NCBI GenBank assembly: GCA_026400835.1 | Contig: JAPLOA010000054.1 | Coordinates: 1 to 64,000, forward strand | Source of the DNA: Planctomycetales bacterium | GTDB taxonomy: Bacteria > Planctomycetota > Planctomycetia > Planctomycetales > Planctomycetaceae | DNA length: 64,000 nt | Direction of reading: 5' to 3' | Part shown: positions 1 to 64,000 of the stretch, piece after piece | How the letters are laid out: every line of letters begins with the position of its first letter | How positions within the stretch are numbered: position 1 is the stretch's first letter | Notes under the pieces: generated by a model | What the model was told of the DNA's origin: nothing | What the model saw: the letters and a program-made list of their open reading frames with translations, nothing else | Databases searched by the model: none | Made by a program: the position numbers and the translations under genes

Positions 1-117
1 TTTCACTTCGGGGGGAGGGGCATTCCGCGCTGACTCCGAAACTCCGACAAATCAAACCTCGCATTGAAAGGAACTCGTCAGCACTCGACGACGATGCGAC
101 GAGCGTGAATAATCCGG

Positions 118-182
118 GTTTAACGGCAAGCCGCAGGCGACGGCTCTTGAATCGCACTGACGCCTGCGGCTTGCCGTTAAAC
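118..182. repeat. REP family A palindrome pair
   Basis: Two arms of about 22 bp in inverted orientation (118-139 and 161-182) begin with GTTTAACGGCAAGCCGCAGG and its reverse complement, separated by about 21 bp. The same arm recurs at 10731, 35065, 35866, 36155, 41754 and 63985. It resembles a REP/BIME element and lies just downstream of the stop of the 207-2537 gene. Nothing gene-like is seen in 1-117. Confidence 0.85.
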
Positions 183-206
183 GAACGATGCGATGACTTC
201 CCTCAT

Positions 207-2537
207 TTAATGGTTAAACAAAAACTCGTTCGTCGCCAGCAACGACCACAACAGCGACCGACACGCTTCACCGCGATCAGACTGACTGGCCAGATACTCT
301 GAAGCCGCCTTCAATTCTTCCGGACGAGGATTCCGCGCGAAGACTCGCATAAAGATCTCTTCGGCCACGGAATCATTTGGCAAATCACGGCCAGCCAACT
401 GCTGCGCGTAACCACTGGCTTCCGTCAGCTTCCGCTGAATCTCGGTTGAATTCACAAGTTCCAGAGCCTGCGTTAAAGCAGGCGCATCGACGCGTTCACA
501 TTCACACGCCGACACCCGAGCAGGCCGACCAAAGACATCCAGAAAATGGGCGGCGACATTTTCGTCCGGCAGCTGGATCGCTCGAGTTCCCGCCGGAACT
601 CCGGGGAAGACAGTGGGGACTTCGAGCACCTGACTGATTCCATCCAGAATCACTTCGGCCGGTAATCGTCGTGCATAAAACCGAGCAAACGTCTGCGTGT
701 CGCCAGCGTTGCCCGACTCAGGAGCTGAATCCAGTCGATAAGCATAGCTGTTGGTGATCGTTCGAATCAGATGCTTCACGTCATAGCCGCTGGCGATAAA
801 GTCAGCCGCCAACGCGTCCAACAGTTCAGGATTGCTTGGCGGATTTGTACTGCGGGCATCATCAATCGGATGGACGATTCCGCGTCCCAGAAAATGAGCC
901 CACAAACGATTCACCATTGTCCGCGCGAAGAACGGGTTGTCGGCATGTGTCATCCACCGAGCCAGGCTTTCGCGAGGATCATCCTGCATGTCGATCGCGA
1001 ATGGGACTCCGCCCAAAGGCTGTGGCTTAAGAACTTCGCCAGTTCGCGGGTGAACCACTTCTCCGGCTTCCTTGAGATAGATAATCTCATCGGTCGGCAC
1101 TTCGGCATCCGCAAATCCGCCCTTGCGACCGACTCGAGCAAACACCGCAGCCAGACCATAGTAGTCTGACTGACTCCAGCGTTCTGTTGGATGATGATGA
1201 CACTGCGCACATTGGACTCGCACGCCCAAAAACGCCTGAGCAACGGACTCCACATACTCGGGCGACTTACGCACAGTGCGATACCATATCGCCGGCGGAT
1301 TCTCATTCTGGCTACCGGTCGCCGTCAGGATTTCAGACACGAATTGATCATAAGGCTTGTTCGATTCGACAGAATCTCTGATCCATGACGCAAACAATGT
1401 CGTCCCCGCACGCTGCTTGCTGGTCGCGTAACCGGCTCCTCGGTTTTGCAGGATGTCGGCCCATTTGAGCGTAAAATAGCTGGCGTATTCGGGACGATTC
1501 AAAAGCCGATCAATCAGCCGCTCACGCTTATCGGGGCTCGTGTCATTCAGATACTCAGTGAACTCGTCGCGAGTCGGCAACGTACCACAGATATCAACCG
1601 ACGCACGGCGGAGAAATGTGGCGTCATCAGTCGGTGATGAAGGCACGATCCCCAGTTTTCGCCACTGAGCAAACAGGTGACGATCTATGGGAGACGGCTT
1701 CGCAATGAGATTGCTGGTGTTGTTGGAGTGCCCGGCTTCGTTATTCGTGAGACGTGACTCGATCGCCCGCAGCTCGCCTTCGATCGTTTCCAGCTGTTTT
1801 GGATCACTGACAAATGGCACCGCCGCGTGGAAAGTCGCGATCTGTTCGCCGAATCGAGCCATCACTGAGAACAGTCCGTGCTGTGATGTCGTCTGGATGA
1901 GACCATCATCTGAGATCGTCGCGATACTCGGTTCATTCGACTGGTAAACGGACTGACGAGTCACATCGCGCGAAACTCCATCGGAGAAAGTCGCTCTCAC
2001 CTGCAACTGTTGAGAGGCATTGACATTCAGGATCTGTTCCGTCGGGAAGATCTCAATTCTGACGAGGTGAGGGTCATCGTCTCGTGGAGGCGTTGCGCCC
2101 TGTCTGATCCACTCGCGCAGAATTCGATAATCGTCGCTGCCGACAGCCAGTCGTTTACCACCACCGTGCGGGACCGTGGAGGTTCCTTTGGTCAGCAGCA
2201 GACTGTTATCAGGAGCAGCCGGAGAAAGCCGTCGGCCGCGAGATTCCTTGACGATGGCTTCGTAATCGAATTCCGGTTCGAAGCCAAAAAGCGACAGGCG
2301 AAAGCCATTCTGTCCGGTCGCTTTGCCATGACAACCACCACCGTTACAGCCCAGCTTTGTCAGGATCGGGACCACTTCTGTTCCAAAGTAGACCGGTCGA
2401 TTGTGTGACTCCGTGGAAGCGGGATCTGCTGCCGTTAAAGTGCTCGATACCAGGATGGTCGCAAGCAAGGTCAGGGCAGTGACGCGAGCTCGTATTTGGA
2501 ACAAGAGCGTGGTTTCGGTCGGCATGGAGGTGCTCAT
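207..2537 (-). CDS. DUF1549/DUF1553 cytochrome-like exported protein
   Basis: This 776-residue protein is typical of planctomycetes. A signal peptide (hydrophobic stretch about residues 19-37) is followed by a cytochrome-like region with C64-x4-C69-H70 in CNGGGCHG. A bacterial Ig-like (BIG2) segment covers about 160-245. The DUF1549 region follows from about 280, with QCAQCHHHP near its end giving a CxxCH motif, and then a C-terminal DUF1553 region. Family members are exported and of unknown reaction; a redox or sugar-degradation role is often suspected. The ATG overlaps the TGA of the upstream gene (ATGA), so the two are probably translationally coupled. The usual CxxCH haem motif is absent at the first site (spacing is four), so haem binding there is uncertain. 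Confidence 0.9.
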   Translation of the reverse strand: MSTSMPTETTLLFQIRARVTALTLLATILVSSTLTAADPASTESHNRPVYFGTEVVPILTKLGCNGGGCHGKATGQNGFRLSLFGFEPEFDYEAIVKESRGRRLSPAAPDNSLLLTKGTSTVPHGGGKRLAVGSDDYRILREWIRQGATPPRDDDPHLVRIEIFPTEQILNVNASQQLQVRATFSDGVSRDVTRQSVYQSNEPSIATISDDGLIQTTSQHGLFSVMARFGEQIATFHAAVPFVSDPKQLETIEGELRAIESRLTNNEAGHSNNTSNLIAKPSPIDRHLFAQWRKLGIVPSSPTDDATFLRRASVDICGTLPTRDEFTEYLNDTSPDKRERLIDRLLNRPEYASYFTLKWADILQNRGAGYATSKQRAGTTLFASWIRDSVESNKPYDQFVSEILTATGSQNENPPAIWYRTVRKSPEYVESVAQAFLGVRVQCAQCHHHPTERWSQSDYYGLAAVFARVGRKGGFADAEVPTDEIIYLKEAGEVVHPRTGEVLKPQPLGGVPFAIDMQDDPRESLARWMTHADNPFFARTMVNRLWAHFLGRGIVHPIDDARSTNPPSNPELLDALAADFIASGYDVKHLIRTITNSYAYRLDSAPESGNAGDTQTFARFYARRLPAEVILDGISQVLEVPTVFPGVPAGTRAIQLPDENVAAHFLDVFGRPARVSACECERVDAPALTQALELVNSTEIQRKLTEASGYAQQLAGRDLPNDSVAEEIFMRVFARNPRPEELKAASEYLASQSDRGEACRSLLWSLLATNEFLFNH

Positions 2538-5107
2538 TCTACGATCTCCAGCGAGAGGAAATGACTGCCGAAATACATAGGCTCATCCTCAACCACGCCG
2601 ACGGTAAAGAGTCGCAGAAATCGCTGCGGTCCCAGCGGAGCATCCATGTTGACAACGATCTGTAACGATCCAGTTTCTGTTTGCCCGGTGAAAGTTTCGC
2701 CACGCCCAAGAAGTCCGGGAACATCGGTCACCACGCCGGGCGAGGCGATCTCCGTATGCATCTTGCCGATGAAACCGTTGCGTCTTCGAGACGAATAGGC
2801 GATCTGAATTGTGTCGCCTCGGCGAGCTCTCGTGACAGCGAACGGATCAACATCCACATCAAAAGCAGCCTGTTGCACGTCAATCACGACGGGCAAACTA
2901 TGAACCGCGACGTTCTCCGTTTTTCCGTCCGCCGTCGGAACGGTCGTCTCAGCGCGGATCACAAATGTGTATCGTCCCGCTGGCAAAGTCAGAGGCAGTT
3001 CGAACGTGAGATATCCTTTTGGATGCCCTGCAGGAATAATCGCGATCTGATTTTTGATTTGATCCGGCAGCCCTTCCGCGAACATTTTCACATCGGCCTG
3101 ATGTGACGCATTCCGACGCTCAATCTCCACCGCCACATCCACGGCACTGCCCTGAAAGTGCTTTGCCGCCAGAGTTCCATAAAGCTGATGCTCAAGAGGT
3201 TCGTGAGCATTCGCAGAGATCCTCAGCGGCGCAGAGCCGGCGACTGCGAAAGGAAGTGCAGAGACCAATCGGCCCCAGCCATTCGGACTTCCCGCGCGAA
3301 CGATGGTGCCGAACTGCACAGCGTGCCGGAGCGTGTTGTGCTCCGCATCGCCGGTCGCTTCAAGATTCAGTTGGCCCGTGAGTTTCTCGCAAGCCGGGTC
3401 GGCGGAAATCACCATCGTTGCCTGATTCACTCCGGGGCCGAACCAAACATCCGGGCATTCGATTCCGCCCGGAAGATCTCTCGCCGAAACTCGAATCGCC
3501 CCGTTGTAGGCTCGTTGTCGGATAGCGATCAGCTTTACAATCTGCCGACCACCCTGCGGAATATTGAGCGATCGAACTCCGTCCGTGGCTGGAATTGCCA
3601 CGACCTGAAAATCTGCTTCCTCACGACGAATACTAAGTTGATAGATTCGACGCAGATCATTCTGTATGCCACGATTAAGATTGCGAACAGCAACAAGATA
3701 ACGCCCGTCGCGCGGACAAACCCAACGCCCCGCGGGATCCAGATGCGATATGGAAAACTCATCGTCCACGTTGTCCTGCTGATCACTGAACTGAGCCAAC
3801 AGCGACTGCTGCTCAGAATCGTAAACGCTGATCTGCAAATCCACGGGTGAAGAAATCCGTTGGCCGAATCCTTCCAGGTGCAGCACTTCGCCCCGCTGAA
3901 CGTCAGTTGCAAACCAATCCTGTTCGCCGGCGTCCGCAAGTTGTCCGCTTAGTTGACATGGAACGGAAACAATCTGAGCCGACTCCGGTGCATGATTGTC
4001 GCCTTGGTCAGGACTGATGGCGATATCGCTCAGTCCAATCATCACAGGAGCGTGGCTGCCTGGAAGATAGTATGCGAATGAATTCGCCGCGGTCACGACC
4101 TGTGATGGCTGCAGGCGAATCGGCAGCTGAGTTGAGGGCTGCGCGAGAGAAGCCGGGATCTCCACTTCAATCTGTTCGAAACTACCGTTCGTGTGATGGG
4201 AATTGAGATTACTATGCAACTCCGCCTGAGGTTCGGATGGCTCGGTTGGCGTGGCAGCAATCTCACCGGGAGTTCCTGCGGTCCGCAGATTCCATCCGAA
4301 CAGCGTGACACGCGTTGCTTGACCGCGTTGAATCATGGAAGGTCTGGAAAACAGAACTCGCGGCTGAGTATCAAACTCGAGGCGATAGTAGAGTTCAGGG
4401 CCGCCGGAGGAAAGGAGATCCTGAACACGGACAACATAAGATCCATCCGCCGGAGCGACGAAATCAATCAGCGGATCAATCCCGACGTATCCTCGATTGA
4501 CCGCGATTCGTCGTCCATGATCATCGAAGACTTCCAGAACCGCACGGAGTCGAGAATCAATTCGCTCGGCCGAACATTCAATGATGACTCGTTGGCCCAT
4601 TGTGGCCTGAATGCGATACTGATCGACATCAGCCGGCTTGTCGAGCTGTCCATTGACCACGGTATCCAACGGCACTGACATCGCTGCAGCTTCGGCATCA
4701 TTCGGTTCAACATCCAGCAACTCCGGATGGCGGCCGATCAGGAACGTCCGAGCACTACTCAGACCATTCTCGCCCACGGCCCACACATCATACTGCCCGG
4801 GCATCGTGGTCGACGGTACCGTCACGCGAAATCGATTCGGCGCCAGGAACTCACATCCAAAGCCCGGCACATTACTTTGCAGCGTCTGAACTGATTCGAG
4901 GTGACTTCCGGCCACACTGACTTCGAATGCCGTTCCAATTTGTCCACCGCACGGAAAAACTGTATTCAGCACCGGTGCCAGTTGCGCGGTGGCAGGGGAA
5001 GTGATCAAAAGCAAGAGCAGCGCTGACAATGAGACTACGCGACTGCTGCGGACAAAGTCCGTCAACAGAGCATCCATCGACATCGCATTGCGGTCGTCTG
5101 GTCTCAT
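2534..5107 (-). CDS. Exported PPC-domain protein
   Basis: This 857-residue protein has an N-terminal signal peptide (about residues 25-42, ending near ATAQLAPV). An IPT/TIG-like beta domain follows. Two pre-peptidase C-terminal (PPC) type modules are visible: one after DVEPNDAEAA (about 135-240), ending in APADGSYVVRVQD, and a second near 375-480 with the same GRYLVAVRN-type ending. The remainder looks like beta-sandwich repeats. No catalytic motif is seen. In planctomycetes such proteins commonly precede DUF1549/DUF1553 genes, and here the stop overlaps the start of that gene by 4 bp. The likely role is as an envelope or extracellular partner of the downstream protein (inference). Met9 and Met11 are alternative starts. 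Confidence 0.82.
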   Translation of the reverse strand: MRPDDRNAMSMDALLTDFVRSSRVVSLSALLLLLITSPATAQLAPVLNTVFPCGGQIGTAFEVSVAGSHLESVQTLQSNVPGFGCEFLAPNRFRVTVPSTTMPGQYDVWAVGENGLSSARTFLIGRHPELLDVEPNDAEAAAMSVPLDTVVNGQLDKPADVDQYRIQATMGQRVIIECSAERIDSRLRAVLEVFDDHGRRIAVNRGYVGIDPLIDFVAPADGSYVVRVQDLLSSGGPELYYRLEFDTQPRVLFSRPSMIQRGQATRVTLFGWNLRTAGTPGEIAATPTEPSEPQAELHSNLNSHHTNGSFEQIEVEIPASLAQPSTQLPIRLQPSQVVTAANSFAYYLPGSHAPVMIGLSDIAISPDQGDNHAPESAQIVSVPCQLSGQLADAGEQDWFATDVQRGEVLHLEGFGQRISSPVDLQISVYDSEQQSLLAQFSDQQDNVDDEFSISHLDPAGRWVCPRDGRYLVAVRNLNRGIQNDLRRIYQLSIRREEADFQVVAIPATDGVRSLNIPQGGRQIVKLIAIRQRAYNGAIRVSARDLPGGIECPDVWFGPGVNQATMVISADPACEKLTGQLNLEATGDAEHNTLRHAVQFGTIVRAGSPNGWGRLVSALPFAVAGSAPLRISANAHEPLEHQLYGTLAAKHFQGSAVDVAVEIERRNASHQADVKMFAEGLPDQIKNQIAIIPAGHPKGYLTFELPLTLPAGRYTFVIRAETTVPTADGKTENVAVHSLPVVIDVQQAAFDVDVDPFAVTRARRGDTIQIAYSSRRRNGFIGKMHTEIASPGVVTDVPGLLGRGETFTGQTETGSLQIVVNMDAPLGPQRFLRLFTVGVVEDEPMYFGSHFLSLEIVE

Positions 5108-5276
5108 GGCAAAGGCTTGAAATTGAAGGCAGGACCGAACGGCAGGTGGGCGAGAGAAGCCTAAGGCGGGGTTTGAGTATGTTCGACTTCTCGTTTGATC
5201 GTTTGTTTCGATCGAGTGTAATTACAGGGCAATCCGCAGCCAGTTGCAAGAGAGGTGTTGATTTAATGGGTTTTCA

Positions 5277-5356
5277 CAACCCGAAACGTAAGTGAGGGAT
5301 TGAGCTTTCGCGTTTTACCAATGTCTCCGTAAATCCCTCGCTGACGCGTCGGGTTG
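5277..5356. repeat. REP-like family B inverted repeat
   Basis: The left arm CAACCCGAAACGTAAGTGAG and the right arm CCCTCGCTGACGCGTCGGGT are imperfect inverse complements separated by about 38 bp. Copies of the same arms occur at 45463, 57548, 59311 and 61546. A short GTTGATTTAATGGG sequence lies just upstream (about 5258-5271) and is shared with about 38718. Confidence 0.8.
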
Positions 5357-5417
5357 CGATTAAATCACAAACCCGCAAGGGTGGCGTGGTCTGCCGAAAC
5401 TCCAAATGCGACAACAA

Positions 5418-6344
5418 TCAGGCCTCGACGGTGGAGTATTCACAGGCCGCCAGAAGTCGCGGAATGGAACTGCGAATTCGCCGAGCATGGGATTCAGTGA
5501 CAGCCATCAGCGGAGGAGCCACAGTTTCACTGCACAGTCCGCACTCTGCCATCGCGAGTTTCAGACCCGGGATCAGTTTCATTCGCTGCTCGTCGTCGCG
5601 ATAGACGGAGGCAAACATGTCCGCAATCGTATGCTTCCAATGAGCGATCTCCACGGCGTCTTTTCGCATGGCAGCCAGATAAAGTCGACTGTAAACTTGT
5701 GGGAGCAGATTGGCTCCTCCGCAAACGCCGCCATTCGCGCCGGCCGCGACGGCTTCTGCTAACAATTCCTCCGGCCCCATGAAGATGACAAAGTCTTCAC
5801 GATCGCGATGCTTGTCGCAGAGTGCCTGAAAGTAAGTCCAGTCGCCGCCACTGTCCTTAATGCCAGATACGTTCGGATGATAAGACAGGGCATCGACGAT
5901 TTGCAGATCAAGCGTTACGCCGACACACGACGGCATGTTATACAGCATCACTGGCAGAGGAGACCGGTCCGCAAGTTCTCGAAACCACGCCTCCAAAGCG
6001 GACTGAGACACATCGAAGTAAAACGGGGCTGCCGCCACGATCGCTGCTGCGCCACATGAGGCCGCATGTTCCGCCAACGCGATGGACTCCGCGAGACTTG
6101 TGTCTGTAACACCAACAAGAACCGGAACGCGGCCCTTGACGTGTTCGCAGGTCCGCTCAACCATTTCGTATCGCATCTGATACGTCAGCGAGGGCCCTTC
6201 ACCGGTCGTCCCCAGAACAAACAAGCCTGAGACGCCCCCCTGAAGCAGATGCTCCACAACACGATCAACGGCTTCGACATCAAGTTGGTCGGCCGACTTC
6301 ATCGGAGAAACAACTGGAGGGATGACGCCCGAGAACCTGTGCAT
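5418..6344 (-). CDS. Dihydrodipicolinate synthase-family aldolase
   Basis: This 308-residue protein has the length and motifs of the DapA/NanA (class I Schiff-base aldolase) TIM-barrel superfamily. The pyruvate-binding GTTGEG is at 45-50, a catalytic Tyr in YNMP is at 135, and the Schiff-base Lys163 is in GIKDSGG. These proteins condense or cleave pyruvate-derived 2-keto acids in the cytoplasm. Substrate cannot be assigned: true DapA, N-acetylneuraminate lyase and 2-keto-3-deoxy-sugar aldolases share these motifs. The neighbours are not lysine biosynthesis genes, so sugar-acid or sialic-acid-type catabolism is at least as likely as lysine synthesis (inference). It stands alone on its strand. 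The start is the ATG at 6344; no strong ribosome binding site is visible. Confidence 0.9.
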   Translation of the reverse strand: MHRFSGVIPPVVSPMKSADQLDVEAVDRVVEHLLQGGVSGLFVLGTTGEGPSLTYQMRYEMVERTCEHVKGRVPVLVGVTDTSLAESIALAEHAASCGAAAIVAAAPFYFDVSQSALEAWFRELADRSPLPVMLYNMPSCVGVTLDLQIVDALSYHPNVSGIKDSGGDWTYFQALCDKHRDREDFVIFMGPEELLAEAVAAGANGGVCGGANLLPQVYSRLYLAAMRKDAVEIAHWKHTIADMFASVYRDDEQRMKLIPGLKLAMAECGLCSETVAPPLMAVTESHARRIRSSIPRLLAACEYSTVEA

Positions 6345-7119
6345 TGGGGAAGTCCGAAGAGAAGTCGATGGCGATCGTTCGAAAACTACGTGTCGAAAGA
6401 AGATTGGCTCGGGGAGATATTCATCGTTTCACACGCCCAAAACGTTACCTGCGCGGATGAAATTAATTCGACGAAGGTAAATTCCCTCTGCCCAAAGTAT
6501 GCCCGGAAGAAACGTCAAGGACACACATTTTCCCGATGTCGAAAGCCGGATTCGAGATTTGAGTGCCCGTGGACGACTTGGCAGAGCGTTCAGGAAAGGA
6601 CTGAGAGACATCCGGAAAATGAGGGTTGTCAGGATTTGCCATGGCCACGCCGAATTCGCCTGTTGGGAAATCTCGTGTTTGGCACGCGCGGCCGCCGCTT
6701 TGAGAATTTTCTGAAGTCATCGGCGAGCGTGTCCGAAAAGCATGAAGCCGACAGACCGGCAGAAACGGCCGACAAGCGATTTTCCCGACGTACCCCAATT
6801 CACCATCAATCAGATGCTATAACTGTTTTTGTTGAAACGAGTTGCGCTGATCTATGTGGTGATCTCTTCGGAGGGACCGCTTCGACTGACTTAACGTGAA
6901 GAGGCTTTGGAGAGTTGACGTTCTTGCGAAAAAGTGAATATTGGGAATTCTTAGTGGTCTGGGAAACTCTGTCATCTCGTGGTGGAGTTTCGCCTCGTCA
7001 GTGAACATAAGTGCCGATTTTTCTTTGTTTTTTTTGCTTTTGTGGTTCAATGTGATTCTGCTTCATGAGCGTTCTCGGACGCGATGCAGTTCACTTCGAT
7101 AACCTTGCCAGGGAACACG
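6345..7119. other. Gene-free divergent intergenic region
   Basis: About 775 bp between the divergent aldolase and SDR genes. Open frames here have no recognisable features and look fortuitous. The stretch 6900-7060 is more A+T-rich than its surroundings and may carry promoters, but no clear consensus was found. Confidence 0.6.
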
Positions 7120-8601
7120 ATGTATACGCTTTTGACTGGTGCCACAGGTTTGGTGGGACGATACCTGGTACGCGATTTACTTCTGAATGGCCACGAGTTG
7201 GCGGTCGTTGTTCGGCCTTCTCGAAAACAATCTCCACGCGACAGGATGGAAGAGATTCTTCAGCATTGGGAGCGGGAGCTGGGGCGAGCATTGCCTCGAC
7301 CGGTTGTGCTCTCCGGTGACATCGCTGAACCTGGTTTTGGGCTGAGCCCCGAAGAGACCGAATGGGTTTCAGACAACTGCACCAGTATCATTCACAGCGC
7401 AGCGATTCTTGAGTTCTACGGGAAGGACCGTGCGGGTGAACCGTGGCGGACCAACCTGAATGGCACGCAGAACATGATTAATCTGTGCCGTGAATCGGGA
7501 ATTAAGGACATCCATTACGTCTCCACTGCCTATGTGGCTGGCCTTCAGACTGAACCGGTGATGGAGTCCAGCCTGAGTGCCGGGCAGTCGTTTCGCAACG
7601 ACTACGAAGAAAGCAAGTTCTGCGCTGAGACGCTCGTTCAGCAGATCGATTTTGCTGATCACGTGACGGTTTATCGACCGGCTGTGATTTCTGGTGACTC
7701 ACGCACGGGTTACACCAATACTTATCACGGGCTGTATCTTTATCTGCGTTTGATGTCGGTCATGATTCCGCCGGTCCCCGCGGACGAAAACGGTTATCGA
7801 CACACTCCAATTCGCCTTCGCATGACGGGTGATGAACGTCGCAACATCATTCCTGTGGAATGGGTTTCGGCTGTGATGTGCCGCTTGTTTGAAACCCCGG
7901 AAGCGCGTGGTCTGACCTTCCATATTGCTCCGGACAAGCCGATCTCGTCTCGTGAGATGATTGAATACTGCGGTGAGTACTTTAAGTCGACAGGCGTTGA
8001 GTTCCACGGTCATGGCGAACTTCCTCCTTTGGCCAATCGTGCTGAGAACGAAGACCAGTGGATGTTTGAACGCATGGTGATGGAGAATGCGGAAACGTAT
8101 GCTCCTTACGAACAAACCGACAATACGTTCGATATGACTAACACGAAGAAGTTTGCGGGCGACATTCCGTGTCCGGAAATTGATAAGACGGTCATCTTCC
8201 GTTACATCGAATATGGTAACGAAGATCGCTGGGGGAAACGCAAGCCGGATGTCGAGCGAGTCAGGAACTGGACTGAAGACGCTCTGCAGAGTCAGGTGAA
8301 CACCGATGCGTCCAATGGTCGTCGACAGATGGTGGGATTGGATGTTTTCGGTCCCGGTGGCTGTCAGGTGACTCTGGAACTTTCTCCTTCCGGACTCCAT
8401 AGTGTTCATCGCGGTCTTCCGGATCAGGATCTGCCCGTGCTTCGAGTTTCGAATACAGACCTGGAATCCGCGATCCGAAATCAGGAAAACGCAGCAACTG
8501 TCCGCCAGGCCTGGGAAGGTGCGGACTCAACACTGGCTGCTTCACTCACCACAATGCTGCTGGGTGCATTGGAGCCACAAAAGATTGCCGTGCGAGGCTA
8601 A
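7120..8601 (+). CDS. Extended SDR / thioester-reductase-like protein
   Basis: This is an NAD(P)-dependent extended short-chain dehydrogenase of the NAD_binding_4 (male-sterility / thioester-reductase) type, 493 residues from the chosen start. The Rossmann motif G7-x2-G10-x2-G13 (TGATGLVG) is at the extreme N-terminus. The catalytic YxxxK is Y162-EES-K166, and IHSAA (about 91-95) and YVSTAYV (133-139) match the family core. Such enzymes reduce acyl or keto groups, or modify sterol or hopanoid-like substrates. Residues after about 385 form an extra domain of about 100 residues whose pattern (GGCQVTLELSPSGL..) vaguely recalls an SCP2-like lipid-binding fold; that is inference only. The ATG at 7120 is preferred over 7084 because the Rossmann strand then begins at residue 2 and AGGGAA precedes it. 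Confidence 0.82.
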   Translation: MYTLLTGATGLVGRYLVRDLLLNGHELAVVVRPSRKQSPRDRMEEILQHWERELGRALPRPVVLSGDIAEPGFGLSPEETEWVSDNCTSIIHSAAILEFYGKDRAGEPWRTNLNGTQNMINLCRESGIKDIHYVSTAYVAGLQTEPVMESSLSAGQSFRNDYEESKFCAETLVQQIDFADHVTVYRPAVISGDSRTGYTNTYHGLYLYLRLMSVMIPPVPADENGYRHTPIRLRMTGDERRNIIPVEWVSAVMCRLFETPEARGLTFHIAPDKPISSREMIEYCGEYFKSTGVEFHGHGELPPLANRAENEDQWMFERMVMENAETYAPYEQTDNTFDMTNTKKFAGDIPCPEIDKTVIFRYIEYGNEDRWGKRKPDVERVRNWTEDALQSQVNTDASNGRRQMVGLDVFGPGGCQVTLELSPSGLHSVHRGLPDQDLPVLRVSNTDLESAIRNQENAATVRQAWEGADSTLAASLTTMLLGALEPQKIAVRG

Positions 8602-8721
8602 ACAACTGCATTGAAGTCGCGCGAAGCGGTGAGAGACGCGTAGAGGTCTATCCCACGAGCCGACAACAAATCGTCACTCTGCTTCGGGCTCCTGCGAGGT
8701 TGTGAACTTATTGGAATCGCA

Positions 8722-8806
8722 GGGTGGGACCAGTGAGCTCAGCGAACGCCGGCCCACCGATTCTCCGCATTCCAGATGGTGGGTCGGCGGTCAAATGGTC
8801 CCACGC
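8722..8806. repeat. Inverted-repeat element family E
   Basis: Left arm GGGTGGGACCA..GCCGGCCCACC and right arm GGTGGGTCGGCGG..TGGTCCCAC form an imperfect long hairpin between two convergent genes. No second copy was seen in the window. Confidence 0.7.
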
Positions 8807-8825
8807 TACAATAAACTCACAGCTT

Positions 8826-8846
8826 CTCCCGGCTTGACGCCGGGAG
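8826..8846. terminator. Possible bidirectional hairpin
   Basis: CTCCCGGC (8826-8833) and GCCGGGAG (8839-8846) form a perfect 8-bp GC-rich stem with a TTGAC loop. It sits between the convergent SDR gene and the 8872-10116 gene. There is no T-run on either side, so it is only a weak terminator candidate. Confidence 0.4.
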
Positions 8847-8871
8847 GGCTCAGGTTTCGAAACGCTAATTC

Positions 8872-10116
8872 TCAGCCTGCAGCGTTTTCCTGCACGTAAC
8901 GAGCAACCGTTTCCTGAAAGCGACGCTTGCCGTCTTCGACGACATGGCGGATTTCCTTCGCGTTCGCTTCGCTCTCTTTTCGCAAGTCGGCGATCATCGT
9001 CAGAGACTCCACCTGGAAGTTGCTGATGGCATCGACCAGCTTTTGCACGCTCTCGGCTTTGACCGTTGAGCCATAGCCGGCCTTCATGGCAGCTCTCTCC
9101 AGCTCACGCCCCAGATCGGCCACGTCTTCAAGCCCCTTGTTCAGACCTTCCTTCATCGCTTCCGTCGCGGCCGTCACCTCGTGCAACCCCTGCTGACTGG
9201 TGTAAACCGTCCCGAGGATTGTGAAAACATGCTCGTTAGTCGTGAAGAACGTCACCGCTCGGCGATAGACGCTGTCTTTCACATCGTGAGTTTGTTTCAG
9301 CTTCGTGACCAGTGTGTCGCCGACGTCATAACCGATCGCCAGGTTTTCTGAGATGTCCTTCAGCAACTGGTAAGTTCGATCTTCACGCGAAAATGCCTCG
9401 CGGGCTTCATCGCGAGCCAGTTCCAGACGGCCTCGTTGCGCTGAATCTTCGCCCTTAAACTGATCAATCGCGGTCTGAGTTGCGGCCAGCGTTTGCTTCG
9501 CTTTCTCGAGTGCTGGCTTCTGCTTCTCGTAGAGTTCACAGCCGATCACTTCGGCTTCTTTCAGTGCGAAGCGGAAGTCAATGTAAGCATCCATGATCGC
9601 GTCTTCACGGTTGAGCTGATCCTTGGTGTCCGCGGAAACGCTCCGATACGTTTCTGAAATCGTTTCGAAGCGATCGCTTGGAGTTCCTCGTCGAATCTTC
9701 ATCCACCAGTTCTGAAACTTCTCCGAGCGACTGATTTTTCCATCCGACAACTGTGCGATCAGCATTTTGGAATCTTCACGCACGGAATCGAACATCTGAG
9801 TGATCTCGAGATATCGATTTCCGATCTTGATATTCTCAACGTTCTCGCGAACCAGCCGATTGAAGGTGCTCATGTGCTTGATCACATCCGCGATCGCCAG
9901 CGTGCGAGCTTCGTCGACGTGCTTGACGTCATCCAGCAGACGAATCAGTTCTTCTCCTGTATCGCCGGTCGTGGAAAGTCCAAATTTCTTCAGCACAGAA
10001 ATCGCCCGGTCCAGGTAATGTCGCATCGTTGTGACTGGCTGAGATGAGGATCTCGTAGCGACCGGAGTTTCCGCCGGAATCATTTCACCTGAAGAATTGG
10101 ACGACGGTTGGCTCAT
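8872..10116 (-). CDS. Cytoplasmic coiled-coil protein, unknown
   Basis: This 414-residue soluble protein is rich in Lys, Glu, Asp and Ala, with a Ser/Thr-rich N-terminal tail (1-30) and predicted long helices from about 125 to the end. No signal peptide or membrane segment is visible. The overall pattern, including a helical block around VFTILGTVYTSQQGLHEVT and following segments, vaguely resembles TelA/YaaN-type toxic-anion-resistance proteins; the match is weak and not claimed as an assignment. It is divergent from two genes (10323 and 10861) that also encode helical proteins, and the three may work together (inference). AAGG lies upstream of the ATG at 10116. Confidence 0.75.
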   Translation of the reverse strand: MSQPSSNSSGEMIPAETPVATRSSSQPVTTMRHYLDRAISVLKKFGLSTTGDTGEELIRLLDDVKHVDEARTLAIADVIKHMSTFNRLVRENVENIKIGNRYLEITQMFDSVREDSKMLIAQLSDGKISRSEKFQNWWMKIRRGTPSDRFETISETYRSVSADTKDQLNREDAIMDAYIDFRFALKEAEVIGCELYEKQKPALEKAKQTLAATQTAIDQFKGEDSAQRGRLELARDEAREAFSREDRTYQLLKDISENLAIGYDVGDTLVTKLKQTHDVKDSVYRRAVTFFTTNEHVFTILGTVYTSQQGLHEVTAATEAMKEGLNKGLEDVADLGRELERAAMKAGYGSTVKAESVQKLVDAISNFQVESLTMIADLRKESEANAKEIRHVVEDGKRRFQETVARYVQENAAG

Positions 10117-10322
10117 GAAAATAACCTTTTTTGAACGACAGAGATGCAGAAACCCGGCCCGATCAGTACTCTCACGGACGTAATCCTGATTGTAATGAGT
10201 TACGGTACCAAACTGCGATATTGTCGCAATGAAATGCCTGTTGAATTATTGAAGACGACTCATCTGCGGCACTCCTCGATCGGCCCGCGTTCTGAATCCC
10301 TGTTCGGCACATTTTTGTTAAG

Positions 10323-10718
10323 ATGCTGTTCATGCCAGACAACTCAATAACAACAAGCGGAGTTCCGGTCAGCTCCTTCGGGAAAGATCTTTCGCTCGTG
10401 GAAACCCTGCGTGTGCTGGAGGTGGCTCGAGGGCTGCGGCAGGAACGCGAAGTGGCCGAGGTCGCTCTGGCGCGAGATGAAATCCGGACGCTGATGCGTA
10501 AACGGCTTATGGATGCCGCCGTTATCACCGGCGACAAGATCACCGAGGCTGATGTGGATGCGGCCATCGAACAGTACTTCGCGACTCAGCATACGTATCA
10601 GGATCCGCCGATGTCGTTCAGTGTTTTTATGGCTCATCTTTGGGTACGACGGTTTTCTGTTTTGTTCATTTTGGGTCTGATTCTATTCGCTTGGATTATC
10701 TTCTCTTGGGTTCTTTGA
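10323..10718 (+). CDS. Small tail-anchored membrane protein
   Basis: This 131-residue protein (or 128 from the ATG at 10332) has a helical charged body and a single C-terminal membrane segment of about 22 residues starting near RRFSVLFILGLI and ending at the last residue, a tail-anchor layout. The body carries an Arg/Glu-rich helix (about 30-65) and an acidic KITEADVDAAIEQYF helix. It is divergent from the coiled-coil gene at 8872-10116 and followed by another coiled-coil gene at 10861. It may recruit these soluble proteins to the membrane (inference). The family was not recognised with certainty. No strong ribosome binding site separates the two possible starts. Confidence 0.72.
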   Translation: MLFMPDNSITTSGVPVSSFGKDLSLVETLRVLEVARGLRQEREVAEVALARDEIRTLMRKRLMDAAVITGDKITEADVDAAIEQYFATQHTYQDPPMSFSVFMAHLWVRRFSVLFILGLILFAWIIFSWVL

Positions 10719-10730
10719 AATCTGTTTTTT

Positions 10731-10753
10731 CGTTTAACGGCAAGCCGCAGGCG
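10731..10753 (+). repeat. Solitary REP family A half-site
   Basis: CGTTTAACGGCAAGCCGCAG followed by GCG matches the family A arm exactly, but no inverted mate is found nearby. It lies 13 bp after the stop of the tail-anchored gene. Confidence 0.8.
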
Positions 10754-10860
10754 ACTATGCTTTCCTCACATGGCTTGCAGCATATCCGTTTCACAATTCA
10801 AGCTCGCAATCTGATCCCTGATTCCCTTGACCACTGACTCTCTTTACCCCATCACTTCAC

Positions 10861-12294
10861 ATGCCAGTTCCCGGAACCGAAATCCTTCGCCGAATCGCAG
10901 ACTTCGCTGCCTCGATCAACGGCAGCGAGAAAGAAGCCCGCGCTCGCGCAATGGATGTGTCGAATGAGATCGAGAAACTGCTCGTCGATCAGTCCGATGC
11001 CTTTCGAGAACTCGCGCAGCACTACCTTCCGCGACTTGATGACGATGTCGAAAGCGATGGCTGGACTGAAATGCATGCCGTTCTGCGAGATATCATGCTG
11101 CGACGTGATGACGCACGGCGACTGTTACAAACTCGCCTGCAGACCGCTTTAACGCAACAGTCTTCTTCAGAGATGCAATGGAAACAGCTTTCGGAGCAGT
11201 TCTCGGCAGCGACGCAGAAGGCAGATGAACTCACCACGCAGCTCACCGAGAAACTGACAACCGACCCCGATTTGCAGCGACTTTCCCGGGAAGCGGCGGA
11301 AGGTCAGGCACGGCTGGAACAAGCCACCGCGAACTTGAGCGATGTTGAGACCGAGGCGAAGAACAAGCTGCCTCCGTATGAGAATAGTCGACTATTTCAG
11401 TATCTCCGGGATTCCGAGTTCGACACAGATCGCTATCAACGTCGCGGGATGTCTCGCCGGATTGATCGCTGGTTGTCGCGACTAATCGATTATCCTGCCG
11501 TTGCCGCCAGCTATCGATTTCTGACGTCAGCGCCGAGGATGATGAAACAGGTCATTGCCGAACAACAGAAGACCGTGAAGGCGCGAGTTGAAGATGTTCA
11601 GTCTCGTCAAACCGCCGCTGGCGATGCGTTGGGTCTTCCGGCAATTCAGGCCAGTGTCTTACGCCTGAAACCCGAAGTTGATCGCGCGTTTGCTGCGATG
11701 GACTCGGCGCAGAAGCTTGCCGTCAGTCTGGGCCATGAACAGGCTCAGCTCGATTCCCCCGACTCGATCTTTTATCGCGACGCGTTAAAGGCGTTTCAGG
11801 CCTTGCTGCAGAAGACAGAACGCTCCATTGTCGCCGCGCGAGCCGCCAACACGCCAGAGCTTCAGGATGATCAGGTGGTTGCTCGCCTGCGACATATTGA
11901 TGAAGTCGTCAGCCAGAAGAAGGCACAGCTCGACCGGCATTACTCCGCCGCCGAAGCTGCTGAGAAACGCACGGAACGAGTCCATGATTTGCTGTCTCGA
12001 TGCCGTCGTGCTCAGTTTGGCGATCCGCAGCGGATCTTTGAGGACTCCTATGATCTCAAGGCGCGACTGCAGGATCTTGCGAATGGGGTTGTGTCGGGCG
12101 AGACGATGTATCAGGAGATGTATCGCATCCAGAAGATTGATTCTCCGATTGCCGATCAGGCCTCTGCGGCGATCAACGGGCCGATGGGACAAATCCTCAT
12201 CAACACCATGACCCAAGCCGCCGGAGCCGCTCTTGGAGTCTACGCCGCTCGAGCCGGCCAACAGCACCGTTTGCCGCGAAATTGGCAGCAATAA
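10861..12294 (+). CDS. Coiled-coil protein, unknown
   Basis: This 477-residue protein is helical over most of its length, with heptad-like Gln/Glu/Ala/Leu stretches (about 85-160 and 225-350). A basic segment (RRGMSRRIDRWLSRL, about 197-212) lies between them. The C-terminus has a small Ala/Gly-rich helix (TQAAGAALGVYAARAG). There is no signal peptide. No catalytic motif is recognised. It follows the tail-anchored protein in the same direction after 142 bp that contain a REP half-site, so co-transcription is plausible but not certain. With the divergent 8872-10116 gene it makes a three-gene helical-protein module. Confidence 0.75.
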   Translation: MPVPGTEILRRIADFAASINGSEKEARARAMDVSNEIEKLLVDQSDAFRELAQHYLPRLDDDVESDGWTEMHAVLRDIMLRRDDARRLLQTRLQTALTQQSSSEMQWKQLSEQFSAATQKADELTTQLTEKLTTDPDLQRLSREAAEGQARLEQATANLSDVETEAKNKLPPYENSRLFQYLRDSEFDTDRYQRRGMSRRIDRWLSRLIDYPAVAASYRFLTSAPRMMKQVIAEQQKTVKARVEDVQSRQTAAGDALGLPAIQASVLRLKPEVDRAFAAMDSAQKLAVSLGHEQAQLDSPDSIFYRDALKAFQALLQKTERSIVAARAANTPELQDDQVVARLRHIDEVVSQKKAQLDRHYSAAEAAEKRTERVHDLLSRCRRAQFGDPQRIFEDSYDLKARLQDLANGVVSGETMYQEMYRIQKIDSPIADQASAAINGPMGQILINTMTQAAGAALGVYAARAGQQHRLPRNWQQ

Positions 12295-12327
12295 GCCGGC
12301 GGCACATCAAGCAACGCCCGGCAATGA

Positions 12328-12402
<75 letters not shown>

Positions 12403-14075
12403 ATGAATCAACAGTTGTCAGCGTTTTATAAGTGTATTCGGCATTTTCGACCATTGCAATTCACTTCATCGGATTGCATGTTTTGAACGCCATTTTTGCC
12501 CGAAGTGGGTACAAGTGGGTACAGACTTCGCTTGCCACGTCATCCGTGCAACCACGGGCGAGCCGTTGGAAGTGAATCATTGACTTCCAACCATTTTGGA
12601 AGTGAACAGCCGCCGGGATGACTTCCAGCATCCCAGCACCTCGCATCCTGAGGTGAGCCCGGGATCTCAATCCACTGGTTCATCGTTCGGTGGCAATCGA
12701 TTTCCTTTGACCGCGCGCTGCGGGATCTCATCATCGGCCGCCATCATGCTTTGCCTTGTATCGCGATCGGTGGTGGGCTGGCACTGCCACCATTATCACA
12801 ATCAAAGAACTGCGAAGATCCAGTCGAGAACCCCGCTGAGCCGGAAACGACTTGCGCACTTTCATAGTGGTTTGACCTCAAGCCGTTTCATGCCGACGCC
12901 GCGATCACTTCTGGGTTCAATGAACTGTCATCTGTAATCGAGTTGACTGCGTCGCTTGAACGAGTACCGCCGACTTGGCGAATCAAATTGATGTCGCGTC
13001 GGGGTGTCGGACCGGAGCAGGCAAGACCGACGATGTTTCACACGCGGGCGTGACCACCGACGCGTGCTGATGGAGATTCCTTTTCGGCCTCAAAAAGCCT
13101 ATCTCCGACAATCCCGGTGAGGCGTGGCGTAGTGAAGATCAGAGGGACGTGAACGGATGACAGATCAGGTTCCGTGAAAGTCTAATGTTCTCCATGCGTC
13201 GTTTCACCTGGTCAGTCATCACGCGACCAAAGTGAAAATCGGATAATCTGAAACTGGCAGATTTGTCTTCTTATTCGCCGGGCAAAGAACTTCATAATGT
13301 GTCGCAGCGTCATCGAATTACGGATTTCGAAGATGGAATTGTCAATCAAGGTCCATCCGTGGAGTTTAACACTCGTACCACTGGCGAGAGGTCAATCGCA
13401 CGTTGCTGCAACTTGCAATCACCTCTTGTGGGCTCGTGTAGTACTAACCGCCGTAGCGGTACCTATCGCTCGGGTAAGCGAAGCTGCTCTGTGATCTGGC
13501 GGCTCACTCAGCAGTAACGCCTGGCATATCGGAAACTCTGCCAGAGCCTGCCATGAAACGCAGCGTCTCTGAAGCCTGTTCGCCACGATTTAGAAGCTGG
13601 GACGTTAAGGTGATGGGAATCAAGGGATCTTTCTCGCACGCGACTTATCGCCAGCGCGAAAAGTGGTTATGCGGACGGCGTCAGAGGGGGCAAGGTTGCA
13701 TGGGTTCCCAGTGATGCATACTTCATTGAGTTAGACACGGAGCCGCCTGGCTTAATGGCAGTTGCCAATTGCCAGGGGATTGCTCGCTTGTCCGACCACC
13801 GAAAGACCCCATAAGCTGGTCTTTCGGAGTTTCTTGAGTCCGCAGCAACACTGCAGGGCAACTGAAGGTATTCAGCGCTGACAATTCATGTCACAGACGC
13901 TATCCAATTCCATTGAATAAAGGCAATGCTGGAAATCTCTGAACTGATAGGGAACTCCGAACTGAACCAGACGGTTGCTCTGATCGAGCAGCCGCGAAGG
14001 TCTTGTGATTAAGCTGTATCTCGCGAGCGTTTGCCTGACACTGTTTATCGTGCGCGACGTATTTTTTCCCCGCGG
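12403..14075. other. 1.67-kb gene-free region
   Basis: No convincing gene is present on either strand between the 5' end of tRNA-Gly and the stop of the sulfatase gene. Open frames are short and featureless. A perfect 10-bp inverted repeat (CCGAAAGACC at 13799-13808 and GGTCTTTCGG at 13818-13827) forms a hairpin. Near 12489-12503 a GTGGGTACAA / GTGGGTACAG direct repeat is present. The region could be decayed accessory DNA beside a tRNA gene, but no gene remnant could be identified. Confidence 0.6.
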
Positions 14076-16511
14076 TCAATTGGACAAGGCTTTTTTCAAT
14101 GCCGCATCGCGCTGTGCAGCATCGGCCTCGGCTTTTACGGCCACACCGATCGGCTTCACATCCACTGTGACGTTCAGGATTTTTCCGGTGAAGGCATTAT
14201 CGCGTTCTGGATAATCACTGGTGACAGGTGTGGCGTCATCCACTCCAACGGCCGCTGTCTCATCTGCCGAAAAAATCGCTGGCTGAGTGCGGTCGATCCG
14301 GCCGCTGGCGACTTTCTCGCCATTCACCAGAATCGTGGCTGTCCCACCCTTGCCGACTCCGCCGCCATCGTAGTCAAAGTTCATCCGGATCGTAGCCTTT
14401 CCCGGTGCTACGGCGGTGTCCGACGCCACCTTGTATTCCTGCACACCGATAAAGCTATAACTGTAAGACGGTTTACCATCTTTTAGATAAAGGCTCCAGC
14501 CGCCGAAGCGACCGCCCTGAGCCAGTATGACGCCATTAGCGCCACCCTGTGGAATCTCGACATCCGCCGTGATGGAGAGCGAGCGATTCTTGATGTTGAT
14601 GAATACGTTCTCGCTCATCGAGCCCATGCCTTCCGAAAGCGTCAACGAGTTACGCTCGCCCATGAGATCGGGCCGCCCCGCGCTCGCAGCATTGACGCGT
14701 TCCAGAACACGGTCATCGATGGGGAGCACGCGATATTTGATCGCCTCTTTGATAAACAGTTCCTGCATCTCCTTGAGCTTCGCAGGATTGGCTGTCGCCA
14801 AATCGTTGGCCAGGCTGAAATCCTTCGTTGTCTCATAGAGTTCCCACTGATCTTCGAGCAACTTCGCCCGAGGCTTCGTCTCCCAGGGTGCTTTGTGCAC
14901 GGTGCCAGCAAACCAGCCATCGTGATAGACGCCGCGATTGGCAAAGATTTCGAAATACTGAGTCTTGTGAGTGCTTTCCGCTGCGGTGTCGTCAAAACTG
15001 TAAAGCATGCTCACGCCTTCGATCGGAGTTTGGACCGTACCGTTCACGCTTTTGGGTTCTGGTAACTTCGCGGCTGCAAGCACTGTCGGCGCGACGTCGA
15101 TAACATGGTGCCACTGCGAACGCGTTTCGTTGGAAGCCTTAATGCCCTTAGGCCAAGAGACAATCATGCCGTTGCGTGATCCCCCGAAATTGGAGGCAAC
15201 CTGCTTCGTCCACATGAATGGCGTATTGCCAGCAACAGCCCAGCCGGCCGCCATATGCGGATATGTGGTCGGACCGCCCCATTCATCGTAGCGTTTGAGC
15301 ATGTCCTGCACGGTCTCCTGCACGCCATTGAAATAGGTCATTTCGCTGAACATACCGCTCATGCCGCCTTCGGCACTCGTGCCGTTGTCACCCAGAATGT
15401 AGAAGATCAGCGTGTTGTCGAATTGTCCGGTTTCCCTGACGGCATCGAAGAGCCGACCGATCTCATGGTCTGCGTATTCGCCGAAGGCGGCATACACTTC
15501 CATTTGGCGGGCGAAGAGTTTTTTCTCATCTGCGGTGAGTTTGTCCCAGTCTTTGATGGCCTCGGGCTTGTTGGCCAGCTTGGTACCTTTTGGCACCACG
15601 CCGAGTTCAATTTGACGTGCCAGCGTTTCTTCGCGTAGTTTGTCCCAGCCGCCATCAAACTTGCCTTTGTATTTCGCGATCCACTCCTTTGGCACATGAT
15701 GCGGAGCGTGCGTGGCACCCGGTGCGAAATACATGAAGAATGGCTTATCCGGCGTCAGCGCCTTCTGGAATTTCATCCAGGAAATGGACTGATCTGTCAT
15801 GTCGGTCATGAAGTTATAACCCTCATGCTTCGGCGTTGGGACCCGAGTCAAGCCGTCATAAATTGTGGGATTCCATTGGTCAGTCTCGCCACCGAAAAAG
15901 CCATAGAACTTATCGAAACCTGATCGGCTCGGCCATCGGTCCGTCGGCCCTGAAACACTGACTTCCCAGGGGGCCGTCTCATGATTCTTGCCGAAGAATC
16001 CTGTGCTGTAACCATTCAGACGAAGCATCTCGGCCAGCGGTGCGACATTGTTTGGACGCTGTCCTGTGTTGCCCGGAAACGCGGTGGCCGTTTCGGTGAT
16101 GCCTCCCATGTTGTTCATATGATGGTTTCGGCCGGAAAGCAGAGCCGTCCGCGTTGGCGAGCAGACGGCGGTCGTATGAAAGTGATTGTAGCGCAGGCCC
16201 TGACTGGCGAGCCTTTCCGCTGACGGCATCTGCACCGGCCCACCAAAAGCGCTCGGCATGCCGAATCCCATGTCGTCGACCAGAACGATCAACACATTCG
16301 GTGCCCCCGCAGGCGGCTTGATCTCGAATCGTGGCGGAGCCGTCGCGTCGCGAGCATCCAGCACCGTACTGTGCGGGTAGTCCGGCTCGGCAATCGGAAG
16401 AGATGTGCGGTCGAGTGTATCGTGTCCCGTTTGGGCCAATGCGACACCCGCGAATTGGGCCGAAAACAGCGTGAAGCTAAGAGTGGTTACGACCGTGAAG
16501 CTGGTATGCAT
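14076..16511 (-). CDS. Exported arylsulfatase, type I
   Basis: This is a formylglycine-dependent sulfatase of 811 residues from the chosen start. The maturation motif C117-SPTR lies after VLIVLVDDMGFG (metal-binding Asp79-Asp80), as in S1-family arylsulfatases, and the Cys would be converted to formylglycine. A signal peptide occupies about residues 1-26. The C-terminal 180 residues form a LamG-like beta-sandwich extension (GRFGGWSLYLKDG) seen in PAS-type sulfatases. It would release sulfate from an unknown sulfated substrate, possibly algal polysaccharide or aryl sulfate, in the periplasm or outside the cell. The ATG at 16511 is preferred over 16607 because a GAAAGAGAAG ribosome binding site precedes it and a clean signal peptide follows. 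No sulfatase-maturing enzyme gene is in the window. Confidence 0.93.
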   Translation of the reverse strand: MHTSFTVVTTLSFTLFSAQFAGVALAQTGHDTLDRTSLPIAEPDYPHSTVLDARDATAPPRFEIKPPAGAPNVLIVLVDDMGFGMPSAFGGPVQMPSAERLASQGLRYNHFHTTAVCSPTRTALLSGRNHHMNNMGGITETATAFPGNTGQRPNNVAPLAEMLRLNGYSTGFFGKNHETAPWEVSVSGPTDRWPSRSGFDKFYGFFGGETDQWNPTIYDGLTRVPTPKHEGYNFMTDMTDQSISWMKFQKALTPDKPFFMYFAPGATHAPHHVPKEWIAKYKGKFDGGWDKLREETLARQIELGVVPKGTKLANKPEAIKDWDKLTADEKKLFARQMEVYAAFGEYADHEIGRLFDAVRETGQFDNTLIFYILGDNGTSAEGGMSGMFSEMTYFNGVQETVQDMLKRYDEWGGPTTYPHMAAGWAVAGNTPFMWTKQVASNFGGSRNGMIVSWPKGIKASNETRSQWHHVIDVAPTVLAAAKLPEPKSVNGTVQTPIEGVSMLYSFDDTAAESTHKTQYFEIFANRGVYHDGWFAGTVHKAPWETKPRAKLLEDQWELYETTKDFSLANDLATANPAKLKEMQELFIKEAIKYRVLPIDDRVLERVNAASAGRPDLMGERNSLTLSEGMGSMSENVFINIKNRSLSITADVEIPQGGANGVILAQGGRFGGWSLYLKDGKPSYSYSFIGVQEYKVASDTAVAPGKATIRMNFDYDGGGVGKGGTATILVNGEKVASGRIDRTQPAIFSADETAAVGVDDATPVTSDYPERDNAFTGKILNVTVDVKPIGVAVKAEADAAQRDAALKKALSN

Positions 16512-16691
16512 CACTTCTCTTTCTGCAAGTATGACTTCTAAAGATTCGGAAAGGACGATGACAAAAAGTCCGGCGGTCATCCCGCGAATAGAACCTGAAC
16601 CCCGCAACAGCTTGATGTAACGAAGGCTCTGAATTCTGATTGAATTCGCAAAAGCTGAGCCTGTTCGAATTGATCGGTAATCAAGCGGCCA

Positions 16692-18569
16692 TCATTTCTT
16701 CACGAAGAGGAGTCCCTGATCATCAGGTTCGCCACCAATCATTTTGAACTGGAATTGGGTCAGGCTTGAGTTCGTGATTTCTGCCAGCATCGTACCGCCA
16801 GCATCAGGTTCCATTGCCAGGTTGTTTTGGTCGACAGCAAAAACGCCCTTGACGGATTCTTTGGTTTTTCCGCGAGAATAACTCCACACAAACGTGCCGT
16901 CTTTGGTGAGCGCCAGTTCGAACTGAGCCTCTGCGCTGTCAGCCTTCCATGTGCCAACCATTGTGTCCACAGAGAGAATTTTGTCCGGAGGAAGTTCGAG
17001 GGGAGCTGGCGGAGCCGGTGGAGGTGATTTCGCGGTCTGACCCGTTGCAGGCGTCATTCCAGCCAGTTGAGTCAGAAGTTTGTCGCCCGGTAACTGCTGC
17101 AGAGCAATCGCAAAGTATTTGCCGGAGACTTCCTTGTGCCCCATCGTCAGGTAATGGTAACCCAGGAGAAAGCTGGCGTCGGCGGACGACGGGTTAGCCT
17201 TCATGAAGTTTTCCAGCTCTCGCAGTTGCTGAGTATAGACTTCCACGTTCGGATAAAGTCCGCTCATGGTGGTCCAGTCCCAGCCTGGTCCTGCAGAAAG
17301 CACCGCATAAACAGCGGCCGCCGAGTCCGGGTATTTCTTCTGAGCAAACAGTACCAGGCCGCGAAACTCATGGACCACGGTATCACGAGGCATCGTCTGC
17401 AGAGTAACGTCCAGTTGAGTCAAAGCCGTTTCGTATTCGCCCCCATAGAATGCCGTGCGGGCCTGTTCGAACGACGACATGCCAGCTTCCGTCGGCTCGG
17501 GAGGTCCGACGGGGGCAGATTCTGGAGGAGCAGCATTCGGGTCTGTTGGAGTTGTTGCTGCACCACTATCCGCGTACACGACAAGCGGCTCGGAATAACT
17601 GTAGCTGGAACTGGAACTGCTTCCGCTACTCGCGTACGGGTTCGAGTAGCCCCAGTAACCGAAGCCATAAGCGAGCCGATTCACACCCCAGCGAGTAACA
17701 CCCAGAGCCGCAGCACCTGGATAATTGTCCCACATGTAGTCCCATCCATCGCCGGGTTCCCAGCAGCCGTTGTACCAGTCTCCGTGATGATTCAGATTGC
17801 CGTCTGCAAAGTCCTGCCAGTCCTCGCGGTTGCTATCACGCCAGTCCTGGCGATCATTCTGCGTGTCCCCCCGATGCTGCTGCCAGTCTTCTCGCCCGGT
17901 GCTCAAGCGATCGTTCAGGCCGCTGCGGCGTTCGTCGAGTGTCTGAGGGCGACTGGCAGCACGATCCTGAACCCCGGCGCCTTGATTGGGAAGACGTGAC
18001 CCCACGTTTCCACTCCCAAGTCCTGGCAGGGAAGTCCCGGGCCGCGTGGCGGCAATCCCAGCAACGGCACCAGTACCAGCACCCCCGCTAACAGATGGTC
18101 GAGTCCCAGGAAGTGCTGAAGGACGAGATCCCGGTTGAGCTCCCGTCGCGGGGCGAGTTGCTGGCAATGTCGATGGTCGCGAACCGATTCCAGACGCTGC
18201 AGCGATCCCAGAGCCAGCTCCTGAACTGGGCCGCGTTCCTGGCTGAATTGAAGGTCGTGCCGCGGCCCCTGCACCGAGATGCGGTTGCGTTGTCGGACTG
18301 ACCGGACGAGATGCTCCACTTGAGGGCCGATTCAGCGAAGGTGAACTGCCAACCGAAGGCCGCGCCCCGCTGGAAACTCCACCTGATGGTCGAACGCCTC
18401 CACTGGCAGAGGCTCCGCCGGATGGACGTGCCATGCCGCCACCACCAACTCGTCCCCCGCCTCCGCCACCGCCTCCTCGACCACCTCGGCCGAATGCCGT
18501 GTTCATCGAGTCGCTGAGTATAAACAGTGATAAGAGTCCGACCAACGTTACCATTGCTCGTGTTTTCAT
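16692..18569 (-). CDS. Exported Gly/Ser/Pro-rich TPR-type protein
   Basis: This is a 625-residue protein from the ATG at 18569, which has AGGAAACTTCCTG just upstream and opens a signal peptide (MKTRAMVTLVGLL..). After cleavage come a Gly-rich stretch, then about 170 residues of Ser/Gly/Pro/Arg low complexity. A Trp/Tyr/Gly segment (about 235-310) follows. The C-terminal half carries TPR-like helices (about 355-520), including FEQARTAFYGGEYETALTQL. A final small beta domain (about 555-625) contains WKADSAEAQFELALTKDGTF. Planctomycetes have many homologous surface proteins of unknown role. The first ORF methionine (18641) is judged too far upstream. Confidence 0.8.
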   Translation of the reverse strand: MKTRAMVTLVGLLSLFILSDSMNTAFGRGGRGGGGGGGGRVGGGGMARPSGGASASGGVRPSGGVSSGARPSVGSSPSLNRPSSGASRPVSPTTQPHLGAGAAARPSIQPGTRPSSGAGSGIAAASGIGSRPSTLPATRPATGAQPGSRPSALPGTRPSVSGGAGTGAVAGIAATRPGTSLPGLGSGNVGSRLPNQGAGVQDRAASRPQTLDERRSGLNDRLSTGREDWQQHRGDTQNDRQDWRDSNREDWQDFADGNLNHHGDWYNGCWEPGDGWDYMWDNYPGAAALGVTRWGVNRLAYGFGYWGYSNPYASSGSSSSSSYSYSEPLVVYADSGAATTPTDPNAAPPESAPVGPPEPTEAGMSSFEQARTAFYGGEYETALTQLDVTLQTMPRDTVVHEFRGLVLFAQKKYPDSAAAVYAVLSAGPGWDWTTMSGLYPNVEVYTQQLRELENFMKANPSSADASFLLGYHYLTMGHKEVSGKYFAIALQQLPGDKLLTQLAGMTPATGQTAKSPPPAPPAPLELPPDKILSVDTMVGTWKADSAEAQFELALTKDGTFVWSYSRGKTKESVKGVFAVDQNNLAMEPDAGGTMLAEITNSSLTQFQFKMIGGEPDDQGLLFVKK

Positions 18570-18682
18570 CAGGAAGTTTCCTCTTAAGAAACCAAAACTG
18601 CCCGTCAGGAAGTCTTCTCGTGACGTTGTCGTGGTATGCATGCAGATAGAATCTGGTTCAATTCACCGACGCAGGTGAACGA

Positions 18683-19645
18683 CTATTTCGTTGGCACTGG
18701 AGTTGATTCGAGTTCCTGCGGCTGAGGCGGTTGACGAACCACGATGACTTTTACGGCTGGCAGCAGTTCATTGCCTGACACCCGATCGACCGATTGAAAT
18801 ACATAGCGATCCATGCCGATTAGCTCGACATGATTCGTCGCCGACGCCGTCGACCCATCAGTGTTGACCGAAGTCGCTTTAATCAGCCAGCCGGTTTCCG
18901 TGGGAATCCATTGGCTTTCGCCGTAACCGCCTTCGGAATCAAAAGTCCAGGCTTTGAATTGCTTTCTCAATGGATCCCAGCCAATCCGCTGGCTCACCTT
19001 GATAACTTCCTGGTCGGCCCGGCGTACCGTGACCTCCTGCAGGAGGAAACTGTCATTATCAGCCCACCGGCAAGAAGTATGAACCCTTCCATCGACACTT
19101 TCATCAACCCAGTCACCGACCAGCCAGGCAAGTGCTTCAAGATGATCTCGGTGCGACGGTTCGGCAGGGATGTCTCGCACCAGTCCCATCGACCATTTCC
19201 CATCCTGCAGAATATGAAGCACGCTGTATCGGCCGGATTCACTTTCCTGGCCCGCTGGCGGGACCGTTGTCGTTGACCCTGTTTCGACAGCAAGACTTGT
19301 CCCAATGAAGCGGATGGACTCGATTTCAATAGCAATCCCGGTGTCAGGTTGTTCCGCAAACACCTCGGTAAAGAGGTGTTGAATGCTCTCGCGTCCCTGA
19401 ATTGTATTGTCCGCCTCATCCACGATTTGCGCCTCTGGCAGAAATAAGTCTGCAACGGCTTTCGCATCATGGCTGTTATATGCTTTTGCGAAGTTATCGA
19501 CACTCGCTCGAATTGCCTTTTCAGCAGCGGTGTTGTCAGCCTTCGCCGTTCTCGCACCGTCCTCCTGGGCAGTCACGTGATCCTGCAGTACTACTGCAAG
19601 AAATCCATGGACGAGGCAAGAGGTAAGGAATGTTGAGTTCTTCAT
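18683..19645 (-). CDS. Exported SnoaL/DUF4440-like protein
   Basis: This 320-residue protein starts at the ATG at 19645 and has an N-terminal signal peptide (MKNSTFLTSCLVHGFLAVVL..). A nuclear-transport-factor-2 fold of the SnoaL/DUF4440 type covers about residues 40-150: the AIRASVDNFAKAYNSHDAKA helix, then ADLFLPEAQIVDE. A second beta-rich domain (about 170-305, LAWLVGDWVDES..) resembles DUF1579-like lipocalin-type repeats. Both fold types bind small molecules or act as catalytic scaffolds; no specific reaction can be given. Lies between the TPR protein and a gene-free spacer; the 113-bp gap to the TPR gene makes co-transcription possible. Confidence 0.8.
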   Translation of the reverse strand: MKNSTFLTSCLVHGFLAVVLQDHVTAQEDGARTAKADNTAAEKAIRASVDNFAKAYNSHDAKAVADLFLPEAQIVDEADNTIQGRESIQHLFTEVFAEQPDTGIAIEIESIRFIGTSLAVETGSTTTVPPAGQESESGRYSVLHILQDGKWSMGLVRDIPAEPSHRDHLEALAWLVGDWVDESVDGRVHTSCRWADNDSFLLQEVTVRRADQEVIKVSQRIGWDPLRKQFKAWTFDSEGGYGESQWIPTETGWLIKATSVNTDGSTASATNHVELIGMDRYVFQSVDRVSGNELLPAVKVIVVRQPPQPQELESTPVPTK

Positions 19646-20581
19646 GCTGACTGTATTCCCGGTAAGTGGGTTTCGGAAGGATTCGCGCGCGGGCATGAGT
19701 GAGACAATCTGCTGAAGGTATCCCGCAAACACTCGGCAACATGTCGCTCAGCGCGGAGAATTAGAACTGGTCAGATGGATTCGGTCGGCAATGTGCACAA
19801 CTCACTGTGCGTGTCTCTGTGTTCATTCGCACTCTGACTGTGCGGGAAGGCACGGATTATTTTTTGGAAAGGGGCTCTTTCTGCGGCCAGACTTCGTTTT
19901 CTCTGCCCTCGCCCCGATCACAGCCTCAAATCAATGTTCGTTAGCAACGCTCTCTAATTTGAAGTTGCACTTCCTGTTCCCAAAGAACAGGGTTTACGAA
20001 TTCTCGCTTCCCATCAGCAAAGTAAGAGCAGTCCGTTTCCAACCGCGGAGATCCATACATAGGTCGAATCCTCGCGTTGAAGCTTGTCTCCTGCTGGACC
20101 CGGGGCGGACCAGTTGTCGGTCCGTGGCCAGTCTGTCGTTCTCACCAACTCTTACCACGGGCAGCTTTGCTGATCCATATGACGGGATCAAATACAGTCT
20201 TCTGGACAGGCTACCATCAGCATGTTCAATCGCAAATCGGTCCACGATGCAAAAGAAAGCGATAGATGCGAAAATGCTGGATGCCAACTCCCCCGGTGAG
20301 ATCGACCGGCGCGTCGAAGCCCGTGGCCCTTCACTGCTCCGGTCACATCGACCGATAGGTCCTGGTTGATTTGACTCTGGCGGCAGGGAAAGCGTTTCTG
20401 AGGCCGTCTTGCGGAGTTGGAATCTCAAGACAGCGGTGTTACGAAATTCTTCTCTTTGCATTAGGCCGTCTGTTCATACGCTGGCACTGCATTCCGACTG
20501 GACAATTTACTCGCGATCGTATTTCGTTCCGGATCTGCGGTGACTCGCTTCTGAGGCTGACTCAAAATGCCCTTGCGATTC
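19646..20581. other. Gene-poor spacer
   Basis: About 935 bp between two minus-strand genes. The two overlapping frames on opposite strands (19791-20369 plus, 19994-20461 minus) contain no recognised motif, signal peptide or ribosome binding site and are treated as chance frames. No repeat of the families described here is seen. Confidence 0.6.
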
Positions 20582-22384
20582 TTATCGCTGCAACGTGGGA
20601 TCAAGCCACATTCCCCAGTCGGCTCCGGCACCGTCGTCGGTGGGGTGAGTCAGCAGCTCTAACTGCTTGATACCCTCAAGCGAGACTTCAAACGGCACCG
20701 TTGCAGACGACTCGACGACCTCTGACTTCCAAAGCGTCCGGCCATCGCCCTTGATCTCAAATTCGACCGATCCATCATGTCCGGCAGCGAGTCCCACTTG
20801 TCCGGTAAAGCCAGACCACTTACCCTTGAGTTCGTAAACATGTAGAGCTGGTGCGTGGGCGTAGATGCCGGTTTCAAAGAACTGACCACCAGACTCCAGC
20901 AACAGTTGCTCCTCAGGAACTCGATCATAAACCACATCGCCCCAGCCCACTTTGGCATTGGTTGGAACGAAGTTGGTTAAGGGAACACTCTTCTTGTTGC
21001 TCACAATGTTCGCGGGAGTTTGAGTCGCCTTAATTGGTCGCACCAGCCTTTCGGCAATCGCAGCGATCTTCGCATTCTGAATTTCTCCGGTCAGCTCGGC
21101 GGCTTTCTTCTGATCACCGTTCGTCAGTGCGGCCACAATCGACTGCAACTGCTGCCGTGTCTGAATGGATGTCAGATCGGGCGTTCCATCGGGCTTGATG
21201 ACGTAGGAATAACGAAGGTTCGTCGCTGACATTTGACCGGCTGCGGATCCGTTGACATGCAGGGGAAACAATCGCAACTCACCGGCTTTGTCAGGTCTCA
21301 ATGCACTGGAGCTCAGCTCAAAACTTCCATCGGCCGCAGGGATGGCCGAGGCCGTTGTCGCGTCGTAGTCGCTTCCGCCCTCCGGATCGAAGTAGGCCAC
21401 CACAGCGTAAACCGGCGGATCCGCTTTGACGATTCCGGCCACATGAATGCTCTTCCCCCTGGCTTCAATCTTCAGATCATTGATGTCCGCGCGAGTTTCG
21501 AGGTTCATGCCTTTGACAGATTTTGAAAACTGCGGATGCGACGCCAATCGCAGCGCGTGAGCTAACGTCAGGAACGAACCTTTGCCTTCGCCTCGCAGTT
21601 CATCTCCATAAGTTCGATTGCCCGAACCCATCAGGGCTTCGCCCTTCACCGATTCATCCGGTCTTGCTGTGCAGTGAGGCAGACCCAGTGCATGGCCCAG
21701 TTCATGCGCCATACCGCCGATGAAAATCGAGTTGTGCTTGCCCAGTGAAATACGTCCGTACTGGCCATCTTCAATCATGGGCTGTTTCAGTTGCAAATTC
21801 AGAGTATCCAACTCCGGCGAATCCAGCTGCCACGCCGTGCCGCTGCGAAACGATCCTCCGGCGTAGTAAGGCGAGTTGTGAGTAAAGCGAAGTTGCTTCT
21901 CATCCCATGTGGCCAGATTACACAGGATAAAGATGGTTTCGTTGTTCGCATCAATGCCGGCCTCCTTTAGCACCGGCAGACATTCTTCGCGGATCTCCGA
22001 GCCTGACTCCATCGCATAGTGTTTCGTCGGATGTTTACCAACCACCTTGTGAAGCAGTACCTGCTTGCCATCGTAGCGCAGGCGAATCGTTCGGTCAGGC
22101 ATGCCATAGCGTTCCATCTGATCTGCATAGAACGCCTGGATGTGCTCCATGATGCGAGTTAAACGGGCTTCATAGTCTGCCGGAAATTCTCGATCTGACG
22201 GCGTCCAGCAGACAATGTGTAAAAATCGTTCCCCGGGTTCGGGTTGAGCCGTATGCCACGCATCCAGAATCTGCAATGCGTTTTTGACCTGTTCTCGTTC
22301 TGCAACAAGATCAGAAGCAATGCCGTGGGCAGCCAACAACGTCCATGTGAACAGGATTGCAAACAGGGGATGAAAGTGTTTCAT
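20582..22384 (-). CDS. Exported zinc metalloprotease with NPCBM-like domain
   Basis: This 601-residue protein begins with a signal peptide (MKHFHPLFAILFTWTLL) at the ATG at 22384. The zinc motif HExxHxxGxxH is complete: H227-E228-LG-H231-ALG-LP-H237, as in metzincins. Beyond about 320 the sequence is a beta-rich region with a helical stretch at about 420. The C-terminal 140 residues (VGWGDVVYDRVP.. to the end) match the NPCBM carbohydrate-binding module pattern (TGIYAHAPALHVYELKGKW). It is probably a secreted protease that binds glycans (inference). The upstream gene is the ArnT-like transferase, 213 bp away. A weak ribosome binding site precedes the chosen ATG; the longer ORF from 22528 would bury the signal peptide. 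Confidence 0.87.
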   Translation of the reverse strand: MKHFHPLFAILFTWTLLAAHGIASDLVAEREQVKNALQILDAWHTAQPEPGERFLHIVCWTPSDREFPADYEARLTRIMEHIQAFYADQMERYGMPDRTIRLRYDGKQVLLHKVVGKHPTKHYAMESGSEIREECLPVLKEAGIDANNETIFILCNLATWDEKQLRFTHNSPYYAGGSFRSGTAWQLDSPELDTLNLQLKQPMIEDGQYGRISLGKHNSIFIGGMAHELGHALGLPHCTARPDESVKGEALMGSGNRTYGDELRGEGKGSFLTLAHALRLASHPQFSKSVKGMNLETRADINDLKIEARGKSIHVAGIVKADPPVYAVVAYFDPEGGSDYDATTASAIPAADGSFELSSSALRPDKAGELRLFPLHVNGSAAGQMSATNLRYSYVIKPDGTPDLTSIQTRQQLQSIVAALTNGDQKKAAELTGEIQNAKIAAIAERLVRPIKATQTPANIVSNKKSVPLTNFVPTNAKVGWGDVVYDRVPEEQLLLESGGQFFETGIYAHAPALHVYELKGKWSGFTGQVGLAAGHDGSVEFEIKGDGRTLWKSEVVESSATVPFEVSLEGIKQLELLTHPTDDGAGADWGMWLDPTLQR

Positions 22385-22597
22385 GGCAGACGCTCGATTG
22401 GCAGGCAGGATTGTGATTCTGGCCGAGGACTTGCGGCAGAATACAGGATTCGGATGCTCATGATGAGCGAGCCCGCGGCCAATAACCAGAATCAAACGCG
22501 AATGCGGAGTGGCGGCCGGCGAGAACAATCCGGTTGCCTGTGTTCTGTCGTTCGCGAAATTCGGGATCCGGACTCGCGAGAGCTTTCGTATGCACCG

Positions 22598-24289
22598 CTA
22601 TTGCTGCTGTGGCTCGGAGGTTGCCCCGCGGTAGCTGACGACGACGGTCAGATCAAACGTCAGGCCTCGGCGGATTTTTTGTGCAAACAGGATTTCCGGA
22701 TTCAGCCTCGCCAGAGGGAACTCGGGATGCGAGGACAGCAGATCTGAGATGAGCCACTTCTGTTCGCCGGTCGGTTCAGTTCGATCGACGGCATGAAGAG
22801 GCTCCTTAAGATTCTGCCATGCCGGATTTGCTTCGCTCAGTCGAACAATGACAGCGCCTCCCGGGTGTTCCTGCAGCCATTGCTCCAGTGCTTCCGTATT
22901 GAGGGTTTCTTTGATCGAAGGGATCTCACCGATAAAGTTGAGCTGGCCGTGGTAATCACCCAGCCACGCAACAGGCCGAGAGCAACCCGCGGCAAAACGA
23001 GCGATCGGCTTCAGATCAAAACCATCCCAAAGACTTCCCGAGATACCCGAGGCAACAATCGCGATAAACACGACGCTTGAAGTCGCCACCGCAAGGACCA
23101 GATTGGAGAGCTTCTTCCACGCGGGGACCAGCAGCAGCGCGCCGCATAGTCCCAGTGGAATGGCGTAGAAGTTCTCCAGAATTCCGGTAAGCCTTGTGCG
23201 AGTCAGTTCCGGTACTGAATTAAACACGGCGGGTAACAATGCCATTCCGATCGTTCCCGGGACAATGAATGCCAGATCTCGTCGACTGACCGTCTCAACC
23301 GACGTCATCAGTCTGGCCAGGATCATTGCGCAGGGCGGGAACATGGGCAGCAGGTAATAAATCTGTTTGCCGCTCACCAGCGTAAGGATCAAAAGGGAAC
23401 CGCCAGCGCAGCATGCGAGGAACCGCATTCCATTGTCGAACGCCGTCAAGCGAAACCCGCGCCAGACGGCTCCGAAAGAGATCCACGGCATCAGGCACAG
23501 CGGCAGCCACGGCAAATACCACCAGAATGGCTGACGATGCGCGAAAGAATTCACCATGCGACCGGCGGTCTGACCAAAGAGCAGTTCATTGGAATACTTT
23601 GCTCCTCCCGCCGCTGCAGAAGGAATAGCCCATGCCAAACCAATGGCGGCCGCCAGCAGGATCGCGCCGAAAAGTCCTGCATACCAGCGAGACATTCTTG
23701 ATCGCACTGTGTCCGACCACCACGGAGCCATCACTGCGGCGGGCAATACATGAACCAGAACGACGGGGCCCTTGCTTAAAATTCCAAGTCCCATGCCAAA
23801 TCCAGCCAGCATCCAACCTCGGTAGGTTCGTCCCTCTGACGCGTAAAGCAGACCCAGCAGCGAGCACAGACTGCAGCAGGTCAGCAATGTGTCGAACATT
23901 GTTAGCGGGCAGAAGACAATCCATAACATCAGCGACACATGGACAACAGGAGCCAGTTGAATCAGCAACAGATTCTGAGGCCACAGTCGTCGAGTAATCA
24001 GGGACGTCAGCACGAGGCACATAAGCCCGGACGCAGGAGCGACCAGTCGACCGGCCAGTTCACAGACGCCTGTCACAGACCAAACGGCATTGATCAGCCA
24101 GAACAGAAGTGGCGGTTTGTGGCTGTACGGTTCGCCATTCAGGTGCGAAACCAGATAGTCGCCGCGTTGATGAGCTTCCCAGGCGACACTGAGATAGCGA
24201 GTCTCATCGACTGGCAGGATCGGTCGGCTGATGACGACGACCGCTGTCAGCATCGCCGCAAGCGCGACAGACCACAAAAGATATCGCAT
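22598..24289 (-). CDS. ArnT/PMT-like membrane glycosyltransferase
   Basis: This 563-residue integral membrane protein (roughly 10-12 helices) belongs to the GT-C ArnT/PMT superfamily. The catalytic acidic loop DETRYLSVAWE lies at residues 28-38 after the first membrane helix, and HKPPLLFW (57-64) matches the family. ArnT enzymes move a sugar from undecaprenyl phosphate to lipid A or proteins on the periplasmic side. The neighbours upstream (LAB_N protein, GT2 polyprenyl-phosphate sugar synthase) supply this class of donor, so this is likely a polyprenyl-phosphate sugar to lipid or protein transferase module. The sugar is unknown. A 142-bp gap separates it from the LAB_N gene. Confidence 0.87.
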   Translation of the reverse strand: MRYLLWSVALAAMLTAVVVISRPILPVDETRYLSVAWEAHQRGDYLVSHLNGEPYSHKPPLLFWLINAVWSVTGVCELAGRLVAPASGLMCLVLTSLITRRLWPQNLLLIQLAPVVHVSLMLWIVFCPLTMFDTLLTCCSLCSLLGLLYASEGRTYRGWMLAGFGMGLGILSKGPVVLVHVLPAAVMAPWWSDTVRSRMSRWYAGLFGAILLAAAIGLAWAIPSAAAGGAKYSNELLFGQTAGRMVNSFAHRQPFWWYLPWLPLCLMPWISFGAVWRGFRLTAFDNGMRFLACCAGGSLLILTLVSGKQIYYLLPMFPPCAMILARLMTSVETVSRRDLAFIVPGTIGMALLPAVFNSVPELTRTRLTGILENFYAIPLGLCGALLLVPAWKKLSNLVLAVATSSVVFIAIVASGISGSLWDGFDLKPIARFAAGCSRPVAWLGDYHGQLNFIGEIPSIKETLNTEALEQWLQEHPGGAVIVRLSEANPAWQNLKEPLHAVDRTEPTGEQKWLISDLLSSHPEFPLARLNPEILFAQKIRRGLTFDLTVVVSYRGATSEPQQQ

Positions 24290-24431
24290 ACGGGCATGAA
24301 CTTTACGAGTGGTCTGACGAGGTCCGCGACCATATTCTGAGTGCGGCCACGATTGAGGTAATGATGTGAACGAAATATCCCGCGAACACCCGGCCTCAAT
24401 TTATGCCGGCGGAAAAACAGCATAGCCGCAT

Positions 24432-24776
24432 TCAGGCGGCCCGGCGGGTGACGGATTCTGAATTTGGCACACTCGCTGATTCGGCAGAGGCGGCGATTTT
24501 CAAACGTGTGCGTTCCTTGCGAATCAACTGCAGGTTACGCATATAGATAAACAGCCCAAGGCCCTGGCCGAGGATAAACACTGGATCCTGTTTGTGCAAT
24601 GCATAGGTCAACAGCACGATCCCGCCGCTGATACTGAAGTACCAGAATGCTGTGGGGATGACGCTTTTCTTTTCTTTTTCGCTTTTAAGCCACTGCACGA
24701 CGAATCGGGCGGAGAACAGGAGCTGCCCCATCAAACCGAATGCTATCCACCACTGGTCGTTCGTCATGAGCCACAT
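24432..24776 (-). CDS. LAB_N-domain (lipid A biosynthesis N-terminal) membrane protein
   Basis: This small membrane protein (114 residues from the ATG at 24776; ATG 24767 also possible) has three short helices and the family motif WWIAFGLMGQLLFSARFVVQW. This domain occurs fused to LpxB or as a stand-alone protein beside GT2 and ArnT-like genes. Its ORF can be extended upstream to a GTG at 24848. The start overlaps the end of the GT2 gene by 92 bp (24685-24776) in a different frame, so the two are translationally close. Its role is thought to be in membrane sugar-carrier handling (inference). Confidence 0.8.
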   Translation of the reverse strand: MWLMTNDQWWIAFGLMGQLLFSARFVVQWLKSEKEKKSVIPTAFWYFSISGGIVLLTYALHKQDPVFILGQGLGLFIYMRNLQLIRKERTRLKIAASAESASVPNSESVTRRAA

Positions 24777-25494
24777 CCATTTGCGTAATAACTGGTAACT
24801 GATTTCTGCGAATAAGCCAGGCAACTCCGGCAAGATCGACGATGCCACACATCAGTCGTTGCAGAGTTCCATAGTGCGAACGGCCATGAGCTCGTGGTCG
24901 ATGATTGACCGGCACCGAAAGCACTTGACCGCCACCGCGAATAATCAAGGCCGGCATGAACCGATGCATATGATTGAATCGAGGCATGCGGAGAAACGCC
25001 TCACGGTAGAAGACTTTGATTCCACATCCCGTATCCGGCGTCTGATCTCCCAGAATTCGACTGCGAACACCATTGGCAATTCGAGAACAGAACAGTCGCC
25101 ACCACGAATCTTTGCGAGTCTTCCGGAATCCAGCCACCATCATCAGGCGATCTTCAGGTGTTGCGGCCTGAAGTGCAGACAGCATTACTGGGATGTTGGC
25201 GGGATCATTCTGCCCGTCCCCATCCAGCGTTGCGATGACCGGCGCGACGGCCGCGTCAATGCCCGTCATCAGTGCCGTACTTTGGCCACAAGAGGCCCGG
25301 TGCCGAACAATCCGCAGCGAATCAAATCGTTCTGTGAGTTGGTTCAGCAGGCTCGGAGTCGTGTCCGTGCTCCCGTCGTCGACTACGACGACTTCAAACT
25401 CGCAGGAATACTCGAGCGCGTCATGGATCTCCTGCAGCAATCCTCCAATATTTTCCGCTTCATTATGAACCGGAATGACAACTGATAACTGCAT
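24685..25494 (-). CDS. GT2 polyprenyl-phosphate glycosyltransferase
   Basis: This 269-residue family 2 glycosyltransferase resembles dolichyl/undecaprenyl-phosphate sugar synthases. It has VVIPVHNEAENI at the N-terminus, VVVDDGSTD at about 36-44, the catalytic TLDGDGQNDPANIP at about 88-101, and DTGCGIKVFYRE downstream. The last 35-40 residues follow the canonical WLIRRNQLPVI ending and look atypical; they overlap the LAB_N gene. It probably loads a sugar onto a polyprenyl phosphate for the ArnT-like enzyme. No C-terminal membrane helix is visible. The ATG at 25494 opens directly into the first beta strand, so the start is secure. Confidence 0.9.
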   Translation of the reverse strand: MQLSVVIPVHNEAENIGGLLQEIHDALEYSCEFEVVVVDDGSTDTTPSLLNQLTERFDSLRIVRHRASCGQSTALMTGIDAAVAPVIATLDGDGQNDPANIPVMLSALQAATPEDRLMMVAGFRKTRKDSWWRLFCSRIANGVRSRILGDQTPDTGCGIKVFYREAFLRMPRFNHMHRFMPALIIRGGGQVLSVPVNHRPRAHGRSHYGTLQRLMCGIVDLAGVAWLIRRNQLPVITQMDVAHDERPVVDSIRFDGAAPVLRPIRRAVA

Positions 25495-26227
25495 GGCGAC
25501 CTCCCTGAGCCCCTTCTGGCAAGGCGAATCCTTCGCTGAGCCGAATACGACGTCCGTAGTATTCTGCGTGGTCTACTGAATTCCGAAAATTGTGTCAATG
25601 TGCGAATGCAGGAGACCCCAAGTCATCGGCGATGGCAACTCTGTGTTCAATGCCTCGAAAGTAATGAGCCCAGGCAGCAGCACATCGAGTCCAATGCAGG
25701 ACCGCGATGGAACCGTTTCGAAACAAGTTTTGGCCTGAATTAAGTGGAGAATCTGTCGGTGTGCCAGTGTTCACTCGGGCTCACTTGTCACACCTTACCG
25801 AAAGTCGCTGGACTTTGTAGGCTCTTCAGGCACCGCTCCTTCGTTGGAAGCAGAGCGGGGCGTCGGTCGTTAACCACTACGCCAAGAGGTTGTTGATCTG
25901 GAACGCCTGATAAGACCGGGATTGGCTCCCGCAGAGATCCCGGAATCGCCGAGGATGCGTGATCGGCCGAGGTTCCGTTTAAGCCTCACGAATTGAGTTC
26001 TGGCCTCGATGAATGTTTTCGGCACGTGTTTGGGGGCAGAATACTCACGGATTCCCCGGACGGGAGAGAATAAGCCCCGAACCAGTCGCAGCGTTTGAAG
26101 TTGTTCGTCGCCTTTTGCTAGTCTGCCGCAGCAGCCATTCCCCGGCTGCCTGACCAAACCCGTCGGCGGAGCGACGGGCGCTACACGGAACTGTCGTCTC
26201 CGCCGACGGATTTGATTGAACGTTCGA
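25495..26227. other. Gene-free divergent spacer with degenerate repeat
   Basis: About 730 bp between divergent genes. A degenerate copy of the family D inverted repeat lies at about 25757-25833: its left arm, GGTGTGCCAGTG..CACTTGTCACACCTTAC, resembles the arm at 54973, but the right arm is decayed. No gene was found. Confidence 0.65.
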
Positions 26228-27664
26228 ATGGCTCGTGACTTCCTGAAAGGCACAAAAGACTCCTACGACGTTGTCGTGATAGGGAGCGGTCTGGCGGGTT
26301 TGACGTCGGCTAACATTCTGGCTCGACAGGGATATAGCGTGCTGCTCCTCGAGCACCATTATCAACTGGGTGGAATGGCCACCTGGTTCAAGCGAGCCGG
26401 CGGACACATCTTTGATATCTCCCTGCACGGCTTTCCGCATGGAATGATCAAGAGCTGTCGCAAGTACTGGTCACCGGAGATTGCCGAATCGATCGTGCAG
26501 CTCAAAGGTGTCCGTTTCGAGAACCCGCAATTCTCTCTGCGGACGACGTTCACTCGCGAAGATTTTACGCGCATCCTGGTCGAACACTTTGGAATCGCTC
26601 TGCCGACGGTCCAGCAATTCTTCGACACCGCGCGGAGCATGAACTTTTTCGATGAACAATCGAAGACGACTCGCGAATTGTTCGAACAGTTCTTTCCCGG
26701 CCGTGATGACGTCGTCCGTCTGCTGATGGAGCCGATCACATATGCGAACGGGTCGACGCTGGAAGACCCGGCGATCACGTATGGCATCGTCTTTTCCAAC
26801 TTCATGCAAAAGGGTGTTTACACCTTCGAAGGCGGCACCGATGCTTTGGTGCTGAAGATGAAGGCCGAGCTGGAACGTAATGGCGTCGACATCCGCATCC
26901 GCAGTCTGGTAGAAAAAATTGAAGTCGGGCCGGATCGAAAAGTCACGGGAGTCATTGTAAACGGCAAACGCATCGGATGCCGCACTGTTGTCTCAAACGC
27001 CAACGTGAAGAGCACCATTCAGAACCTGGTGGGGGAACAGCACTTTGACAAGAAGTTTATCGAGGAGGCGAAAGCGGTTCGCCTGAATAACAGCTCGTGC
27101 CAGGTCTATATGGCTCTGAAACCCGGCGAGAGTTTCGATGACAGTTGCGGAGACTTGCTGTTCCATTCCGAACACAAGGGTTTCGATATTGATGCTTTGC
27201 TAAGCAAAAAAGTCAGTAGCCGAACGTTCAGCTTCTACTATCCGTCGACTCGTCCCGGCAGCGATCGTTGGCTGGTGGTTTCTTCAACGAACGCAAACTA
27301 TCGCGACTGGGCCGATCTGTCGCCGGAAGATTACGAAGCGTCCAAGAAAGATCTGATCGAGACGACTCTGGATTGTCTGGAACTCTACGTGCCGGATATT
27401 CGAGCCAAGCTGGATCATGTCGAAGCGGCGACGCCAAAAACATTCGAACATTATACGCGGCATCTGGCAGGATCTTCCTTCGGGACCAAGTTCGAAGGCC
27501 TGCAGGTCAGTCGTGATCTGCCACAACAGATTTCCGGGCTCTTCCACGCGGGCAGTGTTGGCATCATCATGTCCGGCTGGCTTGGTGCAGTCAATTATGG
27601 TGTCATTGTCAGCAATGACGTGGATAAACTTCTCACTCCTTCTTCAGCAAGCAGCTCCACATGA
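26228..27664 (+). CDS. Carotenoid desaturase/isomerase-like FAD oxidoreductase
   Basis: This 478-residue protein from the ATG at 26228 has the dinucleotide-binding motif G19-x-G21-x2-G24 ([14 protein letters not shown]) at the N-terminus and the conserved [16 protein letters not shown] stretch. The sequence follows the phytoene desaturase, carotenoid isomerase and retinol saturase group throughout, ending with [15 protein letters not shown]. Such enzymes use FAD (and NAD(P)) to desaturate, saturate or isomerise polyene or other lipid substrates. The substrate here is unknown; no carotenoid genes are nearby. The TTG at 26216 in frame is less likely. The stop overlaps the ATG of the next gene (ATGA), suggesting coupled translation with the S46 peptidase. 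Confidence 0.87.
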
Positions 27665-29709
27665 GACTCACATCGATGATCTGTCTGACGGCAATTCTGG
27701 CCACGAGCCTCTCCGATGCACACGGCGATGAAGGCATGTGGTTGTTCAATGATCTGCCCGTGGGGTTGCTGAAAGAAAGATACGGTTTTGAGCCGTCTCC
27801 AGAGTGGGCCGAGCACCTGATGAAGTCGAGCGTTCGTTTCAACGTGGGCGGCTCGGCTTCGTTTATCTCCAGCACCGGACTCGTCCTGACGAATCATCAT
27901 GTGGGTTCGGATACGCTGTTCAAGCTGTCAACACCCGAACGAAATATCATGGAAGTCGGCTTCCTGGCGAAGACTCCTGATCAGGAACTCAAAGCACCAG
28001 ACCTGGAACTGAATCAACTGGTCAACATCAAGGACGTGACGGATGTTGTTAAGGCATCAGTGACGGACGGCATGTCGACCGAACAAGCCGTGGCGGCTCG
28101 ACGGGCTGTTATTGCGAAGATCGAAAAAGAAGCTCTGGATGAATCCGGCCTGAAGAGCACCGTCACTACGCTCTACGGCGGCGGTCGTTATCATCTCTAT
28201 CAGTACAAGAAGTATACCGACGTGCGATTGGTCTGGGCTCCGGAAACTGCAATCGCTTTCTTCGGCGGTGATGCGGACAACTTTGAGTATCCTCGGTACT
28301 GCCTTGATGCCACGATCTTTCGAGTCTACGAAGACGGCAAGCCCGCGAAGATTGAGCATTTCCTGAAGTGGTCAGCTAATGGCCCGGAAGAAAACGAAGT
28401 CGCGTTTGTTTCCGGTAACCCCGGCCGTACGAGTCGTATCTTTACAATGGATGCGCTGAAGTATCAACGCGACCTGAACCTGCCGTACATTATGGCCAAT
28501 TTGCGACGTCAGGAAATTCTGCTCCAGCAGTATGCACTGCGTGGCAAAGAGAATGCTCGCCGGGCACGCGATGAGCTGTTCGGCGTGCAGAATTCTCGCA
28601 AGGCTCGCCTCGGAATGCTGGCCGGTTTGCAGGATCCTCAGGTACTGGCGGATAAGGCCGCGGCCGAAGCCAGGTTGCGAGAAATCATCGCGGCTGATCC
28701 CAAGCTGAAAGCTCTGGGCTCCGCATGGGACACCATTGCTGAAACGACGAAGAAACGAGCTTCGCTGTTGGGCAAGAGTGTGGCTATTAACTCACAGCTC
28801 TACAACATCGCACTCGAACTTGTGCAAATGGCGGAAGAAGATCAGAAGCCTTCTGGTGAGCGACTGCCGGAGTTCTCTGATGCCGGCCGTGAATCATTGC
28901 TGCAGCAACTTTACTCAGAGGCTCCGATTTACACCGATCTGGACCAGACTCTGCTGGGCGACTCGATCGCCAAAACGCTCGAACAGCGAGGTTTCGATGA
29001 TCCGGTGTGCCAGAAGATTCTGGCAGGCAAGAGTCCCGCCGACCGCGCGGCGGAGTTGATCAGCGGGACAGAACTGTTAAGCGTTGAGGCTCGCAGGAAG
29101 ATCGCAGCAGGCGGAATTCAGGCGATCAACGACAGCAAGGATCCGATGATTATGCTGGCAAAGATCGTCAACCCGCCAATTCGCCGCATTCGTTCGATCA
29201 CGGATCAACTGGACGAACAGGACAAGCAGGCGTACGCCCTGATTGCTGAGGCAAAGTTTGCGACGCAGGGCACTTCGGCTTATCCCGATGCCACGTTTAC
29301 ACTACGACTCGCGTTTGGCCCGGTGAAGGGTTACGAACAGGACGGTCAGCAGATCCCTGCCTGGACCAACGTCGGTGGTGCTTTTGAGCATGAGAAGCAG
29401 CACGAAGGCCAGACGGACTACAGGTTGCCGGAGTCATGGAAGAAGGCCGAGTCAAAGCTGTCGAAGACAACGCCATTCAATTTTGTCAGCACGGCTGACA
29501 TCATCGGCGGCAATTCCGGAAGTCCGGTTGTCAACAAAGCCGGAGAACTTGTCGGTCTGATCTTCGATGGCAATGTCCAGTCGCTGTCCGGTAACTATGT
29601 TTACACGGACAAACAGGCACGTTCTGTTTCAGTTCACTCCAGTGCAATTCGCGAAGCGTTGCAGGTGGTTTACGGAGCTGACAACATCGTGAAGGAACTG
29701 GGCCAGTAG
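27661..29709 (+). CDS. S46-family dipeptidyl peptidase
   Basis: This 682-residue protein has a short signal peptide (about 1-22) and the S46 (DPP7/DPP11) hallmark GMWLFNDLP near the start. The catalytic His region is TNHH (His79-His80) in [11 protein letters not shown], and the nucleophile is Ser619 in GGNSGSPV, typical of this chymotrypsin-like clan. DNFEYPRY (about 206-213) is also conserved and should hold the catalytic Asp. These periplasmic enzymes remove dipeptides from the N-termini of peptides. NHHV replaces the more usual NHHC. It starts within the stop codon of the FAD oxidoreductase, an unexpected functional pairing. Subspecificity (DPP7 versus DPP11) cannot be read from the sequence. 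Confidence 0.92.
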
Positions 29710-29892
29710 TTGAATCAAGCCGCCGAGGCCGGAAATGAGCCCGCAGTTTTATCGACGCCCACAGATCATTCTTTGTGACCTGCCGGGCTACGCGGTTCGC
29801 GTCGTGTGTTGATACTATTGCGAACTGCAGATGGCTTGTCCGGCTATGTCCGATGCTCAGTGTGCTCCCGTAGGTCTATGGGTTCCGGTAAC

Positions 29893-30555
29893 TCATATGC
29901 CTTGCTGCGAAGGCGAACCTTTACCGAACAGAGCCATTGGAGATCCAGTCCTTCGGGAATAATCGTTAATCGCAGCGGCGATCTGCGTTACATCACACGT
30001 AAACGCAACTTCATGAACAGCAATTTGTCCATGAACCTTGCCTGAATCCACAGGACCACTTGCGGTGGTGGGACAGAATTTACCCAAAATAATCAGTGTT
30101 CGGGCCATCACGGGTCCAACTACCATGGCGTGAGAAAAGGACTCCCATGGAGCAAAAAGCAACTGCTGTCTGAATCCCTGACGCGAGACGATTAACCACG
30201 CTACTCGAAGAAGTCCGGGCAGAAGTGGCACCGCATCAAGCGATGAGCATCCTATTTGGTTCACCTCAATACCTGTCGGCAGGATTCGAATAATTGGGCG
30301 ACGTCTGGCCAGGATGTTGAACACCGCCAATGCGGCGATAAGTAGCAGCGGAATCGCGATAATGGAAAGGGCGATGCCAGCATCTGTGCCGGGCTTACCA
30401 TTTGCAGGTTTAACAACACCAAACAGGAATAGCGGCCCGCAAATCAGGCTGAACGTCCCTAGCCAGCCAAGAATGAGCGCCTGTGCATAGAAGATCCATG
30501 TTTTCCCGGAAAACTCGGTTGGCAACATGAGAGAAGCAATGGTCCCTTCGGCCAA
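29893..30555 (-). CDS. Hypothetical membrane protein
   Basis: This 220-residue protein has two N-terminal membrane helices (about 18-48 and 62-82) followed by a soluble beta-rich domain of about 130 residues. The arrangement resembles small bacterial PH-domain or DUF-type membrane proteins. No family was recognised. It is convergent with the S46 gene and divergent from the large cytochrome gene. The start ATG at 30555 has no clear ribosome binding site; Met10 is an alternative. Confidence 0.65.
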   Translation of the reverse strand: MAEGTIASLMLPTEFSGKTWIFYAQALILGWLGTFSLICGPLFLFGVVKPANGKPGTDAGIALSIIAIPLLLIAALAVFNILARRRPIIRILPTGIEVNQIGCSSLDAVPLLPGLLRVAWLIVSRQGFRQQLLFAPWESFSHAMVVGPVMARTLIILGKFCPTTASGPVDSGKVHGQIAVHEVAFTCDVTQIAAAINDYSRRTGSPMALFGKGSPSQQGI

Positions 30556-30985
30556 AACAACGTAACATCATGCCAGGGTCAGCCGAGGAGCCGATGCAGC
30601 GATCCTGCGTTGAAGTACTCCGCTTTGTGAAGTGTGTCCCTCGGCTGTTCGCACTTTACCTTCGGCGGTGGCGGTTGTCACCCGTAATTCCCGGGTGTGC
30701 GGTTCTTCGATCTTTGACCTGGTACTGGATGTGTCGGAATATGAATCGACACTGGATATCAGAAAAAAATTCTAATCGCGAGTATAAGGCTCGTTTGAGC
30801 CACGGATGTGTTGGCTGGCCCTGATTTTCAACTGGCTTGTTCTCGAAGTGTGCCGCTTTGCAGAATGTGGGATACCTTCCAGCATCCTCATTCGACAGGC
30901 TTCGCTGTGTCGTGGCTTCAGGCTGCGTCAAATTTGAACGCTGCGCGAATTGACTCGTTGACTCGACTCAAGGTGATACTCTCGT
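30556..30985. other. Divergent promoter-sized spacer
   Basis: 430 bp separate the divergent membrane-protein gene and the large cytochrome gene. AAGGTGA lies 9 bp before the cytochrome ATG as a ribosome binding site. No other defined element is visible. Confidence 0.55.
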
Positions 30986-33900
30986 ATGAAGCTGTTTATT
31001 GCTCGACTGCTGCTTTCAGTATTAGCCGGGGGGTGTCTGAGTCTTCTCGGTTTGACACCGATCGCTTCAGCTCAGTCTTTGGACGACGCGCTTCGGCAGA
31101 CGCCGGTGGAAGATCTGGTGACACGAGCGAAAGCGGAGGGAGATGCAGCCAGAGGTGCGGTGGTGTTTTTTCAACAGCAAATGGCGTGTGCGAAATGCCA
31201 TTCGGTTGGTGGAACATTGCCGTCATCACTGGGGCCGGATCTTGCCACGTTGGTGAAAGAGACAACCGACGAAACAATTGTCGAATCTGTCTTGATGCCC
31301 TCGAAAGTGATTCGCAAGGGTTTTGAATCCGTCACGCTGGTAACAATTGATGGCCAATCCGTCGTTGGAATTCTTGTCGAACGCTCGGCAGAGAAAGTTG
31401 TCATCCGCGATGCGACTCGCAACGGGGAAGTGGTAACTTTTGCCATCGCTGATCTGGATGAAGTGATTGAGAATTCTGTTTCACTGATGCCAGCCGGTCA
31501 GATGAACCAATTGGCCAGCCAACAGCAGTTCTATGATCTGATCCGTTATCTGATGGAGATCCGCGATGGTGGGGCGGCTCGGGCAAAAGAGTTGCAGCCA
31601 TCTGCCGCCTTGCTGACTCTGAAAATTCCCGAGTACGAGCAACACATTGACCATGCGGGATTCATCCGGGAATGGAATGATGACGCGTACAAGCGAGGGG
31701 AGGCGATTTATCGCCGAGTCTGCCAGAACTGTCACGGCACGAAGGATCAAGCCGGTTCGTTGCCCACATCTTTAAAATTTGCCAGCGGAAAATTTCGCAG
31801 CGGCAGCGATCCGCACACAATGTATCAGACGCTGACCAAAGGCTTTGGCCTGATGGCGGCTCAAACATGGATGGTGCCGTCGCAGAAGTATGACGTCATT
31901 CACTTCATTCGTGAGACCTATCTGAAGCCGCACAATCCGTCTCAGTATGTCGAGATCAACGAGGCACTGTTAGCTCGTTTGCCCGCAGGAAATACTCGCG
32001 GCCCGGCACCGAGCACGATTCAACCGTGGAATGCCATGGACTATGGCCCCAGTCTGACTCATTCTTATGAGGTGCCGGGTTCGTTTCACAACATCGCCTA
32101 CAAAGGAATCGCGATGCGTCTCGATCCTGGCGCGGGCGGGGTTTCTCGCGGCCGGCATTGGATGATGTTTGATACAGATACGTTGCGAATGGCAGCGGCG
32201 TGGAATGCTGCTGACCCTCCCAGCTCCGAGCAGAACTTTATCGACTGGAGAGGAATCCAGTTTAATGGCGAACATCAGATTCATCCGACCGTCATGGGAT
32301 CAGTGCTCGCCTCCAATGGAACGGGGCCCGGCTGGGCGAATCCAGCGAATGGAGAATTCACAGACGATCAGCGTGTGCTGGGGCGAGATAATCTGCGTTA
32401 CGGTCCTCTGCCGCGAAACTGGGGACGATTCAAGGGCACTTATTATCATGAACAGCAGGTGATCCTTTCATATTCGATCGGCAATACAGATGTGCTGGAA
32501 CTGCCGTCCGTGCAGGTCAGCGATGAGCCGTCTCAGCCACCATTGTTCCTTCGCACATTCAACCTGGGGCCACGAGATCACGATCTGGTGCTGCAGATCG
32601 CTCAGAAAGACAATGCTGTCGGCGAGCGGCAGGGCGTCAGCCCTCCGAGCGATTCTCGTCCTGATGCAACGGTGAAGAAAACAGAAGACACACGGAAGGC
32701 CGATGCTCTGCCGCTCGCCGGCGGAGTGATTCGATTCGGCTCCGATCCGAAGATTGCATCCAATGCCGATGAAGCCCGCTTGCCTGAGTTCGACGGTCAC
32801 ACCTATTGCGAAGTCAAAGACGCCACAGACTTCGACATGACTCAGGATTTCACCATCACTGCCAGATTGAAAACTCGGACCGATGGGACGATCTTCGCAA
32901 TCACAAAACCCGACTCGCCATGGGTTCCGAATGGGCAATCGCTTTTTATTCGAGAAGGTCGGCTGACATTCGACATTGGCTGGGTCGGAGCAGTGACCTC
33001 GAAGAAAAAAATCACCGACGGAAAATGGCATGATGTCGCCGCTGTGTGGACGAAGGACATTCAGCAACTCACGCTGTTCGTTGATGGCAAGCCGAACGGG
33101 CAGGGACAACTTTTGGCCAACGGGAAGCTGACGGATGGAGTTGTTCGAGTGGGATTCACGTCTCCGAATTTCCCCGAATCGGAATCATTTTTCGCGGGGG
33201 AACTTGAGAATGTCCGCTTCTACAAAACCGCTCTGCTGCAGCAATTGAAATCTGGGTCATTGCTGAAAGATCGAAAAGAAGATCTTGTGGCTGAATGGCA
33301 GTTTCTCGAGACAATAGAGCCGAATACCCTGGTTGTCACGGACGCGACCGGTCACGGCCATGATGCGACTTTGATCCAGGGTAGCGAGCTGTCGGTTAAG
33401 CCGTCGACATTACTTGCAGGACTCGCACCGCCAACAATGAATGCCACCTGGTCCAGTCCTGATGGCCGACTACTGCTCACAATTCCGGCTGGCCAGGAAC
33501 CGCTGCGTTTCACCGTTTGGATATCGGCTGAAGACAGTCCTGGCAAAGCAACGCCGTCGATTTTACACACTGAGCAGGATCTTCATTCGCTCATTTCCGG
33601 CGGGCCAACTCGCTGGAATCAGAAGATCACAACTACCGCGACCATCGGTGCGTCGGACGGTCCATTCGCAACCGATTTTCTGACAGCCCCGGAGAATAAT
33701 CCGTGGCTCGCGCAGACTCGATTTACCGGCCTCGATTTCTTCGAGGATGGCCGCATGGCGGTATGCTCATGGGACGGAGATGTCTGGCTGGTCGATGGTT
33801 TCCTGAAAGGTGATCAGCTCATATGGCAGCGGATTGCCAGCGGGCTCTATCAACCACTCGGATTAAAGATTGTCGATGGGAAAATTCATCTCACGTGTCG

Positions 33901-35005
33901 CGATCAGCTGGCCGTGTTGCACGACCTGAATGGTGACGAAGAAATCGACTACTTTGAATGCCTCAACAATGATCATCAGGTGACCGAGCATTTTCATGAG
34001 TTCGCGATGGGGCTCCAGACTGATGCTGAAGGGAACTTCTACTATGCCAAGTCCGGACGACACGCATTGGAAGCTGTCGTGCCACATCATGGGACTCTGT
34101 TGAAAGTCAGCCGGGACGGTTCCGCAACCGAGATCCTCGCGAATGGGTTTCGAGCCGCCAATGGAGTGTGCTTGAATCCGGATGGTTCGTTTGTGGTGAC
34201 CGATCAGGAAGGGTTCTGGAATCCGAAGAACCGCATCAACTGGGTGACTCTGGCTGAAGATCGAAAGCCAAATTTTTACGGCAACATGTTCGGCTACCAC
34301 GATGTGAAGGATTCTTCCGACGACGCCATGGAGCCGCCTTTGTGCTGGATCACAAATGCATTTGACCGTTCGCCGGGAGAATTATTGTGGGTCAATAGTG
34401 ATCGTTGGGGGCCGCTGAATGGTTCTTTGCTGAATCTGTCTTACGGTTACGGCAAGGTGTTCCTGGTTCCGCATGAGTCCGTCGATCTGAAAGGCAAAGG
34501 TCGCCAGATGCAGGGCGGAATGATCGAACTGCCAATTCCGGCATTTCCCACCGGCGTGATGCGAGGCCGTTTTCATCCGGCTGATGGACAGCTTTATCTG
34601 TGCGGCATGTTTGCATGGGCTGGCAGTGCAACAACGCCGGGCGGCCTTTATCGTTTGCGGGCAACGGGGCAGCCCATGCATTTGCCCGCCGAACTTCATG
34701 CCACAACAAAAGGGATGAAGTTACGGTTCACAGAGCCGCTGAATCCAGACTCGATCAAAACTGAAAACGTTCGGTTGAAAGTCTGGTCGCTAAAGCGAAC
34801 TGCCAACTACGGATCAGAACATCACGATGAGCATTCTCTGGACATTACTGGCGTTGAACTTTCAGACGACGGCCTGATCTTAACGGTACTGTCAGAGATC
34901 AAGCCCACATGGTGCATGGAGATAGGCTACTCATTGCAAGCCGCCGACGGCAAAGCCATCAGCGGTGTGATCCATAACACGATCCATGGAGTCGCGTCAG
35001 AATAA
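30986..35005 (+). CDS. Large exported cytochrome c / LamG / propeller protein
   Basis: This is a 1339-residue protein with a signal peptide (1-29, ending ASAQ). First cytochrome c domain with C68-x2-C71-H72 (CAKCH), in the planctomycete PVC-type haem module. Second CxxCH is C246-x2-C249-H250 (CQNCH). Beyond about 370 comes a region resembling DUF6797 (SFHNIAYKGIAMRLDPGAGG), then a LamG-like lectin domain (about 595-755, FDGHTYCEVKDATDFD..). The C-terminal 450 residues resemble a glucose/sorbosone dehydrogenase-type propeller (DLNGDEEIDYFE, FRAANGVCLNPDGS). It looks like a multidomain periplasmic or surface redox protein acting on carbohydrates (inference). The gene stands alone. No membrane anchor other than the signal peptide is seen. 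Confidence 0.85.
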   Translation: MKLFIARLLLSVLAGGCLSLLGLTPIASAQSLDDALRQTPVEDLVTRAKAEGDAARGAVVFFQQQMACAKCHSVGGTLPSSLGPDLATLVKETTDETIVESVLMPSKVIRKGFESVTLVTIDGQSVVGILVERSAEKVVIRDATRNGEVVTFAIADLDEVIENSVSLMPAGQMNQLASQQQFYDLIRYLMEIRDGGAARAKELQPSAALLTLKIPEYEQHIDHAGFIREWNDDAYKRGEAIYRRVCQNCHGTKDQAGSLPTSLKFASGKFRSGSDPHTMYQTLTKGFGLMAAQTWMVPSQKYDVIHFIRETYLKPHNPSQYVEINEALLARLPAGNTRGPAPSTIQPWNAMDYGPSLTHSYEVPGSFHNIAYKGIAMRLDPGAGGVSRGRHWMMFDTDTLRMAAAWNAADPPSSEQNFIDWRGIQFNGEHQIHPTVMGSVLASNGTGPGWANPANGEFTDDQRVLGRDNLRYGPLPRNWGRFKGTYYHEQQVILSYSIGNTDVLELPSVQVSDEPSQPPLFLRTFNLGPRDHDLVLQIAQKDNAVGERQGVSPPSDSRPDATVKKTEDTRKADALPLAGGVIRFGSDPKIASNADEARLPEFDGHTYCEVKDATDFDMTQDFTITARLKTRTDGTIFAITKPDSPWVPNGQSLFIREGRLTFDIGWVGAVTSKKKITDGKWHDVAAVWTKDIQQLTLFVDGKPNGQGQLLANGKLTDGVVRVGFTSPNFPESESFFAGELENVRFYKTALLQQLKSGSLLKDRKEDLVAEWQFLETIEPNTLVVTDATGHGHDATLIQGSELSVKPSTLLAGLAPPTMNATWSSPDGRLLLTIPAGQEPLRFTVWISAEDSPGKATPSILHTEQDLHSLISGGPTRWNQKITTTATIGASDGPFATDFLTAPENNPWLAQTRFTGLDFFEDGRMAVCSWDGDVWLVDGFLKGDQLIWQRIASGLYQPLGLKIVDGKIHLTCRDQLAVLHDLNGDEEIDYFECLNNDHQVTEHFHEFAMGLQTDAEGNFYYAKSGRHALEAVVPHHGTLLKVSRDGSATEILANGFRAANGVCLNPDGSFVVTDQEGFWNPKNRINWVTLAEDRKPNFYGNMFGYHDVKDSSDDAMEPPLCWITNAFDRSPGELLWVNSDRWGPLNGSLLNLSYGYGKVFLVPHESVDLKGKGRQMQGGMIELPIPAFPTGVMRGRFHPADGQLYLCGMFAWAGSATTPGGLYRLRATGQPMHLPAELHATTKGMKLRFTEPLNPDSIKTENVRLKVWSLKRTANYGSEHHDEHSLDITGVELSDDGLILTVLSEIKPTWCMEIGYSLQAADGKAISGVIHNTIHGVASE

Positions 35006-35064
35006 GCCAAGACAAGCCAGAAAGATCAGGATCGCAGATCGATGCGAACAATCGTTCATCATTT

Positions 35065-35192
35065 CGTTTAACGGCGAGCCGCAGGCGTAGGCGAATTCAC
35101 TTCTCTATACAGAGCAGATCACATCGAGTCATAGTGGTCAATGGGTTCATTCGCAGGCAGGATTCCCTGGTGTTGCGGCTCGCCGTTAAACG
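35065..35192. repeat. REP family A palindrome pair, 3' of RAYT
   Basis: The left arm CGTTTAACGGCGAGCCGCAG (35065-35084) continues to GCG at 35087. The right arm GCGGCTCGCCGTTAAACG (35175-35192) is its inverse, with the outer part of that arm degenerated. It ends 12 bp before the RAYT stop codon on the facing side. The C-to-A/G variation at position 11 (GGCGAG versus GGCAAG) subdivides the family. Confidence 0.85.
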
Positions 35193-35204
35193 GTGGCCCG
35201 TGCG

Positions 35205-35831
35205 TTAGTAGTAGGTGGTCCAGCCGGCGGTGTTGATTCCAGCAAACGGCGACACAAAGCTCCATGACTGTGGTGGTTTCCCTTCGTTCTCGGGATTCCG
35301 TTCAACGTAGGCAATGGCCTGTCGAATGGCGTCCTCTGAATCGAGGTAGACTTTCCACTCATGAGCGGACCACATTCGAGGCGGACGGTCTCCGGGACTG
35401 ACGTTTGATTTCAGGGGATGATTGCCGACCTTCATCATCTCTGTGGTGCAAGCCCCCTTCAGCAGATTCACCATTCGTTCCACATGATAAACGTGTCTCG
35501 CAAGAACCAGATGAGTGTGCTCGGGCATGATCGCGCGAGCCCAGATGGTGTAGTTGCTCTTCTGGGCCTGTATTCTGAAGCCGTCGGCGATTGTTGATGC
35601 CTGTTCAACTGAAACGAACACCGGTGGATAACTCAGTGCCGCTTTTGCTGCATCACGGTCCAGGATCTCCTCCGCGATCAGCTCGTTGAGCTCCTTCCTG
35701 TCGAGTGTTTTGAGAGGTCTCCCAAATCTCGCGATCTCCCAACGTCGAACATAGTCCGACCACGAACCCCGAGGGTCATTCGGAAGCCAGAATCCATACA
35801 TCGGAAGGATGACGTGGTATCCATGGATCAT
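35205..35831 (-). CDS. REP-associated tyrosine transposase (RAYT, Y1 family)
   Basis: This 208-residue Y1-type transposase carries the HUH motif H105-T-H107 in IMPEHTHLV and the probable nucleophile Tyr175 in AIAYVERNP, the RAYT hallmarks. The N-terminal MIHGYHVILPMYGFWLPNDP is characteristic of the clade. Such proteins nick single-stranded REP/BIME DNA and are usually single-copy and domesticated. The ATG at 35831, preceded by GGAAACTGTC, is preferred. The longer ORF from 35960 runs back into the REP palindrome and would translate it (RIRLRLRLAVKR). Palindromes of family A flank the gene on both sides (35065-35192 and 35866-36004), as expected for a REPtron. It probably generated or maintains the family A copies in this genome (inference). 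Confidence 0.92.
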   Translation of the reverse strand: MIHGYHVILPMYGFWLPNDPRGSWSDYVRRWEIARFGRPLKTLDRKELNELIAEEILDRDAAKAALSYPPVFVSVEQASTIADGFRIQAQKSNYTIWARAIMPEHTHLVLARHVYHVERMVNLLKGACTTEMMKVGNHPLKSNVSPGDRPPRMWSAHEWKVYLDSEDAIRQAIAYVERNPENEGKPPQSWSFVSPFAGINTAGWTTYY

Positions 35832-35865
35832 GACAGTTTCCAAAGGCTCAGAGATACCGAAAACT

Positions 35866-36004
35866 CGTTTAACGGCGAGCCGCAGGCGTAGCCGAATTCG
35901 CGGCAGTTCGCTCAAACAAACTGACCAGGAATAACTCCTACGCGTATCGGAAGTATACACCCAGCTATAGGTCTGCGCCTACGCCTGCGGCTCGCCGTTA
36001 AACG
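35866..36004. repeat. REP family A palindrome pair, 5' of RAYT
   Basis: The left arm CGTTTAACGGCGAGCCGCAG begins at 35866 and the right arm CGCCTGCGGCTCGCCGTTAA at 35982, ending at 36004, with about 93 bp between them. It lies 35 bp upstream of the RAYT start. The sequence just after it (GAGAATGTTCAAGGTG) is repeated with two changes after the next palindrome (36220), so this part of the locus has been duplicated. Confidence 0.88.
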
Positions 36005-36154
36005 AGAATGTTCAAGGTGTGGCTAAGAATGAAGCCCATCGCCTACTGGCGTGCCCCTACCCGTTGGATTGAATGTCGGCAGGGGCGGTTTAGGCGAGCC
36101 ATTCAGAATCTTCGCCGAGATGTGAGAAGGCGGTCATTGGGCACTGCTGGAAAT

Positions 36155-36221
36155 CGTTTAACGGCAAGCCGCAGGCGTCAGTGGACTCAGTTCGCCTACA
36201 CCTGCGGCTCGCCGTTAAACG
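36155..36221. repeat. REP family A palindrome pair next to integrase remnant
   Basis: Arms CGTTTAACGGCAAGCCGCAG (from 36155) and CCTGCGGCTCGCCGTTAAAC (to 36220) are inverted and separated by about 23 bp. The left arm has the GGCAAG variant and the right arm the GGCTCG variant, so the two arms come from different subtypes. Confidence 0.85.
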
Positions 36222-36224
36222 AGA

Positions 36225-36449
36225 ATGCTCAGGGTGAAACGAAATCAACGGACCGCCAAGCCGCACATTCTTCAGCAGCTGATGCGACATGCTTCCATCA
36301 CAACGACTCTGACCTTCTACGTTCAGACAAACGCTGAAGAAATGGCCGAAGCTGTTTGGTCGGCATTTGACCGGAAGCTCGATTCTTCTACCAAATCGCT
36401 ACCAACACGAGAAACCGTAAACGAAGAAAGCCTTGAACCACGGACCTAA
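36225..36449 (+). pseudogene. Truncated tyrosine recombinase (integrase) C-terminus
   Basis: The 74-residue frame carries the C-terminal box of tyrosine recombinases: LMRHASITTTLTFYV, with the expected His and catalytic Tyr, then NAEEMAEAVWSAF. Everything upstream, including the catalytic Arg box, is missing: the frame begins directly after a REP palindrome ending at 36221. It lies 27 bp from the 3' end of tRNA-Lys, a usual integration site. Thus a lost integrative element is likely to have entered here (inference). The methionine at its start is not necessarily a real start codon. Confidence 0.8.
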
Positions 36450-36470
36450 GTCCAAATGATTCAAGGCTTT
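36427..36470. terminator. Perfect 11-bp hairpin between integrase remnant and tRNA
   Basis: AAAGCCTTGAA (36427-36437) and TTCAAGGCTTT (36460-36470) are perfect inverse complements with a 22-nt loop. It lies between the convergent integrase remnant and tRNA-Lys. It may terminate one or both; alternatively it is an attachment-site remnant. Confidence 0.5.
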
Positions 36471-36476
36471 GCGAGG

Positions 36477-36549
36477 TGCTCCCAGTAGGACTCGAACCTA
36501 CGACCTACGGATTAAGAGTCAGTTGCTCTACCAACTGAGCTATAGGAGC
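36477..36549 (-). tRNA. tRNA-Lys(CTT)
   Basis: The minus strand folds as a normal cloverleaf: acceptor GCTCCTA with TGGGAGC, D arm GCTC/GAGC, anticodon loop CTCTTAA (anticodon CTT), T arm GTAGG-TTCGAGT-CCTAC, discriminator A. The following bases read CCT, so CCA is not encoded. Confidence 0.93.
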
Positions 36550-36693
36550 AGTTGCGGAGATGATATCGTCAGGCCTTTGCGTTTCCAAGTATCACGATCG
36601 CAAAAACGCGGGATCGGGAACAGGGACATGAGATTTCCCGGCCGGTTCGCCGTTTCATGCCCAAAATCCTGATGTTTCGGGCTCCACAGTCTT

Positions 36694-38580
36694 CTACATC
36701 TGAACGCGAATTGGCTTGCTGCTGTCCGCCCAGGGATAACGAGGCATCTTGCTGCCGGGAATTCCGGCGGTGGCGGCTCCCGTTCCCACGGCCAGCAGCA
36801 GCAAAGGTATGCAGATCAGGCAAAGAATCGGGATCGCAACCATTTTGCGAAAGAAACCGCCTCGCCCCCACAGCCGAACCACAACGCTGGCCGCACAGAT
36901 CGCCAGCCAGGCGAGCCCAATGATCACAGCCAGCCCGGTGACTCGATCACGCTGCAGTGACATTCGCACGGTTTGCACAGCCGCCGTCTTGACAGATTCC
37001 GGAAGCTCAACCAACGCATACACGAACCGCATGTCCTGTTTGTCGGAACCGTCTTTTCCAACGGCCTGCAGTCGCTCAAACGTCTGGATTACGCACCCCT
37101 GCGATGTGGCTTCGTCAATTTCCAGTTTGACCAGCTGAGCCTGAGCCCGCAAAGCAGGCTCCAGAGATTCGTCGTACAACTTCAATTGTTCGGGCAGTAC
37201 TTCATTGATCGCCTTATTCAGCGGAGCAGTCGTGGATTCCCCGGGAAACAATGCATCAGAGCGAACGACGAATTGATGCGGTTGAGGACTATCGACCCAT
37301 GCTGGCGTCTCTTCGCCGACAAGTACTTCAGCAAGCTGTGCGCCCGCAGTCAGCTCGGCGTTGCCTTTGCCGTTACCAGTCGTTTCGGCCATCGCGACGG
37401 TGGTCGGTACTGACGTATCCTTCGTTGGGATTGATCGCGGCTCAGCGACCGCTGGAGTTACTGTGTCACCAGCGGATGCAGAAACCTCCGTCGGAGTTTC
37501 AGCGGGCCTCTTCAGAAACGTAGCAAGACTCTCCGCGATCGATTCGAGACTGCCATTGGCCAGAAACGGAGTCATCGGCGACAAGGCCGCGTCGAAAGCC
37601 GGCGTCAGTGGGATCAAAGCGTACTTCTGGCGAATAGGACCAGCCAGTTGAAAGACCACGATTTGCTTGTCAGACGATTCAACGGCTTCAGCGACATCGG
37701 CCGCAACCGAATTCTCTTCCTGCTGAGCTTCATTCAGCAGTGAACGAATCCACGGGCTGATGTGTGAGGCAAGTTCTGTTAATCGAGCCTGACGCTGTGC
37801 TGGCGTCTCCGCCGCTGGCTCTGCTGCCACGTCTGCACCTTCTGCGGATGTTGACGTTGGAGCATCGACTGCCGTTTTCTGTTCTGCAGTGTCGGCGGGC
37901 GTGGGTTCTACTGGCGAGACTTCAGCCGGGTTTGTTGTTGCTGTTGCTGGTTCGGCTGTTGCTGGTTCGGCTGTTGCTGGTTCGGCTGCTGCTGGTTCGG
38001 CTGCTGCTGGTTCGGCTGCTGCTGGTTCGGCTTTTGCTGGTTCGGCTTTTGCTGGTTCGGCTGTCGTAACGGCAGGAGTTGAGGCTGTTTCGAGCTGACT
38101 CGCCAGGGGATCCGGTGCCGGCTTACTGGCTTCGATGGGAACTTCAATCGGGGAATCAACAGGAATCAGTCCGCTCGGCTGTTGCACAGCCTGCAGACCT
38201 TCCGGACGTGCGTTTGCCCAGTGCTCCTCCATCAGAACAGGACCATCCAGAGTAAGCGCGACCTGGGGCTCATCAACGATCAGAACCGGTGAAGCTTGCG
38301 CCGCGCTCGGAGGAATAACCTGAACGCTGTGTGCGGAGCGAACTCTGAACAGAAACAGCGCCAGAACAATAAGGCAGACCGGCATGGCTCCGGCGATGGC
38401 TCCAGCAATCATGTGGCGGAATCCGAGGCCGCGGTGTTCACCGTTAGGTGTGTTTGTTCGGCCAATTAAAGAATTGCCCAGCCATGCAATCAGCTTGAAA
38501 ACTCCCAGCACCATGAGAATGGCAACAGGAGCGATCAGAAGCAGTGCAAAAAAGGTAAGGCCGAATAGTGGTGCTGCCAT
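36694..38580 (-). CDS. Membrane protein with Ala/Pro/Glu repeats
   Basis: This 628-residue protein has an N-terminal membrane helix (about 5-35) and a second (about 52-75), a long hydrophilic middle, and two C-terminal helices (about 548-568 and 583-610). The middle carries a run of eight five-residue units of the AEPA(K/A/T) type, encoded by 15-bp tandem repeats at 37940-38059. The C-terminal residues 330-540 hold small conserved-looking segments but no recognised domain. The layout suggests an envelope-spanning protein with a flexible spacer, of unknown role. It lies downstream of the kinase-FHA pair in the same orientation with a 169-bp gap, so a regulatory connection is only possible. Confidence 0.78.
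   Translation of the reverse strand: MAAPLFGLTFFALLLIAPVAILMVLGVFKLIAWLGNSLIGRTNTPNGEHRGLGFRHMIAGAIAGAMPVCLIVLALFLFRVRSAHSVQVIPPSAAQASPVLIVDEPQVALTLDGPVLMEEHWANARPEGLQAVQQPSGLIPVDSPIEVPIEASKPAPDPLASQLETASTPAVTTAEPAKAEPAKAEPAAAEPAAAEPAAAEPATAEPATAEPATATTNPAEVSPVEPTPADTAEQKTAVDAPTSTSAEGADVAAEPAAETPAQRQARLTELASHISPWIRSLLNEAQQEENSVAADVAEAVESSDKQIVVFQLAGPIRQKYALIPLTPAFDAALSPMTPFLANGSLESIAESLATFLKRPAETPTEVSASAGDTVTPAVAEPRSIPTKDTSVPTTVAMAETTGNGKGNAELTAGAQLAEVLVGEETPAWVDSPQPHQFVVRSDALFPGESTTAPLNKAINEVLPEQLKLYDESLEPALRAQAQLVKLEIDEATSQGCVIQTFERLQAVGKDGSDKQDMRFVYALVELPESVKTAAVQTVRMSLQRDRVTGLAVIIGLAWLAICAASVVVRLWGRGGFFRKMVAIPILCLICIPLLLLAVGTGAATAGIPGSKMPRYPWADSSKPIRVQM
37940..38059 (-). repeat. 15-bp tandem repeat, eight copies
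   Basis: Eight consecutive copies of GCTGTTGCTGGTTCG and close variants (three GCTGTT, three GCTGCT, two GCTTTT) lie inside the 36694-38580 gene and encode five-residue Ala/Pro/Glu units. Copy number is likely to vary between strains. Confidence 0.95.
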
Positions 38581-38749
38581 GGTGATGCTGACTTATCGAA
38601 GCTGCAAAAAACTGGTCGACTGAAAGAGATTGTTGAATTTCAAGCGATCAGCCGGTACGCGTTAGCGTCCGGTTTTCGGTTCAAAAACAAGTTGGAAACA
38701 ACCGGGGCTGGCGGGTTGTTGATTTAATGGGTTGTGAAAACTTCGGAAT

Positions 38750-40810
38750 TCAGGCCTCCTGAGTCCTCTGTCGCCCAACCACGGGATGCTGCACCTGAGC
38801 CAAAACCGGGGCCGCCGGATTGACTCCGGGAGCCGGTGCCAGCCACCGTTCTTCCTGAGGAGTCCAGCCGGCTGATAACTGAACCACTGCTGAAATTGCG
38901 AGAGCCCAGGTGGCTCCTAAATTGTTTGGAAAAGGCAGCAGCGCCGTCAGGATAAACCCTAAAAACAGGCTGACCAACGTCGACGAGATTCGAAAACGGG
39001 CACTCCGGAAACTGTCCGCCTGCCACCACCAGCGGCGAGCGACAAACAGAAGGGCGAAGAACAGCATGTATCCAGCCATGGTGGGCAAGCCCTGAGAATC
39101 CATGATACTGATTTGCCCCATCTTGCCTCCGTTAAAGATGCCGTCTCCTTCCGAGTGTAACAGACGCACATCGCCGAACATCAGGAATCGTTGCAGAGTA
39201 AACGCGACGGCTCCGACTCCCATGCCGATCGCGCCCTGGAACATTCGGCGAATAAAGGCATCCCCCGATTTTCCTTCCCAGAGCTTGGCCGGAATGATTA
39301 AGCTAATCGCAGCCAGTAACGTGACCACTCCGAAGAACGCCACATCAATGACTTTAGGCAGTAATGGTGTCGCGAGATGTACGGCGGCCGTGACCAGAAT
39401 CACAGCCGCCAGAGAAATCGACAACGAGGTTGTAATATCAATCATTCGCTGCGCGGCCGGAATTTGTCGCATCGTCGCAGGGGAATAATTTCGAACCGCA
39501 TAGGCCATTGCCTGAGAACTCGGAGCCACCTGCGGCGCGGCCATGGCAACGGGCTGCACCGCGCGAGGAATATTGTTTGGGGCGAATGATGCCGGCACGG
39601 GAGATGGTCCAGCATTGTCAGGGACCGCACTCTCCTTCGCTTTCGCGCGGGCTTCCGCTTTGGCCGAGGTTTTGCGCCACACGAGATACACGATCAGAAG
39701 TACAATCCATTCTTTTGTGCTGAGTCCCCCACCAGCTCTCAGGAGAACCAGAATCAGCAAAGCATACGTCGGCCATTTAATCGGAGCGGGAACATTGCGT
39801 TTCCAGAACAGAGCGGCCGATTGAAATGGACCGAGCGGTTCTGCGGAGGTTGCAGTTCCAGCAGTCGCTCTTGTCCCAACGGGCGCTGCGGCAGACGTTG
39901 GAGCAGCAGCGGCTTTTTCGTGGCTGATCAGAGTCGTAGTCATCGCCGGAGTTGATCGCTTCTGAACCGCCGGTTGCGAAGCAAAAACAGGGGCAGGTTT
40001 CTCCACGGAGAATCCGGATTCCTGAATCGCGTTGCGAAACCGTCGCTCAAGTTCTTCAATCTCACTAATTCGGCGGTCCGGGTCTTTATCCAGAGCCGCG
40101 GCCAGCACCGGTCGCAGGTGTTCGGGAAGCACAGAGAGATCCGGCTCCGCAGTCAGATGCTTCATCAGAATCTCGGCCGTCGTTTCGCCCTCAAAGGGAA
40201 CTCGGCCTGTGATCATTTCGTACAGAATAACACCGGTCGAATATACATCCACTTCACGACCGTAGCGGCCTCGCGCGACTTCCGGAGCCATGTAGTACAC
40301 AGTTCCCACGCTTTGTGTCTGCGCGCTGCGGCGGCTTTCGGAGATGTACTTGGACAGCCCAACGTCGCCGATCTTTACGATATCAGCGTCGGCGAAAATA
40401 TTGGCCGGCTTCAGGTCGCGATGCACGATACCTCGATCATGCAGAAAACTAAGACCGGCAGTGATGCCTGAGAGCCAGAACAGAACATCCTTCAGAGGCA
40501 TTCCTTTCGGATGCTCCTGCATCACTTCATAGAGCCCTTTACCGCCAACAAACTCCATGACGATCCAGTGTTCCTTTTCGGAATCCTGTTTCATGTCAAA
40601 GATCGTGACCAGGTTCGGATGTTTGAGATTCAGGCACTGAGAAACACCGCGCAGTTCCACTTCGAGATTATTGTGCAGCAGCTTCAGCGCGACTTCTTTG
40701 CCGGCATCGCTGAGCGCGTAATAAACTTCGCCGAATCCACCTCGGTGAATTGCCCGCTTGATGGTGTAACCATCGAGCGGTTTGGATTCAGGAGCAAAAG
40801 TGAACCTCAT
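38750..40810 (-). CDS. Ser/Thr protein kinase (Pkn2-like) with membrane domain
   Basis: This 686-residue protein has a Hanks-type kinase domain (about 10-270). It has glycine loop GGFGEVY (24-30), catalytic Lys43 in VALKLL, HRDLKPAN (130-137), D149-V-G151 in place of the usual DFG, and APE at 175-177. After a Pro/Ala-rich linker the protein has at least five predicted membrane helices, consistent with the C-terminal half being membrane-embedded. It probably phosphorylates partner proteins that carry FHA domains; an FHA protein is encoded immediately upstream (19-bp gap). This is the pairing expected of a kinase-reader operon. Activation signals cannot be deduced from sequence. Confidence 0.93.
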   Translation of the reverse strand: MRFTFAPESKPLDGYTIKRAIHRGGFGEVYYALSDAGKEVALKLLHNNLEVELRGVSQCLNLKHPNLVTIFDMKQDSEKEHWIVMEFVGGKGLYEVMQEHPKGMPLKDVLFWLSGITAGLSFLHDRGIVHRDLKPANIFADADIVKIGDVGLSKYISESRRSAQTQSVGTVYYMAPEVARGRYGREVDVYSTGVILYEMITGRVPFEGETTAEILMKHLTAEPDLSVLPEHLRPVLAAALDKDPDRRISEIEELERRFRNAIQESGFSVEKPAPVFASQPAVQKRSTPAMTTTLISHEKAAAAPTSAAAPVGTRATAGTATSAEPLGPFQSAALFWKRNVPAPIKWPTYALLILVLLRAGGGLSTKEWIVLLIVYLVWRKTSAKAEARAKAKESAVPDNAGPSPVPASFAPNNIPRAVQPVAMAAPQVAPSSQAMAYAVRNYSPATMRQIPAAQRMIDITTSLSISLAAVILVTAAVHLATPLLPKVIDVAFFGVVTLLAAISLIIPAKLWEGKSGDAFIRRMFQGAIGMGVGAVAFTLQRFLMFGDVRLLHSEGDGIFNGGKMGQISIMDSQGLPTMAGYMLFFALLFVARRWWWQADSFRSARFRISSTLVSLFLGFILTALLPFPNNLGATWALAISAVVQLSAGWTPQEERWLAPAPGVNPAAPVLAQVQHPVVGRQRTQEA

Positions 40811-40829
40811 AAGATTGTTCCGACGCAGA

Positions 40830-41582
40830 CTAAGCTGAAGGATTCAAGGATTGCTTTTCAATTCGAAACCGAAACTCTTCACCGGACACAATCGCACCGT
40901 CGTTAAGAGCTGCGGAATCCCTCACCCGTTCTCCATTAACACTCATCGCCATTCTGGATCGACACTTGAGCTGGCCGTCCTGGTGATAGATCACAATCAT
41001 GTCCGACCACTCCGGGCAGCAGATATGATGATCCTTTCTGGGCCCCAGCAGAACGCTCTCAGTCATCAGGATGATACCATTAAGGCTATGGCTCGGGCGA
41101 TGGTGACTTTCAAAATCGATCAAAGCGGACCCGCTGAGGACGCTCGGAATGCGAAATCCCAGACGAACTCGGTCCGCAAGGCAGATCGCATCTCCAGTTC
41201 TTAACAGAGTCTGGCTGGTGACTGATTTGCCTGAGATAACGGTGGATTGGTGCGGATGGATGAACCAATCTTCTCCGGATCTTTTCAATGTGGCATGTCG
41301 ACGCGACAAATTGGCCATGAGGCAAATATCCGCGGGCTTTTGTTCCATAGTGGGGCCGCCGATCAGGAACTCGTGGCCGGCCAGTAACTGCCAGGCTCCT
41401 ACCCCGTCGATCCAGAGCATGTAGCGTTCTCTCAGAGTGTCGGCCACATTCGTCTCACTGTTTGTGTCTTCAAAATTCGTAGTTTCTGCAGGCAGGGCGA
41501 TTCGTCGTGGTGACGCCTCCGGGCGCGCATTGAGGGCCTTCGTTCGCATCCAGTTTCGCCACCTGGAAAGACTGCCTTGCAT
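40830..41582 (-). CDS. FHA-domain protein
   Basis: This 250-residue protein has an FHA domain at about 60-140. Its phosphothreonine-binding signature LSRRHATLKR (about 92-101) follows an LLAGHEFLIGG strand. A second, less conserved FHA-like half (LLGPRKDHHICCPEWSDMIV..., about 168-250) may be a degenerate copy. FHA domains bind phosphothreonine, here probably on the kinase or its substrates. It is the first gene of a kinase operon: 19 bp separate it from the kinase start. No membrane segment is seen. Confidence 0.85.
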   Translation of the reverse strand: MQGSLSRWRNWMRTKALNARPEASPRRIALPAETTNFEDTNSETNVADTLRERYMLWIDGVGAWQLLAGHEFLIGGPTMEQKPADICLMANLSRRHATLKRSGEDWFIHPHQSTVISGKSVTSQTLLRTGDAICLADRVRLGFRIPSVLSGSALIDFESHHRPSHSLNGIILMTESVLLGPRKDHHICCPEWSDMIVIYHQDGQLKCRSRMAMSVNGERVRDSAALNDGAIVSGEEFRFRIEKQSLNPSA

Positions 41583-41753
41583 GTGGAATGCCTGAGACCA
41601 GAAGTATATCAGAAGCTAAAAGATGGTGCCTGAGTCGCCGTTGGTCACGCATATAACGGGCGACTTTCCAGTTGATCGGCAAGGCAAGCTGTTGAATCAA
41701 TCAGCCGCATGGTGGTCGTGGAGTTGTTGATTTAGCCGCGTATCGAGCGTTTT

Positions 41754-41818
41754 CGTTTAACGGCGAGCCGCAGACGCAGGCGAAAAATCCCGCAACGCCT
41801 GCGGCTTACCGTTAAACG
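41754..41818. repeat. REP family A palindrome pair
   Basis: Arms CGTTTAACGGCGAGCCGCAG (from 41754) and CGCCTGCGGCTTACCGTTAA (41796-41815) are inverted with about 20 bp between. It lies next to the terminator of the 41964-42782 gene. Confidence 0.85.
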
Positions 41819-41837
41819 ATTTCCTGTGAACCAGCAC

Positions 41838-41878
41838 AAAAAAAGCTCCGAGCCCGAGCGATTGCTGAGCCCGGAGCC
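41838..41878 (-). terminator. Intrinsic terminator of the coiled-coil gene
   Basis: On the minus strand the stem GCTCCGGGCTC / GGGCTCGGAGC (11 bp, two G-T pairs) is followed by TTTTTTT. It lies 86 bp downstream of the stop of the 41964-42782 gene. Confidence 0.88.
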
Positions 41879-41963
41879 AAGTGTGTCCCGGTCATGTTCT
41901 TCAATGCTCCGCCTTCCCTTGCAGAAGCTCAATACTCTACTCACAACACCAGCCAGTCGACCG

Positions 41964-42782
41964 CTAGATCGCGTTCTCATCGGATGCTTCAGCGACTTCG
42001 CCTTCGGCTTTCAGGCCGAAGTGAGAATCAATGGCTCCGACGATGTCGCCAGTTGCAGGCTCTGTGGATTCTTCCACTGGAATTCGTCCCAGAACCTGTC
42101 CTTCGGTTTCCAGGACGGATTCACGCACATCCAAAGAATGATTCATGTCCTTGATCATCTTTTCAACGCGAGCGAGGCTCGTATCATCGATCTCGATGGA
42201 GTTAATCGTTTCAGCGGCCTGCACCTGCTTCAGGCGAGCTTCCAGCTGAGCGACCTTCACGATCAAGTCCTGTTTGCGTGACAGCATCGCATCCAGCTTC
42301 TTCTGGTTTGCTCGCAATGTATCCCGTTGAGCAGTCAGGATCTGATGATCACGCTTCACGCATTCCTCAGCAGTGCAGAACGATTCAAATCGCTGTGACA
42401 AATCGGCTTCAACTTCACTGCGAGAATACGAAACAGCGCGATAGATGAACTTGTCTCGGCCGCTCTCCAGATCCGATCGCAGAGCAAGGATGGCTGCTTT
42501 TTGCGTGCTGAGTGTGGCTTCTTTTTCGTTCAGTTCGCGATCCAGATCTTTTACGTCGACCAGTTGTTCGGCCACGATTGTCATGTGCTTCCGGATTTCC
42601 GGCATCAGGTTGTCGACTTCGTTACGAATCCGATCGAGTTCAAACTCGACAGAAATTTCGGACTTCACGGCTTCTCTGACATTGCAGCCAAAGGTCCGTA
42701 CATAGCTGACTGCATCGGAACCCAGCAGCATACCGCCTGCAATTGCCGCCGTTGCTGTTCCAACCACAAGCTTCTTTAACAT
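41964..42782 (-). CDS. Coiled-coil protein with N-terminal membrane segment
   Basis: This 272-residue protein starts with a hydrophobic stretch (MLKKLVVGTATAAIAGGMLL) that is either a signal peptide or a single anchor. Most of the rest (about 40-215) is helical with heptad-like Leu/Glu/Lys spacing, and the C-terminus is acidic. Two cysteines (34, and C-x4-C near 137-142) could form disulfides. It recalls PspA-like or planctomycete stress coiled-coil proteins, but no family is assigned. GAGGAGACGGGATC is a clear ribosome binding site before the ATG at 42782. A strong intrinsic terminator follows. Confidence 0.78.
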   Translation of the reverse strand: MLKKLVVGTATAAIAGGMLLGSDAVSYVRTFGCNVREAVKSEISVEFELDRIRNEVDNLMPEIRKHMTIVAEQLVDVKDLDRELNEKEATLSTQKAAILALRSDLESGRDKFIYRAVSYSRSEVEADLSQRFESFCTAEECVKRDHQILTAQRDTLRANQKKLDAMLSRKQDLIVKVAQLEARLKQVQAAETINSIEIDDTSLARVEKMIKDMNHSLDVRESVLETEGQVLGRIPVEESTEPATGDIVGAIDSHFGLKAEGEVAEASDENAI

Positions 42783-43015
42783 GATCCCGTCTCCTCACCG
42801 TTTGAATCACATGCTTTGAATCACACTTTTTGAAAATTGTCGCGGGTTGTGAATCCGCAGCATGGGAACGTGATTCGACGGCCAGAGACGATCATTAGGA
42901 GAATTCTGAAGAATTATTCTCTGCCTGCATTTTCCGCAGAATTGGTGCAATCCCAGATGGTTGAGTTCAGCGAACAGGCTGTGTCGACGGCCTGCTTCAA
43001 ATGTTTCGCGTTTCT

Positions 43016-43087
43016 AACACCCCTGGGGGTTTTGTGACCTAGGTTTCCGGCAGGCTGCAAAAGGTCTGACACTGCGCCAGGGGTGTT
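43016..43087. promoter_or_regulatory. Perfect inverted repeat upstream of polysaccharide locus
   Basis: AACACCCCTGG (43016-43026) and CCAGGGGTGTT (43077-43087) are perfect 11-bp inverse complements 50 bp apart, 112 bp before the ATG at 43199. They could form a leader hairpin or be a paired operator. No T-run follows, so it does not look like a terminator. Confidence 0.45.
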
Positions 43088-43198
43088 CCCGGATGCGTTC
43101 GACCGACAGCGTGAACAGATTCTGCCACCATTTTCACAGGAAAAAGGCACTTCTGTGAGGTTGCGGAGAAGATCCGCAGCCATCGGAGACGTACAACA

Positions 43199-45454
43199 AT
43201 GACGTTACAGACTCAGGATCCTCGAACGGCAAAAAATCCGACTGGCCCGGTCGGCAATCGACCCGACGGGATGTCAGGACGCAGCGGGTCCGCGCCATTG
43301 GGCCGAGAACTGACCGCCATCGGGATTCTGACCGCCTTCCGCCGCCGCTGGGTTCCAGCTCTGGCCGTGGGCATTCCGGCCGCATTACTGGCGACGTCTC
43401 TCGTCTGGGAGTTTATTCCGGCCTCTTTTCAGTCGGCCGCTATTCTGAAGATCGAGCAGAACGATCCGAAACTCATCAACAACAATGGCGGCCGTCGCGA
43501 GACGGACTTCCAGTTTTATCGTGAATCCCAGAAAAACTACATGCTCAGCCGTCAGGTCATCACGGCCGCTCTGCGAAATCCGCAGGTCGCCGAGTGCCCG
43601 ACACTGAAGCCGATTACTCATCCCGTCGACTGGTTGATGGGTAAGCTGAAAACTGACGACACGATCAGTCCCGAGTTCCTGAAGGTTGTTCTGGAAGGTC
43701 AGCATCCGCGCGATCTGGCATTGATACTGAATGCCGTGAAAGATGCGTATCTGGAACAAGCTGTGTTTATGTCCAAGAACGCCAAGATCGACGAACTCCG
43801 TCGACTGGAGGAACGCTACGATGAGGTGAATAAACGTGTTGCGGCGGCCGAAGATCGCATTGACAAGTTGGCCGAGAATCTCGGTACTGGTGACGCGGAG
43901 ACGGCTATTATTCAGCAGAATCTGATCCGGGATGATCTCGACGATCTTTCCAAAACTCTTCGTGAAGTCAACAGTCGCATCCGCGCTGAGGAAGCAGCGC
44001 GAGCTGCGCTGAGTCAGCAGGGAGTTCTCCCGAATCAGGTTAATGCTGATGGTTTAATGGGACTCGGCGGCGGCGCGATGGCCCCTGTGGCGGATCCTCA
44101 TGTTGCCAACAACCCAGCCCTTGCTTTGCAGCGTGAACTGATTGTTCTGCGTCTGAAGATTTCGCAGTTCGAAAGTCAGATCCGCAACCCCGACCATCCG
44201 GATCTCAAGAACATGAAGGGGCAGGAACAACAGATTCTGGCTGCACTCGGCGGTGGAAATCCGGCAGCTCCGGGAGCAACGCCCGTTTCACGCATGGATT
44301 ATCTGATTCGTCAGCGTGATCAGCTGGTCGCCGACATTACGCAGCAGAAGGAGCGACTGGCAGAGTTCAACTCACGCTCGATCGAATTGGGAGCCGAACA
44401 TCGGAAGATCGAATCGGACAAAAAGCTGCGCGACGAATTGCGCGACACCAAGGATCAGCGTTCAATCGAACTCTACGCTCCTGACCGAATCAGCGTTGTT
44501 CAGGATGCCAATATTCCGGAAGAGCCGGAAGTTAAGAAGAAAACACAATTCGCTCTGCTGGCAGGCATGGCCACACTGGGCTGCATTGTCTGCGGATTCA
44601 CTCTGGTCGAATGGTTGTCTTATCGAATCGGTGCGGCCTCGGATATCTCCGGCGAAGTTGGCCTGCGACTGGTTGGAACGATACCTTCACCGGATCGCGG
44701 CGGTCTGCTGGGCCTCGGAATCTTCGCCGGCAAAGTTGACTACGATGAATGGAACCGCGCGGTCACGGAATCGATGGACGTGGTGCGAACATTCCTGATG
44801 CGTCATATCGATCCTGCCCGTTCGGCGTCAATCCTGATTGCCGGTGCTTCGGCCAACGAAGGCAAAACCACCGTGTCCTGTCAGTTGGCCGCAAGCCTGG
44901 CTCGCACAGGCAAGCGAGTGGCTCTGGTGGATTGTGACTTCCGTCGTCCATCCGCACATCTGATGGTGGAAGGTCAGTTGGGGCCAGGCCTCAGCGAATT
45001 CCTGCGAGGCGAAAAAACTCTGGATGAAATTCGCCAGCAGACGCAGGCGCCGGGGCTGTCCTTCATCGGCGCTGGCCAGGTGGATCAGCGAGTTCTCCAG
45101 TTGCTGGCTATTGACGGCGGACGCAATCTGATTCAGCAAATCAAAGCTCGCTTCGACTTCGTCATCATTGATACATCTCCTCTGCTGTTTGTCGCGGAGC
45201 CATCAATGATCGCTCAGAACGCGGACATCGTGCTCCTGGCAACACGCAAGGATTACAGTCGAGTTCAATACGTGATTCAGGCTCGTGATTCTCTGCGAAG
45301 TCTGCAGGTTCCACTGCTGGGCGCCATCATGGTGGGTGCAGATTCCGACTTCCAGCGCCAGACCTATGGATATCAGCAGGAAGTCGTGCGAATGGTGCAG
45401 GAGTCGAAGTCTGGCAGGCCAGCAGCAGAGGATGTGCCGGGCTTCCAGCCCTGA
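43199..45454 (+). CDS. Wzz/Wzc-type polysaccharide co-polymerase with BY-kinase domain
   Basis: This 751-residue protein has two membrane helices: one at about 49-72 in the Wzz domain, the second at about 447-469. The long helical periplasmic segment lies between. The C-terminal cytoplasmic BY-kinase/MinD-like ATPase starts at about 535, with Walker A GASANEGKTT (about 545-554), Walker A' VALVDCDFRRP and Walker B DFVIIDTSP (about 650). It controls chain length and export of a polysaccharide. The C-terminus has only two close Tyr residues (TYGYQQE) rather than a Tyr cluster, so autophosphorylation is uncertain. It heads the polysaccharide locus. GGAGACG serves as ribosome binding site. Confidence 0.92.
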   Translation: MTLQTQDPRTAKNPTGPVGNRPDGMSGRSGSAPLGRELTAIGILTAFRRRWVPALAVGIPAALLATSLVWEFIPASFQSAAILKIEQNDPKLINNNGGRRETDFQFYRESQKNYMLSRQVITAALRNPQVAECPTLKPITHPVDWLMGKLKTDDTISPEFLKVVLEGQHPRDLALILNAVKDAYLEQAVFMSKNAKIDELRRLEERYDEVNKRVAAAEDRIDKLAENLGTGDAETAIIQQNLIRDDLDDLSKTLREVNSRIRAEEAARAALSQQGVLPNQVNADGLMGLGGGAMAPVADPHVANNPALALQRELIVLRLKISQFESQIRNPDHPDLKNMKGQEQQILAALGGGNPAAPGATPVSRMDYLIRQRDQLVADITQQKERLAEFNSRSIELGAEHRKIESDKKLRDELRDTKDQRSIELYAPDRISVVQDANIPEEPEVKKKTQFALLAGMATLGCIVCGFTLVEWLSYRIGAASDISGEVGLRLVGTIPSPDRGGLLGLGIFAGKVDYDEWNRAVTESMDVVRTFLMRHIDPARSASILIAGASANEGKTTVSCQLAASLARTGKRVALVDCDFRRPSAHLMVEGQLGPGLSEFLRGEKTLDEIRQQTQAPGLSFIGAGQVDQRVLQLLAIDGGRNLIQQIKARFDFVIIDTSPLLFVAEPSMIAQNADIVLLATRKDYSRVQYVIQARDSLRSLQVPLLGAIMVGADSDFQRQTYGYQQEVVRMVQESKSGRPAAEDVPGFQP

Positions 45455-45462
45455 CCAAAACG

Positions 45463-45540
45463 CGGAACTTCAAAAAGCGTCAGCAAGGGATGTTGAGTTC
45501 CTCACACTGGAAAATTGATCCCTCACTGACGTTCGGGTTG
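45463..45540. repeat. REP-like family B inverted repeat
   Basis: The element sits between the BY-kinase gene and the deacetylase gene: left GGAACTTCAAAAAGCGTCAG and right CCCTCACTGACGTTCGGGTT. The left arm is the AACTTCAAAAAGCGTCAGC variant also present at 59537 and 61783. Confidence 0.75.
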
Positions 45541-45581
45541 TGAACGACCATCAAAACAAATTACGAGTTCCAGGCACACTC

Positions 45582-46499
45582 ATGGCCCTCTCCACTCCAC
45601 AACTTGACGGCACATTCACGGTGGACGTGGAAGATTACTTTCACGTGTCCGCGTTCTCGTCTGTGATCCGACCAGAGAACTGGGACCATTACGTCTGTCG
45701 AGTCGAACAGAGCACGCGGACGATTCTGGAACTTGCGGCGAAGCATTCGACTCGTGGAACGTTCTTTATCCTCGGCTGGGTGGCTGATCGCTATCCGCAG
45801 CTTGTTCGCGAAATTCAATCGGCCGGGCATGAGATCGGATGTCACAGCTATTGGCATCAGCTCATCTATGAACTTGGCCCACAACGCTTTCGCAGTGATC
45901 TGATCAAAGCTCGCGATATTCTGCAATGGATTACCGGCAGCCCTGTAAAGCTGCATCGAGCTCCCAGTTTTTCCATCACGGAAAAGTCTCTGTGGGCTCT
46001 GGACATTCTGATTGAAGAAGGCTTCCAGATTGACTCCAGCATTTATCCGGTCCGCCACGATCGCTATGGAATCCCGGGCTCACCGACTTCTCCTCATATC
46101 ATTGCAACGCGAGTCGGACAGATTCATGAGTTTCCCGGCATGACGTGCAAAGTTGCCGGAATGACGGTCCCTGTCGGTGGCGGTGGTTATCTGCGACTGT
46201 TCCCGTGGGCTGTGACCTCGCGACTACTCTATCAGATTCGCAAGCAGCAAAGACCGCTCAATGTTTACCTGCATCCCTGGGAAGTGGATGTGGATCAACC
46301 GCGAATTGCCGCTTCGCTGAAGTCACGTTTTCGACATTACCAAAACCTGAACACGATGGCACCCAAGTTATCAAAAATGCTGACTGAGTTTCGACTTGGC
46401 GCGATGACAGACATTTTAATCAAGCCCTTGATCGGGCACAACGGCGTAGTCGTCGACCGTGCCGGGAAGTCTTCCGACACGATGGTTGCCAGCAACTGA
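45582..46499 (+). CDS. Polysaccharide deacetylase (exosortase-A-associated type)
   Basis: This 305-residue NodB-family (CE4) protein starts with TFTVDVEDYFHVS, the motif of the deacetylase subfamily linked to XrtA/PEP-CTERM polysaccharide loci. Asp15 and Asp18 of DVED and the HSYWH motif (GHEIGCHSYWH) supply the metal ligands. The C-terminal region ends with YLHPWEVDVDQPR, typical of DUF3473. It likely removes N-acetyl groups from the exopolysaccharide. The ATG at 45582 is preferred over the GTG at 45540, which lies in a repeat. There is a 127-bp gap, with a REP-like repeat, from the co-polymerase gene. Confidence 0.9.
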   Translation: MALSTPQLDGTFTVDVEDYFHVSAFSSVIRPENWDHYVCRVEQSTRTILELAAKHSTRGTFFILGWVADRYPQLVREIQSAGHEIGCHSYWHQLIYELGPQRFRSDLIKARDILQWITGSPVKLHRAPSFSITEKSLWALDILIEEGFQIDSSIYPVRHDRYGIPGSPTSPHIIATRVGQIHEFPGMTCKVAGMTVPVGGGGYLRLFPWAVTSRLLYQIRKQQRPLNVYLHPWEVDVDQPRIAASLKSRFRHYQNLNTMAPKLSKMLTEFRLGAMTDILIKPLIGHNGVVVDRAGKSSDTMVASN

Positions 46500-46567
46500 A
46501 CTTATTGGCAACTCACAGAAAAAATACGAATAAGTCCTCAGGGAATCAGACTTCGTTGAAGAAAACC

Positions 46568-47788
46568 ATGCGTCCCGGCGTCCTTTATATTACTCATCGA
46601 GTTCCCTGGCCACCCGATCGCGGTGATCGAATTCGTACGTGGAATGTGCTGCGCTACTTGTCGACCCGGGCGAATGTGGATCTGGCCTGTCTGGCTGATG
46701 AACCTGTCAGCGACGAAACGATGAAGGAACTGCAACGAGTCACCCGACGCCTGGCCGTGATTCCTCATAGCGGAAAGCAAAGATACGCCGCCGGACTGTT
46801 CTCAATGCTGACTGGTAATACGGTCACCGAAGGTCTGTTCGACTGCGCGTCGATGCGGACTTTGCTGGACGACTGGAGTGAGTCAGAAGAATACGACGCG
46901 GTCATGGCGTCCTCATCGGGGATTGCCGGTTATCTCGAGCGAGAATACCTGACACGTCCTGTGCAATGGGTTGATCTGATCGACGTCGACAGCCAGAAGT
47001 GGTTTGACTATTCGAAGGCCGCTCGGTTCCCGATGTCGCTCATCTACAAGCTCGAAGGGAAACGTCTGCGAGCTGTGGAGAAGCGACTGGCAGGGCGGTG
47101 TGAGCAATTGCTGGTCGTCAGTGAAGCGGAGCGAGATCTGTTTCGATCATTTTGCCCGACACATAAAATCAAAGCCATGGGTAATGGAGTTGACTCCATC
47201 TACTTTGCTCCTTCGGCGAATGTTCAGGTCGATGAATGTTCGTGCGTGTTTGTTGGCGTCATGAATTACAAACCGAATGCGGATGCCGCGATCTGGTTTG
47301 TTCGCAATGTCTGGTCTCAGATTCGTGAGCGTTATCCAAACGCGGTCTTCCGAATCGTAGGTAAGTCACCAACGGCGGAGGTTAAGGCATTGGCCGCGGT
47401 GCCGGGCGTTGAAGTTACGGGATCAGTTCCGGATGTGCGCCCGTGGCTGCATCGATCGACGTGTGCTGTTGTGCCGTTGCAGATTGCTCGAGGTATTCAG
47501 AATAAAGTTCTGGAAGCTATGGCGTGCGGTCGTCCTGTAATTTGTTCACCAGCACCATTGAAGGGATTGGCTGCGGAACCCGGTCTGCACCTGCTTCAGG
47601 CTGACGTCGCAAGCGAATGGGTTGAAGCAGTTTCGCGAGTTTTTGCGGACAGGAATCTCCAGCAGGAGCTTGGACTGGCCGGCGCGGCGTTCGTGGTGTT
47701 CCACCATTCGTGGGATCACTGCCTGTCGCCTCTGGATCGAATGCTGGAACGACGGCAGAAGATACAAAAATCGGAGGTGGCCGGATGA
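46568..47788 (+). CDS. GT4 glycosyltransferase (exosortase-A-associated)
   Basis: This 406-residue GT-B fold glycosyltransferase begins MRPGVLYITHRVPWPPDRGDR, matching the sugar transferase family found in PEP-CTERM/EpsH1 loci. The C-terminal half has the donor-binding signature (CSCVFVGVMNYKPNADA, about 225; PLQIARGIQNKVLEAMACG). It probably adds a sugar to the exopolysaccharide on the cytoplasmic face. The ATG at 46568 is taken as start because homologues begin here; the frame extends to a TTG at 46505. The stop overlaps the start of the next gene (ATGA). Confidence 0.9.
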   Translation: MRPGVLYITHRVPWPPDRGDRIRTWNVLRYLSTRANVDLACLADEPVSDETMKELQRVTRRLAVIPHSGKQRYAAGLFSMLTGNTVTEGLFDCASMRTLLDDWSESEEYDAVMASSSGIAGYLEREYLTRPVQWVDLIDVDSQKWFDYSKAARFPMSLIYKLEGKRLRAVEKRLAGRCEQLLVVSEAERDLFRSFCPTHKIKAMGNGVDSIYFAPSANVQVDECSCVFVGVMNYKPNADAAIWFVRNVWSQIRERYPNAVFRIVGKSPTAEVKALAAVPGVEVTGSVPDVRPWLHRSTCAVVPLQIARGIQNKVLEAMACGRPVICSPAPLKGLAAEPGLHLLQADVASEWVEAVSRVFADRNLQQELGLAGAAFVVFHHSWDHCLSPLDRMLERRQKIQKSEVAG

Positions 47789-49278
47789 AGGGCCTGATCT
47801 TCACGTGGCTCCTCACTTTGCTGGGTGTTTCCGCATCATTTATTCGTCCGTATCATGGCTTCCTTGTTTACGTCGCATTGGCGGTCTTGCGTCCGGATGC
47901 GTTGTGGAGCAGTCATATTCAGGGCGGTCGATTCAGTATGATTGTGGCATCGGCGATGCTGCTCAACTGGTTCGTACGCTGCTGCGGCAACTGGAATCTG
48001 GGACCAGCTCGCCGAGTGGTGCTGTTTTTCCTCAGTTATTGGCTATGGAGCGTATTCCTTGCGTTGGGTGCTGACAGTCCGCCCCACGCCTGGTACTTCG
48101 TGGAACAGCAGTCAAAGATTGTATTGCCATTTCTGGTCGGAATTACCACCGTGCAATCGTCAGTCGATTTGCGACGGCTGGCGTGGGTGATTGTTGTCTG
48201 CCAGGGATATGTTTCGTTTGAACTGAATCGTTACTACTTCAGCGGATACAACTTTCTGTGGGAGGAGGGATTCGCGAGTCTCGATAACAACTCGATGGCC
48301 ATCGGGCTGGTGACCACGCTTGGCGTGGCGTTCTTTCTGTTCTTCTATGAAACGAGCACGATCCGTCGAGCGATTATTGCGGGCTGTGCAGCGTTTATTG
48401 GTCACGCGATTCTGTTTTCGTTCTCTCGGGGAGCGATGCTGGCGACGGTCATTTTCCTTGGGATCTCGTTCTTCATCATTCGTAAGACGACGTTGCATTA
48501 TGCCGTCTACGGTCTGGGAATTCTGGTGGTCGTGCTTGGCGCCGGACCTCAGGTTCGTGACCGCTTCATGGAGACCTTTGCTCAGGAAAACGGTGTTCGT
48601 GAAGCGTCGGCTCAGAGCCGTCTGGATCTGTGGCGCAACTGTATTACTCTCCTGGCCGAAGATCCTGTCATGGGCTGTGGACCGGACCATTGGCCTCTGC
48701 ATGCTCATGAATTTGGCTGGCCGGCCGGCAAAGAAGCGCACAGCTTGTGGGTACAAACGCTGGTCGAATTGGGAGTTCCCGGTTTCCTGATGTACGTCGG
48801 GTTCTTCGTGATAGTACTGGTTCGCTGTTGGAGGTTGCTGCAGAAAACTTTGAATGATGAGGACACCTGGTTCGCGGATTCGGCGCGAATGACGATCGCG
48901 TCGCTCGTTGGTTTTATGGTCTCCGCTCAGTTCGTAAGTCTGGAAGCTCTGGAGATTCCGTATTACGTTGCGTTGCTTGGTGCAGGTTCGCTGGTCGTCC
49001 ATGCTCGCGCCGTTCAGGCGACTCAGGCCGCTGTTTTGGTTCCAGCAGATGCAGGCACCGAGAGCCGGAATCATGCTGATGCGGGAAAATCGGTTCATGA
49101 AGACCAACCGGCCTTTGATTCTATTCCCGTACTCCCCCAGCGGCGATACATGAATAGTTCGGCTGATGAGCAGCCAGCATGCCCGGCAATGTCAATTGCG
49201 ACGACCGTTGCTGAGCCGGCAGGAATCCGTGATTGGCGTTACATGACAGATGGTGAATTCGCTCCGATTATGAACTAG
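47785..49278 (+). CDS. O-antigen-ligase-like polymerase (exosortase-A-associated)
   Basis: This 497-residue membrane protein has about ten helices and is of the WaaL/Wzy_C type, with a periplasmic loop and the conserved core MGCGPDHWPLHAHEFGWPAGKEAHSLWV at about 310-335 (given here in parts: MGCGPDHW, then EAHSLW). The N-terminus resembles the exosortase-A-associated putative O-glycosylation ligase family. The C-terminal 75 residues are hydrophilic. It likely polymerises or transfers the polysaccharide in the periplasm. The ATG at 47785 overlaps the stop of the glycosyltransferase by 4 bp, so translation is coupled. Confidence 0.9.
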   Translation: MKGLIFTWLLTLLGVSASFIRPYHGFLVYVALAVLRPDALWSSHIQGGRFSMIVASAMLLNWFVRCCGNWNLGPARRVVLFFLSYWLWSVFLALGADSPPHAWYFVEQQSKIVLPFLVGITTVQSSVDLRRLAWVIVVCQGYVSFELNRYYFSGYNFLWEEGFASLDNNSMAIGLVTTLGVAFFLFFYETSTIRRAIIAGCAAFIGHAILFSFSRGAMLATVIFLGISFFIIRKTTLHYAVYGLGILVVVLGAGPQVRDRFMETFAQENGVREASAQSRLDLWRNCITLLAEDPVMGCGPDHWPLHAHEFGWPAGKEAHSLWVQTLVELGVPGFLMYVGFFVIVLVRCWRLLQKTLNDEDTWFADSARMTIASLVGFMVSAQFVSLEALEIPYYVALLGAGSLVVHARAVQATQAAVLVPADAGTESRNHADAGKSVHEDQPAFDSIPVLPQRRYMNSSADEQPACPAMSIATTVAEPAGIRDWRYMTDGEFAPIMN

Positions 49279-49618
49279 TGCTCAGTCATAGCCTTGAGAA
49301 TCTGTCCGGAACGAGGAGTACTCAGCCCCTTTGGGGTCGCCTGGCGACTGGTTCCCAATATTTTCTGAACACTCATACCTGTGCTGAACCCACCTGTGCT
49401 GAACCAGCCCGGGGATTGGGTGAAAGTACGCAGGAAGCGTCCCTGATGACAGCAAAAGGAATCGCGTTATTCCGGAACCCAGCCCCTCGAAACTTTTCTC
49501 TTTCGGCCGCTCAGCGACCTATGTTTGAAAATGCCCGGAATCCGCAACGGCTGCGGATGTGCAGCGTGTTGTTCAGCCTGATGGATAAAAAAACTCAGCG
49601 GGCGCGGAGAAGATTGTA
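49279..49618. other. Gene-free spacer
   Basis: 340 bp inside the polysaccharide locus. The only frame spans the whole gap with a GTG start and has no features of a protein. It contains a short CCTGTGCTGAACC direct repeat (about 49378-49404). Confidence 0.55.
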
Positions 49619-51148
49619 ATGTCGGCGGAAATCCACTTCACCAACTCCCGAGGGGCTGCCGTCCAGCGGAAGAAGTCTGCGCTGCAGATTATTTTGACGG
49701 GATTAGGGCTTTTGGGAGTAGTCGTTCTCTTTGCACGAGAAGGATCCAACCCGCGTCCTTATTCTCTGCCAGCGGCAACAACTGATGCCGCGGTGACAGC
49801 CTTAACCGCAACTGACGAGATACCCCAGATTGCGACCGAGATTCAGGAACCGGAAACCGCAGAGATTGCGGCTCAGGAAACCGCACCATCAGTGCCTGTT
49901 GTTGATGAAGTCTCTGTCCCCACGTTTCGAGCAAAGAATTCCGTATCATCCATTCGACATGTTGCGCCGCTGCATGAGCAGATGGTGACTCCGGGGAACT
50001 TTGAATACCTCGGAGCCTTTCGGCCCCCACACACGGATGACGCGAAAACACGTTTCACTTATGGCGGCTGTGCCATGGCGTTTCACGAACAGGGTGATGC
50101 AGGCGGCGATGCTGACGGCTACTCCGGGTCCTTATTCCTGTCCGGGCATCGGCATGAGAATCTTGTCGCAGAAATCAGCATTCCGCAACCAGTGATTTCG
50201 CATTCGATGCATGAACTTCCGGTGGCGTCCGTGCTGCAGCCGCTCAGTGATATCACCGCGGGCATTCGTGAGTACATGACTCAGGGGTCCAGCGAGCCGT
50301 TTCAAATTGGCGGCTTATGTGTTGTCGGCAACCGAATGCACTGGACGTTGTATAAATACTATAACGTCGAGACCGTCGACTATCCCTCGCATGGTGTATC
50401 ATCGTTAACTCTTTCTGATCCGAGGCCGGAGGGACTCTGGCATCTGGGGCCTTCGAACACGGGCCGTTCCGAATGGCACTCTTACAAACATGCCGGATAC
50501 ATTTTTGAGATTCCTCCGGATCAGGCGAAGCAATGGTGGTTTGGTGGTCGCAGTCTTATCTCCGGGCTGCAGATTGCAACGGGATTAAACATTGCCAGCC
50601 ACGGTCCGGCGATGTTTGCCTATAACCTTCCTGAAGGAAGTGTCTCAAAGAATCACGATCTCGATGCGCTACCACTGGTGTATAACGACATTGCACGTCC
50701 GGCTCCCGACTTTATTCCGTCTGATCGCTGGACCGGTGGCGCATGGCTGACGCTGAACGACAAGCATACGGTCATCATTGCGGGACGAAAGTCGCTGGGT
50801 GAGTCCTACTACGGTGAAGCGAGACCTCACGATTGTTCAAGCGATAAGGGTTTCCACGGCGCGCCGTATGAAGCTCAAATCCGTTTCTATGCCCCGCAGT
50901 TGCTCGCCGCAACAGCCGCAGGAAAAACCGAACCGACCTCTGTCAAACCGTGGGATGTCTGGGACCACGATTCGCCGGGTGGCGGATTCAAGAAGTACCT
51001 TTTTCCCACATGTACCCAGTTGTTGGGCGGGCTGGCCTACGATCGAAAGAACAACCTTCTTTACGTTGTTCAGATCGATGCGGGGACGACCATTGATCAA
51101 CCGTTTGAACTCCTTCCGGCCATCCATGTGTTTCGAATCGTCCCATAG
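49619..51148 (+). CDS. Unknown envelope protein of polysaccharide locus
   Basis: This 509-residue protein has an uncleaved membrane segment near the N-terminus (about 22-40, LQIILTGLGLLGVVVLF), a Thr/Ala/Glu/Pro-rich linker (about 45-95), and a large soluble domain (about 115-509). The soluble part is rich in Trp, Tyr, His and Gly with repeating blade-like strands (YLGAFRPPH, GSLFLSGHRHENLVAEI, GGAWLTLNDKHTVIIAG, KNNLLYVVQID). These suggest a beta-propeller. No family was recognised. Because it sits between the ligase-like and the methyltransferase genes, a role in processing or anchoring the polymer is plausible (inference). The start ATG at 49619 gives the shortest leader before the membrane helix. 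Confidence 0.75.
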   Translation: MSAEIHFTNSRGAAVQRKKSALQIILTGLGLLGVVVLFAREGSNPRPYSLPAATTDAAVTALTATDEIPQIATEIQEPETAEIAAQETAPSVPVVDEVSVPTFRAKNSVSSIRHVAPLHEQMVTPGNFEYLGAFRPPHTDDAKTRFTYGGCAMAFHEQGDAGGDADGYSGSLFLSGHRHENLVAEISIPQPVISHSMHELPVASVLQPLSDITAGIREYMTQGSSEPFQIGGLCVVGNRMHWTLYKYYNVETVDYPSHGVSSLTLSDPRPEGLWHLGPSNTGRSEWHSYKHAGYIFEIPPDQAKQWWFGGRSLISGLQIATGLNIASHGPAMFAYNLPEGSVSKNHDLDALPLVYNDIARPAPDFIPSDRWTGGAWLTLNDKHTVIIAGRKSLGESYYGEARPHDCSSDKGFHGAPYEAQIRFYAPQLLAATAAGKTEPTSVKPWDVWDHDSPGGGFKKYLFPTCTQLLGGLAYDRKNNLLYVVQIDAGTTIDQPFELLPAIHVFRIVP

Positions 51149-51318
51149 CAGTCTCGAGGCCAATGTCACGATAGTCACAGCCGTTTCCAACCTCGACATC
51201 GCTCGGGTTGCTCGGTCGCAAAACAAGGCTCGCACAGTGCGAGTCTGAAACCTCGCAGGATTCCACCCCAGCCCGAAATCAAAGTTTTTGCCCGTGAGGC
51301 GATCTCCAAGGATCTCAA

Positions 51319-52338
51319 ATGTCTCTGACCATTGAAGCCATCCCAGAAGCTGAAGAAGTGGAAACCGCCAGGACCGTTAAGGGCGGCCGCCTCAAAGGGC
51401 TTGTTCGCAGTCGTTGTCCTTTGTGTGACAGCAGTCACTCACGTCCGGAAACGAAGATTGCCGGGTACCAGATGGACAAGTGCTCCGACTGCGGCCTGGT
51501 GTTCATGAATCCGCGTTGTACCGTCGAGCATCTGGAAGCGATCTATACCGTCCGTGATGAAGAAGAACTGATCAATCTGTATGCACGCATCGCCACTCCG
51601 AAAGTGATTGGTGAGTATCACGAAAAGCTGGCAAAGATTGAGCGGATCATGCCCGGTAAGGGAAAGCTGCTCGATTTCGCCTGCGCCGCGGGATACTTCT
51701 TTGAGCAGGCTCAGCAGCGAGGCTGGGATGCGCACGGATGTGATGTCGGGGTCTGGGCTGGTCGAGCCGCTGCGGTTCGCGGACTAAAGAATATGCACAT
51801 CGGCGAACTGGACACGCTGGGATTCCCGGATGAGTCGTTTGATGTCGTGTATGCCGCCCAGGTCTTCGAGCATCTGCTGTATCCCCTGCAGGATCTGAAG
51901 ACCTTGCTGCGAGTCCTGAAGCCGGGAGGGCTGTTGTACATTGACGTACCAAATTATCGGACTCTGCCGATCATGCTGGGACGAGATGATTTCATGCTGA
52001 ATGAACCTCCGCAGCACATCAATTACTTTACGCCAACAACGCTGAAGAAAATGCTTCAGGATGCTGGCCTGCAATCAATAAAGATCGGTTCGGGTGGCGG
52101 TCTGAAATGGGAGAACCTCCTCGGCCGACCGATCAGCAGTGACATTGCCGATGCCTATGGCCTGACGGGCAATTCCGCCCCGGCCACGAGGCCTCAGAAG
52201 CCGTCGCTGCCAAGTCGAGTGAAGTCAACAGCAATCAGTGTGGCGAAATCGATCGTCGTCAATCCCCTGCTTTATGGGCAGGCAAAGGTGGGGATCAATT
52301 TAACTTCGATCAGTATCAAGCCGCCGAAGCAAACCTGA
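51319..52338 (+). CDS. Zinc-ribbon SAM-dependent methyltransferase
   Basis: This 339-residue class I methyltransferase carries an N-terminal zinc ribbon (C33-x2-C36, C55-x2-C58), as in sugar-modifying methyltransferases. The SAM region starts near LLDFACAAGYFFE (about 117-129) with VVYAAQVFEHLLYPLQDL and LRVLKPGGLLYIDVPN further on. It probably methylates a nucleotide sugar or polymer residue in the exopolysaccharide pathway. AAGGATCTCAA precedes the ATG at 51319. It follows the unknown protein by 170 bp and precedes the flippase. Confidence 0.87.
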   Translation: MSLTIEAIPEAEEVETARTVKGGRLKGLVRSRCPLCDSSHSRPETKIAGYQMDKCSDCGLVFMNPRCTVEHLEAIYTVRDEEELINLYARIATPKVIGEYHEKLAKIERIMPGKGKLLDFACAAGYFFEQAQQRGWDAHGCDVGVWAGRAAAVRGLKNMHIGELDTLGFPDESFDVVYAAQVFEHLLYPLQDLKTLLRVLKPGGLLYIDVPNYRTLPIMLGRDDFMLNEPPQHINYFTPTTLKKMLQDAGLQSIKIGSGGGLKWENLLGRPISSDIADAYGLTGNSAPATRPQKPSLPSRVKSTAISVAKSIVVNPLLYGQAKVGINLTSISIKPPKQT

Positions 52339-52661
52339 GGGCCGAGGACGAGTTGAAAGGTCGAATCGGCCGGTTCGTGCCCCGAAAGAATCGGAGCATT
52401 CGTCATGACCTGCAGCACGCGAGTATTTGATCGATGACTTTCGTCCACATGATGAGGCCCACGGTCAACGTCCCTCAGGCACACCAATCCCGACCTAGTC
52501 TGAAGCGTCGCCCGGACAACGCTTGCTATTGTGATAGAGCCTGACAAAGGCAAAGTCATTGCCCCAAAGGAACCTACCGGTTCGAGCCTCAAAACCGCTC
52601 ACGCTGCAAGCTTCCCGAAGAGGCGTGCACGGTGCGTTCCAGAAAATTGTGCAGGACGCTA
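52339..52661. other. Spacer before flippase
   Basis: About 320 bp with no gene or repeat recognised. AGGAC, close to the ATG at 52662, is the probable ribosome binding site of the flippase. Confidence 0.55.
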
Positions 52662-54230
52662 ATGAAGCCACTCCGTGAACTCTTGCAGCATTCTTCCGTG
52701 TACGCGGTCGGTCAGATCCTGAATCGACTCGCGTCCGTGTTGTTGCTGCCACTCTATACTCACTGTCTTTCGACAGCAGATTATGGTGTCACGGCAATTC
52801 TGGACCTGACGGCTGTGATTCTTTCGCTGATGATCGGCGGAGGCATGGTCTCCGCGGTCACTCGGTTTCACTTCGACGGGGATACATCAGCTCATCGCGA
52901 TCGGCTCTGGTGGACCGGGCTGACTTATCTCGCCATGACTTCCTGCGTCGTGCTGCTGCCGATGTGGATGGGGCGACAACTTCTTTCCGACCTGACGCTC
53001 GGGGACAATTATCCGAACGGGGCCCGACTCTACACGCTGACCCTGGCCACGATTATTGTGCAGAACGTGGGTCAGTTAGTGGAGGCGTATCTCCGAGTAT
53101 TAAAATGGTCGGGCCTGTTTGTTGCGATCTCACTGGGGCGACTGCTCCTGAACGTGTCGCTGAACGTGTGGCTGCTTGTCGGAATGGACATGGGGGTCGA
53201 AGGCCTTTTGCTGGGTAACTTCACGGCATCAGCGATCCATGCGGCGGCACTGATGATTGTCTTCCTGAAGACTCGAGGAGCGTTTCGATTTGATCTGGCA
53301 CTGTCGATCGAAATGCTGCGATTCAGCATGCCGTTGCTGGTCACCGCGATCATGGCCATGCTGATGCACGAGGCCGATCGTTACTTCATTCGTGTCTTTA
53401 TCAACATGGATGAGGTCGGAGTGTATTCCCTCGCCCACAAGATCGCATTTGCTGTCAACACGCTGTGTCTGCTGCCGTTTGCCTCGATCTGGCAAGTGGC
53501 CATTTATGACATTAATCGTATGCCCAAAGCCGATGATCTCTACGCCGGGGTGTTTCGCTGGTTTCTTGGCGGCTTGGGAATCCTGTTGCTCGGGGCCGCG
53601 TTGACGGTGCATCCTGTTCTGCCGTTGATGACACCGGACGCTTACGGTGATGCGACTGATCTGATTTCCGTGATTCTGCTGGGATTTTTTCTGTTTGGCC
53701 TGCAGCTTCAGTTTGAAGTGCCCGCGATGCTGTCGAAGAAAACAAAGCGACTTGTGCCCGGAAGCGTGATAGGAGTCGTAGTGAACGTCGTTGGTAACTT
53801 TTTGCTTGTTCCTGCCTACGGCAGCTGGGGAGCCGCATGGGTCGGTGTTCTGACTTATGCGTCGTTCTCGTTTACAACGCTGCTGATGTGTCGCTCGATT
53901 CGTCCGATTCCTTATCCATGGAAGAGCAGTATTCTCGTCAGTGCGGGATTCTGTGGCAGCTATGTGGCCTTGCGATACGGACTGTTTCCGTCGGTCGGTT
54001 TCTGGACAGAATTACTGGCATCCGTCGGTTGCTGTGCTGCCTGGGCCGTTGCACTTTTCGGCCGTGATGGCATGGAATGGTGGTCGACTCGACAGATTCC
54101 GGTTCCGTCATACGAGGTAGCAGCGTCAGACGCAGAAACGACACGAATGCATCAGAGTTCTGCGGGAACAGTTTCCTCAGGTGCCCGCGTCGCTAACGAA
54201 GTCATGGCCCCCGAAACCGTCAGCGCGTGA
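52662..54230 (+). CDS. Wzx-type polysaccharide flippase
   Basis: This 522-residue membrane protein has 12-14 predicted helices and the MOP-superfamily start (HSSVYAVGQILNRLASVLLLPLYTHCLSTADYG, about 9-42, given here for its family pattern only in part: HSSVYAVGQILNR). It should flip the lipid-linked repeat unit across the inner membrane. The hydrophilic tail after about 470 is unusual but not conserved. The start at 52662 is preferred over 52632 because it has AGGAC upstream and begins at the family motif. The next gene starts 9 bp after its stop. Confidence 0.9.
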   Translation: MKPLRELLQHSSVYAVGQILNRLASVLLLPLYTHCLSTADYGVTAILDLTAVILSLMIGGGMVSAVTRFHFDGDTSAHRDRLWWTGLTYLAMTSCVVLLPMWMGRQLLSDLTLGDNYPNGARLYTLTLATIIVQNVGQLVEAYLRVLKWSGLFVAISLGRLLLNVSLNVWLLVGMDMGVEGLLLGNFTASAIHAAALMIVFLKTRGAFRFDLALSIEMLRFSMPLLVTAIMAMLMHEADRYFIRVFINMDEVGVYSLAHKIAFAVNTLCLLPFASIWQVAIYDINRMPKADDLYAGVFRWFLGGLGILLLGAALTVHPVLPLMTPDAYGDATDLISVILLGFFLFGLQLQFEVPAMLSKKTKRLVPGSVIGVVVNVVGNFLLVPAYGSWGAAWVGVLTYASFSFTTLLMCRSIRPIPYPWKSSILVSAGFCGSYVALRYGLFPSVGFWTELLASVGCCAAWAVALFGRDGMEWWSTRQIPVPSYEVAASDAETTRMHQSSAGTVSSGARVANEVMAPETVSA

Positions 54231-54239
54231 TTCGACAAC

Positions 54240-54905
54240 ATGAAACGATTCGTGAAGCAATCTCTGTCAGCGTTGTCTGCGACGATCGTATTTCCTGCGG
54301 TCTGTCTGTTCCAACTGCAGGCGGCCATTACCGGAGCTGATCGCGTCTTCGGCAGTTGGAGCCAGCTGTTCAGCCTTATTCCCGGGCTGACGGGTGTCTA
54401 TCTGCGTCACGCCTTCCTGCGTATGACGACCAGAGGTTGTGGCGAGGATGCCTGCATCTCCTTTGGCACGCTGTTCTCTCATCCCGGCGTCTCGCTCGGC
54501 CGGTCGGTTTACATCGGAAACTACTGCTCGATCGGTGATGTTACAATGGAAGACGACGTGCTGATTGCCTCGCACGTCTCGATCATGAATGGCTGCCGTC
54601 AGCACGGTACAGAGCGGCTGGACATTCCCGTGCGTGAACAAACCGGCATTTACGAACCGGTGACCATTGGTTGCGATTCGTGGATTGGTGAGCGAGCCAC
54701 CGTGGCGGCCAATGTCGGCCGGCATTGCATTATCGGAGCCGGTGCTTTGGTCTTATCGCCGGTGCCTGATTACAGCATCGCGGTTGGTGTCCCCGCGCGA
54801 GTCATTCGGGATCGACGTCAGCCGCAATCCACAAGTCATATTGAAGCATCGCTTGATCGAGCAGATTGCATGATGAAAAGTCTGCTCTCGACGGCTCTCA
54901 AATGA
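54240..54905 (+). CDS. Hexapeptide-repeat acyltransferase
   Basis: This 221-residue protein has an N-terminal hydrophobic segment (about 12-30) and a left-handed beta helix (about 85-195) with hexapeptide-type turns: VSLGRSVYIGNYCSIGDV, VTIGCDSWIGERATV, HCIIGAGALVLSPV. The active-site His pattern is not distinct. LbH acetyltransferases acetylate sugars or serine-type substrates; here the exopolysaccharide is the likely target. It follows the flippase by only 9 bp and so is co-transcribed. It closes the polysaccharide locus, after which a long inverted repeat begins. Confidence 0.87.
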   Translation: MKRFVKQSLSALSATIVFPAVCLFQLQAAITGADRVFGSWSQLFSLIPGLTGVYLRHAFLRMTTRGCGEDACISFGTLFSHPGVSLGRSVYIGNYCSIGDVTMEDDVLIASHVSIMNGCRQHGTERLDIPVREQTGIYEPVTIGCDSWIGERATVAANVGRHCIIGAGALVLSPVPDYSIAVGVPARVIRDRRQPQSTSHIEASLDRADCMMKSLLSTALK

Positions 54906-54972
54906 TCACGTTTCAACTGTCCCGGACGGTGCCAAAATCACTTCGCCCTTGAATCATGTGGCGACTTAAGCC

Positions 54973-55071
54973 GGTGTGCCTGCGCTCGCTAAGGCTCACT
55001 TGTCACACCCTACGAAAAACGGTGCAATTTGTAGGGTGTGACAAGTTCGCCCAGGCGAACGCAGGCACACC
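54973..55071. repeat. Long inverted repeat, family D
   Basis: The left arm GGTGTGCCTGCGC..TTGTCACACCCTAC (54973-55012) and right arm GTAGGGTGTGACAA..GCAGGCACACC (55031-55071) pair imperfectly over about 40 bp, with the first and last 12-14 bp perfect. A degenerate copy is at 25757-25833. It is located directly after the polysaccharide locus. Confidence 0.85.
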
Positions 55072-55160
55072 ATTCACGGAGACACTCCTGAACAAAAACC
55101 GTCGCGGGAAGCAAAGCCTGCACCAGACGATTAGCGGAACGACATTCGTGTCAGCAAACG

Positions 55161-55203
55161 AAAAAAGGGAGCACTCTGCAGACAAGTCCACAGAACACTC
55201 CCT
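55161..55203 (-). terminator. Terminator of the DUF1559 gene
   Basis: On the minus strand the 12-bp stem GGGAGTGTTCTG / CAGAGTGCTCCC, with G-T pairs, is followed by TTTTTT. It lies about 56 bp after the stop of 55259-56368. Confidence 0.85.
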
Positions 55204-55258
55204 CATTGTGGTTCGACCAAAACGCATCGCTCGTCAGAGCATCGTATCCTCGCGTTGA

Positions 55259-56368
55259 CTAGAATTCGCCAATCACTTCCCCGCCTGCCTTTGTTCCCAA
55301 TGCTCCCCAGACACCATAAGGGCTGCGAGCACCAAGTGTTGTGGCGACGGCAAGGTTGCCCGTGTCGATGTTCTCGGAGATAAACCGCACTGAGCCGTCG
55401 GCCAGAAGAGCCTGAGCTCCTCCGGTGTGATAGCTGCTGGCAGCAAACATGCCGACGGCTCCGTCTGCATTGGGGTTGGAGTCATTGATGCATGACGGTC
55501 CGTTCGGAGGAGTGACGGTATAGAACGAATTGATTTCAGGCTGACCATCACACCAGATTGAACTGAATCGGCCCTTGATCCCAGCGCCTGTTGAATAGCG
55601 GGCTCCGGCTCGAATCGGAGCGGCTGCAGCGATGCAAGCTCCGGGATTAGTCGTGATTGTTCCAATCCCGGTGATAATCCCCTGGCCAATCATCGGACTG
55701 CCGGTGCCACCAATTCCGAAATTCGCCATCATGCGTTCGCTGATTGCCACGGTATTGCTTGTGCCATCGGTGATGTCACGCACCCCGAAGCAGCGACGCA
55801 GGCAGAATAGTCCGTTGACATTCTGAGCATCACGTCCGGTTCCGGGGTCTACGCCGATATAGTCTCCTCGGGAGAAGGCGTAACTGTTGTTGCCGCGAGC
55901 AGACAGAATCCCTGGATCTGAAGGACAGAGAAAGCCAGCAAATCTCTGAGTGTACCTTGTGACGCTAACGCCGCCGCTCCATGGCGCTGAACCACCATCG
56001 GGGATTCGAGGTGTCGTTGTCGCATCCGGGGCTGTGATCTGAGAGTAAAGTGCTGCCTGTTCGAGATATGGAAGCAGCGCAATGAAGCCTGTCCGGCGTT
56101 CATAGTTGCCATCGAGACGGCTAGGGTCGTTGTAGCCCACAGTGCCACCTTTGGCATTGCAGAACACACCGAAGACATCGTGGTAGTTGTGCAGGGCGAG
56201 GCCAAACTGTTTCAAGTTGTTCTTGCACTGAGTTCGGCGAGCGGACTCACGAGCTTGCTGCACTGCCGGCAGCAGAAGTGCAATCAGGATGGCAATGATC
56301 GCAATCACTACCAACAGTTCAATAAGCGTAAAACCCGGTCTTCTAGTGGCTGGTCGTTGGCTCAACAT
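55259..56368 (-). CDS. DUF1559 prepilin-like protein
   Basis: This 369-residue protein belongs to the planctomycete DUF1559 family. From the ATG at 56368 it opens [12 protein letters not shown] followed by [12 protein letters not shown], a type IV prepilin cleavage site (Gly12/Phe13) with hydrophobic helix. [18 protein letters not shown] (about 51-68) is the family's conserved motif. The C-terminus has the usual [25 protein letters not shown] precedes the ATG. Such proteins are exported by a type II or type IV pilus-like machine and are present in dozens of copies in planctomycete genomes; the function is unknown. A terminator follows. Confidence 0.95.
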
Positions 56369-56570
56369 GGAGCGCTCCTTAGAAAGGGAAATATCACAAC
56401 ATGAAAACGAAAGGAAATTCATGAATATTTAATTATCCGCACATTTGCAACCTGAAAAGCAGCATTTTGCACACTTTTTTATCACACTCGTATAATCTGC
56501 ATGCGAGTGAATGTTTTTTGTTCACTCTTTGTTGGTTTATGCGTGACTGGCGTCATCGGATCATGGAAGC

Positions 56571-56758
56571 GGGTGTAGTCGCAGTTGGTTGTCAAAGTAG
56601 GTCCTTTCTGCCGGAAAGGACTTTCTCCGCAAGGCGAACCTTGGTTGCACCAGGGTGAGGATTGCTGGCTGCAAAGTAGCATCGCATGCACCGAAGTTGC
56701 GGCGAGCCGCGAAGTGCAGCCCTGCATGCAGGACCTACCGAGATCCGCGACTGCAGCC
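56571..56758. mobile_element. MITE-like element with terminal inverted repeats
   Basis: The ends GGGTGTAGTCGCAG (56571-56584) and ATCCGCGACTGCAGCC (56743-56758) are imperfect inverse complements. The element is flanked by direct repeats ATCGGATCATGGAAGC (56555-56570) and ATCGAATCATCGAAGC (56759-56774), matching 14 of 16. It holds an 8-bp hairpin (GTCCTTTC/GAAAGGAC) and no gene. A similar element is at 61365-61509. It lies between the divergent promoters of the DUF1559 and lipoprotein genes. Confidence 0.65.
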
Positions 56759-56913
56759 ATCGAATCATCGAAGCAGTGAGCTCGCAACAACTTGCCGAAC
56801 AAAACGTTCCTGATAGACTATGGTGTGACGCGGCGGTTCACCTTTTGTTTGCTTCCGATCGCGTTAGCCTGCACAGAACGTTGTTCTTAATAGCTTTTTT
56901 TAAGGGATTTGTG

Positions 56914-57384
56914 ATGTTACTTCGCGTTGCCTTGGTAGGACTGATGGTTCTGGCTGCAGGGTGCTCAAAAAGTGAAAAGTTGAATCGCCTTCCCGTATTC
57001 AAAGTGCGGGGTGTTGTAACACTAAAGGGAAATCCGGTTGCTAATGCAGACATCACCTTTTTGAATGCAGAGGCCAACAGAGGGGCGTTCGGGAAGACAG
57101 ATGAAAAGGGTGAGTATCAACTGACGACCTATTCTGCATTTGATGGCGCAGTCCCGGGAAAACACTCTGTTTCAATCGTCCACACTCCACCGGTGGCCAA
57201 TACACCGGCCTTGCCGGCCACTGAAGATACCGCTTACCAGCCGCCGGGAGTTGGTCAGTCGACTCTTCCGCCGGCCCCAAAATCCAATGTTCCAGCAAAA
57301 TATGCGGACGCTGCAACTTCCGGTTTGATTGCGGTCGTCAACGAAGACAACGAGAACGTCGTGGATTTTGCACTGACGGAATAA
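56914..57384 (+). CDS. Small exported lipoprotein, carboxypeptidase-regulatory-like
   Basis: This 156-residue lipoprotein has the lipobox L13-A-A-G-C17 after a short signal helix (MLLRVALVGLMVL). It has a transthyretin/carboxypeptidase-regulatory-like beta sandwich: VRGVVTLKGNPVANADITF at about 31-49, then the repeat GAFGKTDEKGEYQLTTY. Such lipoproteins are abundant in planctomycetes and often lie beside DUF1559 genes, as here. AAGGGA is located before the ATG at 56914. It would be anchored in a membrane of the envelope; the binding partner is unknown. Confidence 0.87.
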   Translation: MLLRVALVGLMVLAAGCSKSEKLNRLPVFKVRGVVTLKGNPVANADITFLNAEANRGAFGKTDEKGEYQLTTYSAFDGAVPGKHSVSIVHTPPVANTPALPATEDTAYQPPGVGQSTLPPAPKSNVPAKYADAATSGLIAVVNEDNENVVDFALTE

Positions 57385-58069
57385 GAGGGGTTTGTGTTCA
57401 GTGATCTTGCCGGAAGGGTTAGGATTGCTTGAGCCACCCCTCCAGTCGACGACAGCTTGCTGAACCGCGAATGCGGTCTTTGGCGGACCTTGTGACAGGC
57501 TAAAGGAACGGTCTCAGATCAACTTCTGGATGCTTCCATGCGATGAAATCCCAACCCGAAACGTCAGTGAGGGATTTTGCACCACAACTCGATCCCTCGC
57601 TGACGCTTCGGGTTGAGATAGGGGGAACTGATTTCGGGACTGATCCTGAAGGCTGATCCCTTCAATCGAAGTCTACCACTTGCTTGACGTGACGCTCAGC
57701 GGCAGAAACTGCCGCAGGATTTGTGGCAGTGCCTTTCCAGCATGGGATTTGGACTGCCCTTCAATCGTCAAGAGCCAAAAAACCAGAAATGTTTATCCAA
57801 CCGGTACGACAGGACCGAAGAATAGATTGTGTAGTTCTGTTGCGCTGTCGCGATGATGTTTCCGTGAGAACGGACACGCGGAGGTGATTGGGTCAGGAGA
57901 CCGATCACCACTGACTGACGTCGGCGGTTGCAGCAGTCTGGAGTTCTGGCGGATGTGTCTGCCAGATGCAGTCAGCGTCCGAGAATTGTAGACAGTAGAC
58001 CACCGGGACGGTTTCTCAGCAGTACGAGTGCGATCCGGAACGGAAGGTACCTCACGGAGGAGAACTTTC
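57385..58069. other. Spacer with family B repeat
   Basis: About 685 bp without a gene. A family B inverted repeat occupies 57548-57619, listed separately. The remaining sequence has no recognised feature, except the strong CGGAGGAGAAC ribosome binding site just before 58070. Confidence 0.6.
57548..57619. repeat. REP-like family B inverted repeat
   Basis: Arms ATCCCAACCCGAAACGTCAG (from 57548) and CCCTCGCTGACGCTTCGGGT (ending near 57613) with GTGAGGG in the left stem. It is the cleanest single copy of the family. Confidence 0.85.
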
Positions 58070-59212
58070 ATGCGAAAGTACGGTAAGTGGTTGCTCGTGC
58101 TGAGCGTTATCGCGGCCAATCCGGTCGTCGCCAGCGCGGACGGGTTTCTGGGTGGGCGAATGAAGCCTCAGATGCCATTCTCGGGATCAGCCGAGAAAGC
58201 TCGCAATCAGGCAAAGGCCGACGAAGTGGCCTCGGCTCTGAGAAGCGGCAGTGTACAAGGCAGCGAAATTGAAATTGAAGTGAAGGATGGCGTTGCGATC
58301 CTGAGCGGTAAAGTACACGAAGCCAGCCAACGAGCAAATGCTCAGCAGCTTGCCGCTTCTGTGCCAGGCATTCGTGAGGTTGAGAACAACCTGCGATATG
58401 TGCCAGCCGGTGGACAGATCGAGCGTGCTGCGGCTACTCGCCCTGCGGATCCTCGTCAGGGCCGTGTGACTCAGGCTGGTGGCGCTGAAGCCGGCGAGTC
58501 ATCTCGACCAATTCAGCGAGTCAGTGCGGAAGTTCCTGCTGGTCAGGACAACACCGCGATGGCCAATCAGGTGGCTTCCTCATTGTCACAGGTCGGACTT
58601 GTCGGTTACGACATCGAGATCCGCGTGAACAATGGCGTGGCAACGCTGGCTGGTGAAGTTGCGACCGTTGGTCAGCGACAGGCCGCTGGTGCTGCTGCTC
58701 AGCAGACGCCCGGCATTCGCAGCGTCAACAATCAGTTGAAAGTCAGCGGGCCGATCACTCAGACTGCCTTCAACGGAGAAGCCATGGGCTATCCGGGCAG
58801 TCCGCAGATGATGCAGATGCAGGGACAGGGAATGCCTCCGCAGTTGATGGGCCCGGGCATGCCTCCTCAGATGATGCAGACCGGCCATATGCAGCCAGGG
58901 ATGCAGCCGGGGATGGGTCCGGGCATGATGAATCCCTCTGCAATGGGTTATGCTCCGACCAGCTTCAACAATCCTCACTTGCCATCACATGCATGGCCAT
59001 CTTATGCACAGTACCCGAACTCGGCAGCAGTCAGCTACCCGACTCAGTACAGTGCAAGTGCCTGGCCTTACATTGGTCCATTCTATCCGTACCCACAGGT
59101 ACCGATGGGCTGGCGTGAAGTGTCCCTCGAGTGGGACGATGGCCAGTGGAACCTGAACTTCAATAAAGAAAAAGACAAATGGTATTGGATCCTCAGCCCA
59201 AAGAACTGGTAA
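58070..59212 (+). CDS. Exported double-BON-domain protein
   Basis: This 380-residue protein starts at the ATG at 58070, which has GGAGGAGAAC upstream, and carries a signal peptide (1-23, ending SADG). The first BON domain (about 48-110) contains KDGVAILSGKVHEASQR and the second (about 165-235) NNGVATLAGEVATVGQR. A Met/Gln/Pro/Gly-rich low-complexity stretch (about 245-300) is followed by a Trp/Tyr-rich C-terminus with LEWDDGQWNLNFNKEK. BON domains bind membranes or associate with osmotically regulated proteins. The exact function is unknown. A strong terminator follows at 59252. Confidence 0.88.
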   Translation: MRKYGKWLLVLSVIAANPVVASADGFLGGRMKPQMPFSGSAEKARNQAKADEVASALRSGSVQGSEIEIEVKDGVAILSGKVHEASQRANAQQLAASVPGIREVENNLRYVPAGGQIERAAATRPADPRQGRVTQAGGAEAGESSRPIQRVSAEVPAGQDNTAMANQVASSLSQVGLVGYDIEIRVNNGVATLAGEVATVGQRQAAGAAAQQTPGIRSVNNQLKVSGPITQTAFNGEAMGYPGSPQMMQMQGQGMPPQLMGPGMPPQMMQTGHMQPGMQPGMGPGMMNPSAMGYAPTSFNNPHLPSHAWPSYAQYPNSAAVSYPTQYSASAWPYIGPFYPYPQVPMGWREVSLEWDDGQWNLNFNKEKDKWYWILSPKNW

Positions 59213-59251
59213 TGGCTGACCCGGTATCGTGATGAATCCAGACTGCTGACG

Positions 59252-59291
59252 AAACAGCTCTGAAGAGGCAACTTTTCAGAGCTGTTTTTTT
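59252..59291 (+). terminator. Intrinsic terminator of the BON gene
   Basis: AACAGCTCTGAA and TTCAGAGCTGTT pair perfectly over 12 bp with a 9-nt interval and are followed by TTTTT. It is located about 40 bp after the stop of the BON-domain gene. Confidence 0.92.
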
Positions 59292-59310
59292 ATGCGCAAA
59301 ACCTCAAAAC

Positions 59311-59565
59311 ATCATAACCCGAAGCGTCAGTTTTGAAGTTGCGCATTTGTGTCTATCCCAACCCGCTGCGTAAGTTTTGAAGTTGCGCGTTTGGGGACTG
59401 CGGAAGATCAAGGGGGCGAAAACACAGGGGATTATCATAACCCGACGCGTCAGCGAGGGATTTTCCTGAACACCGCGTAAAGAGCAAAAGCACAATCCCT
59501 CGCTGACGCTTCAGGTTGGGATGGCGGCAAACGCGCAACTTCAAAAAGCGTCAGCGAGGGATTGC
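59311..59565. repeat. Cluster of family B repeats
   Basis: Several half and full copies are packed within 255 bp: AACCCGAAGCGTCAG (59317), AACCCGCTGCGTAAG (59360), AACCCGACGCGTCAGCGAGG (59439) and the inverse TCCCTCGCTGACGCTTCAGG (59496), then AACTTCAAAAAGCGTCAGCG (59538). It follows the terminator of the BON gene. Confidence 0.85.
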
Positions 59566-59617
59566 GTTTTTGGGTTCTGCGCGAAATGAAGTGCGCAGAT
59601 CGAAACAGTTGTTTAGA

Positions 59618-59779
59618 CCGCTAATGAACACTCATGAACGCTCATGGTTTCTGAGATCCGGCGGTTGCTGGCCTCGAACACCTTGTCGAGCAATGACAGC
59701 TTTCGTGTCCAATACGGATGATGCCCTTGTCTCCCCACTTTCTCTGCCTTTATCAGCGTTCATTGGCGTTCATCAGCGG
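59618..59779. repeat. Imperfect inverted repeat, family F
   Basis: CCGCTAATGAACACTCATGA and the matching right arm AGCGTTCATTGGCGTTCATC pair over about 25 bp with five mismatches. The interval carries no gene. The region 59780-60075 has only a CCGGCCGG..CCGGCCG hairpin near 59838-59861. Confidence 0.6.
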
Positions 59780-60075
59780 TTGAAACTCAGGTCTTCGCGC
59801 CGTTCTCTGTTCCGCTGACGCTTAGGCTGGAGTCGAAGGTACCGGCCGGTTCACACCGGCCGCTCGCCTGATTGGCTGGTTATTTGCCAGGTGCGGCCTT
59901 AGGTCCTGCCATGGAGATCCCTCGCTGTTTCACCTGCTTCGTCCCGGGTTGCGAACTTCATTTCGCGCAGAGCCCGTTTTTGCGTATTAGCCAGTCTCTC
60001 AGTAGATCCCTCACTCACCTGTCGAGTTGGGAAATTCTTATCAACAAGTCAGCGACAGGTCTTTGTCTTTTCGCA

Positions 60076-61224
60076 CTAAGCCGCGTTTCCATACGACGTT
60101 GAGCGAAACACGAATGGCTGGCCGGCGACATCATAGCTGCGGTGCATTTCGATGTTCATGATCAGTCCGATCGCCGCATAGGTTGTCAACAGACTGCTGC
60201 CTCCGTAGCTGCATAGCGGAAGAGTAGTCCCGGTGATTGGCAACAGCCCGACCGTCATGCCTGTGTTCAGAATGGTTTGAACGCTCATCAGTGTGACGAC
60301 GCCGGTAATGACCAGTCGGCCAAACGGATCCTGAGTTCGCCTTGCGATCAACAGTGATTTCCAGATCAAAATGGCATACAGAATCATCACCGCGACACAG
60401 CCCGGGAATCCCAGTTTCTCGCCGATCATCACAAAGATGAAGTCTGTTCGTGAAGCAGGAAGTTGCCACGCGGAGGAATCATCAATGGGCGGTTCCTCCT
60501 GATTCATGCTGCCCCAGAAGCCGCCAAGTGCAAGCACCTGCTTCGACTGATGCAGATGAAACCCGTCTCCGGTGGGAGCCAGTCCTCCGTCTCGCTGAAT
60601 CACAACAGAGACCAGTCGCGACTGCTGCTCAGCGCTCATTTGTGTCCATAGAATTGGCAGGCAGGCAATACCCAGCGCGGTGACCATCACCAGATGTCGA
60701 GTCTTCGCGCCGGCGGCGAACAGCATGAAGTAGAGCACTGGAATATACAGTACGGCGGTATCGAGATCGGGTTCCTTCATAATCAGCAACATCGGAACCA
60801 TGGCCAGCACCAGCGGCGGGACAAGTCCCTTCAGCGTACGATGGTTGTCGCGATACATCAGGTACGAAGCCAGCGTCAGCACGAAGGCCAGTCGAGCAGG
60901 CTCGCTGGGCTGAAAGTCAAACAGCCCCAGAGGAATCCATCGCCGTGAACCGTTGATCGGCGACATAAACAACGTGACAACCAGCAACAAGGCTGACACG
61001 ATGTAAGCGGGAACGCTCAACGCCCGCAGCAAATGAGTCGGCACAAAGGCAATGGCCAGCATCAGGGGCAGAGCCATCATCAGCCAGACGATCTGACGCT
61101 CAATCAACTGCGACCGCCCGTACAATTCGTCGGCGCGCACCAGACCGCAAAGTCCCAGCCCGGTAATTGCAAGGCAGACACCACATAACATCCATGGAAA
61201 TCGTTTCAGCAGTCCGTGCATCAT
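60076..61224 (-). CDS. rodA: RodA/FtsW-family SEDS protein
   Basis: This 382-residue membrane protein has about ten helices and the SEDS glycosyltransferase pattern. NGSRRWIPLG (about 92-101), QPSEPARLAFVL, KEPDLDTAV (about 148-156, with the catalytic Asp), and YGGSSLLTTYAAIGL near the C-terminus are the family motifs. SEDS proteins polymerise peptidoglycan with class B PBPs. Planctomycetes have reduced or unusual cell division, so the presence of a RodA-like protein here is notable but not unique. The gene stands between repeat-rich spacers, without MreCD or PBP2 genes nearby. RodA, rather than FtsW, is favoured by length and N-terminus. Confidence 0.88.
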   Translation of the reverse strand: MMHGLLKRFPWMLCGVCLAITGLGLCGLVRADELYGRSQLIERQIVWLMMALPLMLAIAFVPTHLLRALSVPAYIVSALLLVVTLFMSPINGSRRWIPLGLFDFQPSEPARLAFVLTLASYLMYRDNHRTLKGLVPPLVLAMVPMLLIMKEPDLDTAVLYIPVLYFMLFAAGAKTRHLVMVTALGIACLPILWTQMSAEQQSRLVSVVIQRDGGLAPTGDGFHLHQSKQVLALGGFWGSMNQEEPPIDDSSAWQLPASRTDFIFVMIGEKLGFPGCVAVMILYAILIWKSLLIARRTQDPFGRLVITGVVTLMSVQTILNTGMTVGLLPITGTTLPLCSYGGSSLLTTYAAIGLIMNIEMHRSYDVAGQPFVFRSTSYGNAA

Positions 61225-61364
61225 CCGCGACAGGTCTCGCCGGTAAATCAGAAGCCATTATCCCATGACCTTGAGAACTCGATCCGCATCGTTTGCTCAA
61301 ACTCTGCAGCACCGGTCAGGAAGCATAGACGATTGCCGTCCCGATTCCATCCGCAGGTACACAG

Positions 61365-61509
61365 CGGGTGCAGTCGCGGATTTCGGAGGCTCGCAACGAA
61401 GTGCAATTTCGGGAGGGCGAGGCTCCTGCCGAGCCGTGCGTTTCCGCAGTGCAGTGGCTCGGCAGGAGCCTCGCCCTCCTAAGTTTACAATCATCCGCGA
61501 CTACACCCG
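61365..61509. mobile_element. MITE-like element with REP core (families C/G)
   Basis: The ends CGGGTGCAGTCGCGGAT and ATCCGCGACTACACCCG are inverse complements with one mismatch, and a GTACACAGCG direct repeat overlaps both outer boundaries (61357-61366 and 61509-61518). The core is a perfect 24-bp inverted repeat (61412-61435 and 61456-61479), with GGAGGGCGAGGCTCCTGCCG as its left part. It is gene-free. The ends match those of the element at 56571-56758. Confidence 0.68.
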
Positions 61510-61545
61510 TACACAGCGTTCTCACGGCGGACGCGCTTGCTTCCA

Positions 61546-61892
61546 TCCCAACCCGAAACGTCAGTGAGGGACCAAGTTGTGCCGTTTAACAAGTGTCTCC
61601 GTAAATCCCTCGCTGACGCATTTTGAAGTTGCGCGTTTCGGCGCTGAGGTTGTTCACTTGCTGAGAAACACTGGGATTTATCACAACCCGAAGCGTCAGC
61701 GAGGGATTTACGGCAACCCTGCGTAAAACGCAAAAGCACAATCCCTCACTTTCGATTCGTGTTGGGATGACCACAAATGCGCAACTTCAAAAAGCGTCAG
61801 CGAGGGATTTACGGCAACCCTGCGCAAAACGCAAAAGCACAATCCCTCACTTACGTTTCGGGTTGGGATGACCACAAATGCGCAACTTCAAA
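61546..61892. repeat. Cluster of family B repeats with 101-bp tandem duplication
   Basis: Family B arms recur four or more times. Units 61691-61791 and 61792-61892 are nearly identical 101-bp tandem copies differing at about five positions, both beginning AAGCGTCAGCGAGGGATTTA. The spacer 61225-62024 otherwise has no gene. Confidence 0.9.
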
Positions 61893-62024
61893 ACTGAAGC
61901 GTCGGGTTTTGAAAAGCCATTAAATCAACAGGCTGCCAGCAGCAATTCAACAGGCAAACCGCCAGCCCCGAATCAACCCAAAGGCAAGCAAAACTGGCAG
62001 CCAAAGCAGTTGGCTAAAGGGCGC

Positions 62025-62336
62025 CTATTTCAGCAGAGTCGCCAATTTGCCGACAGAGCTGAGGGCTTTCTTTGAGTCGGAGCCGGTTTTTACCACCGAG
62101 GTGGCAATCCGAACAAAATCACGACTGAGAGCGTCTTCCTGACTCGATCCAAACTGAGCGAGTGACTCCACTCCCATGATCACGTGTTCTTTTCCCGCCG
62201 GGTTACGCACCGCCAGCGATGATGAGGCGAACGTTTCAACAACGTAAGGAACGACCGTGGGTTGCTCTTTTTTCCATTCCACTCGAAAAATGGTCTGACC
62301 ACGACGAGGACGAATGAATGCAGATTTCCGAGGCAT
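62025..62336 (-). CDS. Small hypothetical protein
   Basis: This is a 103-residue basic protein from the ATG at 62336 with CAAGG upstream. It opens MPRKSAFIRPRRGQTIFRVE and ends in a Lys/Ser-rich helix. No signal peptide, membrane segment or recognised motif is visible. The 98-residue upstream extension in the same frame (to 62630) looks non-coding. It is divergent from prfB with a 350-bp gap. Confidence 0.6.
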   Translation of the reverse strand: MPRKSAFIRPRRGQTIFRVEWKKEQPTVVPYVVETFASSSLAVRNPAGKEHVIMGVESLAQFGSSQEDALSRDFVRIATSVVKTGSDSKKALSSVGKLATLLK

Positions 62337-62688
62337 AGCGATACCTTGAGCAAATAATCGAATGAAAACCTGAACGTCAGGCCGAATCGCAGTTCGACAG
62401 ACAGATACCTGAGGAAAGCTTACTGCTCCTGGTATCAAAGTCGTAAAATCTGGTGGAGTGTTCGCATGTTGGCACGCAAACAGGCAGGTGACAAGCCGTT
62501 TACCTTGACTTTTTTGTAGGCGATGCAGAATATCGACTCGCCCGTACTGATGAGTTCTGCTTCCGAATGTGACATTACTCAACCCCCGATTGCATCGGAT
62601 GGCCGCCTGTGGTGAAATCCGCGGCCCCACTTTGGGGCGTTGCTGAAGTTTGTAAGTTTACGACCGTTTACGAAGAAGCTGTTTCACA

Positions 62689-63823
62689 ATGGATCCTGAG
62701 TTTCGCGCACACTGCAATGAATTACTGAAGCGTATCGTTCACCTTCGAGACTGTCTTTGACCTTGCTGGCAAGACGACCCGCATCGAAGAAATTAACGAC
62801 CGAATGTCTGCCAGCGACTTCTGGTCTGACCAGGAACGCGCCAGAACTCAAATGGAAGAACTGCGAAAGCTGAAAGGCACCGTGGGGCCTCTGAAAAAGC
62901 TGTCCAGCAGTGGCGACGATATGCTGGTGCTGATGGAGTTCGCGGCTGACGATGATTCCGGTGAAAGCGAAGCCGAGCTGAAAGCACTGGTGGATCCGCT
63001 CGCCGCAGAAATTGATCGTGTCGAGCTTCAGGCGACGATGGCCAATCCCGAAGACGTTTGTTCAGCCTATCTGACTGTACAAGCTGGAGAAGGAGGAACC
63101 GATTCGGCCGACTGGGCTCAAATGTTGCTGAGAATGTATGCGCGCTGGGCCGAACGCAGCGGCTTCAAAATCGAAGAGATTGATTTGTCGCCGGGCGAAG
63201 AAGCCGGAATTCGCAACGCCACGATTTTGATCACTGGTGATTTCGTCTACGGCTATCTGCGTGGCGAAACGGGCAATCATCGCCTGATTCGTATCAGTCC
63301 GTTTGACTCGGCCGGACGTCGTCACACGGCGTTCGCGGCTGTGGATGTGGTTCCGGAAATCGACGACGAAGTCAACATTGATATCAACTGGGAAAAGGAT
63401 ATCAAAGAAGACACGTATCGATCCAGCGGAGCGGGCGGACAGCACGTCAATAAAACTGACTCGGCTGTACGACTGACTCATATTCCCACAGGCGTCGTAG
63501 CGGCCTGTCAGAACGAACGCAGTCAGCATAAGAACCGAGCCACCGCGAAGAAGATGCTGACCGCAAAACTGTTTCAGATTGAAATCGAAAAGCGCGAAGC
63601 CGAAGTTTCTGCGCGACGCGGTGAGAAATCAAAAATCGGTTTCGGCGGTCAGACGATTCGAAACTACGTTCTGCATCCGGATCAGTTCGTGAAGGATACT
63701 CGCACCGGTACAAAGGTCGGGAATCCTCAACCAGTTCTTGATGGCGATCTCGATTTGTTCCTTGAGTCGTACCTTCGCTGGACGCTCAACGAACAGGTGG
63801 CTCAGCCGACGGATCTGGAGTAG
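62689..63823 (+). CDS. prfB: Peptide chain release factor 2
   Basis: RF2 with a programmed +1 frameshift. The ATG at 62689 opens 23 codons ending CTT (Leu) at 62755-62757 followed by an in-frame TGA at 62758. Skipping one base gives GAC CTT GCT GGC.. and joins the long frame, in which ATG 62804 is internal. The total is about 377 residues. The stop-codon recognition motif SPF is in ISPFDSAGRR, and the hydrolysis motif GGQ is in SGAGGQHVNKTDSAV. RF2 releases peptides at UGA and UAA, and the in-frame UGA provides autoregulation. The upstream SD-like helper before CTT is weak (CGAGACTGT). Confidence 0.96.
62755..62761 (+). promoter_or_regulatory. prfB: prfB programmed +1 frameshift site CTT-TGA-C
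   Basis: CTTTGAC is the conserved slippery site of prfB. Slow UGA decoding when RF2 is scarce lets the ribosome slip +1 and make full-length RF2. The reading frames before and after join exactly as required. Confidence 0.95.
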
Positions 63824-63984
63824 TGGCTGGTATGGCCCAAAAACCCAGGTTGGACATTCCTGTCCGACAAACCTGCGACGGGCCGGAATGACTATCCTGC
63901 TGTAAACATAGACGTGACGAAGCGCTAGTCACCAGTGGTTGTCTGGAAAGCGCAATGGCATCTATCGCGGAGTGTTGAATGACT

Positions 63985-64000
63985 CGTTTAACGGCAAACT
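63985..64000 (+). repeat. REP family A arm cut by window end
   Basis: CGTTTAACGGCAAACT begins a family A arm 161 bp after prfB; it diverges from the consensus in its last five bases and is truncated by the window. The 3' spacer 63824-63984 has no gene. Confidence 0.6.

Follow-up and report, generated by a model that had tools for sequence, protein, structure and literature searches.

In a 64,000-nucleotide stretch of DNA from a Planctomycetales bacterium (hereafter the window), a gene for a RAYT-like transposase is bracketed by inverted palindromes that recur throughout the same genome. The arrangement is best explained as a REPtron (probability about 0.85), in which a domesticated Y1 HUH transposase of the RAYT/TnpAREP kind is accompanied by a population of REPINs that it has most likely spread. 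The evidence comprises the anatomy of the unit, the copy number and pairing of the palindrome arms, the conservation of a short tag, covariation within the adjoining hairpin, co-occurrence of gene and repeat across genomes, and presence or absence of the elements at matching sites in congeners. An initial annotation of this DNA had proposed that a RAYT and a REP family of its own make up a REPtron-like unit, and the proposal is upheld by the enrichment of the arms, their fixed-size doublets, their intergenic placement, tags on both sides of homologous genes, gene-repeat co-occurrence and a REP boundary against a related genome, G101. Its suggestion that a planctomycete REP-RAYT pair would be a first of its kind does not hold, since the main text of PMC3733652 already describes different REP families in Rhodopirellula baltica, along with numerous tyrosine transposase genes flanked by repeats. 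What is new, as far as searched, is a planctomycete clade of RAYTs, marked by a WLPNDPRG motif, that has its own tag and is spread over planctomycetes.

The transposase gene runs on the minus strand from an ATG at 35831 to a TAA at 35205-35207 (Table 1). A Y1 transposase of 208 residues with H105-T-H107 and Tyr175 had been read from the sequence initially, and both the open reading frame and an alignment of 22 homologs agree with this. H105 and Y175 are invariant in the alignment and H107 is nearly so; N179 and P180 are likewise invariant, and the WLPNDPRG block near the N-terminus is conserved. In-frame stops occur in 6 of 101 homolog rows, and the window frame is intact with its catalytic residues. 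A longer, GTG-started frame that reaches into the palindrome had been taken to show DNA shared by element and gene. It is only the mechanically chosen first GTG and lacks support as the gene: the homologs align from the ATG, mostly with M[IV]HGYH. The transposase had also been called single. This is true of the locus; elsewhere the genome contains a second relative with an in-frame TAG, on contig C103, and 19 matches to Pfam Y1_Tnp at E<=0.001.

Several properties of the protein bear on its classification. The Y---NP arrangement around the catalytic tyrosine is the signature of TnpAY1 class 2 according to Table 1 of PMC6006769, and the window protein and its aligned homologs carry it. The RAYT definition asks for a hydrophobic middle residue in the HUH motif, where the window protein has Thr and its homologs have V, T, I, L or others. 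Further, the RAYT criterion stated in the sections of PMC2817692 used here is NP(L/V)(R/K)xG adjoining the Tyr; the window protein reads NPENEG at this position, and several homologs read NPVKEG or NPLKEG. The score against the NCBIfam model REP_Tyr_transpos is 40.2 bits (E 2.9e-10), below the cut-off of 80, and that against Pfam Y1_Tnp is 17.1, below the cut-off of 23, a value that homologs L042 and L056 exceed and L040 does not. A family profile aligns with the E. coli RAYT by hhalign (E 5e-6), with HUH, W and YxxxNP in register. An AlphaFold model of the protein (pLDDT 80, residues 17-45 below 50) has ISDra2 TnpA as its nearest fold match (E 8.9e-6), together with the E. coli RAYT-REP complex 4er8 (E 1.8e-4), at TM-scores by query of 0.44-0.46. 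In a tree of 34 rows the planctomycete RAYTs make up one side of a branch with 89/89 support that is present in 87% of bootstrap trees, a moderate support for the clade in a tree with long branches elsewhere. Since the clade falls below the NCBIfam cut-off, it lies outside the equivalog by that model; we regard the window protein as a member of a diverged RAYT-like branch that, by analogy, probably works like a RAYT.

Table 1. Features of the REPtron-like unit and related repeats in the window
Feature	Position	Strand	Details
RAYT-like HUH/Y1 transposase gene, 208 aa	35205..35831	minus	ORF, 22-homolog alignment, fold and profile matches
Motifs of the RAYT protein			PEH105-T-H107, W154, Y175-V-E-R-N-P; WLPNDPRG near N-terminus
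REP pair 1	35066..35192		Arms 35066-35087 (left) and 35174-35192 (right; partial, 19 bp); on the downstream side of the gene
REP pair 2	35867..36003		Arms 35867-35888 and 35982-36003; upstream of gene; long 137-bp unit
REP pair 3, canonical 65-bp REPIN	36156..36220		Arms 36156-36177 and 36199-36220
Whole REPtron-like unit	35065..36221		G101 counterpart is a 145-bp REP-ended unit
65-bp REPIN, same arms	118..182		Left side (1-117) adjoins other repeated DNA
Single REP arm	10732..10753	plus	Partner searched, none found
63-bp REPIN	41755..41817		Compared with sites in relatives
REPIN start, cut by window end	63986..64000	plus	Partner arm at G000:C10:64029-64050; complete in contig

The REP unit is a 22-nt arm of the form GTTTARC-N4-A-[3-bp stem]-3-nt loop-[stem]-G, in which the A after N4 is usual and the loop is often GNA, and two inverted arms form a REPIN of 64 bp. 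The distances first reported around the gene hold (12 bp from the stop to the arm, about 34 bp from the arm to the ATG and 152 bp between pairs 2 and 3), and the other copies noted in the window, at 118/161, 10732, 41755/41796 and 63986, are real. With up to 3 mismatches allowed, the arm GTTTAACGGCGAGCCGCAGGCG is matched 10 times in the window, as against 0 expected from 100 shuffles. A genome-wide count, set at the outset as a check on the proposal, gave 116 forward and 119 reverse matches (235 in 7.58 Mb, at up to 3 mismatches), compared with 0 + 0 for the reversed-pattern control; exact copies number 39 among the matches listed. At 30 loci around exact arms and in the window, there are 28 distinct inverted pairs and 5 single arms. 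The pairs span exactly 64 bp in 19 of 28 cases and 60 to 65 bp in 26, the two long ones (126 and 137 bp) being those on either side of the RAYT gene. REPIN centres fall within stop-to-stop frames of at least 200 aa in 2 of 26 cases, compared with 81% of points placed at random in these loci; for frames of at least 150 aa the corresponding values are 6 of 26 and 84%. In the source genome the repeated unit is an intergenic, high-copy inverted doublet, as expected of REPINs, and the gene is flanked by inverted REPs that recur in the genome, as expected of a RAYT.

Many REPINs lie inside a larger imperfect inverted repeat, TGTTGATTTAGTC ... GACTAAATCAACA (for example L010, L015 and L027), with an asymmetric GAGCGTTTTC stretch on one side of this larger palindrome. 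The shared flanks (TGTTGATTTAGTC and its complement), a weaker pattern than the arms themselves, suggest that copying sometimes takes in more than the arms. Four REPINs near contig ends (window 1-117 and the ends of G000 contigs C71, C38 and C72; L223-L225) have GTTAAAC leading straight into CCGGATTATTCA, after which either of two distinct sequences follows. These may be insertion sequences that target REP ends, which would also break the assembly there.

The tag is closely tied to the gene family. After de-duplication 88 homolog loci were obtained, of which 80 with at least 200 bp on either side were usable. GTTTA[AG]C lies within 250 bp on both sides of the gene at 64 of these 80 loci, where the distal density predicts 0.07; it lies on one side at 5 and on neither at 11. 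Near the gene the tag occurs at 6.2 per kb, falling to 0.12 per kb beyond 600 bp. Five of the 11 loci with no tag on either side have GTTTCGC or GTTTGAC within 500 bp, as counted in a 94-locus set with some double entries. Tagless exceptions are L058, L068, L126, L140, L142 and L152, three of them with words like GGTTAGC or ATTTAGC. In a pattern-free check of 94 loci with at least 150 bp on both sides (duplicates retained), an exact word of at least 13 bp, often GTTTA-ended, is common to both flanks in 80. The 5' tag reads GTTT-A-R-C in 55 of 60 distinct 22-mers taken from 77 of the 94 loci, a figure that concerns the A at position 5, the only tag position left free by a pattern that fixed GTTT, R and C; near-duplicates remain in this set, as in the Mantel test below. 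These arms have neither GTAG nor GT[AG]G as a foot 5' of the hairpin, and so fall outside the GTAG-REP super-family; only some copies have a GTAG, located on the 3' side of the hairpin.

A hairpin follows the tag. The bare 22-mer of the window folds no better than its own shuffles (z 0.64), and the full inverted pair folds as a long hairpin, as any inverted repeat would. Single-arm folding energy being uninformative, an energy-free covariation test was used instead, on 50 of the 60 distinct 22-mers, the 10 with other loop lengths having been excluded by hand. Stem cells are paired in 92.0% of cases, compared with 70.2 +/- 2.1% in shuffles; two-sided stem changes number 26 as against 4.6, and the stem covariation score is 0.539 as against 0.134. 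None of these three values was reached by any of 500 shuffles, and slid controls score lower on all of them. The number of stem pairs with two-sided changes is not striking (3 versus 2.0, with 126 of 500 shuffles reaching 3), and neither is that of further pair types, 8 versus 5.6, a count that 20 of 500 shuffles reach and two slid versions, with 9, surpass. The Watson-Crick fractions over all 60 22-mers are 0.80, 0.90 and 0.75. With a six-position stem pattern of fixed G/C, full pairing was found in 38 of 54 distinct genome-sequence combinations among the matches listed (1/8 if unconstrained), a descriptive figure because copies within a genome are related. By eye, several members lengthen the stem around a GA/GA mismatch, as in CGC-GA-GCC-GTA-GGC-GA-GCG.

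The gene and its repeats tend to occur in the same genomes. A species-genome scan gave 406 relatives of the protein family, and among the titles of the best 80 of 406 there are 79 planctomycetes by name and one Vicinamibacteraceae (L148). In 150 family genomes, RAYT and REP occur together in 17, RAYT only in 15, REP only in 18 and neither in 100 (Fisher p 2.7e-5), where a close RAYT was taken at E<=1e-20 (32 genomes) and REP presence as at least 10 copies of one of two REP patterns (35 genomes). RAYT distance and REP distance are correlated (Mantel r 0.45, reached by 0 of 5000 permutations), a value that shared descent alone could yield; the Fisher and Mantel values both ignore shared ancestry, and the Fisher set includes draft genomes. 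Fewer than 10 copies of either REP pattern are present in 15 of the 32 RAYT genomes, the patterns covering only some stem types. Copies of the general REP pattern number 245 in N. pilleata, 256 in Ca. Laterigemmans baculatus, 166 in R. sallentina, 31 in ZRK34 and 23 in R. maiorica; the R. baltica strain searched (BR-MGV) has a RAYT of the clade (L092) but 1 copy of the tested pattern. The reversed control pattern matched once in all six named species together.

The REP-rich genomes in which a search with the window protein found no close RAYT (18 of 35) count against a strict dependence of REPs on the RAYT. A profile search of these 18 gave a clear clade member in 1 (G123, E 1.6e-48, with no matching tags), weak Y1 relatives in 14 (E 4e-19 to 4e-4) and none in 3. 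Matching tagged REPs were found at one of the 30 profile hits checked out of 40; this hit, in G106, is a fragment some 25 residues long that lies at the end of a contig, with REPs on its one available side. Three other hits have a single tag with unrelated sequence. Two outcomes had initially been named as telling against a REP-RAYT pair, and they fared differently: a lack of arm enrichment was not seen, and arms in relatives without a RAYT were seen in part, as G138 and G081 carry arms with no close RAYT match. We tentatively read the REP-only genomes as cases of RAYT loss or of gaps in draft assemblies, because one would expect to meet REPINs at a distance from the gene. General-pattern copies number 52-189 in G109, G006, G010, G138 and others, whose assemblies have no close RAYT; G109 is 99% complete and gave zero profile hits.

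Comparison with relatives helps to delimit the unit. G101 is 90% identical to the window over 33000-35075, and the identity stops inside the left arm, at 35075. The G101 site (L160, contig C42) has a 145-bp unit that starts with CGTTTAACGGC and ends with GACGTTAAACG, with no RAYT inside. On the right, homology is regained at 36213, in the right arm of pair 3, for 45 bp at 84%, and the flank AGAATG.TCAGGGTG...TCAACGGACCGCC is common to both genomes. Past this match C42 consists of other DNA, and the right-hand neighbours of the window lie on G101 contig C295. Thus, the left REP boundary stands out clearly, and that on the right depends on a short match. Nested inside the G101 unit are two GTAG-led hairpins, GTAGTAGGCACATTCCATGTGCC and a partner. 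They were considered as a second REP family and rejected: GTAGNAGGCACANNNNNTGTGCC, at 1 mismatch, has 1 site in the window's own genome and 0 in the six named species, and hence does not represent a big family in the seven genomes searched.

In G147, three contigs share the corresponding DNA. A RAYT 84% identical to that of the window lies with its REPs on C94, the left neighbour finds its match on C317, where no tag adjoins it, and the region to the right of the unit matches C357. At L079, apparently the same copy, the REPtron stands among ORFs that by eye resemble type I restriction genes, and REPs contain the starts or ends of ORFs at this locus (e.g. ...KSFNGEPQA). Where the window has the REPIN at 41755, the corresponding positions of G147, G053 and G081 are without a tag, and G101 has its right end only. 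The second RAYT relative of the window's own genome (C103:75153-75776, L222) is 56% identical, has one in-frame TAG and is flanked by its own, slightly different REPs. It is syntenic with the G101 RAYT (92.5% over 2400 bp), a copy with HTY where HTH is expected. On our reading, the window RAYT may have arrived later, in a lineage where an older RAYT had decayed, and may have come by transposition, inter-REP recombination or transfer. Just past the unit is a tRNA-Lys gene (36475-36549), and G138 has other DNA ahead of the same tRNA-Lys. An ORF between unit and tRNA (36225-36449) looks by eye like the end of a tyrosine integrase; a Pfam search with it gave nothing useful, and no integrase is claimed. 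Further on, tandem Pro-Ala-Glu repeats occupy 37900-38160 within a predicted 628-aa protein on the minus strand.

The same observations can be read in other ways. An IS200/IS605-like insertion sequence moving its own gene would account for the HUH/Y1 fold nearest to ISDra2 TnpA, for a unit that is REP-bounded relative to G101 and for the 84%-identical G147 copy at another site. However, inter-REP recombination or horizontal transfer would explain the change of position equally well, and the genome has one intact copy and one 56% relative rather than many near-identical transposase copies. The signature is Y---NP where that of IS200 is Y---Q (Table 1 of PMC6006769), and hundreds of short hairpin copies are without a gene; this reading is improbable. 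Slightly more improbable still is a reading in which a conventional DNA transposon, MITE or TIRtron served by another transposase contributes the arms as its terminal inverted repeats, with the RAYT as a passenger. The sampled REPINs do often sit in the larger inverted repeat, so that the repeated unit can extend about 30 bp past the arms, and arms are also present in RAYT-less genomes, but the outer repeat is patchy and carries far less information than the arms do. The tagged unit, moreover, covaries as a small hairpin; the tag accompanies RAYT homologs down to about 43% identity, and none lies beside the 8 other Y1 genes that were inspected out of 19 in the genome.

A role of the REPs for the host deserves more weight, although we consider it unlikely as the explanation of the unit. 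Here the host would keep REPs as terminators, mRNA-end stabilisers or protein-binding sites, and the association with the RAYT would be historical. Intergenic placement fits this, as do the REP populations without a RAYT, the in-frame stop in the second RAYT of the genome and the position of the 41755 REPIN, which by eye adjoins a terminator-like palindrome common to relatives. Against it, presence or absence between congeners at the two compared sites, together with the many exact copies, suggests turnover rather than fixed sites, and the window RAYT retains an intact frame and its catalytic residues. A host function is in any case compatible with the REPtron reading, and the two are not exclusive.

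For a REPtron, a mechanism can be proposed by analogy. The REP would fold in single-stranded DNA during replication or repair, and the RAYT would read the unpaired GTTTARC tag, in place of GTAG, plus the hairpin. Tyr175 and the metal-binding His pair would then cut near the arm, and the cut ends might be rejoined elsewhere, by which REPINs would reach intergenic sites. Binding, cutting and movement by the RAYT are taken over here from the E. coli, Stenotrophomonas and Marinomonas systems. Cleavage rules of RAYTs are treated in PMC8266576, where the RAYT experiments covered in the text consulted all concern GTAG systems, and RAYT-REP co-evolution is treated in PMC2817692.

We further suggest, tentatively and at somewhat less than even odds, that GTTTARC REPs and WLPNDPRG RAYTs stand next to GTAG and CGTC as a third super-family of tagged REPs, one that is old in the Planctomycetota. 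Its tag recognition would have been re-invented or have diverged while the hairpin co-evolved, and its REP-bounded RAYT unit would be able to change position. According to PMC6006769 (in part), REPtrons known so far do not move as a unit. A search for GTTTA-tagged REPs in the running text of mostly open-access papers found none. A large RAYT clade with a different conserved tag would provide a natural experiment on tag reading and on the choice of cleavage site, in which the residues contacting GTAG in E. coli could be compared with those of the planctomycete clade. With named hosts that have rich REP populations, excision and tag specificity are directly testable.

Among known systems, TnpAY1 class 3 (PMC6006769, in the sections available) has a planctomycete bias, extended N-terminal conservation and high-copy non-GTAG hairpins with a CnGA foot, non-GTAG hairpins being described there for class 2.6 and class 3. 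Some members here agree with the CnGA foot (CGGA), whereas the window family, with GCGA, does not. Class 3 was dropped as an assignment, as its Y motif is YV[VI][AENY]EQ and that found here is YxxxNP. The GTAG- and CGTC-tagged REP super-families and the TIRtrons are presented in PMC3733652. According to its main text, those super-families, like the GTTTARC REPs, combine a variable hairpin with a short terminal tag that is conserved and unpaired, and planctomycete hosts are already included. The tag here is neither GTAG nor CGTC, and the CGTC repeats of that paper are without a transposase, whereas the present ones have one; the distinction is drawn from the running text of that paper, and overlap with the repeats in its figures and additional files is possible.

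The REPINs of Pseudomonas fluorescens SBW25, as described in the text of PMC3116915, are likewise fixed-size inverted doublets (71 bp for GI by the measure of that paper, 64 bp here), extragenic and of high copy number, with clusters beside the RAYT and compensating changes. Their tag and host phylum differ, and excision was seen there by sequencing, whereas we infer it here. The E. coli REPtron (TnpAREP/RAYT b0228, GTAG-REPs, 4er8) differs in its tag, GTAG there and GTTTARC here, and in its protein, which has 165 aa and no WLPNDPRG block, compared with about 208 aa and the block here. The two systems nevertheless share the HUH/Y1 fold, an alignable PEHxH, downstream W and YxxxNP, inverted REP pairs that flank the gene, and imperfect hairpins with an internal mismatch, as the E. 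coli REPs are described in part of PMC8266576.
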